Translations under genes and position numbers: made by a program
Shown: positions 1 through 64,000 of the stretch, one piece after another
How positions within the stretch are numbered: position 1 is the first letter of the stretch
How the letters are laid out: every line of letters begins with the position of its first letter
DNA from: Sphingobium sp. EM0848
Lineage (GTDB): Bacteria > Pseudomonadota > Alphaproteobacteria > Sphingomonadales > Sphingomonadaceae
Direction: 5' to 3'
Length of the DNA: 64,000 nt
Assembly: GCF_013375555.1 (NCBI RefSeq)
Contig: NZ_JABXWB010000001.1
Span: 2,678,501-2,742,500 of the forward strand
The notes under the pieces: generated by a model
Databases searched by the model: none
The model's input: only the letters and a program-made list of their open reading frames with translations
What the model was told of the DNA's origin: nothing

Positions 1-586
1 CGACATTCTCTGGGCGCCCACGGTCGACGTCATGTATCCGACGGGCTATGCCACCAATATCTCGCTGTCCGGAGTGACCGAGGGGCTGGATGGTGCGGCG
101 CGGCCGGGACATTTCGATGGCGTGGCGACGGTGGTGACGAAGCTGTTCAATCAGGTCCGGCCCGATGTCGCCCTCTTCGGGGAGAAGGATTATCAGCAGC
201 TCGCCGTGATCCGGCAGATGGTGAAGGATCTGGACGTGCCGATCGAGATCATCGGCGTGCCGACCCAACGGGCCGAGGATGGCTTGGCCCTGTCATCCCG
301 TAACGCCTATCTGACCGAGGAGGAGCGCAAGGATGCGCTCGGCCTGCCGCGCGCTCTGGGCGAGGCGGCGCGGCAGATGGAGAAAGGCGCGACGGTAGAC
401 GCCGCCATCGCCAAGGCGATTGCCATGCTGGAGACGCATGGCTTCGATCCGATCGACTATGTGACGCTGTGCGACGCAGTGACTCTGGAGCCGATGACGG
501 CGCTGGATCGCCCGGCCCGGCTGCTGGGCGCGGCGAAGCTCGGCCGGACGCGGCTGATCGACAATATTCCGGTCGATCCGGCCTGA
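1..586 (+). CDS. panC: pantothenate synthetase, C-terminal part (5'-truncated by window edge)
   Basis: PanC condenses pantoate and beta-alanine with ATP to pantothenate, for coenzyme A synthesis in the cytoplasm. The reading frame is open from base 2, before the first methionine at 32, so the gene starts outside the window. Visible family landmarks are the YPTGYAT segment, the FGEKDYQQL motif that binds ATP and pantoate, and the LALSSRNAYL loop with its SSRN KMSKS-like signature, followed by the C-terminal dimer/lid domain. It ends just before an inverted repeat (599-624) and converges on hemJ. Identity is secure; the N-terminal HIGH-type motif is not in view. Confidence 0.96.
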   Translation, partial: DILWAPTVDVMYPTGYATNISLSGVTEGLDGAARPGHFDGVATVVTKLFNQVRPDVALFGEKDYQQLAVIRQMVKDLDVPIEIIGVPTQRAEDGLALSSRNAYLTEEERKDALGLPRALGEAARQMEKGATVDAAIAKAIAMLETHGFDPIDYVTLCDAVTLEPMTALDRPARLLGAAKLGRTRLIDNIPVDPA

Positions 587-598
587 TTGTTGCGGAAA

Positions 599-624
599 GT
601 CATCCCGGCTTGCGCTGGGATGAC
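599..624. repeat. inverted repeat between convergent panC and hemJ
   Basis: Perfect 8-base arms, GTCATCCC (599-606) and GGGATGAC (617-624), enclose a 10-base loop. It sits between the convergent panC and hemJ stop codons and could act as a bidirectional transcript end, although no T-run follows. The GTCATCCC...GGGATGAC pattern also resembles a short palindromic element that recurs between genes of many alphaproteobacteria; that resemblance is from memory, not from a search. Confidence 0.5.
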
Positions 625-629
625 AGGCC

Positions 630-1070
630 TCAAAATGGTTTCACGATCACCGCGATCACGATGACGGCCGCGGCGATTCCGGGAATCTCATTGAGCAGGC
701 GCAATTGCTTTTCGCTGAGCGGCCGCTGCCCCCTGGCGAGCTTCTTCGTGTAACCGGCGATCCAGCCATGATAGCCGGAAAGCCCCAGCACGAAGAGCAG
801 CTTCAGGTGGAACCAGCCGAAATGCCAGGCGCCAATCTCCACCATCAGCATCAGGCCAAAGACCCAGACAAGGACAATGGAAGGGTTGAGGATGATCTTG
901 AGCAGCCGCCTTTCGCGGTCGATCCATTTTTTATCCTCTTCCGATCCCACCGGGCATTGCTGGTGATAGACGAAGAAGCGCGGCATCATGAACAGACCCG
1001 CCATCAGGAAGATGACGAAGATGACATGCGCGGCTTTGACCCACAAATAGGCTGCTCCCAGATAAGGCAT
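630..1070 (-). CDS. hemJ: protoporphyrinogen IX oxidase HemJ (CopD/UPF0093 family)
   Basis: HemJ is an inner-membrane enzyme that oxidises protoporphyrinogen IX to protoporphyrin IX, the penultimate step of heme synthesis, in bacteria lacking HemG/HemY. The 146-residue product has the usual length and about four hydrophobic helices (roughly 5-28, 58-77, 85-105, 128-145). The conserved His in the first helix (AAHVIF, residue 15), the YHQQ segment after it and the LKLLFVLGLSGYHGW stretch are family hallmarks. Its ATG overlaps the hemE stop (ATGA at 1069-1072), so the two heme genes are probably translationally coupled. Confidence 0.93.
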   Translation of the reverse strand: MPYLGAAYLWVKAAHVIFVIFLMAGLFMMPRFFVYHQQCPVGSEEDKKWIDRERRLLKIILNPSIVLVWVFGLMLMVEIGAWHFGWFHLKLLFVLGLSGYHGWIAGYTKKLARGQRPLSEKQLRLLNEIPGIAAAVIVIAVIVKPF

Positions 1071-2134
1071 CAGGCCGTCTCCCGACGTCGCACATAATGA
1101 AGCAGCGCTTCGACATGCTCGATCGGCGTGTCGGGCAATATGCCGTGGCCAAGGTTGAAGATATGCGGCCGCCCGGCAAAGGCGGTGCGGATGTTGTCGA
1201 CGGCCTCTTCCACCGCCTTGCCGCCGGCGATCAAGGCCAGCGGGTCCAGATTGCCCTGAACCGGCAAGCCTTCCGGCAGCATGCGATTGGCCCAGTGCGG
1301 ATCGACCGTTTCATCGACGCCGACAGCATCGACGCCCGTGCCGACCGCATAATCGGCCAGTTTCGCGCCCGCCCCCTTGGGGAATCCGATGACCGGAATC
1401 TCCGGGTGGAGGAGCTTTAATTTCTCCACGATGCGTTTGTTGGGTTGAATCACCCAGCGCTCGAACTCCAGCGGGGCGAGGCTGCCTGCCCAGCTGTCGA
1501 AGAGTTGCACCGCTTCCACTCCCGCCGCGATCTGGCCGCACAGATAGACGACGGTGGCATCGATGATCGCATCGATGATCGCGGCGAAGCGTTCGGGCTG
1601 CTGATAGGCGAGGCGGCGGGCTGCGCCCTGATCCTTGCTGCCCTGACCCGCCACCATATAGGTTGCGATCGTCCAGGGGCTGCCTGCAAAGCCCAGGAAG
1701 GTCACTTGGGGGTCGAGGGCGGCCTTGACCTGCCGGACTGTCTCATAGACCGCCTCAAAGCGGCTGAAATCGGGTTTAAGGGCCTCCAGCGGCGTCTCGG
1801 ACAGGATCGGGGCCAGACGCGGGCCTTCCCCGGTCTCGAACCAGAGATCCTGGCCCATGGCATAGGGCACGATCAATATGTCTGAAAAGAGGATCGCGCC
1901 GTCGAAGCCGAAGCGGCGCAAGGGTTGAAGAGTCACCTCCGCCGCTGTCGCGCTGTCATAGACCAGTTCCAGGAATCCGCCCTTTTCCGCCCTTAATGCG
2001 CGATATTCGGGGAGATAACGGCCGGCCTGGCGCATGAGCCACATAGGCGGCACATCGGGGCATGCACCCTTCAGGACCGAAAGAAGCGGCTTGGCGTGAG
2101 GCCCGTTGGAAAGGCCGGCATCTGATCCCGTCAT
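1070..2134 (-). CDS. hemE: uroporphyrinogen decarboxylase
   Basis: HemE removes four carboxylates from uroporphyrinogen III to give coproporphyrinogen III in the cytoplasm. The 354-residue protein has the N-terminal signature MWLMRQAGRYLPEYR (about residues 32-46), the GFAGSPWT motif near residue 148 and the GNLDP segment near 290. It runs leftward from the proposed replication origin and is followed by overlapping hemJ, forming a heme operon. hemE beside the origin is a conserved trait of alphaproteobacteria such as Caulobacter and Rickettsia. The start codon at 2134 gives full-length alignment with the family. Confidence 0.97.
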   Translation of the reverse strand: MTGSDAGLSNGPHAKPLLSVLKGACPDVPPMWLMRQAGRYLPEYRALRAEKGGFLELVYDSATAAEVTLQPLRRFGFDGAILFSDILIVPYAMGQDLWFETGEGPRLAPILSETPLEALKPDFSRFEAVYETVRQVKAALDPQVTFLGFAGSPWTIATYMVAGQGSKDQGAARRLAYQQPERFAAIIDAIIDATVVYLCGQIAAGVEAVQLFDSWAGSLAPLEFERWVIQPNKRIVEKLKLLHPEIPVIGFPKGAGAKLADYAVGTGVDAVGVDETVDPHWANRMLPEGLPVQGNLDPLALIAGGKAVEEAVDNIRTAFAGRPHIFNLGHGILPDTPIEHVEALLHYVRRRETA

Positions 2135-2278
2135 AAACTCTCTTATATTTAGATTCTTAGAAGGTAGTGGAGATTGTAGGGCGCTTGGCAGCGGGGTTTA
2201 TGCGCTGTGCCCGGATTTGCCAACAACTTGACTCCTTGGGGCGGCCGATTCCGATCCGAGTCAGTCTGCTTATCCCCG

Positions 2279-2287
2279 TTATCCACA
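2279..2287 (+). promoter_or_regulatory. DnaA box, perfect TTATCCACA
   Basis: The nine bases match the consensus DnaA box exactly. A weaker copy with two mismatches (TTATCCCCG) lies directly upstream at 2270-2278, giving closely spaced boxes on the same strand within the proposed origin. Confidence 0.85.
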
Positions 2288-2321
2288 GGCTGTGGGTGGA
2301 AAAATCCATCTGTTGGCGGGC

Positions 2322-2330
2322 TGTGGACAA
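2322..2330 (-). promoter_or_regulatory. DnaA box, one mismatch, opposite orientation
   Basis: TGTGGACAA on the plus strand reads TTGTCCACA on the minus strand, one mismatch from the consensus. It lies between the two perfect boxes of the proposed origin and points the other way. Confidence 0.7.
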
Positions 2331-2390
2331 GATTCCCGGAATCGAGGATGGCAATAAGTGCCTGATTTTGCCCGCAACCTATCCCTTGAT

Positions 2391-2399
2391 TTATCCACA
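2391..2399 (+). promoter_or_regulatory. DnaA box, perfect TTATCCACA
   Basis: Exact consensus box, 42 bases before the start of the PSRP gene. Being so near that start, it could also let DnaA influence transcription of the ppsR-maf-aroE-coaE operon. Confidence 0.85.
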
Positions 2400-2440
2400 G
2401 CCTCCCCACAGAGATATTCGGCCCTGAAGAGAAACCAGAA

Positions 2441-3262
2441 ATGTCGCGCATCCATCTTCACCTGCTTTCGGACTCCACCGGCGAAACCCTGGAAAATATC
2501 GCCAAGGCGGCGATCGGTGCGTTCGAAAATGTCGAGGCGGTACGCCATTTCTGGCCGATGGTGCGCTCTGATATTCATCTCGACCGGATCATGGAGGAGA
2601 TTGCCGCCAATCCGGGACTGGTGCTGTTCACCCTGTCCAACCACCAGTTGCGGCGGCGGCTGGAGACGCGCTGCCGGGCGCTGGGTCTGCCGCATGTGGC
2701 GGCGCTGGACAGCGTGACCGATGCGCTGTCCAACATATTGGGGCAGGAGACGCGCAACCGTCCGGGCCGCAAGCATATTCTAGACGAGGCCTATTTCGCG
2801 CGGATCGAGGCGATCCAGTTCACCATCGCCCATGACGATGGCGTGGGTCATGAAAATTGGGAGGAGGCCGATATCGTCCTGGCCGGCGTGTCGCGTGCGT
2901 CCAAGACGCCGACCTCCATCTATCTTGCCAATCGCGGCTACAAGACCGCGAACATCCCGCTGGTGGTGCAATCGCCGCCGCCGCGCAGCCTGTATTCGCT
3001 CCACCATCCGATGGTGGTGGGGTTGACGGTCAGTCCGGAGCGGCTGGTGCAGATTCGGCGCAATCGCCTGCTGTCTTTGAATCAGGCGCCGGAAACCAGC
3101 TATGTCGATCTGGAAAAGGTGCAGGAGGAACTGGCCTTTGCCCGGCGCATGTTCGCCGACAATGGCTGGCCGGTGATCGACATGACCCGCCGTTCGATCG
3201 AGGAAGCGGCGGCGGCCATCATCAATCTGTTCAACGACCGCGTTCTGGCGGAGGGAAGTTAA
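2441..3262 (+). CDS. ppsR: pyruvate,phosphate dikinase / PEP synthase regulatory protein (PSRP, DUF299; RP001 homologue)
   Basis: This family carries out ADP-dependent phosphorylation and Pi-dependent dephosphorylation of a threonine in PEP synthase or PPDK, switching gluconeogenic PEP formation off and on. The 273-residue protein starts with the typical MSRIHLHLLSDSTGET, and has the P-loop-like GVSRASKTPTS near residue 150, which marks the kinase/phosphorylase fold, then SPERLVQIR. It is the first plus-strand gene after the origin, the place of RP001 in Rickettsia and its homologue in Caulobacter, and is followed by maf after three bases. The target enzyme is not in the window. This PpsR is unrelated to the Rhodobacter photosynthesis repressor of the same name. 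Confidence 0.95.
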   Translation: MSRIHLHLLSDSTGETLENIAKAAIGAFENVEAVRHFWPMVRSDIHLDRIMEEIAANPGLVLFTLSNHQLRRRLETRCRALGLPHVAALDSVTDALSNILGQETRNRPGRKHILDEAYFARIEAIQFTIAHDDGVGHENWEEADIVLAGVSRASKTPTSIYLANRGYKTANIPLVVQSPPPRSLYSLHHPMVVGLTVSPERLVQIRRNRLLSLNQAPETSYVDLEKVQEELAFARRMFADNGWPVIDMTRRSIEEAAAAIINLFNDRVLAEGS

Positions 3263-3265
3263 GTC

Positions 3266-3871
3266 ATGCTAAAAACCCCGATCGTGCTGGCATCGCAAAG
3301 CGCGAGCCGCCGGGCGCTGCTGAGTGCGGCGCAGGTGCCGTTCGAGGCGCTGTCGCCGCAGGTGGACGAGGAAGCGGCCAAGGAAGCATTGCGCGCCGAT
3401 GGCCTTGATGCGCGCAAGCTGGCCGATGCGCTGGCGGAACTCAAGGCGCTGCGCGTGTCGCGGCGGGTGCCGGGCGGGCTGGTGTTGGGCTGCGACCAGA
3501 CATTGAGTCTGGAAGACGGCGCGATGATCGACAAGGCCGTCGACCGGGCGGACGCAGAGCGGATATTGAAGCTGCTCTCGGGCCGGGTGCATTATCTGCA
3601 CAGCGCGGCGGTGATGGCGCTGAATGGCGAGCCGATCTGGCGGCATATCGAACGGGTGCGGATGACGGTTCGGCCCTTGTCCGATGCCTTCATCGCCCAA
3701 TATCTCGACAGTGATTGGGAGGAATGCCGCTGGTGCGTCGGCTGTTACCGGATCGAAGGGCCGGGTGCGCAGCTTTTCAACCGGATCGAGGGCAGCCAGT
3801 TCGCGATTCAGGGTCTTCCCCTGCTGCCTTTGCTTGACTTCCTGCGGATAAGGGGCGTTCTGACAGCATGA
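3266..3871 (+). CDS. maf: Maf-family nucleoside triphosphate pyrophosphatase
   Basis: Maf proteins hydrolyse non-canonical or modified nucleoside triphosphates to monophosphate and PPi, cleaning the nucleotide pool; some members affect septum formation. The 201-residue sequence has the N-terminal LASQSASRRALL substrate-binding loop (about residues 8-19), the VDEEA acidic motif and GCDQTL with the conserved catalytic Asp near residue 76. The C-terminal EGSQFAIQGLPLLPLLDFLR helix is typical. It follows the PSRP gene by three bases and overlaps aroE by four (ATGA), so it belongs to one transcript. The exact nucleotide preference cannot be told. Confidence 0.93.
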   Translation: MLKTPIVLASQSASRRALLSAAQVPFEALSPQVDEEAAKEALRADGLDARKLADALAELKALRVSRRVPGGLVLGCDQTLSLEDGAMIDKAVDRADAERILKLLSGRVHYLHSAAVMALNGEPIWRHIERVRMTVRPLSDAFIAQYLDSDWEECRWCVGCYRIEGPGAQLFNRIEGSQFAIQGLPLLPLLDFLRIRGVLTA

Positions 3872-4689
3872 CCGACAAGCTCCCCTATGCAGAAGTGATC
3901 GGCGATCCGATCGCGCACAGCAAATCGCCGCTGATTCACAATTTCTGGCTCGATGCGCTGGGGATCGAGGCGGAATATAAGAAGACGCATGTGACCAGCG
4001 AGGGTCTGTCCGCCTATTTCCTCGCGCGCCGGGCCGATCCTGACTGGCTGGGCTGCAATGTCACCATTCCGCACAAGATCGCGGTGATGGACTATACCGA
4101 CGATCCGGGCGGCGTGCGGGAACGGATCGGGGCGATGAACACCATTGCCAGCGAAACCGGCGGGCCGCTGATCGGCACCAATACCGATGCGGGTGGATTC
4201 CTCCAGCCGCTGCTGCGCGACAAATGGAAAGGACAGAGCGCGGTACTGGTCGGGGCGGGCGGTGCGGCGCGGGCGATCTTGTTCGCGCTGACCAGCCTGG
4301 GCGTGTCGGACATCAACATCATGGTGCGCGATGCGGCCAAGGGACAGGCGCTGCTCGACCGGGCAGGGGTCGAAGGGCGGGTCATCGGCATGGGCGATAC
4401 GCTGCCCCAGGCCGATCTGCTGGTGAACAGCAGTTCGCTGGGCATGGTTGGACAGCCTGACTTGGATATCGATCTTGCGCCGCTGGCCAAGGACGCCATC
4501 GTCTACGACATCGTCTATGCGCCGCTCGAAACAACATTGCTCAAGGCGGCGCGGGCGAGGGGCCTCAAGACTCTCGACGGTCTGGAAATGCTGATCGGGC
4601 AGGCGGCGCTGGCCTTCGATATTTTCTTCGATGCCGAAGCTCCGCGTGAGCGGGACGAGGAATTGCGCGCTTTGCTGCTCGCGGCCTGA
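3868..4689 (+). CDS. aroE: shikimate dehydrogenase (NADP+)
   Basis: AroE reduces 3-dehydroshikimate to shikimate with NADPH in aromatic amino-acid synthesis. The 273-residue product has the shikimate-binding SKSPLIH motif (residues 18-24), the NVTIPHK segment with the catalytic lysine, NTDAGGF for substrate and cofactor binding, and a VGAGGAARAI dinucleotide-binding loop. The C-terminal GLEMLIGQAALAF segment is also family-typical. The ATG overlaps the maf stop, and coaE starts six bases after the stop, so PSRP-maf-aroE-coaE form a tight operon reading away from the origin. Confidence 0.96.
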   Translation: MTDKLPYAEVIGDPIAHSKSPLIHNFWLDALGIEAEYKKTHVTSEGLSAYFLARRADPDWLGCNVTIPHKIAVMDYTDDPGGVRERIGAMNTIASETGGPLIGTNTDAGGFLQPLLRDKWKGQSAVLVGAGGAARAILFALTSLGVSDINIMVRDAAKGQALLDRAGVEGRVIGMGDTLPQADLLVNSSSLGMVGQPDLDIDLAPLAKDAIVYDIVYAPLETTLLKAARARGLKTLDGLEMLIGQAALAFDIFFDAEAPRERDEELRALLLAA

Positions 4690-4695
4690 ATCGCC

Positions 4696-5289
4696 ATGAA
4701 GATTTATGGCCTCACCGGCTCCATCGGCATGGGCAAGTCCGCCGTCGCCGCGATGTTGCGGCGCGAAGGCGTGCCGCTGTTCGATGCCGATGCCGAGGTG
4801 CATCGCCTGCAAGGGCCGGGCGGCGCGCTGCTTCCTGCTATCGAGGCGCGCTTTCCCGGCACGACCGGGCCGCAGGGCGTCGACCGGGTGAAACTGGGCG
4901 CGGCGGTGTTCGGCCATCCGCAGGAATTGAAGGCGCTGGAAAGGATCGTCCATCCCGCGGTCCATGCGGCGCGGGCCGAATTTCTCCGCCGGAATCGGTC
5001 GCGCGCCTTTGTCGTGCTCGACATTCCGTTGCTGTTCGAGGGGCGGGGGGAGCGCAAGCTGGACGGTGTGATCGTCGTCAGCGCTCCAGCCTGGAAGCAG
5101 CGCAAGCGCGTGCTGGCGCGCCCGCGCATGACGGCGGCCAAATTCCGCCAGATTGTCAATCTGCAAACTCCCGACGCTGAAAAGCGGCGGCGTGCGGATT
5201 ATATCGTCCATACGGGAACGACCTTCGCCGGGACTCGCAGCCAGGTTCGCCGCTTGGTCGCTTGCCTTGGCGCGAAGACAGGTCGATAA
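4696..5289 (+). CDS. coaE: dephospho-CoA kinase
   Basis: CoaE phosphorylates the 3'-OH of dephospho-CoA, the last step of coenzyme A synthesis. The 197-residue protein has the P-loop GLTGSIGMGKS at its N-terminus (residues 5-15), the DADAEVH motif near residue 33 and the DIPLLFE segment near residue 112, which are the CoA-binding and lid elements of the family. It follows aroE by six bases and precedes dnaQ by about 30, as in other alphaproteobacterial origin regions. The upstream CoA-pathway gene panC also happens to lie in this window, on the other side of the origin. Confidence 0.95.
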   Translation: MKIYGLTGSIGMGKSAVAAMLRREGVPLFDADAEVHRLQGPGGALLPAIEARFPGTTGPQGVDRVKLGAAVFGHPQELKALERIVHPAVHAARAEFLRRNRSRAFVVLDIPLLFEGRGERKLDGVIVVSAPAWKQRKRVLARPRMTAAKFRQIVNLQTPDAEKRRRADYIVHTGTTFAGTRSQVRRLVACLGAKTGR

Positions 5290-5322
5290 GGTACAGTCCG
5301 GCAAGAGTCGTTGAAGAGGGCG

Positions 5323-6015
5323 ATGCGCGAGATTATTTTCGACACCGAAACGACTGGATTCGACCCCGCCTCGGGCGATCGCCTGGTCGAAATCGGGTGC
5401 ATTGAACTCATTAATCGGGTGCCGTCAGGCCGTACCTTCCACGCTTATTATAATCCACAGCGGTCGATGCCCGCCGCGGCCGAAGCTGTGCACGGGCTGT
5501 CGGACATTTTCCTGAAGGACAAGCCGCTCTTTTCGCATGGTGTCGAGGAGCTTCTGGCCTTTCTGGAGGACAGCCATCTGGTCGCGCACAATGCGCGTTT
5601 CGACTTTGGCTTCCTGAATCATGAACTGAAGCTCTGCGGTCTGGCTGAAGTGTCGATGGATCGGATGATCGACACCGTCGCCATCGCCCGTCAGCTTCAT
5701 CCAGGCGCCAAGCACAGCCTGGACGCCCTTTGCACCCGCTACGGCATCGACCGCAGCCATCGCATCAAGCATGGCGCCTTGCTCGACGCCGAATTGCTGG
5801 CCCAGCTTTACATCGAACTGACCGGCGGCCGTCAGATCGGCCTTGGTCTTGCACAGGAGGAAGAGAAACAAGGATTTGGGGCGGAACTCACGGCGCAAGT
5901 CGCGGTTCGCCCTGTACGTCCCGCGCGCGTCTTCACGGCCAGCGCGGAGGAGTTGGAGCGGCACGCAGCGTTCGTCGCGACGCTGGACAAGCCGCTCTGG
6001 TTCGAGGAGGCCTGA
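5323..6015 (+). CDS. dnaQ: DNA polymerase III epsilon subunit (3'-5' proofreading exonuclease)
   Basis: DnaQ is the proofreading subunit of the replicative polymerase. All three exonuclease motifs are present: FDTETTG with the catalytic Asp/Glu (residues 6-12), HNARFDFGFL with the Asp of Exo II, and HGALLDAELLA with the His and Asp of Exo III. The 230-residue length fits. I chose the ATG at 5323 because the family begins MREI-FDTETTG; an in-frame TTG at 5311 would add four residues and a GAAGAGGG purine tract lies just upstream of 5323. Location as the last gene of the PSRP-maf-aroE-coaE-dnaQ block is the conserved origin-proximal order. Confidence 0.95.
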   Translation: MREIIFDTETTGFDPASGDRLVEIGCIELINRVPSGRTFHAYYNPQRSMPAAAEAVHGLSDIFLKDKPLFSHGVEELLAFLEDSHLVAHNARFDFGFLNHELKLCGLAEVSMDRMIDTVAIARQLHPGAKHSLDALCTRYGIDRSHRIKHGALLDAELLAQLYIELTGGRQIGLGLAQEEEKQGFGAELTAQVAVRPVRPARVFTASAEELERHAAFVATLDKPLWFEEA

Positions 6016-6103
6016 AACAGCCGTTTTCCCAAAACGGTCAGCCTTCAGGCCCCATGCCAGCCGGATCGTCGTCCGCGGTCCGGGCAGAACAAGGAGAAGG
6101 CAT

Positions 6104-6700
6104 ATGGATATTCGTGTTTCCGGGCATCAGGTCGAAACGGGTGACGCGCTCAAGGAGCATGTCTGGACCCGGCTGGAGGCCATGGCCGAGAAATATTTTT
6201 CCCGAACCCTTTCCGCCCAGGTCACCTTTCGGCCAGCGCCGCACGGGGCCTTCCATTGCGACATCGTCTGCCATGTCATGACCGGCCTGATCCTGAAAGG
6301 GGCGGGGGAGGCGCAGGAGGCGCATCCTGCCTTCGAACAGGCGGCCGAGCGGATCGAAAAGCAACTGCGCCGTTATCTGCGCCGGCTGAAGGACCGCAGC
6401 GCGCAGGCCGCAGCTGCCGAAGCGCAACGGGCCAATGGCTATGGCCTCGAAGAGCTGGATGGGGCGGGTTACACCATTTTTGCGTCGATCGACGATGAGG
6501 AGGAACCGGCTGAAGCTCCGCTGATCGTGGCGGAAACCCGGGTGGACATTCCCGAGGCCAGCGTGTCGGACGCGGTCATGATGCTGGACCTGCGCAACAC
6601 CAACGCGCTGCTGTTCGTCAATGCGGGCACGTCCGCCTATAATATGGTCTATCGTCGTCATGACGGGACCATCGGCTGGGTCGAACCTCGGCTTGGCTGA
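6104..6700 (+). CDS. hpf: ribosome hibernation promoting factor, long form (HPF/RaiA)
   Basis: Long HPF proteins bind the decoding site of idle 30S subunits and dimerise 70S particles to 100S in stationary phase. The 198-residue product has an N-terminal S30AE domain (about 1-105; opening MDIRVSGHQVETGDALKEHV) and a C-terminal dimerisation domain (about 140-198) with the diagnostic DLRNTNALLFVNAGT and YNMVYRRHDGTIGWVEP. The start at 6104 follows an AAGGAGAAGG ribosome-binding site; the longer open frame from 5843 is an artefact running through dnaQ. It precedes ptsN, the same pairing as in the rpoN-hpf-ptsN clusters of other proteobacteria, although rpoN is not here. Confidence 0.95.
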   Translation: MDIRVSGHQVETGDALKEHVWTRLEAMAEKYFSRTLSAQVTFRPAPHGAFHCDIVCHVMTGLILKGAGEAQEAHPAFEQAAERIEKQLRRYLRRLKDRSAQAAAAEAQRANGYGLEELDGAGYTIFASIDDEEEPAEAPLIVAETRVDIPEASVSDAVMMLDLRNTNALLFVNAGTSAYNMVYRRHDGTIGWVEPRLG

Positions 6701-6820
6701 CACCGCTTCCCGGGCCGCCGGTTGACCTTGGTCAGCGGGCGGCCTATGGGGCCGGACTTTAAAGATCCGGGCATTGCGTCATTTTTTCCGAAGCTGGGCG
6801 CGGCTCGGCTGGGATTTGGC

Positions 6821-7288
6821 ATGGTTCATTTCAACGATATCGTCGCGCCGGACGCACTGGCCACTGGCCTTTCGGTGAACGGCAAGAAGCAGTTATTTCA
6901 GAAAGTTGCGGCTCTGGCGGCAAAGGCCTATGGCCTGAACGCCGATCTGGTGGCCGACGCGCTGCTGGAACGCGAGAAGCTGGGTTCGACCGGATTCGGC
7001 GGCGGCGTTGCGATTCCCCATGCGAAGATTCCCGACCTTCAGAAAATGTGCGGCGTGGTCGTTCTGCTCGATCCGGCCGTGCCCTTCGACGCGGTGGATG
7101 AGGCGCCGGTCGATATCGTCTTCGCCCTGCTGTCCCCGGTCGATTCCGGGGCCGAGCATCTGAAGACGCTGGCCCGCGTGTCCCGCTATCTGCGCGACGA
7201 AGGACAGGTTGTCCGCCTGCGCGGCGCCAAGTCGACGGCGGCGCTCCATGCCCTGCTTGCCGGTGGCGAGGCGCGTGACGCGGCTTGA
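6821..7288 (+). CDS. ptsN: PTS IIA-like nitrogen-regulatory protein PtsN (EIIA-Ntr)
   Basis: EIIA-Ntr accepts phosphate from NPr of the nitrogen PTS and regulates partners such as potassium transport and the stringent response rather than moving sugar. The 155-residue protein has the phosphorylatable histidine in GGGVAIPHAKI (about residue 69) and the family's FALLSPVDSGAEHLKTLA segment. I start it at 6821 (MVHFNDIV), which gives the normal length; upstream in-frame starts to 6722 would add 33 unconserved residues. Its stop overlaps the start of the next gene by 14 bases. The partner genes ptsP and ptsO are not in view. Confidence 0.93.
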   Translation: MVHFNDIVAPDALATGLSVNGKKQLFQKVAALAAKAYGLNADLVADALLEREKLGSTGFGGGVAIPHAKIPDLQKMCGVVVLLDPAVPFDAVDEAPVDIVFALLSPVDSGAEHLKTLARVSRYLRDEGQVVRLRGAKSTAALHALLAGGEARDAA

Positions 7289-7745
7289 GGCCGGTTCCTC
7301 GCCCAGCGGCGAGGCGGCGCATTTCCGGGCATTGGAGAATCTCTATCGGTCCGCGCCGATCAACCGCCTGTTCCGGTCGGAACTCACCATCACCGAGGAA
7401 GGCCGGTCGGTCATCCATTTCGATGTGGATGAGACGCAGTTCCATGCCGCCGGCGCGGTCCATGGCACCGTTTATTTCAAGATGCTGGACGATGCGGCCT
7501 TCTACGCCGCGAACAGCCTGGTCAATGATCGGTTCCTGCTGACCACCAGCTTCAACCTGCTCTTCACCCGCCCGATCGGGCCGGGCCGGATCCGCGCCGA
7601 GGGGCGGTGGATCAGCGGCAAGCGGCGCGTCTATGTGGCCGAGGCCAGCCTGATCGATGAGGAGGGGGAAGAAGTCGGGCGCGGCACCGGCACCTTCATG
7701 CGCTCGCAATTCCCGCTATCCTCGCTGCCGGGCTATGCCGCCTGA
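7275..7745 (+). CDS. PaaI-like hotdog-fold thioesterase
   Basis: The roughly 156-residue product looks like a PaaI/YigI-type hotdog-fold acyl-CoA thioesterase. The signs are HAAGAVHGTVYFKMLDDAAFYAA (about residues 57-79), where the HG..YFKMLDDA segment is the helix bearing the catalytic acidic residue, and the strand rich in FNLLFTRPIGPGRIRAEG that follows. I place the start at the GTG at 7275, overlapping the ptsN stop, because residues upstream of it are low-quality Arg-rich shadow. The true substrate is unknown. It overlaps the following DUF1491 gene by 11 bases, suggesting a ptsN-thioesterase-DUF1491 operon. Confidence 0.82.
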   Translation: MTRLEAGSSPSGEAAHFRALENLYRSAPINRLFRSELTITEEGRSVIHFDVDETQFHAAGAVHGTVYFKMLDDAAFYAANSLVNDRFLLTTSFNLLFTRPIGPGRIRAEGRWISGKRRVYVAEASLIDEEGEEVGRGTGTFMRSQFPLSSLPGYAA

Positions 7746-8088
7746 CTCACTGAGCACGCCCCGGCTGACCAGCGCGATGCTGGTCGGCATATTGGTACGG
7801 CGCAGCGCGGCCGAAGGCGGTTTTGCGACGATACTGGTCAAAGGCGATGAGATCAGTGGCGTCATTCTGGTTCAAGCGCTTGAAAAAGGGCGGGAACTGG
7901 GATTGTATGAGCGTGTTTTCGACTTTGCGGGCAGTTATCGCATGGTGCGATGCGGCCCGGACCCGAATGAGGGTGCGGAAGCGCTCTCCCAATATCTGGC
8001 GCGTCGCCGCCGTTCGGACCCCGATCTGTGGGTTATCGAGCTTGATATCGTGGATGCGCAACGGTTCGCCGCTGAAACGATCTGTTGA
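7735..8088 (+). CDS. DUF1491-family protein
   Basis: A 117-residue cytoplasmic protein without known function that matches my memory of the DUF1491 family of alphaproteobacteria: RLTSAMLVGILVRRSAAEGGFATILVKGD at the start, then GVILVQAL, and a C-terminal DPDLWVIELDI motif. I start it at the ATG at 7735, within the end of the thioesterase gene. An upstream in-frame ATG at 7657 lies inside that gene and is less likely. No signal peptide or membrane segment is seen. The overlap points to co-transcription with the thioesterase. Confidence 0.78.
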   Translation: MPPDSLSTPRLTSAMLVGILVRRSAAEGGFATILVKGDEISGVILVQALEKGRELGLYERVFDFAGSYRMVRCGPDPNEGAEALSQYLARRRRSDPDLWVIELDIVDAQRFAAETIC

Positions 8089-8265
8089 TCGTTGACTCAT
8101 TTTCCACGCGCGGGCACAGGCCTTCGACGCTTTCAACGCGCAGGTTGCCAGTTTCGTCCATGGGGGGCGGATGCAGGTAAACACGCAGACGGGGGGCGGC
8201 CGGACGTCGTGTTGATTTGGGGTATTTGACGTTCCCGGCCAAGAACCGCACGATTTTGAGCTGTA

Positions 8266-8913
8266 ATGAGTTTTCGTCTGAAAGCTGCGATCATCGCGGC
8301 ATTTGCCCTTTCCGCCACTGCGGCGGTTACTGCGGCCGACAGGTCGAGCGCCAGTGAGGCTGCTCCGTCGGTCACGTCCCTTCCGGGGACTTCGGAGTTC
8401 GCAGCTCCCTCGGCCGGTTCGAAGCCCGCCGTCAATTTCGCCGCGCCGCGCGAAGTCGCGCAGCCGCTGGCTCCTCTTTCCAACAGCGACGATGTGAAGG
8501 CCGACAACCTGGCCGCTCTCGTGGACGCGCAGGGCGTGCCCGAGGATGTGGAAGGTGACATGAAGTGCCTGGCCGGCGCTGTCTATTTCGAATCCAAGGG
8601 CGAAAGCCTGGAAGGTCAGCTGGCTGTTGCCCGCGTTATCATCAACCGCGCCAATTCGGGTCGTTTCGCTGACAGCCTGTGCGGCGTGGTGTACCAGCCG
8701 GGTCAGTTCAGTTTCGTCCGCGGCGGCAGCATGCCGTCGATCCACATGTCGAGCCACAGCTGGCGCGAAGCCGTCGCCATCGCCCAGATCGCGATGGACG
8801 ACAGCTGGAACAGCAAGGCCGAGGGTGCGCTCTATTTCCACGCTCGCCGCGTTTCGCCGGGCTGGGGCAAGCGTCAGCTCGCCGCCATCGACAATCATAT
8901 CTTCTATCGCTGA
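8266..8913 (+). CDS. cell wall hydrolase, SleB/CwlJ family (Hydrolase_2), secreted
   Basis: The 215-residue product has a Sec signal peptide (residues 1-24, MSFRLKAAIIAAFALSATAA...), an Ala/Pro/Ser-rich linker to about residue 85, and a SleB/CwlJ-type lytic domain thereafter. Domain marks are KCLAGAVYFESKGESLEGQLAVARVIINR, with the catalytic Glu in YFES(K)GE, then QFSFVRGGS and ALYFHA. Such enzymes hydrolyse peptidoglycan in the periplasm; in sphingomonads they are common and not tied to spores. A good intrinsic terminator follows (8951-8995), so the gene is probably a monocistron. Confidence 0.9.
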   Translation: MSFRLKAAIIAAFALSATAAVTAADRSSASEAAPSVTSLPGTSEFAAPSAGSKPAVNFAAPREVAQPLAPLSNSDDVKADNLAALVDAQGVPEDVEGDMKCLAGAVYFESKGESLEGQLAVARVIINRANSGRFADSLCGVVYQPGQFSFVRGGSMPSIHMSSHSWREAVAIAQIAMDDSWNSKAEGALYFHARRVSPGWGKRQLAAIDNHIFYR

Positions 8914-8950
8914 GATACGCTTTTCACGCCTGGCGTGAAGGGGGTGAAGC

Positions 8951-8995
8951 AGGGTCGGTTCGGGATTATCCTGAATCGGCCCTTTCTTTTTGTTT
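8951..8995 (+). terminator. intrinsic terminator after the SleB-family hydrolase gene
   Basis: A 14-base-pair stem (8951-8964 with 8970-8983, four G-U pairs, loop ATTAT) is followed by a T-rich tract, TTCTTTTTGTTT. The T tract runs into the proposed LexA box of mmcB. Confidence 0.8.
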
Positions 8996-9006
8996 CCTAT
9001 TTGTTC
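8992..9006 (+). promoter_or_regulatory. candidate LexA (SOS) box upstream of mmcB
   Basis: GTTT-N7-GTTC at 8992-9006 differs by one base from the alphaproteobacterial LexA operator GTTC-N7-GTTC. It ends 13 bases before the mmcB ATG, and mmcB is LexA-regulated in Caulobacter. The site was found by eye; no position weight matrix was applied. Confidence 0.55.
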
Positions 9007-9019
9007 TAAAGTCGCGATC

Positions 9020-9511
9020 ATGACTTCAGATATCGATAGCTGCTCGCCCTTGACCGACGGTACAGCGCTGGCGGTGGCGCGGGGAACGCTGCGCCTTTTC
9101 TTCCGCCACGACATGAGCGGGATTTTGGAAGTGCCGCTGCCCAATGGCCGCCGCGCCGACATCATGGCGCTGGATGGGGCCGGGCGCATCACCATCGTTG
9201 AAATCAAATGCAGCCGCGCCGACCTGTTGGGTGACATGAAATGGCCGGATTATTTCGACTATTGCGACCGGTATTTCTGGGCGGTGCCGTCCGGTTTCGA
9301 CCTGTCGCTGTTTGACAGCGAGGCGCTATGGCCGGGCCGGACCGGGCTGATCGTGGCGGATCAATATGATGCGGAATTGGTGCGGCCGGCGCCGATGGAG
9401 CCACTGGCTGCGGCGCGGCGCAAGGCGGAAACGCTGCGCTTCGCCCGGCGTGCAGCGCGACGGCTGACGGCGCTGGCGGACCCGGATCATGCAGCGGAAC
9501 TGGGGTGGTGA
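9020..9511 (+). CDS. mmcB: MmcB-family DNA repair protein (putative nuclease)
   Basis: MmcB proteins form a small alphaproteobacterial family with a restriction-endonuclease-like core, needed for resistance to DNA damage such as mitomycin C. The 163-residue sequence has the PD-(D/E)xK-like arrangement: GRRADIMALDG near residue 46 followed by ITIVEIKCSRADLLGDMKWPDYFDYCDRYFW, where the E-x-K of VEIK supplies catalytic residues. The ATG at 9020 is preferred over one at 8990, which lies in the upstream terminator's T tract. A GTTT-N7-GTTC motif just upstream suggests SOS control. It converges with the ankyrin gene. Confidence 0.88.
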   Translation: MTSDIDSCSPLTDGTALAVARGTLRLFFRHDMSGILEVPLPNGRRADIMALDGAGRITIVEIKCSRADLLGDMKWPDYFDYCDRYFWAVPSGFDLSLFDSEALWPGRTGLIVADQYDAELVRPAPMEPLAAARRKAETLRFARRAARRLTALADPDHAAELGW

Positions 9512-9517
9512 TGGAAA

Positions 9518-9547
9518 GCGCGCTGCGTTTCATCCAACGCAGCGTGC
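9518..9547. terminator. hairpin between convergent mmcB and ankyrin gene
   Basis: A 12-base-pair stem (9518-9529 with 9536-9547, one G-U pair) with a six-base loop lies between the two convergent stop codons. No T-run follows, so it could end transcripts or protect 3' ends in both directions. Confidence 0.55.
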
Positions 9548-9558
9548 CCTAAGGGAAA

Positions 9559-10182
9559 TCAGAACACCGGGCCCTGCACCGGTCCTTTCGGCGCGGCGGT
9601 GCTTTTCGCCGCGTTCAGCGCTTCGACGAGACCCGGTGTACGGCCGTCACGCTCGGCATAATCCCGCGCGGACATGCCCGCGATGGTGTCGCGCTTGTCG
9701 GGGTTGGCGCCCTGCGCCACGAGCAGGCGGACCAGACCGACATCCCGCAATTGCACCGCGCGGATCAGGGGAGTCTCGCCGCTGCCATTGGGCTTGTCCA
9801 CCTGCGCATTATAGGTGAGCAGGCTGCGCACCCCTTCCTCGAACCGGGCCTGCACCGCGTCCATCAGCGGCGTGTTGCCGTTGTTGTCGGTCAGGTTCGG
9901 ATTGGCGCCCTTGGCCAGCAGGAAGGTCAGCCAGCTATTGTCACGCTTGGCCACGACCAGGTGCAGGGCGGTGTCGCCCGTGCTCACGTCGCGGCTGTTG
10001 ATGACGGTGGAGCCGGGCTTCTGGATCATGTCGGTCACTTTCTGCCCGTCGGCATCCTTGACCGCCTTCAGAAAGTTGTAATTGTCCGAAAATTGCGCCT
10101 GCGCCGCGACCGGTGCAAGCAGCGCCAATGCCAGAGCGGCGGCACGGCCAACGCCCATCCAAGCCGGAAAACGTCCTGTCAT
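9559..10182 (-). CDS. periplasmic ankyrin-repeat protein
   Basis: The product (207 residues from the ATG at 10182; an alternative ATG at 10212 adds ten) has a signal peptide ending near VAAQAQF and then about four ankyrin repeats. Repeat marks are GDTALHLVVAKRDNSWLTFLLAKGANPNL, GNTPLMDAVQARFEEGVRSLL, GETPLIRAVQLRDVGLVRLLVAQGANPDKRD and ARDYAERDG. It should be exported to the periplasm, where such proteins serve as protein-binding scaffolds; the partner is unknown. It is divergent from the SCO1 gene and convergent with mmcB. Confidence 0.85.
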   Translation of the reverse strand: MTGRFPAWMGVGRAAALALALLAPVAAQAQFSDNYNFLKAVKDADGQKVTDMIQKPGSTVINSRDVSTGDTALHLVVAKRDNSWLTFLLAKGANPNLTDNNGNTPLMDAVQARFEEGVRSLLTYNAQVDKPNGSGETPLIRAVQLRDVGLVRLLVAQGANPDKRDTIAGMSARDYAERDGRTPGLVEALNAAKSTAAPKGPVQGPVF

Positions 10183-10245
10183 AATCTTCAAAAGCCCCGT
10201 TGGGATTTGCAAATCGGGCCATAGCAGGGCATGGCTGGCGGCGCC

Positions 10246-10884
10246 ATGAACAAAGCGCTGATTTCGCTCGCCCTGCCGCTGACTGCCCTGCTGGCGGCTT
10301 GTAATATGGGGACGGGGGGCAATGCATCAAGCGGGGAAAGCATCCCCGGCGATCTGCACGGAGCGGCGATCGGCGGGCCCTTTACCCTGACCGATCAGGA
10401 CGGGAAGAAGGTCCGCTGGGAGGATTTCAAGGGCAAATACCGGATGGTCTATTTCGGCTATACCTATTGCCCCGATGTCTGCCCGGTCGATTTGCAGCGG
10501 ATCATGCAGGGTTTTTCGAAGTTCGAGAAGGACAGGCCCACGCTGGCGGCCAAGGTCCAGCCGATCTTCATCAGCGTCGATCCGGACCGGGATACGCCCG
10601 CGGTGTTGAAAACCTATGTCGCGGCTTTCCATCCCCGGCTGATCGGGCTGACCGGCACGCCGGATGAGATCGCCAAGGTGGCAAAGGATTTCGTCGTGCT
10701 CTACAATAAGGAAGAGACGAAAGGCGCGAGCGGCTATCTGGTCAGCCACAGCCGGACGCCCTATCTCTTCGGGGCCGATGGCGCGCCGGTTGCGCTGGTG
10801 CCGGTGGACGATCCGGGGACGCCGGATGTGGATGAGGGCGATCCCGCCAAGGTGACCGCCTTCCTCGAAAAATGGGTGAAGTGA
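10246..10884 (+). CDS. SCO1/SenC/PrrC-family lipoprotein (copper chaperone / thiol-disulfide protein)
   Basis: SCO proteins deliver copper to the CuA centre of cytochrome c oxidase or act as thioredoxin-like reductases at the membrane. The product has a lipobox LLAACNM (acylated Cys about residue 20), so it is a lipoprotein. The copper site is complete: CPDVC (Cys-x3-Cys near residue 77) in YFGYTYCPDVCP, and the conserved distal His in LVSHSRTPYLF. The start at 10246 gives a compact signal sequence; an in-frame ATG at 10231 is possible. No oxidase genes lie nearby. The next gene begins three bases after the stop. Confidence 0.92.
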   Translation: MNKALISLALPLTALLAACNMGTGGNASSGESIPGDLHGAAIGGPFTLTDQDGKKVRWEDFKGKYRMVYFGYTYCPDVCPVDLQRIMQGFSKFEKDRPTLAAKVQPIFISVDPDRDTPAVLKTYVAAFHPRLIGLTGTPDEIAKVAKDFVVLYNKEETKGASGYLVSHSRTPYLFGADGAPVALVPVDDPGTPDVDEGDPAKVTAFLEKWVK

Positions 10885-10887
10885 CGG

Positions 10888-11313
10888 TTGGACTTCTGGG
10901 AAAAACCCCTCGACAAGCTGGACCGCGCCGAATGGGAAGCGCTGTGCGACGGTTGCGGCAAATGCTGCCTGCACAAGGCTGAGGATGAGGATACGGGGCA
11001 TATCTACCCCACCAATGTCGCTTGCCGGCTGCTCGACCGGCATAGCGGACAGTGCACCAACTATAAGGAGCGCCGCCGCTTCGTACCCGATTGCGTGCGC
11101 CTGACGCCCGCCAAGGTGAAGACGATCGGCTGGCTGCCGCGCACCTGCGCCTATCGGCTGCGGGGCGAGGGGCAACCGCTGCCGGAATGGCATTATCTGA
11201 TCTGCGGCGACCGGGAAGCCGTGCATCGGGCACAGGAGTCCGTGCGCGGCTGGACCGTGGCCGAAGCCGATGCCGGGGACTGGGAAAACCATCTTGTCGA
11301 CAGAGAAATCTGA
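10888..11313 (+). CDS. YcgN/UPF0260-family cysteine-cluster protein
   Basis: The 141-residue protein belongs to the YkgJ/YcgN type, small proteins with a conserved cysteine cluster thought to bind a metal or iron-sulfur centre; the reaction is unknown. It shows WEALCDGCGKCCLHK (four Cys near residues 20-27), NVACRLLD, GQCTNY, VPDCVRL, RTCAYRL and LICGD, altogether nine or so Cys. The start is a TTG at 10888, directly after the SCO1 stop. The tight link to SCO1 hints at metal biology but is not proof. It overlaps the next gene. Confidence 0.85.
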   Translation: MDFWEKPLDKLDRAEWEALCDGCGKCCLHKAEDEDTGHIYPTNVACRLLDRHSGQCTNYKERRRFVPDCVRLTPAKVKTIGWLPRTCAYRLRGEGQPLPEWHYLICGDREAVHRAQESVRGWTVAEADAGDWENHLVDREI

Positions 11314-12004
11314 CGCCGTCCTGGTTGTCGACGGCGTTGCCGTTCCGGTGCGGATACGCCGGTCGGCGCGGGCGAAGGCCTATCGGCTGTCGCTGGATCA
11401 TGCGCGGGGGGAGTTGCGTCTCTCGCTGCCGACGCGGGCGAATCTGACACGGGCGCTCGGTTGGGTGCAGGAGCATGAGGGCTGGGTCCGCTCGCAAATG
11501 GCGCGGCAACCGGCGCAGGTGATGCTTGACGACGGCGCCGTCTTTCCGCTGGAGGGGCGGGAGGTGCGCATCTGCTGGGTCGATGGCGCTTCGCGCACGA
11601 TCCGGCTGGAGGGCGATCGGCTTCTGCTGGGCGGTGCGGCGGAATCGGTGGGGCCGCGTGTGGTGCGTTGGCTGAAAATGCGGGCGAAGGCGGTGCTGGA
11701 GACCGAGAGTCATGAGATGGCGCGCGACAATGGGCTGATCGTGGCGTCGGTCGGCATTGGCGATCCGCGCAGCCGCTGGGCGAGCTGCGCTTCCAGCGGC
11801 GCGATCCGCTATAGCTGGCGGCTGATCCTTTGCCCGCCGGAGGTGCGCCGGGCGACTGTGGCGCATGAACTGGCGCATTTGCTGCATATGGACCACAGCC
11901 CGGCCTTTCACGCGGCGCACAAGCGGATTTTGGGGGAAGATCCCAAACCCGCGCGGGCGTGGCTGCGCGCCCATGGAACGGCGCTGCATCGTTTTGCGGG
12001 CTGA
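11270..12004 (+). CDS. YgjP/SprT-like zinc metallopeptidase (DUF45, M48-type)
   Basis: The product has the DUF45/YgjP architecture: an N-terminal beta-rich part (RIRRSARAKAYRLSLDHARGELRLSLP) and a C-terminal metallopeptidase domain with HELAHLLHMDHSPAF (HExxH zinc motif, third ligand His nearby) around residues 205-219. SRWASC precedes it, as in relatives. A cytoplasmic housekeeping protease role is assumed from the family; substrates are unknown. The ATG at 11270 overlaps the YcgN-like gene by 44 bases; a TTG at 11294 is an alternative start that would shorten the overlap. A small hypothetical gene follows after three bases. Confidence 0.87.
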   Translation: MPGTGKTILSTEKSDAVLVVDGVAVPVRIRRSARAKAYRLSLDHARGELRLSLPTRANLTRALGWVQEHEGWVRSQMARQPAQVMLDDGAVFPLEGREVRICWVDGASRTIRLEGDRLLLGGAAESVGPRVVRWLKMRAKAVLETESHEMARDNGLIVASVGIGDPRSRWASCASSGAIRYSWRLILCPPEVRRATVAHELAHLLHMDHSPAFHAAHKRILGEDPKPARAWLRAHGTALHRFAG

Positions 12005-12007
12005 GAT

Positions 12008-12268
12008 ATGGGCAGGAAAAAGCGCTATCTGACGGCGACGATGCCGGATGGTTATGTGAAGACCATCGGCCCGACGGCCGATCCCTTCACCCATTATTGG
12101 CGGATCGTCGCCGAGCTGGAAAATGGCAAGACCGAGATATTCTGGGGTCATACGCGGTCGCTGGCCGAAGCGAAGAAGAAACGGACCGCTGCGGAGGAAG
12201 GCGCCCGGATGCGCGGCTGGAAAAGCTATGCGTTCGAGATTGCGGAACTGGTCGAGATGCCCGTTTAA
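12008..12268 (+). CDS. small conserved-looking hypothetical protein
   Basis: I do not recognise a named family. The 86-residue protein is basic at the N-terminus (MGRKKRYLTATMPDGYVK), has a Trp/Tyr-rich middle (HYWRIVAEL, EIFWGHTRS) and a helical Lys/Ala-rich segment (SLAEAKKKRTAAEEGARMRG). There is no signal peptide or membrane segment. It follows the YgjP-like gene by three bases, with a normal coding bias, so I believe it is real. Its stop overlaps the convergent trhO stop by four bases (12265-12268). Confidence 0.6.
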   Translation: MGRKKRYLTATMPDGYVKTIGPTADPFTHYWRIVAELENGKTEIFWGHTRSLAEAKKKRTAAEEGARMRGWKSYAFEIAELVEMPV

Positions 12269-13101
12269 CCTTGCTTCCTGTGCGGCCAGACGCCCGACCC
12301 GTCAGCGGGACAGTGGTGGACGGCGTCGCGCGGATGCGGCAGGCCGCAGGCGCGGCAGGTGAGATAGTCGCCCGCTTTCAGCCCATGGCCCACGGCCACC
12401 CGCTCATCGAAGACATAGCAATCGCCCTGCCAGCGGCTGTCCGCTTCGGGCATTTCCTCCAGATAGCGCAGGATGCCGCCGCGCAGATGATAGACCTCTT
12501 CAAATCCGCGTGAACGGACCAGTGCGGTCGATTTCTCGCACCTTATGCCGCCGGTGCAGAACATGGCGATGCGCGGCTCGCGCCCCTCTTCGCGCAGTTT
12601 GTCGGCAAAATCGTCGAACCAAGCGGGGAAATCGCGGAAGGAGCGGGTGCCGGGATCGATCGCGCCCTGGAAGCTGCCGACCGACACTTCATAGGCATTG
12701 CGCGTGTCGATGATCACCGTGTCGGGATCGGCGATCAGTTCGTTCCATGCGGCGGGATCGAGATAGGCGCCGGCCTGGTTCGCCGGATCGAGATCGCCTG
12801 CGCCCATGGTCACGATTTCTGCCTTCACCTTCACCTTCATCCGGGCGAAGGGGGCTTCATCGCTCTGGGCATATTTGACGTCGAGATCGGCGCAGCCGGG
12901 CAGGGTGCGGATATGTGTCAACAGGGCCGCAATGCCCGCCTCGCTCCCGGCGACCGTGCCGTTTATCCCTTCGCCCGCGACGATCAGCGTGCCGCAGGTG
13001 CCAAGGTCAGCGCAGAGCTGGCGCAGGTCGCGCGCGATCGCGTCGGGGTCTGGGAAGGGAGCAAAGCGGTAGAGCGCGGCAATGGTGAAGGGTTGGGCCA
13101 T
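12265..13101 (-). CDS. trhO: tRNA uridine(34) hydroxylase TrhO (rhodanese domain, YceA-type)
   Basis: TrhO hydroxylates U34 of tRNAs to 5-hydroxyuridine, the oxygen-dependent start of cmo5U/mo5U formation. The 278-residue protein has an acylphosphatase-like N-terminal half (ALYRFAPF.. to about 110) and a rhodanese domain (DTRNAYEVSVGSFQGAIDP) with the active-site Cys in MFCTGGIRCEKS. A C-terminal Cys cluster (CYVFDERV, CRACGLPH, VHHCPADG) may bind zinc. The ATG at 13101 is chosen because the further upstream open frame (to 13167) lacks homology-like content and would run into pdeM's start. Confidence 0.93.
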   Translation of the reverse strand: MAQPFTIAALYRFAPFPDPDAIARDLRQLCADLGTCGTLIVAGEGINGTVAGSEAGIAALLTHIRTLPGCADLDVKYAQSDEAPFARMKVKVKAEIVTMGAGDLDPANQAGAYLDPAAWNELIADPDTVIIDTRNAYEVSVGSFQGAIDPGTRSFRDFPAWFDDFADKLREEGREPRIAMFCTGGIRCEKSTALVRSRGFEEVYHLRGGILRYLEEMPEADSRWQGDCYVFDERVAVGHGLKAGDYLTCRACGLPHPRDAVHHCPADGSGVWPHRKQG

Positions 13102-13165
13102 GCGCGCCCCATAGCCTGTTGCCGCTCCTCTTGAAAGCGGGGAGCCAAGGGCGCATAGCCTCGCC

Positions 13166-13831
13166 ATGGTTCCCCTTTCGTTCGCAGGTCACGAGTTTCT
13201 GGCATTGCCCGAGGCGGCCTTGTTCTGGCCGGCGCAGGGCGCGCTGCTGGTGGCGGACCTGCATTTCGAAAAGGCGAGCTGGTATGCGCGCTTCGGCCAG
13301 TTCCTGCCGCCGCATGACAGCCGGGCGACGCTGGATATGATCGAGGCGCTGGTCGAGCGGACCGGCGCGCGGGCGGTCTGGTCGTTGGGGGACAGTTTTC
13401 ACGATGCCGATGGCGCGGCGCGGCTGGACCCGCAGGCAAGGGCGCGGCTGGAGGCCCTGACCGATCGGCTGGATTGGGTGTGGATCACTGGCAATCATGA
13501 CGTCGCTTTGGCGGAAACCCCGGGGGGCAGGCGTTGCACGGACATGCCGGTCGATGGCATCTGGCTGCGGCATGAGGCTGATCCGGTTGATTTCCGGCCG
13601 GAAATTTCGGGTCATTTCCATCCCAAGCTCCGCCTGTCGTTGCGCGGGCGACATGTATCGCGGCGTTGCTTTGTCGGATCGCGGACCAAGCTCATCCTTC
13701 CGGCGCTGGGGGCGCTGACGGGCGGACTGGATGCGGGACATGGGGAGATCCGGCGGATCATGGGACCGGACGCCATGGCATTGGTGCCGGTCGCGGACCG
13801 ATTGCTGCGTTTTCCGCTCAATCCGAAATGA
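13166..13831 (+). CDS. pdeM: ligase-associated DNA damage response nuclease PdeM (metallophosphoesterase)
   Basis: PdeM is the calcineurin-like nuclease of the ligase-associated DNA damage response (LADD) set that also holds a DEXH helicase, an exonuclease and an ATP-dependent DNA ligase. The 221-residue product has the full metal-binding series: DLHFEK, GDSFHD, GNHD and GHFHPK. The usual partners are not neighbours here; the helicase-like gene lies at 47.0 kb and no ligase or exonuclease is in the window. trhO runs the other way from nearby, so the two probably share an intergenic promoter region of about 65 bases. Confidence 0.88.
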   Translation: MVPLSFAGHEFLALPEAALFWPAQGALLVADLHFEKASWYARFGQFLPPHDSRATLDMIEALVERTGARAVWSLGDSFHDADGAARLDPQARARLEALTDRLDWVWITGNHDVALAETPGGRRCTDMPVDGIWLRHEADPVDFRPEISGHFHPKLRLSLRGRHVSRRCFVGSRTKLILPALGALTGGLDAGHGEIRRIMGPDAMALVPVADRLLRFPLNPK

Positions 13832-13981
13832 CCTTAGGGAAACGCTAATTTAAGCTGTTCCTGCTAGGCATTAAATACCGGAAAATGCAGGGCTATCTTG
13901 CCTTTGTGACGCCATGTCCGCATGATCCGGGAACATCCGACGCGTGGGGAAAATCGCGGGGATGAGGAGAGGGAGCGTAAT

Positions 13982-16765
13982 ATGAAGGGGAAGAGCCTTT
14001 GGCTGATATCCGCCGCCATGGTCGCATTGGGCAACCTTCCGGCGGCGTGGGCGCAGGACAGCAGCGCCGCCGCTGAACCGGACAACGTCAATATCATCGT
14101 CACCGCAACGCGGCGCGCCAGTCCCTTGTCGGATGTGCCGATCGCCGTGTCGGCCGTTACCGCGCAGGCGATGCAGAACAGCGGCGCCACTGATATTCGG
14201 TCGCTGAACCAGCTCGCGCCGTCGCTGCTGTTGTCGTCCACCGGAACGGAAGCCAATGCCTCGGCGCGTATTCGCGGGATTGGTACAGTGGGCGACAATC
14301 CGGGGCTGGAAAGCTCCGTCGCGGTGTTCATCGACGGGGTTTACCGATCGCGCACGGGCGCGGGTCTCAACGAACTGGGCGAGATCGAGCGGGTCGAGGT
14401 GCTGCGCGGACCGCAGGGGACCCTGTTCGGGCGCAATGCCTCGGCGGGTCTGATCAACATCATCAGCAAGGCGCCGGAGTTCAAGCTGGGCGGCAAGGCC
14501 GAGGTTACCTACGGCAATTATGACTATTGGCGTCTGGCGGGCCGCATCACCGGGCCGGTCAGCGATCAGCTGGCGCTCAGTCTGGATGGCGTCTGGTCGA
14601 AGCGCGACGGCTTCTTCGATCTGGTCGACGCAGCGGGCAAGAAGGTCGGCGACACCAACGACCGTGACCGCTATTTCCTGCGCGGACAGGCGCTGTTCGA
14701 GCCGAATGATGCGCTCTCCGTCCGGCTGATCGGGGATTATACCAACCGCGACGAAAGCTGCTGCGGTGCGGCCTATATCGAGACGCGGGAGCGGCGCCCG
14801 GTGGCGGGCGGGGGTTACAGCACCGCGCCGTTCAATCGGATCGCGGCGATCCTGGCGGGGCAGGGCAGTGTCTTTGCCGCCGATCCCTATGACCGCCAGC
14901 TTCACATCACGCCGGGCCGCGATTATGTGAGCAAGCTCAAGGATTGGGGTGTTTCGGGCGAGATCAATTATGATCTCGGCGGGGCCAAGCTGACCAGCAT
15001 CACCGCCTATCGCGACTATAAGAGCCAGGATTATGGCGATTATGACTATAGCGGAGCCGACCTGCTCTATCGCGATCCCAACACCTACCGCCAGTTCCGT
15101 ACCTTTACCCAGGAATTGCGGGCGCAGGGTTCCGCCTTTGGCGAGGTGCTCGACTGGCTGGTGGGCGGCTATTATGCGCATGAGAAGCTGACGCTGGAGG
15201 ATAATATCCGTTTCGGCGCGGATTATGGGCGCTTTGCGGCCTGCCGTTTGATGGCGGGGGCAAAGGTGAACAGCAACTTCAACGCGGCCCAGTTGGCGGC
15301 TTGTGGAAGCGGTCTTATAACGCCGACTTTGATAGGACTTACGCAGAATGGCCTGAATGCTGGTCTGACAGCGGCCTTTCAGCAAGCAGGTTTGTCACCT
15401 GTAATCGCAGCTGCGCGCGCTTCCGCAATTTCTGCGGGTCTGGCAGGCGGCTTGACTGCATTGACCAATATTCAATCGGGGGCGGGTGACCAAGCCTCGC
15501 TTTATCATCAGAAGAGCGAGAATTGGGCGCTGTTCACGCATAATATCATCCATATCACCAAGCGGCTCGATCTGACTCTGGGCCTTCGCTACACGCATGA
15601 GCGCAAGCGCTTCTCGGCTGATTTTGAAAATAATAACGACACCTGCGTGACGTTGCAGAACTCCAGTTTGCCAGGGATCGCGACCGCTGGGCTGGGGGAT
15701 GCATCGGCCTTAGCAGGAGGCATTCTGACCTTAGGTTGTCTTGGTAATAGTTCCAGCGGCCTTAACGCGCTTAATCTTAAAGATAAAACCAGCGATGGGG
15801 AATTTTCCGGCACTGCCGTCCTCTCGTGGAAGCCGGTGGATGAGTTGCTGGTCTATGGCAGCTATTCGAAGGGCTATAAGGCCGGTGGTTACAATCTCGA
15901 TCGGTTCCAACTGGGATCGACGGGGCTGAACGCGGTTCCCGCTGTGTTTTCGCCACGTCAGCCTTCGGACGTGACCAGCCTGCGCTTCGCCGCCGAGAAG
16001 GTCGATGTCTTTGAAATCGGTCTGAAATATACCCAGCCCAAATGGAGCGCGAACATCGCCGCCTTCCGGCAGGAGTTCAAGAATTTCCAGCTCAATACGT
16101 TCAACGGCACCAGCTTCGTGGTCCAGAACATCAATGGCTGTGACAGTGGTCTGACGGCATCGCGGACCTGCGCCAGCGATGATGTCGGCCCGGGTCTGAT
16201 CAGTCAGGGCGTCGAGTTGGAACTGTCGGCAATGCCGGTGCGCAATGTCCGCTTCGCCGGTGGTTTCACCTATGCTCGCGCCCGGTTCGCCAACAGGCTG
16301 GTCGGCAGCAGCAATGGCGCGGTGCCGCTCGATCCGGCGCTGTTCCTGTTGCACGGATCCGTCAACTCGCAGGCGCCGGAGGTAGTGACCACGGTCAGCG
16401 CATCATGGACGCCCAGCCTGGGCACGGGTGGGCTGTCGGCGCTTTTCTACATTGATGGGCGCATGACCGGCGACTTCAACACCGGGTCCGACCTGTTCCC
16501 AGAAAAGCGCCAGGACGGCTATGCGGTCTTCAACGCCCGCATCGGCATCCGTGGGCCGCAGCAGCGCTGGGCGGTCGAATTCTGGGGTCAGAATATCTTC
16601 AACCAGGATTACACCCAGGTTGCCTTCAGCAGTCCGTTGCAGTCGAGCAGCCCGGCCACCTCGACCATCGCGCAGTTCCCCACCGCGCCGATGGCGAACC
16701 AGCTGATCTCGGCCTATCTGGCCGAACCGCGCACTTACGGCATCACTTTGCGCGGGAGTTTCTGA
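13982..16765 (+). CDS. TonB-dependent outer-membrane receptor
   Basis: A 927-residue receptor of the large sphingomonad TonB family, with signal peptide (1-24, cut after AAWAQ), a Ton box-like stretch (NIIVTATRR), a plug domain (about 40-160; SVAVFIDGVYRSR, ERVEVLRGPQGTLFGRNASAGLINI) and a 22-strand barrel ending in the aromatic ...YGITLRGSF, as expected for BAM recognition. The start at 13982 follows GAGAGGGAGCG. Two stretches of the barrel (about 15295-15495 and 15628-15795) differ in base composition from the rest and encode Ala/Gly/Ser-rich loops. The ligand is unknown; no TonB/ExbBD or catabolic genes are adjacent. The stop overlaps the convergent yggS end. Confidence 0.93.
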   Translation: MKGKSLWLISAAMVALGNLPAAWAQDSSAAAEPDNVNIIVTATRRASPLSDVPIAVSAVTAQAMQNSGATDIRSLNQLAPSLLLSSTGTEANASARIRGIGTVGDNPGLESSVAVFIDGVYRSRTGAGLNELGEIERVEVLRGPQGTLFGRNASAGLINIISKAPEFKLGGKAEVTYGNYDYWRLAGRITGPVSDQLALSLDGVWSKRDGFFDLVDAAGKKVGDTNDRDRYFLRGQALFEPNDALSVRLIGDYTNRDESCCGAAYIETRERRPVAGGGYSTAPFNRIAAILAGQGSVFAADPYDRQLHITPGRDYVSKLKDWGVSGEINYDLGGAKLTSITAYRDYKSQDYGDYDYSGADLLYRDPNTYRQFRTFTQELRAQGSAFGEVLDWLVGGYYAHEKLTLEDNIRFGADYGRFAACRLMAGAKVNSNFNAAQLAACGSGLITPTLIGLTQNGLNAGLTAAFQQAGLSPVIAAARASAISAGLAGGLTALTNIQSGAGDQASLYHQKSENWALFTHNIIHITKRLDLTLGLRYTHERKRFSADFENNNDTCVTLQNSSLPGIATAGLGDASALAGGILTLGCLGNSSSGLNALNLKDKTSDGEFSGTAVLSWKPVDELLVYGSYSKGYKAGGYNLDRFQLGSTGLNAVPAVFSPRQPSDVTSLRFAAEKVDVFEIGLKYTQPKWSANIAAFRQEFKNFQLNTFNGTSFVVQNINGCDSGLTASRTCASDDVGPGLISQGVELELSAMPVRNVRFAGGFTYARARFANRLVGSSNGAVPLDPALFLLHGSVNSQAPEVVTTVSASWTPSLGTGGLSALFYIDGRMTGDFNTGSDLFPEKRQDGYAVFNARIGIRGPQQRWAVEFWGQNIFNQDYTQVAFSSPLQSSSPATSTIAQFPTAPMANQLISAYLAEPRTYGITLRGSF

Positions 16766-17477
16766 CCATGCCCCTGCCGCTCGTCGGATCGGGGCGAGCG
16801 GCGGACGGGCGTTCGCCGAACAAGGCGGTGCCGACGCGGATGTCGGTGGCGCCCAGCATGATCGCCGTTTCATAATCGCCCGACATGCCCATGGAGAGGC
16901 GCGCGAGACCTTCCTCGCGCGCCATTTTTGCGAGCAGCGCGAAAAAGGGCGCCGGTTCGATGTCGGCGGGGGGGACGCACATCAGGCCGAGCAGGGGAAT
17001 GTCGGCGGCCCGCGCCGCCTTGATCAGTGCCGGGGTATCGGCGATGGCGCAGCCGCCCTTCTGCTCCTCCGCACCGATATTGACCTGGATATAGCAGGGA
17101 ATGCGGCGGTCGGCGGCGTCCATCGCTTTGGTCAGCGCGGTCAGCAACGATGGCCGGTCGAGCGAATGGATGACGTCGAACAGGGCAATGGCGTCGGCCG
17201 CCTTGTTGGACTGAAGCTGGCCGACCAGATGCAGTTGGAGATCGGCACATTCTTCGCGCAGGGCGGGCCATTTGCCCTGCGCTTCCTGCACGCGATTTTC
17301 CCCGAAGGCGCGCTGGCCGGCGTCAATCAGGGGACGGATGGCGTCGGCCGCCTGCGTCTTGGATATGGCGATCAGGGTGATGTCGTCGGCGGTGCGGTCC
17401 GTCAGGCGCGCGGCGCGGCCCATGGCTTCGCGGACGGTAGCCAATCGCTGGGCCGCTTCGAGGGTGTCGGTCGTCAT
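16743..17477 (-). CDS. yggS: YggS-family pyridoxal-phosphate homeostasis protein (PLPBP)
   Basis: YggS/PLPBP binds PLP in a TIM barrel and buffers B6 vitamers; no enzyme activity is established. The product (244 residues from the ATG at 17477) has ITLIAISKTQ with the PLP lysine (about residue 36), FGENRVQEAQ, LHLVGQLQSNKA, CYIQVNIGAEEQKGG, LSMGMSGDYETAI and RVGTALFG, all family landmarks. An ATG further upstream (17501) is less likely because a divergent gene begins at 17500. The final 23 bases overlap the TonB receptor stop tail-to-tail. Confidence 0.92.
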   Translation of the reverse strand: MTTDTLEAAQRLATVREAMGRAARLTDRTADDITLIAISKTQAADAIRPLIDAGQRAFGENRVQEAQGKWPALREECADLQLHLVGQLQSNKAADAIALFDVIHSLDRPSLLTALTKAMDAADRRIPCYIQVNIGAEEQKGGCAIADTPALIKAARAADIPLLGLMCVPPADIEPAPFFALLAKMAREEGLARLSMGMSGDYETAIMLGATDIRVGTALFGERPSAARPDPTSGRGMVRNSRAK

Positions 17478-17499
17478 GGGGGCTGCTATAGGCAGGGCC

Positions 17500-18063
17500 A
17501 TGAAGCCTCGCCACCGCAAAAAATTGCCGGCCATCTGGTTGCTGACGGATGAGCGCGTGGCGAAGGAGGCTTTGCTGGCTGCCGCGCGGCGCTTGCCCAA
17601 GGGGGAGGCGGGGATCGTGCTGCGCCATTATCGGACGCCGACAACCGAGCGGCGGGCCTTGTTCGACCGGCTGGCTGCCATCGCGCGGAGACGGCGGCTG
17701 ACGCTGATGCTGGGCGGCACGGCGGCGCAGGCGGCAGCGTGGGGCGCGGCTGGCTGGCATGGGCGGGATGGGCGGAGGGCCATGCGCCCGCTGCTGCACA
17801 GCGCGCCGGTACATGATGCGCAGGAATTGAGGGCGGCCGAGAGGGGGAGGGCGGACTTCATCTTTCTCTCGCCGCTGTTTCCGACGCGGTCGCATCCGGG
17901 CGCACGGACATTGGGGCGGGTGCGTTTCGCGGCGCTGGCGCGGCGGGCCGACATGGACGTGATTGCGCTGGGCGGGGTGCGTGCGGTGCACCGGCCCATG
18001 TTGACGGGAATCGGAGCCTCCGGCTGGGCAGCTATTGACGGTTTGTTGATCGAGCGGCGGTGA
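17500..18063 (+). CDS. thiamine-phosphate-synthase-like (ThiE/TenI fold) protein
   Basis: The 187-residue protein resembles ThiE/TenI: PAIWLLTDERVAKE at the start (strand with the LLTD loop), GIVLRHYRTP, a Gly-rich stretch, ADFIFLSPLFPTRSHPGA (the phosphate-binding SP-F-T-S-P motif of the family) and VIALGGV near the C-terminus. It is shorter than canonical ThiE (about 210) and Arg-rich, so it may be a TenI-like or degenerate ThiE rather than the main enzyme. The ATG at 17500 is preceded by GGCAGGG. It is divergent from yggS, another vitamin-related gene. Confidence 0.72.
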   Translation: MKPRHRKKLPAIWLLTDERVAKEALLAAARRLPKGEAGIVLRHYRTPTTERRALFDRLAAIARRRRLTLMLGGTAAQAAAWGAAGWHGRDGRRAMRPLLHSAPVHDAQELRAAERGRADFIFLSPLFPTRSHPGARTLGRVRFAALARRADMDVIALGGVRAVHRPMLTGIGASGWAAIDGLLIERR

Positions 18064-18125
18064 CCGTCGTCAGCGCACGCATTTTGCGGCCCGCAACAGG
18101 CACAGGATATCGCAGGCTCGTGCTT

Positions 18126-18860
18126 TTAGAATTTGAAGATCGTGCCCAGATAGACGGCCTGGGCATCCTGCCGGTCGTCGGTCATCGGCGTCAGGCGGCC
18201 AGCGAAGCTGTTATTGTAGCGAATGCCGGCGGTGACGTTCAGGTTACGCGTGAGCGAATAGGAACTGGCCAAATCCAGCGAATAATCCTTGTCCGCACTG
18301 GGATTGCGGATCGTCGCGGCGGGTTCGCGGCGGCTTTCGATCAGCACCTTGGTGCTGAAGCGATCCTTCTTGTCCCGATCCCGATCCAGCGAGAAATTCT
18401 TGGCGCCCGCCATTTCGACAGGAACCGGATCCAGCTCCTTGCGGCCCACGGCTTCCGGCAAAGCGAACTTGCGCCAGTTATGCGCGCTGTTCAGGCTGAA
18501 CGCGACCGGCGCGATGTTCACCGTGTCAAGCGTGCGGCTGACGGCGATGCGGTCATTGAGATCGGCTGCGCGCACCATCACGGTGACGGAGCGCTGACCG
18601 CTCAGCGAGCCGCTGGTCGGCGTGAAGCGGAAATGCTGGCGCCCCGCCGACGCCGCGATCTTCGCATAGGCGGCTGCCAGGCGCGGGTCTTTGGTCGTGG
18701 GGGTGAAAGAGGAGATGCTGCCAAGCGCGCCGAGCGACACGGGAACATCCGCGCGCAGTCGCACGAGATCAGTTGCAGCGCCGATTGCCGGAGACAGCAT
18801 AAAGCCGGCTGCGGCGATTGCCGAGCCTGCCAATGCAATATGTCCCCTTTTCAGGCGCAT
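18126..18860 (-). CDS. secreted hypothetical protein, likely outer-membrane/periplasmic
   Basis: I do not recognise a named family. The 244-residue protein has an N-terminal signal peptide (MRLKRGHIALAGSAIAAAGFMLSP, cut near IGAATDL). The mature part is rich in alternating polar/aromatic strands (VRLRADVPVSLGALG, HFRFTPTSG, YSLDLASSYSL, LNVTAGIRYNNSF) and ends AVYLGTIFKF. The C-terminal aromatic and strand pattern is reminiscent of a small outer-membrane beta-barrel, but this is inference. It lies between a ThiE-like gene and the divergent DUF3576 lipoprotein. Confidence 0.7.
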   Translation of the reverse strand: MRLKRGHIALAGSAIAAAGFMLSPAIGAATDLVRLRADVPVSLGALGSISSFTPTTKDPRLAAAYAKIAASAGRQHFRFTPTSGSLSGQRSVTVMVRAADLNDRIAVSRTLDTVNIAPVAFSLNSAHNWRKFALPEAVGRKELDPVPVEMAGAKNFSLDRDRDKKDRFSTKVLIESRREPAATIRNPSADKDYSLDLASSYSLTRNLNVTAGIRYNNSFAGRLTPMTDDRQDAQAVYLGTIFKF

Positions 18861-19096
18861 GATCCGAATCTCTTCCCCGCCGACTACTTTTCTAGGACTC
18901 TCTCTACACGCAAGACTCTGAAATTGGTAGAGCGCGCCCCGTTTTTTATCCGGCCTGTTGCACGGAATACACAGGACTCGTTCACCCGCGCGACGAACCG
19001 TGGTGGGGCTGCCGAAGGTGGCGGCCCGGTCCCTCTTGCCGATTGGCGCGGCTTCTCTATAGAAGCGAAGCGTTTTTCTCGTTTGATGGGACAGTC

Positions 19097-19549
19097 ATGA
19101 TGGTCCGCCGCCTTTCCACGCCCCTTTCCGCCGGTCTGCTGCTGGCAGCTGTTCTGCCGCTCGCCGCTTGCGGCGGTGGCGCCAAGGATCGTCCCAAGGC
19201 GGATCTCGCCGCGTCGAAGGTCACGACCATTGGCGTCAACGCCTATCTGTGGCGCGCGACGCTGGACACCCTGTCCTTCATGCCGATGGTGCAGACGGAT
19301 TCGAACGGCGGCGTGATCGTGACCGACTGGTACGCCAATCCGAACAGCCCCAATGAACGGATGAAGCTGACCGTCTCGATCCTCGATCAGGATCTGCGCG
19401 CCGATGCGCTGCGCGTCGCCGCCAGCCGTCAGGTCAGCCAGAACGGCCAGTGGGTCGATGCCCCGGTTCAGGCCGCGACCGTGCAGAAGCTGGAGGAGAT
19501 CATCCTGACCAAGGCGCGCGATCTGCGCCGCATGGCGATTGCAGGCTAA
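19097..19549 (+). CDS. DUF3576 lipoprotein
   Basis: A 150-residue envelope lipoprotein: signal sequence with lipobox LPLAACGG (Cys about residue 25), then the DUF3576-type core VNAYLWRATLDTLSFMPMVQTDSNGGVIVTDWYANPNSPNERMKLTV and the SRQV..NGQWVDAPVQ stretch. The family is alphaproteobacterial and its function is unknown. It sits directly upstream of leuS-lptE-holA, an arrangement I recall for this domain, and may serve LPS/outer-membrane assembly with LptE, by inference. The ATG at 19097 rather than 19043 gives a normal signal peptide. Confidence 0.87.
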   Translation: MMVRRLSTPLSAGLLLAAVLPLAACGGGAKDRPKADLAASKVTTIGVNAYLWRATLDTLSFMPMVQTDSNGGVIVTDWYANPNSPNERMKLTVSILDQDLRADALRVAASRQVSQNGQWVDAPVQAATVQKLEEIILTKARDLRRMAIAG

Positions 19550-19582
19550 AGCCCTTTTTTCCGTCGATTTTATGAAACAACG

Positions 19583-19608
19583 GGGCTGGGCTTGCAAAAG
19601 CTCAGCCC
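19583..19608 (+). terminator. hairpin between the DUF3576 gene and leuS
   Basis: An 11-base-pair stem (19583-19593 with 19598-19608, one G-U pair) closes a GCAA tetraloop and is followed by ATGCATTTTG. It may be a terminator of the DUF3576 gene or a leader hairpin of leuS, whose ATG follows 24 bases later. Confidence 0.5.
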
Positions 19609-19631
19609 GAATGCATTTTGAGGACTAACCC

Positions 19632-22163
19632 ATGCAAAGGCGCTTCAACCCACTTGAGGCCGATGCCCGTTGGCAGGCCGTCTGGGACGAGAAGCAGACG
19701 TTCAAGGCGTCCGACAGCAGCGACAAGCCGCGCAGCTATGTGCTGGAGATGTTCCCCTATCCCTCGGGGCGCATTCATATCGGTCATGTGCGCAACTATT
19801 CTATGGGCGATGTGCTGGCGCGATTCCGTCGGATGACCGGGCATGAGGTGCTGCATCCCATGGGTTGGGACGCCTTCGGCATGCCCGCCGAAAATGCCGC
19901 GATGGAAAAGAAGGTGCATCCCGGCGCCTGGACCCGTTCCAACATCGCGACGATGCGGGCGCAGCTCAAGAAGCTGGGCTTCGCGCTGGACTGGAGCCGG
20001 GAACTCGCCACCTGCGAGCCAGATTATTACGGCCAGGAACAGGCGCTGTTCCTCGACATGCTGGAAGCGGGTCTGGTCTATCGCAAGGAATCGGCGGTCA
20101 ACTGGGACCCGGTCGACATGACCGTTCTGGCCAATGAGCAGGTGATTGACGGCAAGGGCTGGCGTTCCGGCGCGCTGGTCGAGAAGCGCAAGTTGAGCCA
20201 GTGGTTCCTGAAGATCACCCAGTTCGCGGACGATCTGCTGGGCGGCCTCAAGACGCTCGACCAGTGGCCCGACAAGGTCAAGCTGATGCAGGAGAACTGG
20301 ATCGGCAAGTCGGTCGGCCTGCAATTCCGTTTCAAGCTGGACGCGCCGGTGGGCGACATCGCCGAGGTCGACGTTTTCTCCACCCGTCCCGACACGATCT
20401 TCGGCGCGAGCTTCGCCGCCATCGCGGCCGACCATCCAATCGCGCTGGCGCTGGCCGCGAAGGATGCCGCGCTCCACGCCTTTGCCGAGGAATGCCGCCA
20501 GACCGGCACCGCCGCGGCCGAGGTCGAGACGCAGGAAAAGAAGGGCTATGACACCGGCCTGTCGGTGATCCACCCCTTCACGGGCGCCAGGCTGCCGCTG
20601 TTCGTCGCCAATTTCGTGCTGATGGACTATGGCACCGGCGCCGTCATGGCGGTTCCGGGGCATGACCAGCGCGACCTCGACTTCGCGCGCAAATATATGT
20701 TGCCCGTGGAGCGCGTCGTCGCCGCTGAGGGCGATGAGGGCAAGGGTATTGGCGACGAAGCCTATACCGGTTCCGGTCGCCTCGTGAACTCGGACTTCCT
20801 GAACGGTCTGGGCGTCGAAGAGGCCAAGGCCGAGGTTATCCGCCGCGCCGAGAGCGAGGGCTGGGGCACCGGCACCACGGTTTTCCGCCTGCGCGACTGG
20901 GGCGTGTCGCGCCAGCGCTATTGGGGCACGCCGATCCCGGTCATCCATTGCGACGACTGCGGCCCGGTGGCTGTGCCCAAGGACCAGTTGCCCGTGGTGC
21001 TGCCCGAGGATGTCAGCTTCGACATTCCCGGCAATCCGCTGGATCGCCACCCGACATGGAAGCATGTCGATTGCCCCAAATGCGGCAAGGCGGCACGGCG
21101 TGAGACAGACACGCTGGACACCTTCGCGGACTCCAGCTGGTATTTCATCCGCTTCGCCAGCCAGCCCAAGGACAGGCCCTTCGACCGCGAGACGGTCGAG
21201 AAATGGCTGCCGGTCGGCCAATATATTGGCGGCGTGGAACATGCGATTTTGCATCTGCTCTATGCCCGTTTCTGGACGCGCGCGCTCCAGCACATGGGGC
21301 AGCTGGGCTTTGCCGAGCCGTTCACCGGCCTCTTCACCCAGGGCATGGTGACGCACGAAACCTACAAGTCGCCCGAAGGCGTCTGGCTGGCGCCGCAGGA
21401 TGTCGAGCGGCAGGGCGACAGGCTGGTCATGGTCGAAAGCGGCGCGCCGGTCACGGTCGGCCGCGTCGAGAAAATGTCCAAGTCCAAGAAGAATGTCGTC
21501 GATCCCGATGACATCATCGCCCAATATGGCGCGGACGCGGTGCGCTGGTTCATGCTGTCCGACAGCCCGCCGGAACGCGATTTGCCCTGGACCGAAGCCG
21601 GGATCGAAGGATCATGGCGTTTCGTGAACCGTCTGTGGAGGCTGTTCGGGGAGGCGGACAAGGCTGCCGAAGGGCAGGAAGTTTCTGGTCAGGATCGGGC
21701 CCTCGACCGCAAGTTGCATCAGACCGTCGACGGCGTAGCCAAGGATATCGAGGCCCTGTCCTTCAACAAGGCGGTGGCGAAGATCTACGAACTCACCAAC
21801 GCGGTCGAAAAGGCCAAGCCTTCCGCCAGCCGCAGCGCTGCGATTCGCGCACTGGCGTTGCTGGTCGCGCCGATGACTCCGCATCTCGCGGAAGAGGCCT
21901 GGGCCGACATGGGCGAACAGGGGCTGATTGCGGAAGCCGCCTGGCCGGCGGTCGATCCCGCGCTGCTGGTCGAGGATGAAGTGACCATCGCCTGCCAGGT
22001 GATGGGCAAGCTGCGCGACACCATCACCGTCCCCAAGGGTACGCCGAAGGATGAGCTGGAAAAGCTGGCCCTTGCCGCGCCCAATGTGGTCCGCACGCTG
22101 GACGGCGCGACGCCGAAGAAGGTGATTGTGGTGCCCGATCGTCTGGTGAACCTGGTCGTCTGA
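19632..22163 (+). CDS. leuS: leucyl-tRNA synthetase
   Basis: LeuS charges leucine onto its tRNAs; class I synthetase. The 843-residue product has normal length, starting [15 protein letters not shown]. The HIGH motif reads [12 protein letters not shown] near residue 46, the KMSKS loop reads [15 protein letters not shown] near residue 615, and the CP1 editing domain lies between ([12 protein letters not shown].. [20 protein letters not shown] with the editing Asp). A zinc-type Cys pattern (CDDCGP, CPKCGK) is seen in the connective domain. It is followed by a terminator-like hairpin and lptE, and preceded by the DUF3576 gene. Confidence 0.97.
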
Positions 22164-22176
22164 TCGCGAACGGACG

Positions 22177-22225
22177 GAAGGGTGAAGGATTGGTAGACCG
22201 TTCACCCTTCTATTTTCGTTTGTTT
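22177..22225 (+). terminator. terminator after leuS
   Basis: Inverted arms GAAGGGTGAA (22177-22186) and TTCACCCTTC (22201-22210), perfect over ten bases, are followed by TATTTTCGTTTGTTTG. Its presence suggests lptE also has its own promoter. Confidence 0.65.
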
Positions 22226-22286
22226 GCCGCATTCTGCGAGCCTTCGACTGTTCCAGCCGACTTCAGAATGCTCTAAGGGTCCTTCC

Positions 22287-22784
22287 ATGAAGCGCATTTT
22301 GCCCCTGCTCGGCCTTACGGTTCTCCTCTCCGCCTGCGGGCTGCGTCCCGTCTATGGCGGGGGCAGCCATGGCACGGTCGCGCAGACGCTCGGCAATGTC
22401 GAGGTGCAGCCGATCGAGGGCAAGGGCGGCTGGCTGGTGCGCAATGCGCTGAACGACCGGCTGGCGGCGATGAGCGGCACCGGGCCCGGTTATAAGCTGG
22501 TGGTGAAGCTGGAGGATGACATTAGCGGCTTCGGCCTGCGCTCCGACGCCGCCGTGACGCGGGAGCGTCGGACGCTGCGTGCCCGCTACCAACTGATCGA
22601 CAGCACCACGGGTGCGCAGATTCTGGACGCTACCGCCGGATCGGATGTCGGCATCGATGTCGTGTCCAGCGAATATGCGACGATCGCGGCCGAAGACACG
22701 GCGCTGGAACGCCTGTCGCAAACCATTGCGGATCAGATCGTCAATCGGCTGGCCATGTTCGCCCGACGGGAAAAGGCCCGTTGA
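22287..22784 (+). CDS. lptE: LPS assembly lipoprotein LptE
   Basis: LptE is the outer-membrane lipoprotein plug of the LptD translocon, which inserts lipopolysaccharide into the outer leaflet. The 165-residue protein has a lipobox LLSACGLRPVYGG (Cys about residue 17); the CG-RP-Y sequence is characteristic of LptE. The rest (VEVQPIEGKGGWLVRNAL, EDDISGFGLRSDAAVTRERRTLRARYQLID) is the alpha/beta fold of the family. It lies between leuS and holA, its classical position in proteobacteria. The TGA overlaps the TTG start of holA. Confidence 0.93.
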   Translation: MKRILPLLGLTVLLSACGLRPVYGGGSHGTVAQTLGNVEVQPIEGKGGWLVRNALNDRLAAMSGTGPGYKLVVKLEDDISGFGLRSDAAVTRERRTLRARYQLIDSTTGAQILDATAGSDVGIDVVSSEYATIAAEDTALERLSQTIADQIVNRLAMFARREKAR

Positions 22785-23818
22785 AGGCCAGTCGCGGCCA
22801 GATCGAAAAGGCGCTCGACGCAGCAGGCCAGGGATTGGCCGCCGATTGCCGCTTCTTCCTGCTCTACGGTCCCGATGAAGCGGGTAGCGCCACGCTTGCC
22901 AAGCGGCTGGAGCGCGCCATGGGACCGGAGGCGGAACGGATCGATCTCGACGGGCCGACTCTGCGCGACGATCCGGCGCGGCTGGCGGACGAGGCCGCAT
23001 CCTTCTCCATGTTCGGGGACAAGCGCTGGATTCGCCTGAATGGCATTGGCGAGGAATCGCTCTCCGCGCTGACTGCGTTGCTGGAGGCGGAAGCGGCGGG
23101 CAATCCGGTCATCGCCTTGGCCGGTGCACTGAAGGGCACGTCGAAGCTGCTGAAGCTGGCGCTCGATCACAAGCAGACCATGGCCTTCGCATCCTACCAG
23201 CCCGACGCGCGGGAGGCGGAGCAGATCGCCATCGCCATCGCGCGGGAAGGGGGGCTGCGCCTGTCGTCCGAACTCGGCCGCCGCATCGCGGACCTCACCA
23301 ATGGCGATCGTACGCTGATGGCGGGGGAGGTGGAGAAGCTGATCCTCTATCTCGACGCCGCGCCCGACCGCCCGCGCGAGGCGACCGAAGAGGCGCTGGA
23401 TGCGTTGTCGGCGGATAATCCCGATTCCGATGCGGCACCGTTGGTGAACGCCGTGCTGGGCGGCGATTTGCGCGGCATGCACCGGGAGCTGGGGCGTCTG
23501 GCGGAAGCGGGAACGGCGATGGCGGCGGTGCTGCGGCCGCTTTTGACCCGCGCCATGCTGCTGGCCAATATCCGCGCCGATTTCGATGACAGCGGACGGC
23601 TGGAGGGCGCGGTCGAGGCAGCGGGCAAGGCGGTCTTCTGGAAGGAAAAAGGCATCGTCACGCGGCAGGTCCGCATCTGGGATGCGACCGGCATCGCCCG
23701 CGTCATCCAGCGGCTGGCTCAAGCCGAGCGTGCCAGCCGGTCGGGCAGGGGACTGGGCGATCTGATGGTCCGCCACGAATTGCTCGCCATCGCCCGACAG
23801 GCGGCGCGCGAGCGGTGA
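22781..23818 (+). CDS. holA: DNA polymerase III delta subunit
   Basis: HolA is the clamp-loader delta subunit that opens the beta clamp. The 345-residue product begins at a TTG overlapping the lptE stop (TTGA). Landmarks are [21 protein letters not shown] in the N-terminal AAA-like domain, the [16 protein letters not shown] segment (beta-binding region near residue 73-88), [16 protein letters not shown] and the C-terminal [28 protein letters not shown] helix bundle. leuS-lptE-holA is the order in E. coli. The start codon is not ATG, which is common in this window. Confidence 0.94.
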
Positions 23819-23864
23819 GCCTAAGCGCTTGATCGGACGCCGTGCCGACGCCATATTGCCGCGC

Positions 23865-24269
23865 ATGGACAAGCTCAACCTGACCGATGCCGAATGGCGC
23901 GAGCGCCTTTCCCCCGAACAATATCATATCCTCCGCGAGGGCGGCACGGAACGGGCGTTCACCGGCAAGTATAACAGCAACAAGGCTGATGGCCTCTATT
24001 TCTGCGCCGGTTGCGGCACGGAGCTGTTCGACGCGGAAGAAAAATATGACAGCGGTTCGGGTTGGCCCAGCTTCACCGCGCCGGTCGACATCGATGCGGT
24101 CGATGAAATCCGCGACACCAGCCATGGCATGATCCGCACCGAAGTCCGTTGCGCGAAATGCGACGGGCATCTGGGGCATGTCTTTCCCGATGGGCCGGGG
24201 GTCAACGGCCTGCGCTATTGCATGAACAGCGCGTCGCTCGATTTCAAATCGCGCGACGACGTTGAATAA
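23865..24269 (+). CDS. msrB: peptide-methionine (R)-S-oxide reductase
   Basis: MsrB reduces the R epimer of methionine sulfoxide in proteins, using thioredoxin. The 134-residue enzyme has the zinc-binding pairs [10 protein letters not shown] and [12 protein letters not shown] (Cys-x2-Cys each), the SGSGWPSF motif, and the catalytic Cys in [11 protein letters not shown] near the C-terminus (replacing the Sec of animals). The ATG at 23865 gives the normal length; an ATG at 23829 would add 12 residues. It is followed by about 110 bases with no gene, then the penicillin-binding protein. Confidence 0.95.
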
Positions 24270-24380
24270 TCGTTCATCGCCTGTAAAGCGTCGCTTCTCT
24301 TGAGAACCCTCAAGAGTCTGCGCGGCCTGCACAGCTTTTCCACTGGCCGCCTTTCCGTTTAGCGCATATCCGGGCGAACC

Positions 24381-26459
24381 ATGGCACGATCGAGCAGTGA
24401 ACCGCGAGGCAGGGTGAAGAAATGGCTGATACGCGGCCTGAAGATCGGGCTGGTCGGCATCGTCAGCGCCGTCATCGCGGTCGTGGTCGCTGTGGTGATC
24501 GCCTATCAGTCTCTGCCTGACTATGAATCGCTGAAATCCTCTCCCAATGGGCAGATGATCCGTGTTCATGCGGCGGACGGCAGCGTCATCGTTTCGCTGG
24601 GGCCGAGTTTCGGCCGGTGGCTGAGTTATGACCAGATTCCCACGGTCATGGTCGACGCGATGGTGTCGACCGAGGACAGGCGCTATTATCTCCATCCCGG
24701 CGTCGACCCTGTCGGCATGGCGCGCGCCGCCTGGGTGGCGCTGGAGCGGCGCGGCACCGGTCGCCGCTGGCAGGGCGCCTCCACCATCACCCAGCAGGTG
24801 ACGCGCAACATCTTCCTCAACAACAGCTATAGCTGGGGCCGCAAGGTTCGGGAGATGGTGCTGGCGCTGGCGCTGGAACGCAAATTCTCCAAGCGTCAGA
24901 TCCTCGAACTCTACCTCAACAAGGTGTATTTCGGCGGTGGCGCCTATGGCATTGATGCGGCCAGCCGGAAATTCTTCGGCCATCCCGCGACCGGCCTGAA
25001 TCTGCCCGAAGCAGCGATCATCGCCGGGTTGGTGAAGGCCCCGTCCAGCTATTCCCCCACTGCTGACAAGGAAGCAGCCATCGGCCGCGCCGGGGTGGTG
25101 CTGGAACTGATGCAGGACAATGGCGTGATCAGCGCAGCGCAGCGGGCCGGCGCCGACCTTCAGGACGTGAAGATGGCGCCCGAACCGCCGCAGAACAGCG
25201 TGCGCTATTTCACCGACTGGGCGCTGCCGCAGCTCGACACGCTGATCGACGAACCCAATGAGCCGCTGGAGGTCTATACCACCATCGACCTTGGCATGCA
25301 GAAGGCGGCGACCGCTGCGATCCAGGCGAATGTCAGCAACGGCATGCAGGGCGCGCTGGTGTCGCTCGACCGCGACGGCGCGGTCAGGGCGATGGTCGGC
25401 GGCCTTGATTATGTGACCTCCAACTATAACCGCGCCACGACGGCGACGCGCCAGCCTGGCTCGGCCTGGAAGATCTTCGTCTATATGGCGGCGCTGGAGG
25501 CGGGCTACACGCCCGATACCGGCGTCACCGACAGCGCGGTCGACATTAATGGCTGGAAACCGCGCAACAGCAATGGCCGCTATTCCGGCGACATCGATAT
25601 CCGCACCGCCTTTGCCTATTCGGTCAACACCGTTGCGGCGAAACTGGGTGTGGAGGTCGGTTTCCCGACCATTGCCGATATGGCGCGGCGTTTCGGCATC
25701 ACGACGCCGATCAACACCCATCCCTCCATGGTGCTGGGCACGTCCGACGTCCGGCTGATCGACATGACCCGCGCCTTCGCCTCCATCGCGCGCAAGGGGG
25801 TGGCGGTGACGCCCTATGGCATTACCAAGGTGACGACCGCTGATGGCCGTGTCCTCTACGAGCATCAGGACGATACCAGCCGTGTGCTGGTCGCGCCCTG
25901 GGTCGCGGCGGGCATGACCGACCTGATGCAGACGGCGGTCAGCACCGGCACCGGCAAGGCTGCGCAGATCGGTCGTCCGGTCGCGGGCAAGACCGGCACC
26001 ACCAACAGCGGCAAGGATGGCTGGTTCCTCGGCTTTTCCAGTGGCATCACCACCGGCGTCTGGGTCGGCCGTGACGATGCGAAGCCCGTGCCTGCCCTCT
26101 ATGGCGGCCGCGCCCCGGCGCACGCCTTTGCCGATTATATGAAGGTCGCCGTCGCCAATCGCCCGGTCGAACAGTTCGAGACGCAGGTGACTCTGCCCGA
26201 ATGGCAGTTGGAGCCGGACGATGAAGCCTATTATGGCCAGCCCGACAACGGAATGGACGGGGGCATGATGGTCGATGAAAACGGCCTGCCCATCGAACGC
26301 GGGCGGCAGGCGCCGCAGGACGATCAGCAGAGCGACGACCAGGGGGCAGACGCTGCCCCCAATCCCGCCGATCGTCCCCAGCCACCCCGTCTGGACCAGC
26401 AATGGATCGACAATGTGCTGGGCCGCAACCGTCAGCAGCAACAGCCGCCGTCGCGCTAA
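24381..26459 (+). CDS. class A penicillin-binding protein (PBP1A-type transglycosylase/transpeptidase)
   Basis: A bifunctional peptidoglycan synthase of 692 residues anchored by one N-terminal membrane segment (about residues 20-42). The glycosyltransferase domain shows STEDRRYYLHPGVDP (catalytic Glu near residue 94), GASTITQQVTRNIFLN and ALERKFSKRQILELYLNKVYFGGGAYGID. The transpeptidase domain shows PGSAWKIF (SxxK, near 354), SVN and KTGTTNSGKD. A Pro/Gln/Asp-rich tail of about 60 residues follows. The stop overlaps the convergent aspartic protease by four bases. It could be mrcA/pbp1A, but the symbol is left open. Confidence 0.93.
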   Translation: MARSSSEPRGRVKKWLIRGLKIGLVGIVSAVIAVVVAVVIAYQSLPDYESLKSSPNGQMIRVHAADGSVIVSLGPSFGRWLSYDQIPTVMVDAMVSTEDRRYYLHPGVDPVGMARAAWVALERRGTGRRWQGASTITQQVTRNIFLNNSYSWGRKVREMVLALALERKFSKRQILELYLNKVYFGGGAYGIDAASRKFFGHPATGLNLPEAAIIAGLVKAPSSYSPTADKEAAIGRAGVVLELMQDNGVISAAQRAGADLQDVKMAPEPPQNSVRYFTDWALPQLDTLIDEPNEPLEVYTTIDLGMQKAATAAIQANVSNGMQGALVSLDRDGAVRAMVGGLDYVTSNYNRATTATRQPGSAWKIFVYMAALEAGYTPDTGVTDSAVDINGWKPRNSNGRYSGDIDIRTAFAYSVNTVAAKLGVEVGFPTIADMARRFGITTPINTHPSMVLGTSDVRLIDMTRAFASIARKGVAVTPYGITKVTTADGRVLYEHQDDTSRVLVAPWVAAGMTDLMQTAVSTGTGKAAQIGRPVAGKTGTTNSGKDGWFLGFSSGITTGVWVGRDDAKPVPALYGGRAPAHAFADYMKVAVANRPVEQFETQVTLPEWQLEPDDEAYYGQPDNGMDGGMMVDENGLPIERGRQAPQDDQQSDDQGADAAPNPADRPQPPRLDQQWIDNVLGRNRQQQQPPSR

Positions 26460-27412
26460 CCCGCCGCCCGCCGCGTTGCGGCAAAGCGGGTTCGGTCGAG
26501 CAATCCGGTATCGGGCAGGAGGAAGTCCACCTTCCCTCGCCCGAAATCGATTGCCACCCGATCGAAGACCTTGAGCGCATCGATGCCGAGCAGCAGAGTG
26601 GGTTTGTCCTGAAGGTCCAGTTCCCTGAAGGGCTGGGCGTCGGCGAACATGACCGGCGTGTCCTTCAGCGTCACCTGCCCCATGCGGATCCGGTCGATGA
26701 GGCCAAGCTGGCCTGCCAAAGACTCGCCCGTCACGCTGGTCAGCGTCACCTGACTCAGCGCCGGCGCCCTCTTCTTGCGCATCAGCTTGTTCATCAGCGC
26801 CATATTGCCGACGCTGATCGACGTGCCGGTGTCGAGGATGATGGCGACCTTCGTTCCGTTCACTTCGGAATTGAGCAGGATCAATTGCCCCTTGCGCCGG
26901 TGGGCCTCGACGATGATGGCGTTGGGATCGCGCCAGCTCTGCTTGCTGGTGCTGATCTCCATTCGCCCCGTGCGGAAATTGAGCAGCAGTCGTTTGGCAT
27001 GCAGCCCGTCCAGCCCCAACAGTCCCGCCGCGCCGAGATTGTCGCCCTCCAGCACCGGCGCTTCGATGTCGTCCACCACCGTCTGGCCGAAGCCGAGCCG
27101 CGGCACGGCAACCGTGTCGACCTCAGCCCGGCCGGTCATGCTGACGATCGTCACCCGATCGCGCACCGGCAGCGCCAGCCGTTCGGCCAAAGCACGGGAA
27201 ATGACGGTCCGCTGCGATCCGGTGTCGACCACGAAGTTCCACGGACCCTTGCCGTCGATCTGGATCGGAATGGTGATGCGGGAATCGGAACTGGGGACGG
27301 TGCGGACGACGGCCGGCGGTTCGTCCGGATTGAGCGTCGGGCGGTCTTGCGCCGCAAGGGGAGGGCTGGCAATCGCGATGGCGATGCCCAGAGCGGCGCG
27401 CAGGCGTCCCAT
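26456..27412 (-). CDS. secreted aspartic protease with two DTG motifs (retropepsin/pepsin-like)
   Basis: A 318-residue secreted protein with a signal peptide (residues 1-22, GIAIAIASPPLAAQD). It carries two D-T-G catalytic-type motifs, FVVDTGSQRTVISR (about residue 63) and AIILDTGTSISV (about residue 190), each followed by a hydrophobic-hydrophobic-Gly pattern (GLLGLDGL and LLLGIDAL). That is an internal duplication of the retropepsin half, giving a single-chain aspartyl protease. Substrate unknown; location next to a class A PBP suggests the periplasm. Confidence 0.85.
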   Translation of the reverse strand: MGRLRAALGIAIAIASPPLAAQDRPTLNPDEPPAVVRTVPSSDSRITIPIQIDGKGPWNFVVDTGSQRTVISRALAERLALPVRDRVTIVSMTGRAEVDTVAVPRLGFGQTVVDDIEAPVLEGDNLGAAGLLGLDGLHAKRLLLNFRTGRMEISTSKQSWRDPNAIIVEAHRRKGQLILLNSEVNGTKVAIILDTGTSISVGNMALMNKLMRKKRAPALSQVTLTSVTGESLAGQLGLIDRIRMGQVTLKDTPVMFADAQPFRELDLQDKPTLLLGIDALKVFDRVAIDFGRGKVDFLLPDTGLLDRTRFAATRRAAG

Positions 27413-27534
27413 CTCCTCATACCTCCATTATTTTATATCTGTATAGCATGAGCGCCCGCAATCCGCCCATCCCATTTCATGCGCGCCAGGCCGTGGAGCG
27501 GCAATTTTCTGTCCCCTGCCATCGTCGAGCCGCC

Positions 27535-27563
27535 TTGACTTGCCGGGGGTCGGATCGCTAAAC
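27535..27563 (+). promoter_or_regulatory. candidate sigma-70-type promoter for rho
   Basis: TTGACT (27535-27540) is followed after 17 bases by CTAAAC (27558-27563). The -35 fits well and the -10 poorly. It lies about 120 bases before the rho ATG, giving room for a leader. Confidence 0.35.
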
Positions 27564-27620
27564 GCCAGACACTCCACCCGCCCGTCCGGCGCGGGCGTTC
27601 CCGAGTCTTTAGCCGGGCAC

Positions 27621-27675
27621 TGACTTTCCCATTTCGATTTCCCTATTTTCCTTCCCTGTCTCTCCATCCATCGGA
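27621..27675 (+). promoter_or_regulatory. pyrimidine-rich rho leader (candidate rut site)
   Basis: About 55 bases just upstream of rho consist almost only of C and T with few G, a composition typical of Rho-binding (rut) sequences. E. coli Rho represses its own synthesis by terminating in its leader, so the stretch may serve autoregulation. No Shine-Dalgarno sequence precedes the rho ATG. Confidence 0.45.
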
Positions 27676-27685
27676 CTTCACGCGA

Positions 27686-28942
<1,257 letters not shown>

Positions 28943-28949
28943 GCGGTCC

Positions 28950-28988
28950 AGCGGTTTGTGTTCCTGATGCCCGGAATAGCAAACCGCT
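28950..28988 (+). terminator. inverted repeat after rho
   Basis: Perfect nine-base arms AGCGGTTTG (28950-28958) and CAAACCGCT (28980-28988) flank a 21-base loop, eight bases after the rho stop. The T-run is weak, so it may work as a 3'-end stabilising structure instead. Confidence 0.5.
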
Positions 28989-28999
28989 CCGCCACTCTT

Positions 29000-29055
29000 A
29001 TTTGCCGCAATTGCCATGCCGCCGGACAGATGTTCGGCGGCAAATTGTTTTAAGG
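29000..29055 (+). promoter_or_regulatory. two mutually exclusive hairpins upstream of the TerC-family gene
   Basis: Stem A pairs 29000-29008 with 29037-29045 (nine perfect pairs). Stem B pairs 29017-29023 with 29036-29042 (seven pairs, 12-base loop) and is followed by AATTGTTTT, so it resembles a terminator. The two share the right-hand arm. This is the layout of an attenuator or riboswitch expression platform, 30 bases before the ATG. I do not recognise a known aptamer such as yybP-ykoY. Confidence 0.45.
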
Positions 29056-29084
29056 CCATATTTTTCAGGGGAATTCAGGCCGTC

Positions 29085-29807
29085 ATGCTCGATCTTTTCG
29101 CCACCGCTGCCGCGGCTGTTCAGGGGCCTGGCTCCCTGGCCAGCATCTGGGCCCATATCGTCAATGATTTCAGCAATATCGGTACACCGGCGGCGTTGGC
29201 GGCCTTCGGTCAGGTGCTGATGATCGACGTGCTGCTGGCGGGGGACAATGCCATTGTCGTCGGTGCGCTTGCGGCGGGACTCCCGGCGGAGCAGCGCAAG
29301 AAGGTCATAATGATCGGCATCCTCGCCGCGCTGGTGTTGCGGATCGGCTTTGCGCTGGTCGTGACGCAGTTGATGCAGATTGTCGGCCTGATTCTGGCGG
29401 GCGGGCTGCTGCTGCTGTGGGTCGCGTTCAAGATGTGGCGGGAACTGCATCCCAAAAGGGGCGGGGACACGCCCGACGACACCAGCGATGACGATGTGTC
29501 GGGCCTGCGTCCCGCCAAGAGCTTTGCGGGGGCGGCCTGGGCCGTCGCCGTCGCTGACGTCTCGATGAGCCTCGACAATGTGCTGGCGGTCGCCGGTGCG
29601 GCGCGGGATCATCCCGGCATCCTGATCATCGGGCTTATCCTGTCGGTTGCGCTGATGGGCATCGCGGCGAACATCATCGCCAAATATATCGAGCGTTTCC
29701 GCTGGATCGCCTATATTGGGCTTGCCGTCATCATCTATGTGGCAATCAAGATGATCTATGATGGAGTGGTCGATCATCAGGTGGGCATATTGACGCTGTT
29801 TGTCTAA
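29085..29807 (+). CDS. TerC/YjbE-family integral membrane protein
   Basis: A 240-residue protein of the TerC/YjbE type, implicated in metal (Mn2+) efflux or tellurite resistance. There are about six or seven hydrophobic helices. The family motifs are DVLLAGDNAIVVGALAAGLP and VAVADVSMSLDNVLAVAGAA, where the acidic DN residues in the membrane could bind metal. An acidic loop rich in Asp (GGDTPDDTSDDDV) separates the halves. The ATG at 29085 is chosen because the longer frame from 29016 covers hairpin DNA. A strong terminator follows (29826-29863). Confidence 0.87.
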   Translation: MLDLFATAAAAVQGPGSLASIWAHIVNDFSNIGTPAALAAFGQVLMIDVLLAGDNAIVVGALAAGLPAEQRKKVIMIGILAALVLRIGFALVVTQLMQIVGLILAGGLLLLWVAFKMWRELHPKRGGDTPDDTSDDDVSGLRPAKSFAGAAWAVAVADVSMSLDNVLAVAGAARDHPGILIIGLILSVALMGIAANIIAKYIERFRWIAYIGLAVIIYVAIKMIYDGVVDHQVGILTLFV

Positions 29808-29825
29808 ACGCCCGAGCAGGGTTTG

Positions 29826-29863
29826 AAAAAGGGTTGGAACCGCTGAGTTCCAACCCTTTTTTT
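29826..29863 (+). terminator. strong bidirectional intrinsic terminator
   Basis: A stem of about 14 pairs (arms 29827-29840 and 29847-29860, loop CGCTGA) is flanked by A- and T-runs on both sides, AAAAAGGGTTGGAAC and GTTCCAACCCTTTTTTT. It lies between the convergent TerC-like and quinone oxidoreductase genes and should work in both directions. Confidence 0.92.
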
Positions 29864-29870
29864 CTGCCCA

Positions 29871-30845
29871 TCAGGGCCGGAGGACAGTGGACCCGCTGGT
29901 TGCCCGTGCTTCGAGCGCCCGATGCGCTTCAGCGGCATCGGCCAGGGCAAAGCGTTGGCCGATGGTCGCCTTGATCACGCCGCGCGCCATATGGTCGAAC
30001 AGCCGTTCGGCGGTATGCGCCAGTTCCTCCGGCGTTGCGATATAATCGAACAGCTTGGGACGGGTGACATAGAGCGAACCGCCATCGCTGAGATCCAGCA
30101 GGCTCACCGGCGGCACCGCGCCTGATGCATTGCCATAGCTGACCATCAGCCCCCGCCGCTTGAGCGAGGCGAGCGACGCCCCCCAGCTATCCTTGCCGAC
30201 GCCGTCATAGACTACATCCACGCCCTTGCCTCCGGTCAGTTCCCGTACCGTGGCGGAGAGCTTGTCGAAGGGGCCGTGCAGGCTATGATCGGCGTTGACC
30301 CGCGCGGCCTTTTCCGCCGACCCGCAATGGGCGATCACCACCACGCCCTTATCGCGCAGCCAGGGAACCAGAACCGACCCGACACCGCCCGCCGCCGCAT
30401 GGACCAGCGCAACGTGACCCGCATGCAGCGCAATGCTGTCTTCGGCAAGATAGCAGGCGGTCATGCCCTTCAGCATCATCGCCGCGGCATCTTCCGTGCT
30501 GACCGTGTCGGGAATCTTCACGACGCGGTCAGCCGGAACGATGCGGTGCGTGGCATAGGCGCCCAGGCCACTGACGCAGCCCACCCTGTCGCCTACGGCC
30601 AGACCGGTCACGCCCGATCCGACTGCGGCGATATGCCCCGCGCTCTCCGACCCGAGCGGAGTCGGCAAGGGCGCGGGATAGAGGCCGGTGCGATAATAGG
30701 TGTCGATGAAGTTCAGGCCGATGGCATCCTGTTCGATCAGCACTTCATGTTCAGCCGGGGCGCCGGGATCGAATTGCTCCCGTTCGATCACCTCCGGTCC
30801 GCCATGCGATCGGGCCACCATCCGCCATGCGTGCGTCATCGACAT
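29871..30845 (-). CDS. quinone oxidoreductase (NADPH:quinone reductase, zeta-crystallin-like MDR)
   Basis: A 324-residue medium-chain dehydrogenase/reductase without the zinc-ligand pattern, like QorA. It has the GLNFIDTYYRTGLYPAPLPTPLGSESAGHI segment, the nucleotide-binding HAAAGGVGSVLV (about residue 150) and the DVVYDGVGKD segment that are standard for NADPH:quinone reductases. The start at 30845 (MSMTHAW) follows AAGGAAAC; the longer open frame to 30983 enters the upstream gene. It forms a two-gene unit with the dienelactone hydrolase, ten bases upstream. Confidence 0.92.
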   Translation of the reverse strand: MSMTHAWRMVARSHGGPEVIEREQFDPGAPAEHEVLIEQDAIGLNFIDTYYRTGLYPAPLPTPLGSESAGHIAAVGSGVTGLAVGDRVGCVSGLGAYATHRIVPADRVVKIPDTVSTEDAAAMMLKGMTACYLAEDSIALHAGHVALVHAAAGGVGSVLVPWLRDKGVVVIAHCGSAEKAARVNADHSLHGPFDKLSATVRELTGGKGVDVVYDGVGKDSWGASLASLKRRGLMVSYGNASGAVPPVSLLDLSDGGSLYVTRPKLFDYIATPEELAHTAERLFDHMARGVIKATIGQRFALADAAEAHRALEARATSGSTVLRP

Positions 30846-30855
30846 TGTTTCCTTG

Positions 30856-31554
30856 TCAGAGATGGGCCGCGAAGAAATCGGCCGTGCGCTGGTCGGCCAG
30901 CTGCGCGGCGTCCTCATTGCGGCGATTGCCCATTTCGGCGGCAAAGCCATGGTCCAGCCCCTCATAGTCATGCAGGGTGACATGGCGATTATCCTTCAGC
31001 CCTTCATGCATCTTCTGCTGGACTTCGGGCGGCACAAAGCCGTCGGCGGTCGGGATATGCAGCAGCACCGGCTTGCCGATGGCATGCTGCTCACCGAGCA
31101 GGCCGTCGATCCCGACGCCATAATAGCCGACAAAGGCATCGCCATCGGTGCGGCAGGCGGACATGAACACCAACCGCCCACCCAGGCAATAGCCGACCAA
31201 CCCGACCTTGCCGCCAGCGCCCAGCTCCGCACGGGCCGCCTTGATCGTCGCTTCGATATCGCGAATGCCCTGATCCTGGTTGAACTTCTGCATATGGCCG
31301 ATCGCCGCCTGAAATTCTTCGGGGATATCGGCATCCAGTTCGACATGGGGCTTTTCGCGCCAGAACAGGTCGGGCGCCAGCGCCAGATAGCCTGCCTTCG
31401 CCCATTGGTCGCATTTGCGGCGAATGCCTTCATTCACGCCGAAAATTTCCTGAACGACGACAATAGCGGCCTTCGGCGTGCCGTCCGGCCGGGCAACATA
31501 GACATCGAACTGGGCATCGCCCTCCAGCGTCGAGACGGATGTAAATGCTGCCAT
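30856..31554 (-). CDS. dienelactone hydrolase family protein
   Basis: A 232-residue alpha/beta hydrolase of the DLH type. It has the nucleophile-elbow GYCLGGRLVF (Cys about residue 119), the VVVQEIFGVNEGIRRKCDQWAKAGYLALAPDLFW N-terminal part with the conserved Glu, and the late His in YEGLDHGFAAE. The Cys/Asp/His triad hydrolyses dienelactones or related esters. No aromatic ring-cleavage genes are nearby, so the real substrate is open. The start at 31554 follows GGAAAGGATTATCCC. The quinone reductase begins 10 bases further on. Confidence 0.92.
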   Translation of the reverse strand: MAAFTSVSTLEGDAQFDVYVARPDGTPKAAIVVVQEIFGVNEGIRRKCDQWAKAGYLALAPDLFWREKPHVELDADIPEEFQAAIGHMQKFNQDQGIRDIEATIKAARAELGAGGKVGLVGYCLGGRLVFMSACRTDGDAFVGYYGVGIDGLLGEQHAIGKPVLLHIPTADGFVPPEVQQKMHEGLKDNRHVTLHDYEGLDHGFAAEMGNRRNEDAAQLADQRTADFFAAHL

Positions 31555-31711
31555 GGGATAATCCTTTCCTTTTCCGAACAAGGCTGATGGGCGGCATAAT
31601 GGCGCTTGGCGGGCCAAGTGCAAGCCGGTACGCCGTCAAAAAATTTGCTTTCGTGGGCCTTGTTGCGGCATGAGAAGGGGGATCAAGGGCCGCAACAAAA
31701 GGGTGTGTGCG

Positions 31712-31966
31712 ATGAAGGTAAGTGTAGATGTCGATTGCACCCCGGCGGAGGCGCGGGCGTTTCTCGGCCTGCCGGACGTGACGCCCATTCACGACAAATA
31801 TGTGAAGACGATGCTCGACAGCTTCGACGGCGTCGCCAATGTCGAGCAGATGGAGACGCTGTTCAAAAGCTTCTCTCCGATGGGCGATGCGGGAATGCGG
31901 TTGTTCAGGCAGATGATGGATATCGGTCTGGCGGGCATGCAGGGCAAGAATGGCGACAAGGGCTGA
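31712..31966 (+). CDS. small DUF6489-type protein
   Basis: An 84-residue acidic protein, beginning MKVSVDVDCTPAEARAFLGLPDVTPIHDKYV and continuing with an amphipathic helix (KTMLDSFDGVANVEQMETLFKSF) and a Met/Gly-rich tail. I take it to be a DUF6489-family member; function unknown. It has no signal peptide. It lies 30 bases upstream of mnmE, on the same strand, and the same neighbour occurs, as I recall, in other sphingomonads. The start at 31712 is after GTGTGTGCG; an upstream ATG at 31670 would add 14 basic residues. Confidence 0.75.
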   Translation: MKVSVDVDCTPAEARAFLGLPDVTPIHDKYVKTMLDSFDGVANVEQMETLFKSFSPMGDAGMRLFRQMMDIGLAGMQGKNGDKG

Positions 31967-31995
31967 GGGCCGCTCTGGCGGATTGATCGACGTTC

Positions 31996-33279
31996 GTGAC
32001 TGACACCATCTTTGCCCTGTCGAGCGGCGCGCCGCCTGCCGGGATCGGAATCATCCGCATCAGCGGGGCGCAGGCGGGCATGGCGTTGCAGGCGCTGGCG
32101 GGAATGGTGCCGATGGCGCGGCGGGCACGGCTGGCGCTGCTGACCGACCCGCGCGATGGTGCGGCGCTGGATCGCGCGCTCATTCTCTGGTTCCCCGGTC
32201 CCTCCACGGTCACGGGCGAAGATTTGGCCGAGTTGCACTGCCATGGCGGGCGCGCTGTCATTGCCGCCGTTGAGGAGGCATTGGGCGCGCTGCCCGGATT
32301 GCGCCGGGCCGAGCCGGGAGAGTTTACCCGCCGCGCCTTCGCCAATGGCCGCATGGACCTGAACGCGGTGGAGGGGCTGTCCGATCTGCTCGCCGCTGAA
32401 ACGCAGCAGCAGCGTCGGGCTGCGTTGCTGATGGCCGAAGGCCATTTTTCCCGGCGCATCGATGGCTGGCGCCGCTCCGTGCTGGAACTGTCGGCGCTGA
32501 CCGAGGCGGCGCTCGATTTTTCCGATGAAGATGACGTGCCCGACGCGAGTATAGAGGCGCGGATCGGGAACGAGATATGCGCGCTGGCGGGCGAGGTGGC
32601 GGCCATATTGACGGCGCCTTCCGCCGAGCGGTTGCGCGACGGCGTGCGGGTGGTCCTGGCGGGACCGCCCAATGCGGGGAAATCGACATTACTGAACCGG
32701 CTGGTCGGGCGAGATGCCGCGATCGTGTCGGACATTGCGGGGACGACGCGCGACCGGATCGAGGTGCCTGCGGCGCTGGGTGGGGTCGCTTTCCTCTTCA
32801 CCGATACGGCAGGACTGCGATTAGAGGCGGGTGACGCGATCGAAGCCATCGGCATGGATCGGGCACGTCTTGCTTTGGAAGCGGCGGATATCATCGTCTG
32901 GCTGGGCGATCGGGTGGATGTGCCGCGCGCGGATTCACTGCTGGTTGCCGCCCAATCGGATCGTTGGGAGGGTGATGACCGGCCCGGCCTTCACCTGTCC
33001 GCCCGAACGGGGGAGGGCATGGACGCGCTGGTGACGATGTTGCTGGAGCGAGCTGCGAAGCTGCTGCCGGGAGAGGGCGACTATGCCCTGCACAACCGTC
33101 AACGCGAGGGCGTTGGTCAATTGCATGGCCATCTGCTGGCGGCAGGCCAAGCGCGTGATCTGTTGATCGTGGCCGAAGAATTGCGGCAGGCCCGCAATGC
33201 CATTGATGCGCTCACGGGGCAGGCCAGTACGGAGGATATGCTGGACCGTCTGTTCGCGGGTTTCTGCATTGGCAAATAG
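31996..33279 (+). CDS. mnmE: tRNA modification GTPase MnmE
   Basis: MnmE, with MnmG, installs the cmnm5 group on U34 of tRNAs. The 427-residue product begins at a GTG (MTDTIFALSSGAPPAGIGIIRISG) and has the tetrahydrofolate-binding N-terminal domain, helical middle, G domain (GPPNAGKSTLLNRL, near 223; DTAGLR) and the C-terminal CIGK with the essential Cys. It is a bit short of the usual 450, mostly in the G-domain region. It heads the conserved mnmE-mnmG-rsmG-parA-parB block. A parS-like palindrome follows directly. Confidence 0.96.
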   Translation: MTDTIFALSSGAPPAGIGIIRISGAQAGMALQALAGMVPMARRARLALLTDPRDGAALDRALILWFPGPSTVTGEDLAELHCHGGRAVIAAVEEALGALPGLRRAEPGEFTRRAFANGRMDLNAVEGLSDLLAAETQQQRRAALLMAEGHFSRRIDGWRRSVLELSALTEAALDFSDEDDVPDASIEARIGNEICALAGEVAAILTAPSAERLRDGVRVVLAGPPNAGKSTLLNRLVGRDAAIVSDIAGTTRDRIEVPAALGGVAFLFTDTAGLRLEAGDAIEAIGMDRARLALEAADIIVWLGDRVDVPRADSLLVAAQSDRWEGDDRPGLHLSARTGEGMDALVTMLLERAAKLLPGEGDYALHNRQREGVGQLHGHLLAAGQARDLLIVAEELRQARNAIDALTGQASTEDMLDRLFAGFCIGK

Positions 33280-33284
33280 GCCGC

Positions 33285-33300
33285 TGTTCCACGTGGAACA
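33285..33300. promoter_or_regulatory. parS-like palindrome between mnmE and mnmG
   Basis: TGTTCCACGTGGAACA is a perfect 16-base palindrome. It matches the parS consensus TGTTNCACGTGAAACA apart from a single A-to-G change in the right arm. It begins five bases after the mnmE stop and ends 40 bases before the mnmG ATG. Confidence 0.75.
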
Positions 33301-33340
33301 GTTTTGACCCGGACGGCCCGAATCTGATAAGGGCCAGCCC

Positions 33341-35191
33341 ATGCGAACAAGCTATGATGTGATTGTGGTCGGCGGTGGCCACGCAGGTTGCGAAGCGGCC
33401 TCAGCGGCGGCGCGGAAGGGCGCGTCGGTTGCGTTGCTGACTTTTGAGAAGGCGACGGTCGGCGCGATGTCCTGCAATCCCGCCATCGGTGGTCTGGGCA
33501 AGGGGCATCTGGTTCGAGAGGTCGATGCGCTGGACGGTCTGATCGCGCGCGCCGCCGATGCTGCTGCCATTCACTATCGGATGCTGAACAGCAGCAAGGG
33601 GGCGGCGGTGCAGGGGCCGCGCGTCCAGGCCGATCGCAAGCGGTATCGGGCGGAGATTCATCGCCTGCTCGACGCGCAAAGCGGGTTGGAGATTGTCGAG
33701 GGCGAAGCGGTCGAACTGTTGCTCGATGGTGCGACGGTAAGCGGTTTGCGGTTGGCCGATGGACGGCGGCTTTCGGGACGAGCGGTGGTGTTGGCGACCG
33801 GCACCTTCCTCGGGGGAAAACTATTCCGTGGTGAGGACCTCATGGTAGGTGGCCGCACCGGCGAACGGGCGGCGACCGAATTGGGGGGTCAACTCCGTGC
33901 GCTGGATTTGCCCATGGCGCGGCTCAAGACGGGGACGCCACCCCGCATCGATGGGAGGACCATCGACTGGGCGCGTCTGGAAGAACAGCCGTCGGATAAG
34001 GCAGGCTGGACGATGTCTGCGCTTTCCTCCGGTCGCGTTCTGCCCCAGCTGTCCTGCGCCATCACTCGGACCAATGACAGAACCCATTCCATCATCCGCG
34101 ACGGGCTTGGGCGTTCGCCTCTGTTCAGTGGTGCGATCGAGGGACGCGGGCCGCGCTACTGCCCCTCGATCGAGGACAAGGTTCTCCGCTTTGGCGATCG
34201 TGATGGTCATCAAATCTTTCTGGAACCGGAAGGGTTGGACGATCATCTGGTCTATCCAAATGGCATCAGCACTTCGCTGCCAGCGGATATTCAATTGGCG
34301 CTGGTCCGATCGATGGCTGGACTGGAAAAGGCTGAAATCGTCGTTCCCGGCTACGCCGTCGAATATGACCATATCGACCCGCGTGCGCTGGATTCCACAT
34401 TGGAGGTCCGCGACGTGGCCGGCCTGTTCTGTGCCGGGCAGATCAACGGCACGACTGGATATGAGGAGGCTGCGGCGCAGGGTCTGGTGGCGGGCGCCAA
34501 TGCGGCGGCCCATGCCCTTGGAGAGGAGCCGCTGATTCTCGATCGAGCGAGCAGCTATATAGGGGTGATGATCGACGATCTCGTGTTGCAGGGGGTTACC
34601 GAGCCCTATCGGATGTTGACGGCCCGTGCTGAATATCGCCTCCGGTTGCGAGCCGATAATGCGGGAACGCGCCTTGCTCCCATTGGACGGGATCATGGCC
34701 TGTTGGGGCCGGAGCGCGCCGCTTATTATCATGCGCGGGATCGCGAACGGCGGTGGGTCGAAGAGGAACTGGCGCGGCCATTGTCGGCGACCGAGATGGC
34801 GCGGGCTGGGGCCGCGGTTCGGCAGGATGGTGCGCGTCGCTCGCTGTTCGATTGGGCGCGTTTTCCAGAGGTGAGCCGGGCGTTGTTGTTCGAGTTGGCT
34901 CCGTCGCTGGTAGAGGTGGAAAGCGACCTGCGCGAAGAGATTTTGGAGGATGCGCATTATGCACCCTATCTGGAGCGACAGCAGGCGGAGATCGCTGAAC
35001 TGCGGCGGAACGAACGGGTGGTGATCCCGGCCGATTTCGATTTTGGGACCATTGGGGGTCTTTCGACCGAAATGATTGAGCGACTGGATAAGGCGCGGCC
35101 TGATACGCTGGCGGCAGCAAGCCGTATCCGGGGCATCACGCCTGCTGCGCTGGCGGCGGTGCTGGTTCATATCCGGCGGCGCGCGGCGTGA
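33341..35191 (+). CDS. mnmG: tRNA uridine-5-carboxymethylaminomethyl modification enzyme MnmG
   Basis: MnmG (GidA) is the FAD-dependent partner of MnmE. The 616-residue protein has the FAD motif [19 protein letters not shown] (residues 8-26), the conserved [43 protein letters not shown], the active-site segment [16 protein letters not shown], and [23 protein letters not shown]. The C-terminal helical domain ends at [16 protein letters not shown]. Length fits the family. Its stop overlaps rsmG (GTGA at 35188-35191). A parS-like site lies in its leader. Confidence 0.97.
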
Positions 35192-35826
35192 CAGAGGAGG
35201 AAGCGCGGGGTTGGCTGGGCGAGCGTTTCCATGTTTCACGTGAAACATGGAAACGGCTTGAGGGCTATGTAGCCATCCTTCTCGATGAGATGGAGCGGCA
35301 AAATCTGATCGCGGAATCGACGCGTCCGCATATCTGGGCAAGGCATATTGTTGATTCTGCCCAGCTTATCCCGCTCGCAAGCGCGGCGGAGGAGGGGCCT
35401 TGGATCGATCTGGGATCGGGCGCGGGCTTGCCCGGAATCGTCGCCGCGATCCTGACTGACCGTCCGGTTCAGATGGTGGAATCGCGTCGTAAGCGGATCG
35501 ATTTTCTGAACGCCGTGATCAGCGATCTGGGCTTGGGCAGGGCAAGCGTCTTTGGTGGCCGTGTCGAAACCGTGCCACCCACTCAAGCGGCCATCATCAG
35601 CGCGCGGGCCTATGCGCCTTTGCCGCGTCTGCTTGAATCCGCGATCCATCTTTCCGATGAAAAGACGATTTGGGTGCTCCCAAAAGGACGAAATGCGCAG
35701 AATGAACTGGAGGTCGCGACTCGGACGTGGCAAGGTGTGTTCCACGTGGAACGCAGCGTGACTGATGCCGACAGCGCCATCATCGTTGCGCAAACCGTTC
35801 AATCCAGAAGGAAAGCCCGAGGATGA
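35188..35826 (+). CDS. rsmG: 16S rRNA (guanine527-N7)-methyltransferase RsmG
   Basis: RsmG (GidB) methylates G527 of 16S rRNA using SAM; its loss gives low-level streptomycin resistance. The 212-residue protein has the SAM-binding [15 protein letters not shown] (about residue 72) and the [19 protein letters not shown] motif. It starts with a GTG overlapping mnmG. The coding sequence contains two parS-type palindromes, at 35224-35255 near the 5' end and at 35738-35753, so it doubles as a segregation site. Its stop overlaps the parA start (ATGA). Confidence 0.95.
35224..35255. promoter_or_regulatory. parS, perfect core within a 32-base perfect palindrome, inside rsmG
   Basis: The core TGTTTCACGTGAAACA (35232-35247) matches the ParB-binding consensus exactly. 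The palindrome continues without mismatch for eight bases on each side, to 35224 and 35255. It lies about 600 bases upstream of parA, inside the coding sequence of rsmG. Confidence 0.92.
35738..35753. promoter_or_regulatory. second parS-like site inside rsmG
   Basis: TGTTCCACGTGGAACG, with the core palindrome GTTCCACGTGGAAC (35739-35752). It lies 70 bases before parA and differs from the consensus at two positions. Confidence 0.7.
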
Positions 35827-36605
35827 TCCAAATCGCCATTGCCAACCAGAAAGGCGGCGTCGGAAAGACCACCACCGCGATCAATCTGGCCACGGGCCTG
35901 GCGGCCACAGGTCTGCGCGTGCTGCTGGTCGACCTCGACCCACAGGGCAATGCGTCGACGGGTCTTGGTGTCCATCAGGCCGACCGCGCCCAGTCCAGCT
36001 ATGATCTGCTGGTTGGCAATTGCGCGCTGGAAGATGCGATCATCACCACGCGCGTTCCCAAGCTGGACATCGTTCCCGCCACCCAGGATCTGTCCGGCGC
36101 GGAAATCGAACTGATCGAATATGAGGAGCGGACCCATCGGCTGGAGCGAGTTCTCGCCGAAGCGCAGCCGGGGCGCTGGGATATTTGCCTGATCGACTGT
36201 CCGCCTTCGCTGGGTTTGCTGACCATCAATGCGATGGTTGCGGCTCAGTCGCTTCTGGTCCCATTGCAGTGCGAATTTTTCGCGCTGGAGGGATTGTCGC
36301 AGCTCCTTCAGACCGTCGAGCGTATCCGCGGCCGTTTCAATCCGGGCCTGTCGATCATGGGTGTGGCGCTCACCATGTATGATCGCCGTAACCGCCTGAC
36401 CGATCAGGTGGCCGACGATGTGCGCGCCTGTCTCGGCGATCTCGTCTTTTCCACCGTCATTCCCCGCAATGTGCGCCTGTCCGAAGCGCCCAGCCATGGC
36501 GTTCCGGCGCTCATCTATGATTTCCGTTGTCCGGGGTCGGAAGCCTATATGCGTCTGGCGCGCGAACTCATTGCGCGCCTGCCCCGTCAGGAGGTTGCTG
36601 CTTGA
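35823..36605 (+). CDS. parA: chromosome partitioning ATPase ParA (Soj)
   Basis: ParA is the DNA-binding P-loop ATPase that moves ParB-parS complexes during chromosome segregation. The 260-residue product begins [25 protein letters not shown] (deviant Walker A, KGGVGKT, residues 10-16), has the A' motif VDLDPQGNASTGLG, the Walker B DICLIDCPPSLGLLT and the C-terminal APSHGVPALIYD. The start overlaps the rsmG stop and the TGA overlaps the TTG start of parB. parS sites flank the operon. Confidence 0.97.
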   Translation: MIQIAIANQKGGVGKTTTAINLATGLAATGLRVLLVDLDPQGNASTGLGVHQADRAQSSYDLLVGNCALEDAIITTRVPKLDIVPATQDLSGAEIELIEYEERTHRLERVLAEAQPGRWDICLIDCPPSLGLLTINAMVAAQSLLVPLQCEFFALEGLSQLLQTVERIRGRFNPGLSIMGVALTMYDRRNRLTDQVADDVRACLGDLVFSTVIPRNVRLSEAPSHGVPALIYDFRCPGSEAYMRLARELIARLPRQEVAA

Positions 36606-37522
36606 GTGAAGAGAATTTGACGAAGCCCGCCAAGCGTCCCCAGGGGCTTGGCCGGGGTCTGTCTGCGCTGTTGGGTGATGTGGCGCGCGAAGAGCCGGTC
36701 GCGCCGGTTGCAACCTCCAATCCTTCCACCAAGGCAATCCAGAGCATTGAAGTCGCGCTGATCCAGCCGCATCCGGAACAGCCGCGCCGCCATTTCGACG
36801 ATGGCGCGCTACAGGAACTGGCGGACAGTATCGCCAAGCGTGGCGTTATCCAGCCGATCATTGTCCGGCCCCATGGTGGCGGATTCCAGATCGTTGCGGG
36901 TGAACGCCGCTGGCGCGCGGCTCAACGGGCGCAATTGCACCGCATCCCTGCCATTGTGCGCGATTTCGATGAAGCGGAAACGCTGGAGATCGCGCTGATC
37001 GAAAATATCCAGCGGGAGGATCTGAATCCGATCGAAGAGGCGGAAGCCTATCGCAAGCTGATCGCGGAATTTCATCATAGCCAGGAAGCACTTGGTCGAT
37101 TGGTCGGCAAGTCGCGCAGCCATGTCGCGAATCTGATGCGTCTGCTCGACCTGCCCGCGCCGGTGCAGCAGCAGGTGATCGAACAGAAGCTCAGCATGGG
37201 CCATGCGCGGGCTCTGATCGGGGCGCCAGATTGCGAAGCTCTGGCCCGGACGGTGGAAGCCAAAGGGCTGTCCGTCCGTGATACCGAGCAGCTTGTCCGC
37301 CGCGCCAAGACGGGCGATACGGCTTCAACCCGTCAGCGCAGCCCTGCGGCCAAGGATAATGATCCCGACATCGTCGCGTTGGAGCAGCATCTGGCGGACA
37401 TATTGGGTGTGAAAGTCGACATCAGCTATGGCGCGAATGGCAACGGCATGCTGTCGCTGCATTATTCGACGCTCGATCAGCTCGATATGTTGTGCCAGCG
37501 GCTGTCCGGCGAGCGTATCTAA
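36602..37522 (+). CDS. parB: chromosome partitioning protein ParB (Spo0J)
   Basis: ParB is a CTP-dependent clamp that loads at parS and spreads. The 306-residue product starts at the TTG at 36602, overlapping parA (TTGA), with the usual LGRGLSALLGDV. The CTPase/ParB-N domain includes the NPRRHFDD-like QPRRHFDD, GVIQPIIVRP and GERRWRAAQ; IALIENIQREDLNPIEEAEAY is the linker. The helix-turn-helix is LGRLVGKSRSHVANLMRLL (about residues 162-180). The C-terminal domain would dimerise. A clear terminator follows. Confidence 0.97.
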   Translation: MSEENLTKPAKRPQGLGRGLSALLGDVAREEPVAPVATSNPSTKAIQSIEVALIQPHPEQPRRHFDDGALQELADSIAKRGVIQPIIVRPHGGGFQIVAGERRWRAAQRAQLHRIPAIVRDFDEAETLEIALIENIQREDLNPIEEAEAYRKLIAEFHHSQEALGRLVGKSRSHVANLMRLLDLPAPVQQQVIEQKLSMGHARALIGAPDCEALARTVEAKGLSVRDTEQLVRRAKTGDTASTRQRSPAAKDNDPDIVALEQHLADILGVKVDISYGANGNGMLSLHYSTLDQLDMLCQRLSGERI

Positions 37523-37538
37523 AAAGATGATGTGAAAT

Positions 37539-37578
37539 GTGACGGCGCGCATTTTCCTGCGCCGTCACTGGTCTTTTT
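37539..37578 (+). terminator. intrinsic terminator after parB
   Basis: Ten perfect pairs, GTGACGGCGC (37539-37548) with GCGCCGTCAC (37559-37568), enclose a 10-base loop and are followed by TGGTCTTTTT. This ends the mnmG-rsmG-parAB transcript. Confidence 0.88.
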
Positions 37579-37603
37579 CCTGTCAAAACCTTAGGCTGTC
37601 GGG

Positions 37604-40201
37604 ATGGCCGACATCCAATCCTCTCCCGCCGCCCCGACCGTCATTCACCGTCAGGATTATCGCCCGCCCGATTGGCTGGTGCCTGATATTGCGCTCGACT
37701 TCGATCTCGATGCCGCCGCGACCCGCGTTCGCGCAACCCTCGCCGTTATGCGCAATGGCGAGCATGACCGGCCGCTGAAGCTCGACGGAGATGGCCTTCT
37801 TCCCCTTGAGATAAAGGTGGATGGCCGCACGCTCACGCCGGATCAATGGGCGCTGGAGGCGGGGACGCTGATGATCCCGCTTTCGGGTGCCGCCCGCAGC
37901 ATCGAAACGCTGGTGGAGATCGCGCCGCAGAGCAACAGCAAGCTGATGGGACTTTATGCCAGCGGCGGCCTGCTCTGCACCCAATGCGAGGCAGAGGGCT
38001 TCCGCCGCATCACCTTCTTCCCCGATCGCCCGGACGTGCTCTCTCGCTATGCGGTGCGCATGGTGGCGGACAAGGCGCAATATCCGATATTGCTTGCCAA
38101 TGGTGATCCGGTCGAGCGGGGCGATCTGCCCAATGGCCGCCACTGGGCGCGCTGGAACGATCCTTTCCCCAAGCCCTGCTATTTGTTCGCACTGGTCGCG
38201 GGCGATCTTTCCTGCAACGCCGACCGTTTCGTGACGATGAGCGGGCGCGAGGTGCAACTCGGCATCTGGGTCAAGGAAGCCGATCTGCCCCGTACCGCCC
38301 ATGCCATGCAGGCGCTCAAGAACAGCATGGCCTGGGATGAGCGGGTCTATGGCCGCGAATATGATCTGGACGTGTTCAACATCGTTGCCGTGGCCGATTT
38401 CAACTTCGGCGCGATGGAGAATAAAGGCCTCAACATCTTCAATTCACGCTATATTTTGGCCGATCCCGAAACCGCGACCGACATTGACTATGATGGGGTT
38501 GAGGGCGTGGTTGCGCATGAATATTTCCACAACTGGTCCGGTAATCGCGTCACCTGCCGCGACTGGTTCCAACTGAGCCTCAAGGAAGGCTTCACCGTTT
38601 TCCGTGATCAGAATTTCTCGGCCGACATGGGAAGCCATGCGGTGAAGCGGATTGAGGATGTCCGCATCCTGCGGGCCGCCCAGTTTCAGGAGGATAGCGG
38701 CCCGCTCGCGCATCCGATCCGGCCTGAATCCTATATGGAAATCAGCAATTTCTACACGGCGACCATTTATAACAAGGGTGCCGAGGTTATCCGCATGATG
38801 GCGCTGATGCTCGGCCCGGAACGTTTCCGGGCCGGCACCGATCTCTATTTCGAGCGTCATGATGGCGAAGCCGCGACATGCGAGGATTTCGTCCGCGCCA
38901 TGGAAGAAGGGGGGCAGATCGACCTTGCCCAGTTCCGCCGCTGGTATGCGCAGGCGGGCACGCCGCACGTCCGGGCGCTGCTGACCCACGATCCGATGAG
39001 CCGGACGGCGACGCTCCATCTGGAACAGACCGTTCCGCCCACGCCGGGTCAGCCGGAAAAGCAGCCCATGGCGATTCCGCTCCGGACGGCATTGTTCGAC
39101 CGTGCTTCGGGCAAGAGCCGGGGCGACGAACTGTTGATGCTGACCGAGGCGACGCAGAGTTTCACCTTCGACAATTGGCAGGACGCGCCGCTGCTGTCGA
39201 TCAATCGTGGCTTTTCCGCCCCGGTCATTGTCGAAACCAACCGCAGCCAGGACGATCTGGCCTTTCTGTCGGCGCATGATGACGATCCCTTCGCCCGTTA
39301 TGAGGCGATGCAGCAGTTGATGGTGAATGTGCTGGTCGGCCGTATCGGCGGACAGCCTGTCGATGAGGATGCGGTGATCGCCGCGATCCGCGACACGGCC
39401 AACGATCCGCTGCTCGATCCGGCCTTTGTTGCGGAAGCGATCCGTTTGCCCAGCGAAGCCTATCTGGGCGATCAGATGGCGGTGGTCGATCCCGATGCGA
39501 TCCACGCTGCCCGCGACGCGCTGCAACGGCGGATCGGCACTGATCTGGAGCCTCTCTGGCGCGATATCCATGCCAAGACCAGGGCGAACGGCTTTGCGCT
39601 GTCTTCCGCCGCCAAAGGTGCGCGCAAGCTGCGCAACACCGCGCTGCACTATCTGGCGGCGTCGGGTACGCAGGACGGCCCGGCGGTGGCTTTTGGCCAG
39701 TTCAGCGAGGCCGACAATATGACCGAGCGACAGGCCGCGCTCGCGACGCTGGCCAATGGCACCAGCGCGGAGCGGGAGGCGGCGCTGGACATCTTCTACA
39801 ACCGCTATCGCGACGATGCGTTGACGCTGGACAAATGGTTCCAGACGCAGGCCTTTGCCTTCCATCCCGATACGGTCGATCTGGTCGAGGAATTGGGGAA
39901 GCACAAGGACTTCACCTTGGCCAATCCCAATCGGGTTCGGTCGCTCTATGGCGCCTTTGCGGGCAACCAGTGGGCGTTCCATCACAAGTCGGGCAAGGGC
40001 TATCGGCTAGTTGCCGACTGCATCATCGCGCTGGACAAACTCAATCCGCAGACGGCTGCGCGGTTGGTGCCGCCTCTGGGCCGCTGGAAGCGCTTCGATC
40101 AAGGGCGCGCGGCGCTCATGCGGGCGGAATTGCAGCGTATCCTGGCCGAACCGGGGCTGTCGAAGGATGTCACCGAACAGGTGAGCAAGAGTCTCGAATA
40201 G
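37604..40201 (+). CDS. pepN: aminopeptidase N (M1 family)
   Basis: PepN removes N-terminal residues from peptides in the cytoplasm and uses zinc. The 865-residue protein has the exopeptidase motif FGAMENKGLN (about residue 266) and the zinc motif VAHEYFHNWSGNRVTCRDWFQLSLKEG (HExxH-x18-E, about 303). The GAMEN plus HEYFH pairing and the DUF3458-type C-terminal half identify the E. coli-like PepN. It starts at 37604 right after the par terminator and is convergent with the auxiliary lipoprotein gene; a hairpin separates them. Confidence 0.97.
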   Translation: MADIQSSPAAPTVIHRQDYRPPDWLVPDIALDFDLDAAATRVRATLAVMRNGEHDRPLKLDGDGLLPLEIKVDGRTLTPDQWALEAGTLMIPLSGAARSIETLVEIAPQSNSKLMGLYASGGLLCTQCEAEGFRRITFFPDRPDVLSRYAVRMVADKAQYPILLANGDPVERGDLPNGRHWARWNDPFPKPCYLFALVAGDLSCNADRFVTMSGREVQLGIWVKEADLPRTAHAMQALKNSMAWDERVYGREYDLDVFNIVAVADFNFGAMENKGLNIFNSRYILADPETATDIDYDGVEGVVAHEYFHNWSGNRVTCRDWFQLSLKEGFTVFRDQNFSADMGSHAVKRIEDVRILRAAQFQEDSGPLAHPIRPESYMEISNFYTATIYNKGAEVIRMMALMLGPERFRAGTDLYFERHDGEAATCEDFVRAMEEGGQIDLAQFRRWYAQAGTPHVRALLTHDPMSRTATLHLEQTVPPTPGQPEKQPMAIPLRTALFDRASGKSRGDELLMLTEATQSFTFDNWQDAPLLSINRGFSAPVIVETNRSQDDLAFLSAHDDDPFARYEAMQQLMVNVLVGRIGGQPVDEDAVIAAIRDTANDPLLDPAFVAEAIRLPSEAYLGDQMAVVDPDAIHAARDALQRRIGTDLEPLWRDIHAKTRANGFALSSAAKGARKLRNTALHYLAASGTQDGPAVAFGQFSEADNMTERQAALATLANGTSAEREAALDIFYNRYRDDALTLDKWFQTQAFAFHPDTVDLVEELGKHKDFTLANPNRVRSLYGAFAGNQWAFHHKSGKGYRLVADCIIALDKLNPQTAARLVPPLGRWKRFDQGRAALMRAELQRILAEPGLSKDVTEQVSKSLE

Positions 40202-40205
40202 CGGC

Positions 40206-40235
40206 GTCATGCTCCTGCTTGTGCAGGAGCATGAC
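40206..40235. terminator. bidirectional hairpin between pepN and the MCE lipoprotein gene
   Basis: A 13-pair perfect stem (40206-40218 with 40223-40235) and a TTGT tetraloop lie between the convergent stop codons. No long T-run follows in either direction, but the stem is strong. Confidence 0.75.
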
Positions 40236-40244
40236 ACCATGCGG

Positions 40245-40859
40245 TTACCGCCCCGAAGCCGCCAGCCAGGCGGCGACGTCCGCCGCCACCTTATTGGCCG
40301 CGGCATTGATCGGCGCGCCCACGCTGTTCGCGTCGATCTTGCCGCCGATCGGTGCGCTGGCGGTGAAACGCTGCCGGGCGATTGCCGTGCCGCCCGGCCC
40401 GGTGAGCATCGCGTCATAGGTCACGACCGCGCTATTGCTGGCTTCATCGACGCCGAAATCGACCAGCTCGCCCATCAGCCGCTGTCCGGCATCGGCGGAA
40501 TATTGGCCGGGGTCCAGCACGATGCGGTTGCTGGTTGCGGTGATGGTTTCGGCGAGCAGCTTCTGGAACAGATGGCGCGGCGTATCGGCCCACTGCACCT
40601 TGGTCACATAGGCCACCGAAGTGGGGGAGGTGATGACCGGCACCCGTACGGTATCGAGCATCTTGGGCGCATCGGGATCAGCCACAGTGATGGCCGTACC
40701 GGCTGTGGCATTGCGCTGGGTGCCGGGCGCGACTTTCTGCGCGGCGCTGAGCGACAACAGCCGCTCCGGCGGCTTGCCCCCGAAGGACACGCAGCCCGCC
40801 AGCATCAGCGCGCCAAGAGCCACCGGCATCAGGCCCAGTTTCCTGTGAAACATCATCAC
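40245..40859 (-). CDS. ABC-type transport auxiliary lipoprotein (PqiC/DUF330-like) of a Mla-type system
   Basis: A 204-residue lipoprotein with lipobox LMLAGCVSF (Cys about residue 23). The rest resembles the ABC-type auxiliary lipoprotein family (PqiC/YmbA-like): LLSLSAAQKV, DTVRVPVITSPTSVAYVTKVQWADTPRHLFQKLL and DPGQYSADAGQRLMGEL. It would sit in the outer membrane leaflet facing the periplasm and link a MCE protein to it. It follows mlaD by eight bases, ending the mlaE-mlaF-mlaD operon. Confidence 0.88.
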   Translation of the reverse strand: MMMFHRKLGLMPVALGALMLAGCVSFGGKPPERLLSLSAAQKVAPGTQRNATAGTAITVADPDAPKMLDTVRVPVITSPTSVAYVTKVQWADTPRHLFQKLLAETITATSNRIVLDPGQYSADAGQRLMGELVDFGVDEASNSAVVTYDAMLTGPGGTAIARQRFTASAPIGGKIDANSVGAPINAAANKVAADVAAWLAASGR

Positions 40860-40867
40860 TGTCCCTC

Positions 40868-41830
40868 TTATCGCTTGTAATCGGGCAATTTGGGCGATCC
40901 GACGATCGAACCCGCGCCCTGCTGATCGAGTTTTTCCGCCACGCCACGGAAGGAGCGCGACATTTCGCGCAGGTCGCGGACGAGCTGATTGACCTCCGGC
41001 ATGGTCTGGTTGCTGAAGGCGTGGACGCCCGGCTGCGCTTCCGCAATGGTCTTGTCGAGCGTGTCGATGCTGTGGGTGGCTGACTGAATGCTCTTGCGCA
41101 GATCGGCCAGCAGTGGGCGGCCTTCATCATTCACCATGGCGTCGGTGGACGCGGCCAGTTTGCTGATCTGTTCGGCGGCGATGCCCGTACGCTGGACGGC
41201 GACGCGCGCTTCGGCCAGGGTCGCGGCGATTTCCGGGCTGCGGTCGGCCAGCGCGCCGGACACCCGCTCGACATTCGCCAATATGCCCGCGATCGACTGC
41301 TGATTCTTGTCGTTGAGCAGCTCGGTCAGTCGCTCGGTCAAGGTCGACAGCCGCTCCAGCAATTGCGGCGCGTTGTTCAGCAACTCACCCAATGCGCCCG
41401 GCTTGGTCGGGATAACCGGCACGCCGTCTGGGCAAACGGCCAAGGTATTTTCCGGCGGGCAGACGATGGGGCGCGCGCCCTTGACCGCGCCGTCCAGCAC
41501 GATTTCCGATACGCCGGTAAAGCCAACGCCCGAAATGGTCGCGGTGGTGCCCTGCAGGACGGGCGTGCCCTCCTTCACGGAGATGCGCACCTTCACGAAG
41601 CCTGGGTCGCGCTTCCACAGTTCGATTTTCTCGACCTGACCGGAGGGAACGCCCGAATAGTTGACGCTCGATCCCTTGGCGAGGCCGTTCACCGACTGTT
41701 TGAAGAAGATGTCATATTCCATATTGTCGCCCTGGGAGAGGCGCGAGAACCAGAAAGCCGCGATCGTGATCGCCGCCAGCAACAGCAGCGTGACCGTGCC
41801 CACCAGCACATGGTTGGAGCGGGTTTCCAT
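40868..41830 (-). CDS. mlaD: MlaD-like MCE-family phospholipid transport protein
   Basis: A 320-residue MCE protein, anchored by one N-terminal transmembrane helix (about residues 8-30), with the MCE domain at 40-115 (YDIFFKQSVNGLAKGSSVNYSGVPSGQVEKIEL; ISVKEGTPVLQGTTATI). The C-terminal two-thirds are helical coiled-coil-like (LLERLSTLTERLTELLNDKNQ, LAEARVAVQRTGIAAEQISKL). It would form the periplasmic hexameric ring of a phospholipid transporter. Longer than E. coli MlaD (183), so closer to the actinobacterial/Alphaproteobacterial type. It follows the ATPase by three bases. Confidence 0.93.
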   Translation of the reverse strand: METRSNHVLVGTVTLLLLAAITIAAFWFSRLSQGDNMEYDIFFKQSVNGLAKGSSVNYSGVPSGQVEKIELWKRDPGFVKVRISVKEGTPVLQGTTATISGVGFTGVSEIVLDGAVKGARPIVCPPENTLAVCPDGVPVIPTKPGALGELLNNAPQLLERLSTLTERLTELLNDKNQQSIAGILANVERVSGALADRSPEIAATLAEARVAVQRTGIAAEQISKLAASTDAMVNDEGRPLLADLRKSIQSATHSIDTLDKTIAEAQPGVHAFSNQTMPEVNQLVRDLREMSRSFRGVAEKLDQQGAGSIVGSPKLPDYKR

Positions 41831-41833
41831 ATT

Positions 41834-42682
41834 CTATCGCCTCTTGTCCTGTTCACGGGCCACCGCCGCCGTCGCGGCGCGCCCGCGCGGGCCGTTGAAA
41901 TATTCCTGAATCCAGGGATGATCGGTCGCCAGCAGCTCATCGATAGTGCCGACCGCCGTTACCTTTCTGTCGGCCAGCACCGCCACCCGGTCGCAGATCG
42001 AATAGAGGGTGTCGAGATCGTGGGTGATGAGGAACACCGTCAGCCCCAAAGTCTGTTGCAATTTGCGCGTCTGATTGTCGAACGCCGCCGCGCCGATGGG
42101 ATCGAGACCCGCCGTCGGTTCGTCGAGGAACAGCAGGTCGGGGTCCAGCGCCAGCGCCCGCGCAAGGCCGGCGCGTTTCTTCATGCCACCCGACAGTTCG
42201 GCGGGATATTTGGGCCCCGCTTCGGCAGGCAGGCCGGTCATGCGAATCTTGTAGGCGGCGATCTCGTCGCGCAGCTTCGGCCCGATATTGGGATAATATT
42301 CGCGGATCGGCACCTCGACATTTTCGGCCACCGTCAGCGTGGAGAATAGCGCGCCGCCCTGAAACAAGACGCCCCAGCGTTTGCGGATCGCCAGCGCTTC
42401 ATCGTCCAGCCGCCCGATCATCGATTCGCCGAAGACGTGGATTTCGCCCTCATCGGGGGTCTGGAGGCCGATGATGGAGCGCATCAACACCGACTTGCCG
42501 GTGCCCGATCCGCCGACCACGCCCAATATCTCGCCCTTGCGCACGTCGAGGTTCAGCCCCTCATGCACGACCTGCTCGCCGAAACTGTTCCGGAGGTTCC
42601 GGACGGAAATGGCGATGCCGTCCTTCTCGACCGCTTTTTCGACCCGGGCTTCCTCGGCGGTGATCTCTTCCTCGGGCGCCAT
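41834..42682 (-). CDS. mlaF: ABC transporter ATP-binding protein of the Mla phospholipid system
   Basis: The 282-residue ATPase powers the MlaE permease. It has Walker A GGSGTGKS (about residue 52), the signature LSGGMKKRAGLARAL, Walker B LLFLDEPTAGLDP, and the switch ITHDLDTLYSICDRVAVL. The start at 42682 overlaps the mlaE stop (ATGA). The longer open frame to 42877 is inside mlaE and rejected. The C-terminal tail (GPRGRAATAAVAREQDKRR) is basic. Confidence 0.95.
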   Translation of the reverse strand: MAPEEEITAEEARVEKAVEKDGIAISVRNLRNSFGEQVVHEGLNLDVRKGEILGVVGGSGTGKSVLMRSIIGLQTPDEGEIHVFGESMIGRLDDEALAIRKRWGVLFQGGALFSTLTVAENVEVPIREYYPNIGPKLRDEIAAYKIRMTGLPAEAGPKYPAELSGGMKKRAGLARALALDPDLLFLDEPTAGLDPIGAAAFDNQTRKLQQTLGLTVFLITHDLDTLYSICDRVAVLADRKVTAVGTIDELLATDHPWIQEYFNGPRGRAATAAVAREQDKRR

Positions 42683-43812
42683 CAGTTCCAGCCCACCCAG
42701 GTGAAGAAGACCGCGAAAAAGGCGTCGAGCACGATCACTAGGAAGATGGCCTGCACCACGGCGGCGGTGGTGCGCAGGCCGACTTCCTCGGCATTGCCCT
42801 CCACCTGCATGCCCTGAAAACAGCCGGCGAGCGCGATGATGACGCCGAAGACCGGCGCCTTGATCAGGCCCACCCACAGGTCATGGATCGGCACCACTTC
42901 CCGCAGCCGCTGGACGAAGGTGATTGGTGGGATGTCGAGCGACACCGCGCACAGGAAGCCGCCGCCGATGATCGCGACGATGGAGGAATAGAAACCGAGC
43001 AGCGGCATCATCACCACCACCGCCAGCGTCCTCGGCAGCACCAGCGCTTCCATCGGCGATACGCCGATGGTACGCATGGCGTCGACCTCCTCGGTCAGCT
43101 TCATCGTGCCCAATTGCGCCGCGAAGGCCGAGCCGGACCGCCCCGCGACCATGATCGCGGTCATCAACACGCCGAGCTCCCGAAAGGTCAGTCGGCCGAC
43201 CAGATTGATCGTCAGCATCTCCATGCCGAACTGGCGCAGCTGCACCGACCCCTGCTGGGCGATGACGATGCCGATCAGGAAGCTCATCAGGCCGATGATA
43301 CCCAGCGCCGATACGCCGACGACCTCGAACCTCTGGACCACCGCATTGATGCGGAACCGACCGGGATGGCGGATGACGTTCCACGTCGCGACCAGCGTGC
43401 CGCCGAAGAAACCGAGCAGGCCGAGCAGAGTGGTGCCCGAATTGACCACGGCCTCGCCGATCTGGCCGACCACGCGCTGCCACGGCGGTATATAGTCGGG
43501 GCGGATATTGACCGGCTCATCGACCCGACCGACCGCGGCGATCAGCCGTTCGGCATCGCATTTGTCGCCTGTGATCTTGCAGCCCAGTCGTTTGATCGTG
43601 CGATGCAGCACCCAGGCGCCGATCGTGTCCATATAGTCCACGTCGGAGAGGTCGAGCGCATCGACCGGCCCCGCTATGGCATCCAGTCGGTCAGGCAGGT
43701 CATGAAGGCAGGCAATGGAAAGATTGCCTGAAAACCGGATGACCGTCCCGCCGTCGCGGACTTCCTCTGCAAGATCAGCGGCTTTGTTCATCAAGGCGGT
43801 GGTGTGGTCCAT
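42682..43812 (-). CDS. mlaE: MlaE-family permease with N-terminal STAS-like domain
   Basis: A permease of about 376 residues with five or six hydrophobic helices in the C-terminal part (FEVVGVSALGIIGLMSFLIGIVIAQQG, then AGRSGSAFAAQLGTMKLTEEVDAM, a MlaE signature) and an N-terminal soluble STAS-like domain (about 1-115; GTVIRFSGNLSIACLHDLPDRLD..ALDLSDVDYMDTIGAWVL). The STAS part takes the role of the separate MlaB of E. coli. The start at 43812 (MDHTTAL) is likely; 43824 is an in-frame ATG four residues upstream. It is first in a four-gene operon with the ATPase, MCE protein and lipoprotein. Confidence 0.92.
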   Translation of the reverse strand: MDHTTALMNKAADLAEEVRDGGTVIRFSGNLSIACLHDLPDRLDAIAGPVDALDLSDVDYMDTIGAWVLHRTIKRLGCKITGDKCDAERLIAAVGRVDEPVNIRPDYIPPWQRVVGQIGEAVVNSGTTLLGLLGFFGGTLVATWNVIRHPGRFRINAVVQRFEVVGVSALGIIGLMSFLIGIVIAQQGSVQLRQFGMEMLTINLVGRLTFRELGVLMTAIMVAGRSGSAFAAQLGTMKLTEEVDAMRTIGVSPMEALVLPRTLAVVVMMPLLGFYSSIVAIIGGGFLCAVSLDIPPITFVQRLREVVPIHDLWVGLIKAPVFGVIIALAGCFQGMQVEGNAEEVGLRTTAAVVQAIFLVIVLDAFFAVFFTWVGWN

Positions 43813-43890
43813 TATCGGTTGCACGGCAAGCCGAAACGGCCCATCCGCACGATCAAACGAAGGGACGCTTCAAAAAGTTTCGGACACGGC

Positions 43891-44565
43891 ATGACGCACA
43901 GGCTCGCAATCTATGACATGGACCGCACGGTGACGTTCACCGGCACCTATACCGGCTTTCTGATACATGTTGCAAAACGCATGGCGCCATGGCGCCTGGC
44001 CCTGTTTCCGGCCGTTATCTTGCTGATGCTGGCCTATGTGCTGAAGCTGATCAGCCGGCAGCGGCTCAAGGAACTGAATCAGGCGCTGATGATCGGCGCC
44101 AATGTCGAACGCGCGAAGCTGATGCCGCATGTCGAAAGCTATGCGGAAAAAGTGGTGGCGCAGAATGTGCGCAAGGGCGCGCTGGCCCAGATCGCGCAGG
44201 ACAGGGCGGATGGCTACAGGCTGGTCCTCGCCACCGCATCCTACCGCCTTTATGTCGAGCCGATTGCCCGCCGACTGGGCTTCGATGCGGTGATCGCGAC
44301 CGATCATCTTTCGCAGGACCTGCGTTATGTCCGCGCGAAGATCGCGGGTGAGAATTGCTATGACACGGGTAAGCTGCGCATGATCAAGGCGTGGATGGCG
44401 GGTGAGGCGATCGACCGCGGTCAGGCGACTATCCGTGCCTATTCGGACCATGTGTCGGATGCGCCGATGCTGGAGTTCGCGGACATTCCCTTCGCCTCCA
44501 ACCCGCATAAGCCGTTGGCGAAGCTGGCGGCGGAGCGGGGCTGGACGCGGGTGGACTGGCAGTAA
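43891..44565 (+). CDS. HAD-IB family phosphatase
   Basis: A 224-residue HAD hydrolase with DxD in LAIYDMDRTVTFTGTY (residues 9 and 11), a hydrophobic helix MAPWRLALFPAVILLMLAYVLKLI that may be a membrane-associated cap, the Ser/Thr motif LVLATASYRLYV, and the DHVSDAPMLEFA acidic motif. It resembles the HAD-IB/SerB-like group that includes phosphoserine-type phosphatases and lipid-phosphate phosphatases. It faces away from mlaE (divergent), so a lipid role is possible, but the substrate is unknown. The start at 43891 begins MTHRLAIYDMD; a longer frame to 43804 is rejected. Confidence 0.85.
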   Translation: MTHRLAIYDMDRTVTFTGTYTGFLIHVAKRMAPWRLALFPAVILLMLAYVLKLISRQRLKELNQALMIGANVERAKLMPHVESYAEKVVAQNVRKGALAQIAQDRADGYRLVLATASYRLYVEPIARRLGFDAVIATDHLSQDLRYVRAKIAGENCYDTGKLRMIKAWMAGEAIDRGQATIRAYSDHVSDAPMLEFADIPFASNPHKPLAKLAAERGWTRVDWQ

Positions 44566-44571
44566 CCGGCA

Positions 44572-45501
44572 CTAAAGGACCGGCGAAAGCAGCGGCTCCC
44601 CCGCAAAATGCGCGGCGAGGTTGGCGAGCAGCATCTGCGCCATCTTCGCCACCGCCTCCTGCGTCGCGCCGCCGGTATGCGGGGTCAGCACGACATTGGG
44701 CACGGCGGTCCAGCGCGTTGCCGGCGTAGGTTCGGTTTCGAATACGTCGAGCGCCGCGCCGCCCAGCCGTCCTTCGCTCAGCGCAGCGATCAGCGCATCC
44801 TCATCCACCAACTGTCCCCGCGCGACATTCACCAGCAGCCCTTGAGGCCCCAGCGCGTTCATCACCGACGCGTCGATCATTCCCCGATTCTCGTCCGTCG
44901 CCTTGGCTGCCACCACCATGACGTCACTGTCGCGGGCCAGCGCTTCCAGATTCTCGGCCCGCGGCCAGCGCAGGCCCGGCTTTGGCCGCGGTCCCCACCA
45001 ACCCACCCGCATCCGCAGGGCTTCGGCGCGTTCCGCCAGAGCAATGCCAATGCTGCCCATGCCGACAATTCCGATCCGCGCGCCGGTCATGGACCGGGTG
45101 AGCATCTTCGCCCCAGCCGTCCAGCCGCCCTCGCGAACCTGCCGGTCGCCAACGACGATCCGCCGCCGATGGGCAAGGATGAGGCCAAGGCCATGGTCGG
45201 CCACATCCTCCGCATTGGCGTCTCCCGCATGGGTCACGGCCACGCCGCGCGCCCGTGCCCAGTCGAGGTCCACCCCATCATAGCCCACGGTAAAACAGGC
45301 GATCAGCCGCAGCGCCGTCATTCGCTCCAGCATATCCGGGTCGAGCCGGAACTCACCCGCCGTGACCAGCGCTTCGGCCTCCGCCAGCCGCGCCCGACCG
45401 CTCTCCTCCCACAAGGCCATGACGTCATAATGAGGGGAGAGCAGGCTCAGCAGCGGCGCCAGATGCGGCTGCGCCACGAGAATCAGCGGGCGATCGCTCA
45501 T
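44572..45501 (-). CDS. D-isomer-specific 2-hydroxyacid dehydrogenase
   Basis: A 309-residue NAD(P)-dependent dehydrogenase. Landmarks are the hydrophobic substrate-binding N-terminal part, ACFTVGYDGVDLDWARARGV, DANAEDVADHGLGLILAHRR, the NAD(P) loop GARIGIVGMGSIGIALAERAEALRM, and the catalytic LLVNVARGQLVDEDALIAAL and LTPHTGGAT with the His of the Arg/Glu/His triad. It probably reduces glyoxylate/hydroxypyruvate or similar. The ATG at 45501 overlaps the cystathionine synthase stop (ATGA type), making a two-gene unit. Confidence 0.92.
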   Translation of the reverse strand: MSDRPLILVAQPHLAPLLSLLSPHYDVMALWEESGRARLAEAEALVTAGEFRLDPDMLERMTALRLIACFTVGYDGVDLDWARARGVAVTHAGDANAEDVADHGLGLILAHRRRIVVGDRQVREGGWTAGAKMLTRSMTGARIGIVGMGSIGIALAERAEALRMRVGWWGPRPKPGLRWPRAENLEALARDSDVMVVAAKATDENRGMIDASVMNALGPQGLLVNVARGQLVDEDALIAALSEGRLGGAALDVFETEPTPATRWTAVPNVVLTPHTGGATQEAVAKMAQMLLANLAAHFAGEPLLSPVL

Positions 45502-46823
45502 CCCACCGCCCGCAACGCCTGCGCGAAGTCGGCGATCAGATCGTCCGCATCCTCGCAACCGATGGAGATGCGCACCATATTGTCGCTGATCGCCAGCGCC
45601 TTCTTGCGCTCGGCGGGGACGGATAGATGTGTCATCGCGGCGGGATGGCTCGCCAGCGTCTCGGTTCCGCCCAGACTGACCGCCAACTTGGCGATCTTCA
45701 GCGCGTCGAGAAAGGCAAAGGCTTCCGCCTCGCCGCCCTTTAGGTAGAGCGAGAAGGTCGATCCCGCGCCGGTGCAATGCCGCCTGTAGATATCCGCCTG
45801 CCGCTCCGTTTCCGGGAAACCGAGATAGACGACCTTCTCCACCTGCGGCTGATCCTTCAGCCAGGCGCAGACCTTGGCTGCATTCTCGCCCGCCCGGCTC
45901 ATCCGCAGTTCCAGCGTTTCCAAACTACGCAGCAGCATCCACGCCGAATGCGGATCGAGAATCGTCCCGATGGTATTGCGCATCAGCCGGATCGTGTTGA
46001 TCAGCCCGTTCGGCCCCAGCACGCCCCCTGCGACCAGATCGCTATGCCCGCCCGCATATTTGGTGAGGCTGTAGATCACCAGATCCGCTCCATGACTCAG
46101 CGGATGATGCCAGAGCGGCCCCAGAAACGTGTTGTCGATGGCGATCGGCGGGCGATATTCTTCGCCTGCGAACAAAAAGTCGCGCCGCGCAACTACCGCT
46201 TCCAGATCGACCAGAACATTGGTCGGATTGGCCGGGCTTTCGAGGTAGATCAACGCCACGCGGCCCAGCGCCTTGGCCTTCTCGATCACCGCGCTGATTT
46301 CCTCCTCGGTCGCACCGGCCGGGAAATCCAGCCATTGCACCCCGAACTTGCCAAGGATGCGCCCGATCAGCGCTTCGGTCGCGGCATAGAGGGGCGCTGA
46401 ATGGACGATGACATCGCCCGGCTGCACCAACGCGAGCAGGGTGGTGGCGATGGCCGACATGCCGCTGGAAAAGAGCAGGGCATCTTCCGCCTCTTCCCAC
46501 ACTGCCAGCCGGTCCTCGGCAATTTCCTGATTCGGCCCGTTGAAGCGGGAATAGACCAGCCCTTCCGCACCGCCGGGTCGAATCCCGGTCACGCCCTCGA
46601 AATGCCGCTTGCCTGCCGCCGCGCTTTCGAAGGCGAAGGTGGAGGTGAGGAAGATCGGCGGCTTCAGCGACCCTTCGGAGAGCGTCGGGTCATAGCCATG
46701 CCCCATCATCAGGGTCGCGGGCTTCAGCTTGCGGCCATCGATTTCCATGATGGGTTGCTTGGGACGGCGGCGGTTGCCCGTGGGTTCCGCGCCCGTGAGG
46801 TCGGCTTCGGTCTGGCCGGTCAT
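45498..46823 (-). CDS. cystathionine gamma-synthase / trans-sulfuration family PLP enzyme
   Basis: A 441-residue Cys/Met-metabolism enzyme. It has an N-terminal extension (MTGQTEADLTGAEPTGNRRR...), LVYSRFNGPNQEIAEDRLAVWEEAEDALLFSSGMSAI, the PLP lysine in SLTKYAGGHSDLVAGG (about residue 258), and SLGGTETLASHPAAMTHLSV near the C-terminus. It resembles cystathionine gamma-synthase or O-succinylhomoserine sulfhydrylase types; metB/metZ cannot be separated by sight. The start at 46823 follows AGGAGAAC; the upstream frame to 46994 has no RBS. It overlaps the hydroxyacid dehydrogenase. Confidence 0.88.
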   Translation of the reverse strand: MTGQTEADLTGAEPTGNRRRPKQPIMEIDGRKLKPATLMMGHGYDPTLSEGSLKPPIFLTSTFAFESAAAGKRHFEGVTGIRPGGAEGLVYSRFNGPNQEIAEDRLAVWEEAEDALLFSSGMSAIATTLLALVQPGDVIVHSAPLYAATEALIGRILGKFGVQWLDFPAGATEEEISAVIEKAKALGRVALIYLESPANPTNVLVDLEAVVARRDFLFAGEEYRPPIAIDNTFLGPLWHHPLSHGADLVIYSLTKYAGGHSDLVAGGVLGPNGLINTIRLMRNTIGTILDPHSAWMLLRSLETLELRMSRAGENAAKVCAWLKDQPQVEKVVYLGFPETERQADIYRRHCTGAGSTFSLYLKGGEAEAFAFLDALKIAKLAVSLGGTETLASHPAAMTHLSVPAERKKALAISDNMVRISIGCEDADDLIADFAQALRAVG

Positions 46824-46951
46824 CTTGTTCTCCTGCATGTCTGCGGCATCTGTTGCGCCGCTCTGATGGAAAGGAGTGTAACGCTTTTCGGGGGGAGGGA
46901 GCCAGAGGCGTCGCGTAATTTTATTCCGCACTCGTGGCTTAAAATTACCGT

Positions 46952-46974
46952 TCGGGCTGAGCTTGTCGAAGCGA
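46952..46974. repeat. sphingomonad-type dispersed short repeat
   Basis: GTTCGGGCTGAGCTTGTCGAA (46952-46972) plus GC is a short sequence I recall as a very common intergenic repeat in sphingomonad genomes, seen as CTTCGACAAGCTCAGCCC on the other strand. It lies between the divergent trans-sulfuration and helicase genes. Its function is unknown; multiplicity should be counted in the full genome. Confidence 0.5.
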
Positions 46975-46999
46975 CGGACTTCTTCCACCATCACCCCTT

Positions 47000-49411
47000 A
47001 TGAGCCAAAGCCTACCCCAACCCCTTGAGCAATGGTTCATTGCACGCGGCTGGACACCCCGCCGCCATCAATTCGACATGCTGGCCGCTGCCCGATCCGG
47101 CGATCATGCTTTGCTGGTTGCTCCCACCGGCGCGGGCAAGACGCTTGCAGGCTTTCTGCCGACCCTGGCCGAGTTGATCGAAACGCCGACAGAAGGCCTT
47201 CACACCCTCTACGTCTCGCCACTGAAGGCGCTGGCCGTCGATGTTCGCCGTAACCTCCTCACCCCGATCGAGGAAATGGGCCTGCCGATTCGCGTCGAAA
47301 CCCGCACCGGCGACACGCCATCCGACCGCAAGGCCCGCCAGCGCGCCCGGCCGCCGCAAATCCTGCTCACCACGCCCGAATCGCTTTCACTGCTGCTCAG
47401 CTATGCCGACAGCTTCCTGATGTTCGCGAATCTCCAGACCGTGATCGTCGATGAAGTCCACGCCTTCGCCACGCAAAAGCGGGGGGATCTGCTCAACCTC
47501 TCGCTCTCCCGCCTTCAGTCCATCAACCCCGGCCTGCGCCGTGTCGCGCTCTCCGCCACCGTGGCCGACATCGACGCCTATCGTGCCTGGCTCGCGCCGG
47601 ATGGGGACATCCATGCCGTCACGCCAGTGATCGGCGAGCAGGGCGCTGATCCCCATGTCGCCATCCTCATCCCCGAAGGCCGCGTTCCCTGGTCGGGCCA
47701 TTCCGGCAAATATGCCGCGAAACAGGTGATGGCGGAGATTGAGCGCCGCGCCACCACGCTGGTCTTTTGCAACACGCGCGGATTGGCCGAACTCATCTTT
47801 CAGGAACTCTGGTCGGTCAACGACGCCAATCTTCCCATCGCCATCCACCATGGCAGCCTTTCCATCGAAGCCCGGCGCAAGGTCGAAGCGGCGATGGCGG
47901 CGGGGAAACTGCGCGCCCTTGTCGCCACCGCGTCGCTCGATCTTGGCGTCGACTGGGGCAATGTCGATTGCGTGATCCAGATGGGCGCGCCCAAGGGAAG
48001 CTCCCGCCTGCTCCAGCGCATCGGTCGGGCCAATCACCGGCTCGATACCCCCAGCGAGGCGATCCTGATCCCCGGCAACCGCTTCGAATATCTTGAAGCC
48101 CGCGCCGCGCTGGATGCCGTCGAGGCGGGAGAGCGCGACGCCGACGATTTCCGCCCCGGCAGCCTCGACGTCCTTGCCCAGCATGTCATGGGCCTCGCCT
48201 GCGCCGCGCCCTTTCGCGATCAGGAGTTGCTGGCGGAAATCCGCTCCGCCACCCCCTATAGCGCGCTGACGGAGGAGGCTTTCTCCCATGTCCTCCACTT
48301 CATCGAAGGCGGCGGCTATGCCCTGCGCGCCTATGACCGCTTCAAGCGCCTGACCCATGAGGCGGACGGATCATGGCGCGTGTCGCACCCTCGCTTCATC
48401 CAGCAGCACCGGCTGAACGCCGGCATCATCGTCGACCAGCCTGCGCTCGCCGTCCGCTTCGCCAATGGCCGCAAGCTTGGCACGGTAGAGGAGGGGTTCG
48501 CCGCCACGCTCAGCCCCGGCGACCGTTTCTTCTTCTCCGGCACCGCGCTGGAGGTGGTGCGGATGGACACCACCGACCTCATCGTCCGCGCCACGTCGAA
48601 AAGCGCCCGCATCCCGAGTTGGGGTGGCACCCGTATGGCGATGTCGACGCGGCTTGCCGACCGTGTCCGGCATTTCCTGGCGGAACCGGACCAATGGTCC
48701 CGCTTCCCGGAGGATGTCCGCGAATGGCTGGAAGTGCAGAAATACCGTTCGGCCCTGCCAGAGCCGGGGCAGCTCCTCATCGAAACCTTTCCCCATGAAG
48801 GGCGCCATTATCTCGTCTGCTACAGTTTCGAAGGCTGGAACGCGCATCAGTCGTTGGGGATGTTGCTCACCCGCCGCATGGATGCACAGGGGCTGATGCC
48901 CATGGGGTTCGTCTCCAACGACTATGCGCTGGCCGTTTACGGCCTGAAGCCCGTCACCGATCCGGCCAGCCTCTTTTCCGCCGACATTCTGGACCATGAG
49001 TTTGTCGAGTGGGTCGAACAGTCGAGCCTGCTCAAGCGCGCCTTTCGCGACGTGGCGGTGATTTCCGGCCTGATCGAGCGGCAGCATCCGGGCAAGCGCA
49101 AGACCGGACGGCAGGTCACTTTCTCGACCGACCTCATCTATGATGTGCTGCGCAAATATCAGCCCGACCATCTGTTGCTGAAGGCTGCCTGGGCGGACGC
49201 CCGCGCGCGCATGACCGATGTGGGGCGTCTGGGCGATCTTATCGACCGTGCCTCTGCCACCATGCTGCATATCGAGCTGGATCGGGTCAGCCCGCTCGCC
49301 GTGCCCGTGCTGATCCTCATCGGTCGCGAACAGGTCGCCCAGCATGAGGTGGAAGATGCCCTGCTGATGGAGGCCGAAGCCCTGGTGGCGGAAGCGATGC
49401 GCACGGATTAG
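47000..49411 (+). CDS. ligase-associated DNA damage response DEXH-box helicase (Lhr-type)
   Basis: An 803-residue superfamily 2 helicase of the Lhr-like type found with PdeM and DNA ligase in LADD clusters. It has Walker A LLVAPTGAGKTLAGF (residues 39-53), SPLKALAVDVRRNL, LLTTPESLSLL, DEVHAFATQKRGD (DEVH), LSATVAD, LVATASLDLGVDWG and motif VI QRIGRANHR. A winged-helix domain and C-terminal Lhr-type beta domain follow. It reads divergently from the trans-sulfuration gene. The ATP-dependent ligase and exonuclease that usually sit beside it are not here; pdeM is 33 kb away. Confidence 0.9.
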   Translation: MSQSLPQPLEQWFIARGWTPRRHQFDMLAAARSGDHALLVAPTGAGKTLAGFLPTLAELIETPTEGLHTLYVSPLKALAVDVRRNLLTPIEEMGLPIRVETRTGDTPSDRKARQRARPPQILLTTPESLSLLLSYADSFLMFANLQTVIVDEVHAFATQKRGDLLNLSLSRLQSINPGLRRVALSATVADIDAYRAWLAPDGDIHAVTPVIGEQGADPHVAILIPEGRVPWSGHSGKYAAKQVMAEIERRATTLVFCNTRGLAELIFQELWSVNDANLPIAIHHGSLSIEARRKVEAAMAAGKLRALVATASLDLGVDWGNVDCVIQMGAPKGSSRLLQRIGRANHRLDTPSEAILIPGNRFEYLEARAALDAVEAGERDADDFRPGSLDVLAQHVMGLACAAPFRDQELLAEIRSATPYSALTEEAFSHVLHFIEGGGYALRAYDRFKRLTHEADGSWRVSHPRFIQQHRLNAGIIVDQPALAVRFANGRKLGTVEEGFAATLSPGDRFFFSGTALEVVRMDTTDLIVRATSKSARIPSWGGTRMAMSTRLADRVRHFLAEPDQWSRFPEDVREWLEVQKYRSALPEPGQLLIETFPHEGRHYLVCYSFEGWNAHQSLGMLLTRRMDAQGLMPMGFVSNDYALAVYGLKPVTDPASLFSADILDHEFVEWVEQSSLLKRAFRDVAVISGLIERQHPGKRKTGRQVTFSTDLIYDVLRKYQPDHLLLKAAWADARARMTDVGRLGDLIDRASATMLHIELDRVSPLAVPVLILIGREQVAQHEVEDALLMEAEALVAEAMRTD

Positions 49412-49412
49412 A

Positions 49413-49498
49413 GCGATTTCCAGTCAGATGGCATCATCTGGCGGTTAAGAAATCGCAGTAAAACAAAGAAATAGAGCGGTCGATCAGATCGACCGCTC
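49413..49498. repeat. compound inverted-repeat element at a convergent junction
   Basis: Two nested hairpins: arms GCGATTTC (49413-49420) and GAAATCGC (49449-49456), with an inner CAGATG-GCAT-CATCTG stem, then an 11-pair stem (49474-49484 with 49488-49498, loop CAG). Read leftward, the second stem is followed by a T-rich tract (TATTTCTTTGTTTT), so it should terminate the minus-strand lipoprotein gene. The whole looks like a dispersed sphingomonad element, by memory. Confidence 0.6.
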
Positions 49499-49514
49499 CA
49501 GGCGCGGATCGCGT

Positions 49515-50033
49515 TCAGGGCGCACCTGCACCCTGATCGTCCCGCGCGCCGCCGCAACCATTCAGCGTTCCCTCGCCAAAGGCCACTGCTACCCGGTCGG
49601 ACCAGATGGCATTGCTCATCCCGTCGCTGCATGGTCCTTCGCTTACCGTCATGGAAAAGCCGCCGCCCAAATAGCGGATCGCCCGCCTGTCGGCATGGCG
49701 CGAGACGGTGAAGCGGACAGGGGCTTTGTCCGGGCGCTCCAGCGTGGCGGTCGATCCCTTCACCGTCACGGCCCAGAAGGGTTCGGTCCCCATGGCCCGA
49801 TAGTGATTCTGAGTAGGCCGATCAGGGGTGGGAGAGGGCGCGGAATGTGCAGTCGCTGTTTCACGTGGAACCGCTTCCGAAATATTTTCGGCCGCCTGAT
49901 TCACGATTTCGTTCGGAATGATGATGGGCACTGAGGCCTGGGGTCGGGCGACATTGGTAACGGGTACGTCCTTCCCGCCGCTGCCGCAGCCCGTCATCAT
50001 CAGGATGAGGGCAATGGGGGAGAGCCGTCTCAC
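49515..50033 (-). CDS. lipoprotein with COG3650-like C-terminal domain
   Basis: A 172-residue lipoprotein, lipobox LMMTGCGSG (Cys about residue 16), then a low-complexity linker rich in Ala/Pro/Thr and a C-terminal domain with HYRAMGTEPFWAVTVKGSTATLERP and CSDGMSNAIWSDRVAVAFGEGTLNGCGG, which resembles the COG3650/META-HslJ-related heat-shock-type domain. The function is unknown. The GTG at 50033 overlaps the tag stop (GTGA). A parS-like sequence lies inside its linker at 49857-49872, so this stretch may be constrained as DNA. Confidence 0.8.
   Translation of the reverse strand: MRRLSPIALILMMTGCGSGGKDVPVTNVARPQASVPIIIPNEIVNQAAENISEAVPRETATAHSAPSPTPDRPTQNHYRAMGTEPFWAVTVKGSTATLERPDKAPVRFTVSRHADRRAIRYLGGGFSMTVSEGPCSDGMSNAIWSDRVAVAFGEGTLNGCGGARDDQGAGAP
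49857..49872. promoter_or_regulatory. remote parS-like site inside the COG3650-like lipoprotein gene
   Basis: TGTTTCACGTGGAACC has the TGTTTCACGTG half and core of parS, differing from TGTTTCACGTGAAACA at two positions (A to G in the right arm, and the last base). It lies 14 kb beyond parB, in a coding linker. Confidence 0.55.
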
Positions 50034-50593
50034 GCTTCCATGACCTGATCCCGCCGGAAGCAGGTGACGGCATGATCGTTCACCATCCCCACCGCCTGCA
50101 TCCACGCATAGACGATGGTCGGGCCCACAAATTTGAAGCCGCGTTTCTTGAGGTCTTTGGAGATCGCTTCCGACAGGTCGGTCTTCGCCGGAAAGGTCAG
50201 GCCGTCATTCTGGATCGCTTTACCCTCGACAAAACCCCAGACAGTGGTCGAGAAATCCTCGCCACGGTCGCGCATGGCGCAGAAGATCTGGGCGCCCCGG
50301 ATCGTCGCCTCGATCTTTGCGCGGGCGCGGATGATGCCGGAATCGCCCATCAATCGTTCGATATCGGCGGCGCCAAAGGCGGCGACCCTGTCCGGGTCGA
50401 AACCGGCAAAGGCGGCGCGAAAGTTTTCCCGCTTGCGCAAAATGGTGATCCAGCTGAGGCCCGCCTGAAAGCCTTCCAGCATCAGCGTTTCCCAGAGCAT
50501 CCGCGAATCGCGCTCCGGCACGCCCCATTCGCTGTCGTGATAGGCGCAATAGAGCGGGTCGGTCCCGGTCCAGCCGCAACGGACCCGCTCCAT
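50030..50593 (-). CDS. tag: DNA-3-methyladenine glycosylase I
   Basis: Tag excises 3-methyladenine from alkylated DNA. The 187-residue protein has the RCGWTGTDPLYCAYHDSEWGVPERDS N-terminus with Cys and His zinc ligands, LMLEGFQAGLSWITILRKRENFRAAFAGFDP, and GFKFVGPTIVYAWMQAVGMVNDHAVTCFR with the late zinc ligands. Length and motifs match E. coli Tag. It sits directly after gyrB (four bases apart) and overlaps the following lipoprotein gene by four bases (GTGA), so the three may be one operon. Confidence 0.95.
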   Translation of the reverse strand: MERVRCGWTGTDPLYCAYHDSEWGVPERDSRMLWETLMLEGFQAGLSWITILRKRENFRAAFAGFDPDRVAAFGAADIERLMGDSGIIRARAKIEATIRGAQIFCAMRDRGEDFSTTVWGFVEGKAIQNDGLTFPAKTDLSEAISKDLKKRGFKFVGPTIVYAWMQAVGMVNDHAVTCFRRDQVMEA

Positions 50594-50597
50594 CGGA

Positions 50598-53123
<2,526 letters not shown>

Positions 53124-53191
53124 TCACCGCCTGAAACTAAAGCGAAACATGGCGGCTTCCGTGCGCCTGACGCACGGTCTATCAGACGGCT

Positions 53192-53686
53192 ATGCGTCTC
53201 GTTCTTGCCCCCCTTGCATCGGTAGCCCTGATGCTCGCCGCCTGCTCGAAAAGCAGCGACGTGCTGGAGGAATTGCCCAACAGTTCGCTGGCCGGCGCCG
53301 CGCGGGAGGATGTGCCGGAAACCCGGCTGGAATCCAGCCTCACCCGCCCGGTGACGATTGGCGAGGATGGTCCGCGCCTCGATGCCTGTGGAGCGATGGG
53401 GCAGGCGATGCGCGTGGGTGCCAAGGGGCTGGCGGTGCGCGCCGCGCCCTTTGCCGAGGCGAAGGAAACGGCTCGGATGGCCGAAGGTAGTCGCGCCTGG
53501 GTGTGTACGCGCAGCCTTGACCAGAAATGGCTCGGGGTCGTTCTCGCCCCCGAGCCTTCTTCCGATAATGCCGCCGAACCCGCCGATTGCGGTGTTTCCG
53601 AGCCGGTGGATCGCAAACAGGCCTATGACGGCCCTTGCCTCAGCGGCTGGGTGTCGAGTGCGGCGATCCGTCTGGTCGCTGGTTAG
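53192..53686 (+). CDS. lipoprotein with SH3-like domain
   Basis: A 164-residue lipoprotein, lipobox LMLAACSKS (Cys about residue 18). The mature part has a region that looks like a bacterial SH3 domain: ACGAMGQAMRVGAKGLAVRAAPFAEAKETARMAEGSRAWVCTRSLDQKWLGVVLAP, and ends CLSGWVSSAAIRLVAG, a typical SH3b end. Such domains often bind peptidoglycan or partner proteins. It is divergent from gyrB and convergent with the DUF1993 gene, whose stop overlaps by four bases. Confidence 0.82.
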   Translation: MRLVLAPLASVALMLAACSKSSDVLEELPNSSLAGAAREDVPETRLESSLTRPVTIGEDGPRLDACGAMGQAMRVGAKGLAVRAAPFAEAKETARMAEGSRAWVCTRSLDQKWLGVVLAPEPSSDNAAEPADCGVSEPVDRKQAYDGPCLSGWVSSAAIRLVAG

Positions 53687-54189
53687 ATGCCGCCGAGATA
53701 GTCGAGCTTGCCGATTGGCACCCCAGCCTGCCGCAGCAGCGCATAGGCGGTCGTCACATGGAAATAGAAATTGGGCAGCGCAAAGCCTAATACATGGCTG
53801 CGTCCGGTGAAGGGGAAATCGCCGCTTGGCGTCTTGAGCACCACCTGCGTATCTTCCCGTCCGTCAATGCGTTCGCGGGGCACGGATTCGAGGAAGGCGA
53901 TGGTCCTGGCGATCCTCTCCTGCAATTCGGCAAAGCTCTGCTCGGTGTCGGGCAGCGGCAGCGGGTCAAGCTCACCGATGCGGATGACCGCGCCCTTGGC
54001 GCTGTCGCTGGCGAACTGGACCTGAGCGGTGAGCGGGGCCATGTCCTCGATCAGCCTTGCGTTGGTCAGCGTCAGCGGATCGATGCCCTTTTCCTCGGCA
54101 TAGGCGGCGGCCTTGTCCAATATCGTGGACAGGTTGCGCAGGCCGCGGATGAAAATGGGAACAGTCAGATCATAGAGTTCAGTGGCCAC
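53683..54189 (-). CDS. DUF1993-family protein
   Basis: A 168-residue cytoplasmic protein that matches the DUF1993 family: LYDLTVPIFIRGLRNLSTILDKAAAYAEEKGID, LTNARLIEDMAPLTAQVQFASDSAKGAVIRIG and SHVLGFALPNFYFHVTTAYALLRQAGVPIGKLDYLG, the last with the HxxxAYxxLR helix. The fold is a four-helix bundle like DinB; function unknown. Its stop overlaps the SH3 lipoprotein stop. Confidence 0.9.
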   Translation of the reverse strand: MATELYDLTVPIFIRGLRNLSTILDKAAAYAEEKGIDPLTLTNARLIEDMAPLTAQVQFASDSAKGAVIRIGELDPLPLPDTEQSFAELQERIARTIAFLESVPRERIDGREDTQVVLKTPSGDFPFTGRSHVLGFALPNFYFHVTTAYALLRQAGVPIGKLDYLGGI

Positions 54190-54264
54190 CAGGCTCTCCT
54201 CTTATCGTGCCGATAGGCGCCATAGATATGGTGGCCGCTGTCGCTTTCGATAGCTGGCCGAAAT

Positions 54265-54303
54265 AAAAAAGGACCGGCCGACTTGGCTCCATGTCGGCCG
54301 GTC
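54265..54303 (-). terminator. intrinsic terminator for the YczE-like gene (minus strand)
   Basis: An 11-pair perfect stem (54272-54282 with 54293-54303) is followed, read leftward, by CTTTTTTATTT. It lies between the YczE-like gene and the downstream DUF1993 gene, so the two are separate transcription units. Confidence 0.9.
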
Positions 54304-54330
54304 AGGGGGCAAAGGATCGGGGCTGGGGGT

Positions 54331-54930
54331 TCAGGCGAGGGCAGGCGCCGCGCGTGGGATGGTGAAGAAGGGCAGGGCGTGGTGGACGATCCAGCCGATC
54401 GTCGCCGCATAGAGCAGAGTGCCGAGGCCGACCGTGCCGCCGAGCAGCCAGCCAATGGCCAGCACGCCGATTTCGATTCCGGTGCGCACCCATTTGACCG
54501 GCAGGCCGGTGCGGCGGCAAAATCCGGTCATCAGCCCGTCACGCGGCCCCGGTCCAAGTCCCGCGCCGATATAGGCACCCCCGGCAATGCCGTTGAGGAT
54601 GATCCCGGCCACCAGCCAGCCGAAACGCACCCACAAGCCCTCCGGCGTCGGCAGGATCATCAGGCTGAGGTCCACCGCTGACCCGATCACGAGGATATTG
54701 CAGACCGTGCCGATTCCGGGCCTTTGGCGCAGCGGCCACCAGAGCAGCAGCACGAGGGCGCCGATCAGATTGACGGTCATGCCGAAGCTCAAGCCCAGAC
54801 GCGGCGCCAGCCCCTGATGCAGCACGTCCCAGGGGTCCAGCCCCAGATTGGCGCGCAGCATCAGCGCCATGGAAAACCCATAGAGGCCCAGGCCCCAGAA
54901 AAGTTGAAAAAGGCGGCGTTGCATCATCAT
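54331..54930 (-). CDS. YczE/YyaS/YitT-family membrane protein
   Basis: A 199-residue integral membrane protein with about five helices (LFQLFWGLGLYGFSMALML, GMTVNLIGALVLLLWWPL, GTVCNILVIGSAVDLSLMI, AGIILNGIAGGAYIGAGLGPGPRDGL, TVGLGTLLYAATIGWIVHHALPFF). The motif GLGPGPRDGLMTGF is characteristic of the YczE/YyaS group. Role unknown; often adjacent to a GntR-type regulator. It is divergent from a MocR-type regulator, with repeated candidate operators between them. Confidence 0.88.
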   Translation of the reverse strand: MMMQRRLFQLFWGLGLYGFSMALMLRANLGLDPWDVLHQGLAPRLGLSFGMTVNLIGALVLLLWWPLRQRPGIGTVCNILVIGSAVDLSLMILPTPEGLWVRFGWLVAGIILNGIAGGAYIGAGLGPGPRDGLMTGFCRRTGLPVKWVRTGIEIGVLAIGWLLGGTVGLGTLLYAATIGWIVHHALPFFTIPRAAPALA

Positions 54931-54946
54931 GGCGCATGAACTCGCC

Positions 54947-54989
54947 CAAAATGGCCTTTTACAAAATGGCCATTATTCGATAATTGGCC
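54947..54989. promoter_or_regulatory. direct-repeat operator between the YczE-like and MocR genes
   Basis: CAAAATGGCC at 54947-54956 and again at 54962-54971 (same direction, 15-base spacing start to start), with a third partial copy AATTGGCC around 54982-54989. MocR/PdxR-type regulators bind direct repeats in the shared promoter of a divergent gene, so these are proposed as its binding sites. Confidence 0.6.
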
Positions 54990-55019
54990 TTCATATTTTC
55001 TGGATTGGAACCGACTGTC

Positions 55020-56483
55020 ATGTCCACTTCCCTGTTGCGGCCACCCTCCCTGTTGCGCCTGTTGGGCGCCTGGCGTGCCGAGGACAGCGCCGAACCGGCT
55101 TATCGCCAATTGGCGCAGGCTTTGAGGATGTTGGTGCTGGACGGGAGGATCGGCCTGAATGTCCGCCTGCCGGGGGAGCGGGAACTGGCTGGCGCGCTGG
55201 GCCTCAGCCGCACCACCGTTGCCGCTGCCTTCGACCGGCTGCGCGACGAGGGTTTTCTGGAGAGCCGTCAGGGATCGGGCAGCGTCACCCGTCTGCCGCC
55301 GGGCCGGATCGAGCAGGCCTCGCCGGAAATCGACATGGCCAGCGGGGGCAATATCCTGAACTGGACCCATGCCGCTCTGCCTGCCGCGCCGGGGGTAGGA
55401 CGCGCCTGTCAGGTGGCGGTCGAGATGCTGCCGGCTTTTCTGGGTGAACTGGGCTATGATCCGCTGGGTCTGCCGCCGCTGCGTCGCGCTATCGCCGCCC
55501 ATTATGAGCGGCGCGGTTGTCCCACCAGCCCGGACCAGATCATCGTCACCAATGGCGCGCAGCAAGGCTTCTCCCTGCTGTTGCAATGGCTGGCGGGGCC
55601 GGGCGACCGGGCGGTGATCGACCATCCGACCTATCATAATGCGATTCAGGCGCTGCAACGCGCGCATGTCGTGCCTGTGCCGGTCGGCCTGCCCATGCAG
55701 GGATGGGATATCGACGCGATGGAGGCGGCCTTCCGCCAGACCTCACCGCGTTTCGCCTATATCATCGCCGATTTCCACAATCCGACCGGGCGCAGCATGG
55801 ACCCGGCCACCCGGCGCGCGCTGGTGGCCGCCGCCACGCGCAGCCACACGCCGCTCATCATCGACGAAACGATGGTCGCGATGGGGCTGGACTATCTGCC
55901 GCCGCCGCCGGTCGCGGTCCACGATCCTGCGGGACGGCAGGTCATCACCATGGGGTCGGCGAGCAAGATCTTCTGGGGCGGGCTGCGCGTCGGCTGGATT
56001 CGCGCCGATCCTCAGACCATTGCCGCCCTGGGCCGCCTGCGCACGACGATGGACATGGCGAGCCCGGTGGTGGAGCAGCTTGCCGCCGCACAGCTGGTCG
56101 ATGCGGATGAAGGGCTGGGGGCGCGGGCGGCGGTGCTGCGCGGGCGTCGGGATCATTTGCTGGGGCTGATCGAACGGCATCTGCCGCATTGGCGCGTCGA
56201 GTCGCCAGCGGGGGGCCTGTCGCTCTGGGCGGAACTGCCGCGTGCCGAAGCGACCGCGCTGGCGGCGCTGGCCGAAAGCCATGGCGTGCGCGTGGCGCCG
56301 GGGCCGCGTTTCGGGGTGAGCGGGGCGTTCGAGCGGTTCCTGCGTCTGCCCTTCACCTTGCCGGAGGAGCAGTTGACGGTCGGTGTGGAACGGTTGGTGG
56401 AGGCGGATGCGCGCCTTCACGCACGAATCCCCCGTGGTCGCGATTCTCTGGCCGCCGCATTGGAGGCGGATCGGTTGATCTGA
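55020..56483 (+). CDS. MocR/PdxR-type transcriptional regulator (GntR HTH + aminotransferase fold)
   Basis: A 487-residue regulator with an N-terminal GntR winged helix (about 15-85; AYRQLAQALRMLVLDGRIGLNVRLPGERELAGALGLSRTTVAAAFDRLRDEGFLESR) and a C-terminal fold-type I aminotransferase domain, with the PLP lysine in VITMGSASKIFWGGLRVGWI (about residue 317). These proteins use PLP or a PLP adduct as effector. The neighbour it controls is probably the divergent YczE-like gene, possibly also itself. The start at 55020 (MSTSLLRPPS) fits the HTH. Confidence 0.92.
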   Translation: MSTSLLRPPSLLRLLGAWRAEDSAEPAYRQLAQALRMLVLDGRIGLNVRLPGERELAGALGLSRTTVAAAFDRLRDEGFLESRQGSGSVTRLPPGRIEQASPEIDMASGGNILNWTHAALPAAPGVGRACQVAVEMLPAFLGELGYDPLGLPPLRRAIAAHYERRGCPTSPDQIIVTNGAQQGFSLLLQWLAGPGDRAVIDHPTYHNAIQALQRAHVVPVPVGLPMQGWDIDAMEAAFRQTSPRFAYIIADFHNPTGRSMDPATRRALVAAATRSHTPLIIDETMVAMGLDYLPPPPVAVHDPAGRQVITMGSASKIFWGGLRVGWIRADPQTIAALGRLRTTMDMASPVVEQLAAAQLVDADEGLGARAAVLRGRRDHLLGLIERHLPHWRVESPAGGLSLWAELPRAEATALAALAESHGVRVAPGPRFGVSGAFERFLRLPFTLPEEQLTVGVERLVEADARLHARIPRGRDSLAAALEADRLI

Positions 56484-56487
56484 GATA

Positions 56488-56525
56488 CAAAAAGGGCCGC
56501 GTGGACATGCCACGCGGCCCTTTTG
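56488..56525. terminator. bidirectional intrinsic terminator between the MocR gene and ppa
   Basis: A near-perfect stem of about 16 pairs (56489-56504 with 56510-56525) around an ACATG-centred loop is flanked by A- and T-runs. It lies between two convergent genes and should act in both directions. Confidence 0.9.
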
Positions 56526-56544
56526 TTCAACAGGAAGCCAAGCT

Positions 56545-57093
56545 TCAGGCCTGCTTGCCAGCCTTATAGCGCTCGATCGCTTCCAGCGTGATGCGGCGGG
56601 CGTCTTCAGCGCCGCCCCAGGTCCCGATGCGCACCCACTTCTGCTTTTCCAAATCCTTATAGTGGGTGAAGAAATGCTCGATCTGCTCCATCACGATGCC
56701 GGGCAGATCGTCTTTTTCATCGACCTCGCTATAATAAGGGAAGGTCTTGTTGTCGGGCACGCAGACCAGCTTTTCGTCGCCACCGGCTTCATCTTCCAGA
56801 TTCAGCACGGCGATGGGACGGGCGCGCACGACCGAACCGGGCACGAAGGGCGAACGGGCGATGACCAGCGCGTCCAGCGGATCGCCATCGGGCGACAGGG
56901 TGTGCGGCACGAAGCCGTAATTCGCCGGATAGCGCATCGGCGTGTGCAGGATGCGGTCCACGAACAGTGCGCCCGACGCCTTGTCGAATTCATATTTCAC
57001 CGGCTCACCACCAACGGGAACCTCGATGATGACATTCAGGCTGTTGGGCGGATCGTCGCCGACCGGAATCAGTTCGATATTCATGGACTTCAA
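56545..57093 (-). CDS. ppa: inorganic pyrophosphatase (family I)
   Basis: Ppa splits PPi to two phosphates and pulls biosynthetic reactions forward. The 182-residue enzyme has EVPVGGEPVKYEFDKASGALFVDRIL with the conserved Glu/Lys, the metal-binding DGDPLDALV, and VPDNKT; the ALVIARSPFVPGSVVRARPIAVL strand follows. Length is usual. An alternative start at the fourth residue (57084, MNIELIPVGDDPPNS) is possible and matches many homologues. It is convergent with the MocR gene and downstream of the M61 peptidase on the same strand? No: the peptidase gene ends at 57126, just upstream. Confidence 0.95.
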   Translation of the reverse strand: MKSMNIELIPVGDDPPNSLNVIIEVPVGGEPVKYEFDKASGALFVDRILHTPMRYPANYGFVPHTLSPDGDPLDALVIARSPFVPGSVVRARPIAVLNLEDEAGGDEKLVCVPDNKTFPYYSEVDEKDDLPGIVMEQIEHFFTHYKDLEKQKWVRIGTWGGAEDARRITLEAIERYKAGKQA

Positions 57094-57125
57094 GCCTTTG
57101 TAAACGCGTTGGTCTTTGCGGGCGG

Positions 57126-59045
57126 TTATGTTTTCGGTTTCAGCAGCCGGTCCAGGCTGCCTTCACCCTCTCCCATTTTTTCGAGGCGCGGATAGCGCAG
57201 GCCGCCAGAATAAGCGAGGGTCAAAGTGCGATAGTATTTATCCTGTTTCAGGATGATCTGCATCGGCTTGCCCGACTTGATCGCGGCCTTGAACACATCG
57301 CTCGAATATTCGTCGCCATTGATCGCAACGATCTTGGAACCGATGGCAAGCCCCGCCTTGAAGGCCGGGCTGTCCCAGACGACGTTGCTGATCTCGCCGT
57401 CATTCTTGACGATCATGCCGATGCCGAAGCTCTGGTCGGTGAACTTGCCCGATCCTTCCGCCGCCTTGGTGATGGCGCCGGGCGTATCGCCATAGACCAG
57501 CTTGTAGCCGCCCAGCGTGAAGCCGCCCTTGGGCGTTTCCCTGGTCGTGCTGTCGACATATTTCTGGAAGAAGCCCGTCCAGTCATAGGGCGCGACCGCG
57601 TTCAGCGTCTTGATCACGTCGCCGCGATTATAGACGACCTGGCCCCAGTCACCCGGATTGATCCCGAAAAAGGCCTGGGCGAAATCGTCGAGGCCCTTGG
57701 CGCCCTTGGTCTGCTGGCGGATGATGGCGTCCGCCTCCAGCCAGATCATCAGGCCTTCGTTATAATAATCCTCCGACCGCTGCCAGCTCGACCAGCCCTT
57801 GGGGCGGCGGGCGGAGATGATCGGGTCGTGGGTGGTGTCCTCCATCGGGCGCCATTCGCGGCCGCGCGTGGTGTCGAGCTTGGCGGCGATATGGGCATAG
57901 GCGTCCAGCGTCTCCTGCTTGGTGAACAGGCCGGAACGCGCGCCCAGCACATAGCCCCAGAATTGCGTCTGCCCTTCATAGACCCACAGCAGGTTATCCT
58001 GCATCGGCACGTTGAAATCGGGCGTCCACAGCAGGTCGGGGCGGCGGAATTTGCCGTCCCAGCTATGGGTGAACTCATGCGGCAGCAGGTTGCGGTCCAG
58101 CAGCGCGTCGCCATCGCCCCATTTCTTGAAATAGCCCGGCTCGACCTGATTTTCGGAAGAGCGGTGATGTTCGAGGCCGATGCCGCCCATCTCGTCGGTG
58201 ATCGCGAAGAGGAAGTCATAATGGTTGAAATGATAGGTGCCGAACAGCGCGCCCGCTTCATCGACCAGCTTTTTGTGGTGGGCGATCTGCTCTGGCGTGG
58301 CATTCAGCTCATCGGCGTCGTCGGCGACGATGTTGAGCGTCACATTATGGCCAAGGTCGACCGGCTTGAAATAACGGCCTGCAAAGACCGGGGAATCCTG
58401 CAAGGCCTCATAATCGATCACGTCATAGGCGACGGTCGATCCCGTCGCCTTGCCGCGTAGCGCGGTCGCGGCCTGCCAGCCGTCGGGATAGGTGACGGTC
58501 GCCTGAACCGGAATCTGGCGGGTATAATAGCCTGCCGGATAGAGCGACACTGACTCCCACTGGATGTTCAGCATCTTGGGCGTGACGATGACGCGGCCCT
58601 GATTGGGCTGGGTGGCGGAGAGGAACTGGAAGCTTGCCACGACCTGTTTCGTTCCCTGCGGCACATCGATCACAAAGCCATAGACGTTGAGCGGATCGCG
58701 CTTCCAGGCCAGCGGCTTGCCGTCGGCGGTGAAGGTGAGGCCGGTGAGCTTCTCGATCTGCCCGCGCGGCGCATGATTGCCCGGCAGCCATTGCGGCATG
58801 AGTAGGGTCATCGGGCCGCTGGAGGCGACGGGGATGGTTTCCTTGACGCGGAAGATGCGCTGCACCGTGTCGGTGGCGTCGACCTCCAGCCTGATCGTGC
58901 CGCCGGGGTAGGGGACGTCCTTGGGCGTCGGCGCGGCATTGTCGACCGGCAGTGCGGTGGGCTTCGACCGGATCGCATCCTGCGCGATCAGCGGCGTGGC
59001 AATCGCCGTGGAAAGGAAAAGGGCGGCAGCAAGGCTGCGGATCAT
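57126..59045 (-). CDS. M61-family glycyl aminopeptidase with PDZ domain, exported
   Basis: A 639-residue zinc peptidase with a signal peptide (1-20, MIRSLAAALFLSTAIATPLIAQ). The catalytic zinc motif is HEFTHSWDGKFRRPD (HExxH) with the third ligand Glu in VYEGQTQFWG; a C-terminal PDZ domain (about 545-620, GKFTDQSFGIGMIVKNDGEISNVVWDSPAFKAGLAIGSKIVAING) is typical of M61. The family removes N-terminal Gly residues and acts in the periplasm. The start at 59045 follows GGAGATGTTC; the open frame to 60014 runs through the hisS gene region and is not part of it. Confidence 0.93.
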   Translation of the reverse strand: MIRSLAAALFLSTAIATPLIAQDAIRSKPTALPVDNAAPTPKDVPYPGGTIRLEVDATDTVQRIFRVKETIPVASSGPMTLLMPQWLPGNHAPRGQIEKLTGLTFTADGKPLAWKRDPLNVYGFVIDVPQGTKQVVASFQFLSATQPNQGRVIVTPKMLNIQWESVSLYPAGYYTRQIPVQATVTYPDGWQAATALRGKATGSTVAYDVIDYEALQDSPVFAGRYFKPVDLGHNVTLNIVADDADELNATPEQIAHHKKLVDEAGALFGTYHFNHYDFLFAITDEMGGIGLEHHRSSENQVEPGYFKKWGDGDALLDRNLLPHEFTHSWDGKFRRPDLLWTPDFNVPMQDNLLWVYEGQTQFWGYVLGARSGLFTKQETLDAYAHIAAKLDTTRGREWRPMEDTTHDPIISARRPKGWSSWQRSEDYYNEGLMIWLEADAIIRQQTKGAKGLDDFAQAFFGINPGDWGQVVYNRGDVIKTLNAVAPYDWTGFFQKYVDSTTRETPKGGFTLGGYKLVYGDTPGAITKAAEGSGKFTDQSFGIGMIVKNDGEISNVVWDSPAFKAGLAIGSKIVAINGDEYSSDVFKAAIKSGKPMQIILKQDKYYRTLTLAYSGGLRYPRLEKMGEGEGSLDRLLKPKT

Positions 59046-59198
59046 GAACATCTCCGAAAAACATGTGCGGTCGGACGACCGTATAATAACAGCATGGCGA
59101 GCCATTATCCTTCCGTCCACCCCCAACGATCCTTGCGACATTATGGGACAAAAAACCGCGTTTCCTTGTGGCTTCTTTGCCGCTAAAGGCGCTGTCCC

Positions 59199-60461
59199 AT
59201 GGCGAAAATTGAAACGCCGCGTCCGGTACGCGGCACGCAGGACATGCTGGGCGGCACGAACGAAGCGTTCCAGGAACGTTTCGCACATGTGGTCGCGACC
59301 TTTGACCGGGTGCGGAAACTTTATGGATTCCAGCGGGTTGAAGTGCCCGTCTTTGAATCCACGGCGGTGTTTGCCCGATCGCTGGGTGAAAGCACCGACG
59401 TCGTTTCGAAGGAAATGTACACGTTCGAGGATCGCGGCGGCGACAGCATCACCCTGCGCCCTGAATTCACGGCCGGCATTTCGCGCGCCTATATCACGGA
59501 AGGCTGGCAGCAATATGCGCCGCTGAAAGTGGCGACCCATGGCCCGCTGTTCCGCTATGAGCGCCCGCAAAAGGGCCGCTTCCGCCAGTTCCACCAGCTC
59601 GACGCCGAGATCATCGGCGCGGGCGAGCCGGGAGCGGATGTGGAATTGCTGGTTTTCGCGGATCAGCTGCTGCGTGAACTCGGCGTGTCGGAAGGCGTGA
59701 CGCTGAACCTCAATACGCTGGGCGATACTGAAAGCCGCGAAGCCTGGCGGGCTGCGCTGATCGCCCATTTCGAGGCGCATCGCGATGAATTGTCGGAAGA
59801 GAGTATCGACCGTCTGCACCGCAATCCGCTGCGCATCCTTGACAGCAAAGACCCGCGCGATCGCCCGGTGGCGGACAGCGCGCCGGATATCGACGCCTAT
59901 CTGACCGACGAAGCGCGCGGTTTCTTCGAGAAAGTGACGGCGGGCCTCGACGCGGCGGGCGTGGCGTGGGAGCGCAATGCCCGTCTGGTGCGCGGCCTCG
60001 ATTATTATCGCCACACGGCGTTCGAGTTCATCACCGATCGCCTCGGTGCGCAGGGCACGGTGCTGGGCGGCGGGCGCTATGACGGGCTGATCGAGAATCT
60101 GGGTGGTCCTTCGACCCCGGCGGTCGGCTGGGCGGCGGGGATTGAGCGGTTGGCGATGCTGGTGGATAGGCCGGAGATTGCTCCTCCGACTGTGGCCGTC
60201 ATTCCCATGGGCGAAGCGGCAGAGGTGAAGGCTACCGGCATCGTTGCCGATCTGCGCCGGGCTGGCGTCGCGTGCGACATGGGCTATCGCGGCAATATGA
60301 AGAAGCGGATGCAGCGGGCCAATGCCTCGGGCGCGGCCTGGGCGGTGATCCTGGGCGACGACGAACTGACACGGGGGGAGGCGGCTGTCCGCAATCTCGG
60401 CACCGGGGAGCAGGAAGCCGTTGCACTGGATGCGCTGGTCGAGAAGCTGTCGGCCCTTTGA
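59199..60461 (+). CDS. hisS: histidyl-tRNA synthetase
   Basis: Class II synthetase that charges His onto tRNA-His. The 420-residue product begins [18 protein letters not shown] and shows motif 2 [23 protein letters not shown], the histidine-binding [15 protein letters not shown] and [13 protein letters not shown] with the His A/B motifs, and a C-terminal anticodon-binding domain ([23 protein letters not shown]). The stop is overlapped by prfA (TGATG). It heads a translation operon hisS-prfA-prmC and is divergent from the M61 peptidase. Confidence 0.97.
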
Positions 60462-61552
60462 TGCACATCTCCGCCGAACGCATCGCGCAGATCGAGGCGC
60501 GCCGGGACGAGGTGCAGGCGTCGATGACGCGCGCCGACCTCGCGCCGGAAGAGTTTGTGCGGCTGTCCAAGGAATATGCCGAGATCGAGCCGGTGGCCAA
60601 GGCCGCCCATGAAGTGCGCCGTCTCCGCCAGGAACTCAGCGCGCTCGAATATATGGCGGGCGGCGAGGATGCGGATGCCGATCCCGCGATGCGCGAAATG
60701 GCGCAGGAGGAAATGCAGCTCCTCAAGGGCAAGCTTCCCGATGCCGAACGGGCGCTGGCGCTTCAGTTGTTGCCCAAGGATGCGGCCGATGCGCGCCCCG
60801 CCATGCTGGAAATCCGTGCGGGCACGGGCGGCGACGAAGCAGCGCTCTTCGCGGGCGACCTGTTCCGCATGTATCAGCGCTATGCCGATGCGCAGGGCTG
60901 GAAGATGGAACTGATGTCCTCCAACGCCTCCGAAGTCGGTGGCTTCAAGGAAGTGGTCGCCAGCGTCACCGGCACTGGCGTCTTCGCGAAACTCAAATTC
61001 GAAAGCGGCGTCCATCGCGTCCAGCGCGTCCCCGTCACCGAAAGCGGCGGGCGCATCCACACCTCCGCCGCCACGGTCGCGGTGCTGCCGGAACCGGAGG
61101 AGGTCGACGTCCAGATCGCCGACAGCGACCTCAAGATCGACATCTACCGTGCCTCGGGTGCGGGCGGGCAGCACGTCAACACCACCGATTCCGCCGTGCG
61201 CATCACCCATTTGCCATCGGGCATCGTGGTGACGCAGCAGGACGAGCGCTCGCAGCACAAGAACAAGGCCAAGGCGATGCAGGTGCTGCGCGCCCGCATC
61301 TACGAAGTGGAACGCGAACGCGCCCAGAGCGAGCAGGCTGGCGCGCGCAAGGCGATGGTCGGCTCGGGCGACCGTTCCGAACGCATCCGCACCTATAATT
61401 TCCCGCAGGGGCGCGTCACCGATCACCGCATCAACCTGACTCTGCACCGTCTGCCCGAAATCCTCGAAGGGCCGGGCCTGTCCGAAGTCATCGACGCGCT
61501 GGTGGCGGAGGACGAGGCTGCTCGCCTCGCCCAACTGGACGGCGTCGGGTGA
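60461..61552 (+). CDS. prfA: peptide chain release factor 1
   Basis: RF1 recognises UAA and UAG and triggers peptide release. The 363-residue protein has the GGQ tripeptide in [16 protein letters not shown] (about residue 234) and a PxT-type codon-recognition segment in the middle, with [20 protein letters not shown] ahead of it. The start at 60461 shares its A with the hisS stop (TGATG). Downstream prmC overlaps by four bases (GTGA); PrmC methylates the GGQ glutamine of RF1, so the pairing is functional. Confidence 0.96.
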
Positions 61553-62376
61553 GCGTAGCGCAGGCGCTGCGCGATGCGGCCGCCCGTCTGGAAGCGATCA
61601 GCGGCACGCCTCGCCTCGATGCTGAACTGTTGCTCGCGCATGCGCTGGATGTCAGCCGCAATGAGCTGTTGATGCGTCAGCGTGACCTGAGCGTTCCGCC
61701 CGGCTTCAATCTATTGCTCGACCGCCGGCTGGCGGGCGAACCCATTGCCTATATCACCGGCAACCGCGATTTCTGGACGATCAGCCTGCATGTCACGCCC
61801 GACGTCCTCATCCCGCGTCCCGACACCGAAACGCTGATAGAGGCTGCTGTCGATCATTTCGCGAAACGGGCGCCAGCACATATTCTTGACCTTGGCACCG
61901 GCTCGGGCGCGTTGCTGCTGGCGGCGCTCAGTCAGTGGCAGCTGGCGAGCGGTGTGGGCGTGGACGTTTCGCCCGCCGCGCTTGCGGTTGCCAGGGGCAA
62001 TGCCGAACGTCTTGGCCTTGCCGACCGTGCCGATTTCCGCCTCGGTGACTGGGCTGAAGGGATGGAGGGGCCGTTTGACCTGATCCTCATCAATCCGCCC
62101 TACATAGCCGAGGACGTTGTGCTGTCGGGCGACGTTCTCCACGAACCGAACGGTGCGCTTTTCGCTGGTGCGGAGGGGTTGGACGACTATCGCCGGATCG
62201 CACCGATGCTGCCGCGCTTGCTGGGACCGGGGGGCATGGCCGCGATCGAGATCGGCTATGACCAGCGGGTCAGCGTCTCTGCCTTGCTTGTGGATCAAGG
62301 GTTTAGTGTCACTGCTCGCGCCGATCTTGCCGGCCATGACCGCTGCCTGGTCGCGACTCTGGTGGACCTGGATTGA
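61549..62376 (+). CDS. prmC: peptide chain release factor N5-glutamine methyltransferase PrmC
   Basis: PrmC methylates the glutamine of the GGQ motif in RF1 and RF2 using SAM. The 275-residue protein starts with a GTG overlapping prfA, has an N-terminal helical domain ([22 protein letters not shown]), the [14 protein letters not shown] motif, SAM-binding [16 protein letters not shown] and catalytic [15 protein letters not shown] (NPPY). It is the last confident gene of the hisS operon; a gene-free stretch of 310 bases follows. Confidence 0.96.
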
Positions 62377-62686
62377 GTGCGGATATGATTTGCACCAGCA
62401 CAAGCGAAAATTGCTTGGTTTATGACGCGTGAGTCACTACATGGGCTTCAGGGACGGCACTATCCTGAGGATCTGCCCCGTGGGGCTTAGCCAAGAAAAG
62501 GCCGTTTTCCCGCTCCTTCAGAGTCACGACGGCGCTGCTGCGCAAGCGCCCTCTGGCAGGTCAAGGGCATCGGCCGGTCGCGGCCCCTGTCCGGCGGAGC
62601 CTTACCCGGCCTGATGCGCAGGCTGAGTTTGAGGACTGAACTGTGGTTTCAGTGAATGATGGCAAAGTGAACGCAAGGATCAGCTC
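62377..62686 (+). other. gene-free, hairpin-rich stretch before DUF4167 (possible structured leader or small RNA)
   Basis: I find no convincing gene; a 61-codon frame at 62429-62614 lacks an RBS and family likeness. The stretch holds several short hairpins: CAAGC-7-GCTTG (62401-62417), ATCC-TGA-GGAT (62462-62472), GCCCC-GT-GGGGC (62475-62486), GGCGCT...AGCGCC (62531-62550) and GGCCG-GTCG-CGGCC (62572-62585). It ends in an AAGGA RBS-like run before the TTG start of DUF4167. It does not match tmRNA, SRP RNA or RNase P as I know them. Confidence 0.35.
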
Positions 62687-63472
62687 TTGATCAACAACAG
62701 GCAGGCCGGTCGTCGCAATCGCGGCCGGAACAATAATGGCCGTCCCAATGGTGGAAATCGGGGTGGCGGTGACAATGGCAACCGGATCGACAGCCGCGCC
62801 CGTGGCAATGCGGCCCAGCTTCTTGAAAAATACAAGAACATGGCCCGCGACGCGCAAATGGCCGGCGACCGGGTGAATGCGGAATATTATCTGCAATTTG
62901 CCGACCATTATTTCCGCGTACTGGCTGACAACCGCGCCCGTCAGGAGGAGCAGCAACAGCGCTTCCGCCCCCGCGACGAGAATTTCGACGAGAATTTCGA
63001 CGATTTCGAAGCGGTCGACGATGGCGGCGAGGAAGCCGGCGCCGAACAGGCCTTCGAACGTCCGCAGATTCAAGAGCGCCGTCGCGACGATCAGCGCGAT
63101 TATCGTGAAGGTCGCGGGGAACGGGGCGACCGCAATCGCCGTGACCGCAATGACCGGAATGATCGCAACGATCGCCGCCGCGAACGTCCGGTTGTGCAGG
63201 AAGAGGCGGAACAGCCTCAGCTTGAAGTCGTTGCCGAACCTGTGGCCATTGTTGAAGCCGCACCGGAACCGCAGCTCGAAGCCGAAGCGCCCCGGCCACG
63301 CCGTGGCCGCCCGCGCAAGGCTGCTGTCAAGGACGATGCGCAGGAAGGGCTGGATCTGACCGTCCTGCCGCCGTCCATCGCCCGTGCGGACAATGATGCG
63401 GAGCCGACCGAGGAACCTGCGCCGCGCAAGCGCACGCGGCGCGCGCGCCCCGCTGCCGAAGCGGCCGAGTGA
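62687..63472 (+). CDS. DUF4167-domain protein, low-complexity, RNA-binding-like
   Basis: A 261-residue protein with the DUF4167 core (about 1-90: INNRQAGRRNRGRNNNGRPNGG, then RGNAAQLLEKYKNMARDAQMAGDRVNAEYYLQFADHYFRVLADNRARQEEQQ) and a long charged C-terminal part: acidic region, Arg/Asp/Asn repeats (RDRNDRNDRNDRR) and a Lys/Arg-rich AT-hook-like tail. The basic N-terminus suggests nucleic-acid or ribosome binding; function unknown. The start is a TTG at 62687 with AAGGA eight bases before it. The prfA-prmC-DUF4167 order is, as I recall, common in alphaproteobacteria. Confidence 0.88.
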   Translation: MINNRQAGRRNRGRNNNGRPNGGNRGGGDNGNRIDSRARGNAAQLLEKYKNMARDAQMAGDRVNAEYYLQFADHYFRVLADNRARQEEQQQRFRPRDENFDENFDDFEAVDDGGEEAGAEQAFERPQIQERRRDDQRDYREGRGERGDRNRRDRNDRNDRNDRRRERPVVQEEAEQPQLEVVAEPVAIVEAAPEPQLEAEAPRPRRGRPRKAAVKDDAQEGLDLTVLPPSIARADNDAEPTEEPAPRKRTRRARPAAEAAE

Positions 63473-63503
63473 CGGTCTAGTCACACGGTGGTGAGAGAAT
63501 GAG

Positions 63504-63538
63504 AAGGGGGACGGTGCAGATGCGCCGTCCCCCTTTTT
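63504..63538. terminator. bidirectional terminator between DUF4167 and the thioesterase gene
   Basis: An 11-pair stem (63504-63514 with 63525-63535) and an eight-to-ten-base loop are followed by TTTTT. It separates two convergent genes. Confidence 0.85.
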
Positions 63539-63554
63539 CATGGCTTATGGCCGA

Positions 63555-63935
63555 TCAGGCGTCCGGCAAGGGGCGGGGCCGTTGATGCTCGTCAAGCGCG
63601 ACGAAGGTGAACAGGCCGCTGGTGACGTTCACCTCGCTCTGTCCGCGCCCACGGGTCGCGACAATATCGACCCGTATGGCAATCGAGGTCCGGCCTCGCC
63701 GTTCCTCATGGGCATAGACCGACACGATATCGCCGAGCAGGATCGGCGAGATGAACTTCATGCTTTCGACGGCGACGGTGGCGACGGCACCTTGCGCGAT
63801 CCGGCCGGCGACGATGCCGCCCGCAATATCCATCTGGCTCAATACCCAGCCGCCGAAAATATGACCGTTGCTGTTGATGTCGGTCAGATGCGGCACCACG
63901 CGCAGCACGACCTCGCCCTTCTTCTCAATCGTCAA
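63555..63935 (-). CDS. acyl-CoA thioesterase, YciA/hotdog family
   Basis: A 126-residue hotdog-fold thioesterase of the YciA/BFIT group, with GHIFGGWVLSQMDIAGGIVAGRIAQGAVATVAVESMKFISPILLGDIVSVYA; GGWVLSQMD with the conserved catalytic Asp is the family signature. It cleaves short- to medium-chain acyl-CoAs, though no substrate is implied by neighbours. The start is a TTG at 63935; it overlaps the stop of an upstream frame whose C-terminus is at the right edge (63925). Confidence 0.92.
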   Translation of the reverse strand: MTIEKKGEVVLRVVPHLTDINSNGHIFGGWVLSQMDIAGGIVAGRIAQGAVATVAVESMKFISPILLGDIVSVYAHEERRGRTSIAIRVDIVATRGRGQSEVNVTSGLFTFVALDEHQRPRPLPDA

Positions 63936-64000
63936 TGGAAACCTCGTCTTTCATCCGGTCCATCACCTGTTCGTCATGACCCGTGCCGCTGGACAGAAAT
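63925..64000 (-). CDS. C-terminal end of an upstream gene (truncated by window edge)
   Basis: On the minus strand a frame is open from the window edge to a TGA at 63925-63927, encoding ...LSSGTGHDEQVMDRMKDEVSIDD. It overlaps the TTG start of the thioesterase by 11 bases, in the style of other operons here. The fragment is too short to identify. Confidence 0.4.
   Translation of the reverse strand, partial: FLSSGTGHDEQVMDRMKDEVSIDD

Follow-up and report, generated by a model that had tools for sequence, protein, structure and literature searches.

Where does replication of the main chromosome of Sphingobium sp. EM0848 begin? The question is raised by two places on the same contig: a 306-bp gap (positions 2135-2440) between the divergent genes hemE and PpsR/DUF299, in which an initial annotation had located the chromosomal origin, and the dnaA reading frame, which starts at base 1 of the contig. 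The genome (5.64 Mb) is in five contigs; the window, i.e. the whole 64,000-bp stretch of DNA analysed, covers positions 2,678,501-2,742,500 of contig C1 (3,220,177 bp), on which the gap occupies 2,680,635-2,680,940. Our data make the gap the very probable DnaA origin of the main chromosome. The hemE-linked arrangement has already been published for Caulobacter, Rickettsia and the Sphingomonadaceae, and the locus is ordinary in kind; what is new is that some weaker box positions are conserved, that the gap lacks exact CtrA sites and that GANTC sites are densely clustered in it.

A conserved gap between hemE and PpsR

The flanking order hemE / PpsR / maf / aroE / coaE / dnaQ given by the initial annotation was recovered by NCBIfam matches (Table 1). 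It was said there to be the known origin neighbourhood of Caulobacter and Rickettsia, in agreement with the published hemE-COG1806 origin of these bacteria, which carries DnaA, CtrA and IHF sites (PMC1914354). Positions linked to hemE are not restricted to them: a hemE-linked origin is reported for Novosphingobium PP1Y (PMC4059872), and for Sphingopyxis and most Sphingomonadaceae in DoriC (PMC4741004), and these Ori-Finder/DoriC origins share the position, have DnaA boxes that are conserved and were proposed to contain an unwinding element (PMC4741004, PMC4059872). As expected for an alphaproteobacterial oriC of the hemE-COG1806 type, the gap studied here is located between divergent hemE and COG1806/PpsR and is richer in AT than its surroundings (0.49, versus 0.31-0.44, or GC 0.562-0.692, in the 1-kb bins of the window). 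The only reading frames overlapping it are mechanical ORFs of the ORF list (e.g., 2149-2451 minus and 2167-2427 plus).

Table 1. Features of the origin gap and its surroundings, in window positions.
Feature	Position	Strand	Evidence or remark
hemE	1070-2134	-	left boundary gene, divergent; NCBIfam TIGR01464, 386.9 bits
oriC of main chromosome (very probable), 306-bp gap	2135-2440		skew, parS, conserved neighbourhood, box cluster
AT-rich edge beside hemE, candidate unwinding-element start	2135-2160		78-83% mean column identity, genus alignment
GANTC (CcrM) site	2152-2156		21/28 genus sequences
Trinucleotide run, then GC-rich bases	2161-2184		genus consensus near GGATGATGGAGATAGTAGG; alignments
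Inverted repeat TTGGCA...TGCCAA with inner GGG/CCC pairing	2185-2223		87-99% mean column identity per 10 bp, 28 genus sequences
Dyad TTGACTC-N23-GAGTCA	2228-2263		two GANTC sites around variable spacer
GANTC sites of dyad	2230-2234, 2258-2262		each in 28/28 genus sequences, though bases between vary
GANTC site in variable spacer	2247-2251		11/28 genus sequences
DnaA box, exact TTATCCACA	2279-2287	+	sequence match
Degenerate DnaA-box position facing first box	2291-2299	-	TGTGGATGG or TGTGGATAA in relatives; genus alignment
DnaA box, one mismatch TTGTCCACA	2322-2330	-	sequence match; TGTGGATAA in several relatives shown
GANTC site directly abutting reverse DnaA box	2331-2335		24/28 genus sequences
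GANTC site	2339-2343		sequence
DnaA box, exact TTATCCACA	2391-2399	+	sequence match; exact box here in 28/28 genus sequences
Conserved CCACAGAGAT, possible weak box	2405-2415	+	genus alignment
PpsR/DUF299 (COG1806, RP001)	2441-3262	+	right boundary gene; NF003742, 320.2 bits
maf, aroE, coaE, dnaQ	3266-6015	+	conserved origin neighbourhood; NCBIfam matches
mnmE, mnmG, rsmG	31996-35826	+	NCBIfam
parS-like site TGTTCCACGTGGAACA	33285-33300		pattern match; between mnmE and mnmG
parS-like site TGTTTCACGTGAAACA	35232-35247		pattern match; inside rsmG
parS-like site, one mismatch	35738-35753		pattern match; inside rsmG
ParA-like ATPase	35823-36605	+	P-loop and place before parB; no NCBIfam match at E 1e-30
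ParB	36605-37522	+	TIGR00180, 198.3 bits
parS-like site, one mismatch	49857-49872		pattern match

The hemE-PpsR gap was present in 141 of the 147 loci examined, the window's own included (kinship is ignored in all conservation counts), and divergent hemE was found upstream of PpsR in 28/30 genus, 67/69 family, 20/20 order and 26/28 class loci. The genus set comprises 30 loci, including that of the window, drawn from 37 genomes in which a match was obtained; the family set, 69 of 114 non-own matches, one of which (G028) is of the same genus as the window; the order set, 20 of 23 loci (G049, G053 and G056 were left out); and for the class, 28 additional loci were taken out of 66 matches. Among the six loci without the gap, L026 and L029 are cut by the contig start, L300 has too little PpsR sequence, and in L282, L258 and L264 the 0.9-1.5 kb upstream showed no hemE. 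The PpsR gene was missing from the matches in 1/61, 4/119 and 29/95 of the genomes searched. A further 80 named loci, all with the gap, overlap the genus set and were excluded from the totals. The PpsR of the window shares 99% identity with its counterparts in S. estronivorans AXB and in a strain that was deposited under the name Novosphingobium sp. Chol11. In three relatives (G008, G011 and G049) the contig begins upstream of PpsR at a distance of 32-172 bp, as though it had been rotated to this place.

Elements within the gap

The alignment of the 28 genus sequences shows conserved blocks at the inverted repeat (2185-2223), at both half-sites of the dyad (2228-2234 and 2258-2263), at the pair of boxes in 2279-2299, at the reverse box together with the GANTC abutting it (2322-2335) and at TCCCTTGNTTTATCCACAG (2382-2400); the spacer 2235-2254 and the stretch 2335-2364 are far more variable. 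The AT-rich edge that had been described beside hemE is indeed present, but short. Next to it, the segment 2161-2184 weakly resembles, by eye, the published DnaA-trio/GC-rich arrangement (PMC8235120), the full layout of which consists of a DUE-proximal DnaA box, a GC-rich spacer, DnaA-trios and an AT-rich run (PMC8235120, PMC10225481). The box adjoining the trio-like run is degenerate in Sphingobium and better in two Novosphingobium gaps.

A part of the left half, within 2161-2263, could alternatively serve transcription, either as a promoter or leader of hemE or as a small RNA comparable to CcnA, which is transcribed from within the Caulobacter origin (PMC8959179). The conserved inverted repeat speaks for such an element, its consensus fold reaching a z of -3.4 on the plus strand and -2.1 on the minus strand relative to shuffled columns; this score, however, includes no covariation count, and most of the repeat is near-invariant across the genus. 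Moreover, no sigma-70-like promoter or terminator was called in 2050-2560, no Rfam family matched in the gap, and the genus alignment shows no conserved -10 in the spacer of the TTGACTC dyad. We consider a transcribed element less likely than not, and it may coexist with oriC.

Strand asymmetry and the position of dnaA

The initial annotation had noted that no dnaA is present nearby and that methods based on the proximity of dnaA could misplace the origin. Both statements hold: dnaA is located approximately 540 kb from hemE round the circle, at base 1 of C1, the assembly of which has evidently been rotated to begin there, and a plain cumulative skew plot drawn from base 1, without detrending, has its minimum at approximately 5 kb and thus points at dnaA. 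This plot and the start of the assembly with the dnaA reading frame are what favors an origin at dnaA, the hemE gap being in that case merely a divergent promoter region with DnaA boxes. The minimum near 5 kb is, however, due to the net G excess of the contig and to the start at base 1. When the cumulative GC skew was detrended over the sampled DNA (60 stretches of at most 20 kb plus the window, 39.1% of C1), its minimum fell in the 5-kb bin 2,675,000, in favor of the minimum that had been predicted for the locus, and the plot begun at 1.335 Mb, from the terminus, gave the same bin. Within 2.48-2.90 Mb, a region continuous save for a short N part, the minimum lies at 2,677,919, 2.7 kb left of the gap. 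A two-arm change-point fit (40 stretches plus the window) placed the best origin at 2.50-2.56 Mb (SSE 1.2597), followed by 2.68 Mb (1.2637), and was worse with the origin fixed at 0, the dnaA end (1.364). The preference of this coarse fit for 2.50-2.56 Mb over 2.68 Mb is slight, and counts against the hemE origin.

The polarity of GGGNAGGG, the KOPS oligomer of E. coli, was followed in the same sampled DNA, where 195 plus and 136 minus sites were counted. The plus:minus ratio is 167:23 on the right arm and 28:113 on the left arm, and the cumulative curve has its minimum in the bin 2,665,000, although a second minimum, at approximately 2.96 Mb, is almost as deep. Since the strands are mixed at 2.56-2.67 Mb, and since the GC skew has its maximum nearer 1.6 Mb versus 1,330,000 for GGGNAGGG, the terminus is located with less certainty than the origin. 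The second minimum, the mixed strands, the disagreement of the maxima and the sampling of 39.1% of the contig also weigh against the hemE origin. On C1 the motif marks the two arms clearly and, stretch by stretch, is visibly more strand-biased than the GC skew. The gap is found, in the 39.1% of the contig sampled, at the switch of strand asymmetry where an oriC of the hemE-COG1806 type is expected.

Putative segregation sites

Four parS-like sites (TGTTNCACGTGNAACA, at most one mismatch) were found in the 5.64-Mb genome, all of them inside the window at 31-47 kb from the hemE gap and none near dnaA; the reversed control of the pattern gave no match in the same 5.64 Mb. The pair inside rsmG sits just before the parA-like and parB genes, the former being presumably a ParA-like ATPase in view of its P-loop and of its position before parB. 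The gap is thus close to both parS and parAB, as expected of an origin of the hemE-COG1806 type. The nearest exact matches of the box TTATNCACA to dnaA are at C1:667,151 and C1:3,023,151. On the sampled skew and on the parS and box evidence, an origin at dnaA was rejected, and we regard it as very improbable.

DnaA boxes

The initial annotation had read in the gap two exact DnaA boxes and one reverse box with a single mismatch, and the three are all there. The two exact boxes are the sole exact TTWTNCACA matches in the 64-kb window. At least two such matches over 64 kb are unsurprising (31/100 shuffles), so the evidence lies in the clustering of the boxes. At least three boxes, each with no more than one mismatch, occurred in 28 of 73,140 sliding 306-bp segments (step 17, sampled C1 DNA), and these 28 correspond to two places, the hemE gap (three boxes) and C1:1.50 Mb (four boxes); the cluster in the gap is beyond chance, in agreement with a hemE-COG1806 origin. 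Two exact boxes are nevertheless few, which counts against the origin reading. Also against it, exact boxes become rarer with growing distance from the genus: they are present in 28/28 genus gaps (75 boxes in total), 23/67 family gaps (TTATCCACA), 12/20 order gaps and 11/26 class gaps, and at least two boxes with at most one mismatch are found in 46/67 family-set gaps.

In the whole genome TTATNCACA occurs 33 times, and three pairs less than 300 bp apart were found on C1: in the hemE gap, at 1,039,245 and at 1,500,247. A denser box cluster at another locus had been named beforehand as an argument against the hemE gap, and literally such a cluster exists at 1,500,247, with four boxes (at most one mismatch) in approximately 60 bp, so that box density alone would have missed the hemE origin. 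An origin, or a second origin, at C1:1,500,247 to approximately 1,500,300 has in its favor these four boxes spaced by approximately 12 bp, more than in the hemE gap, but was rejected as very improbable, the place being off the sampled skew minimum, with no parS-like site near, its repeats being readable as the end of a 93-codon ORF, and its left-hand gene being found in 0/20 of the relatives' tandem-box loci compared.

The boxes at 1.50 Mb (L008:1501-1556) follow directly a 391-codon ORF, and the 93-codon ORF that ends in them has a signal-peptide-like stretch; the array could be a site that titrates DnaA or a codon repeat that arose by chance. The pair at C1:1,039,245 belongs to another kind of element, in which tandem DnaA boxes TTATCCACAnTTATCCACAG head a conserved, apparently non-coding stretch of approximately 500 bp (L004:1501 onward, aligned with 19 relatives' loci, L315-L334 except L328). 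The tandem-box pattern is present in 30/81 genus genomes. Within the element lie a pair of GANTC sites, GGTGAGACCATC and the core GCGCGAAAGTGAACGTCGGGCATCG, and visual inspection suggests a hairpin with a T run that resembles a terminator. Rfam gave no match for the element in five loci, and a tRNA-Thr gene was seen in 4/7 of the loci scanned. The element may represent a so far undescribed small RNA whose promoter carries DnaA boxes and CcrM sites. In Sphingobium sp. EM0848, a group II intron match (RF00029, L004:22-976) lies upstream of it, accompanied by an ORF that we label reverse-transcriptase-like from its sequence. Ten ORFs besides dnaA, on C1, C4 and C5, give weak matches to the DnaA Pfam model; six have equal score and length across three contigs, and we guess these ORFs to be IstB-type helpers of IS21.

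CcrM and CtrA sites

The gap contains six GANTC sites (at 2152, 2230, 2247, 2258, 2331 and 2339), compared with 0.49 per 306 bp in the sampled C1, and at least six sites were reached in only 31 of the 73,140 sliding 306-bp segments, the origin's own segments counted in. The enrichment is shared by the family: in the 67 family-set gaps (approximately 53 genera, kinship ignored) GANTC was present in 67/67, with 358 sites observed versus 85 expected from base composition, and ranked first of 136 gapped tetramers, its density being 5.34 per 348 bp in the gap versus 0.87 in the flanks. In the genus set, 156 sites were observed versus 32 expected (first rank). In other families the excess was 41 versus 27 for the 20 order-set loci (rank 20) and 70 versus 44 for the 26 class-set loci (rank 12). 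A general richness of intergenic DNA in GANTC was rejected as the cause. With a crude ORF mask, 353 intergenic-like pieces of at least 100 bp had 2.29 sites per kb, and the gap, with 19.6 per kb, exceeds the maximum of 15.0 per kb reached among 171 pieces of at least 200 bp, two values compared from separate numbers, as the mask scored the gap itself as coding.

Two traits of the cluster mark the genus set. The full TTGACTC-N23-GAGTCA dyad is found in 26/28 genus origins and 0/67 family-set origins; anywhere in the genome, it was found in 4/199 family genomes, including two of the four same-genus genomes in that search, and was thus rejected as a family-wide origin signature. A GANTC site abutting a DnaA box was observed in 23/28 genus and 2/67 family-set origins.

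A CcrM gene is present in the genome (NF050803, 613 bits, below the model cut-off of 830), with the RAMA Pfam domain over cut-off and with 6pbd, CcrMI, as the closest solved chain, and a GcrA gene is present as well.

No exact CtrA site (TTAA-N7-TTAA) was detected in the gap 2135-2440. This differs from Cori of Caulobacter crescentus, which has the same flanking genes and DnaA boxes, and several GANTC sites as well, but in addition five CtrA sites and one IHF site (PMC1914354, PMC3973325, PMC8959179). Exact CtrA sites, which not every origin of the hemE-COG1806 type possesses, were found in 2/28 genus, 0/67 family, 0/20 order and 4/26 class gaps. With one mismatch, 4 sites were observed versus 1.6 expected in the genus, 12 versus 6.8 in the family, 3 versus 13.7 in the order and 11 versus 9.3 in the class, and the genus and family values make weak CtrA sites possible.

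In E. coli, too, oriC contains densely clustered methylation sites. The dense sites for a cell-cycle methylase observed here are what a methylation-timed origin of the Dam/SeqA kind would have, the enzyme and the motif being different (CcrM and GANTC); for E. coli, SeqA and the GATC cluster are named in PMC10225481. CcrM sites are also part of the origin module of ori2 in Agrobacterium, where, according to a section heading, over-initiation from ori2 occurs in CcrM-depleted cells (PMC11514494); ori2 is a repABC secondary origin, unlike the DnaA origin considered here, and repABC origins are GANTC-rich (PMC6090056). The excerpts of the Sphingomonadaceae oriC accounts at hand (PMC4741004, PMC4059872) make no mention of GANTC, and the TTGACTC dyad of Sphingobium was absent from all the family-set gaps. 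Our literature search returned no report of GANTC enrichment in sphingomonad origins, though an earlier mention is possible.

The GANTC cluster could make initiation sensitive to methylation and replace the CtrA block of Caulobacter. We propose, as a tentative scheme, that in the Sphingomonadaceae the control of initiation might have moved from CtrA occlusion to CcrM methylation, hemimethylated DNA barring re-firing until CcrM is made late in the cycle, as it is in Caulobacter (PMC8116508). This scheme, which would be the alphaproteobacterial counterpart of Dam/SeqA, is based on the family-set origins devoid of exact CtrA sites and provided with a dense GANTC cluster, to which Sphingobium adds the fixed dyad and the site abutting a DnaA box. 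In Caulobacter, CcrM is described as not required for initiation, its overproduction leading to abnormal chromosome content (PMC6090056), and this statement speaks against a simple carry-over of methylation timing.

Proposed working of the origin and significance

Taken together, the sampled skew, the parS-like sites, the conserved neighbourhood and the box cluster support the gap as the chromosomal origin, as the initial annotation had claimed. The explanation that best accounts for the whole, to which we give a probability of roughly 0.94, is an oriC in the gap, opened by DnaA at its hemE-side edge, with bidirectional forks and with segregation of the copies by ParB and parS. In the proposed sequence of events, (i) DnaA would bind two strong boxes (2279 and 2391), the reverse box (2322) and the weaker conserved positions between them; (ii) it would open the AT-rich edge on the hemE side, from which two forks would leave in both directions; (iii) ParB, bound to the parS sites 31-47 kb away, would segregate the copies; and (iv) methylation of the GANTC cluster by CcrM is a candidate timer of initiation. 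The DnaA steps, including the side of unwinding, we infer from the membership of this origin in its family, and the methylation step from the density and the conservation of GANTC.

A practical consequence concerns the assembly, since taking base 1 as the origin would give wrong skew, gene-dosage and growth-rate estimates for C1. The added value of the present analysis resides in the GANTC cluster, together with the finding that the family-set origins lack exact CtrA sites. In the Sphingomonadales dnaA is reported not to be near the ori, and Sphingomonas melonis reportedly tolerates losing CtrA (PMC8116508). If the GANTC cluster does time initiation, it could explain how replication is kept to once per cycle in such sphingomonads that tolerate CtrA loss (PMC8116508), and the role of CcrM at a DnaA origin would become directly testable.
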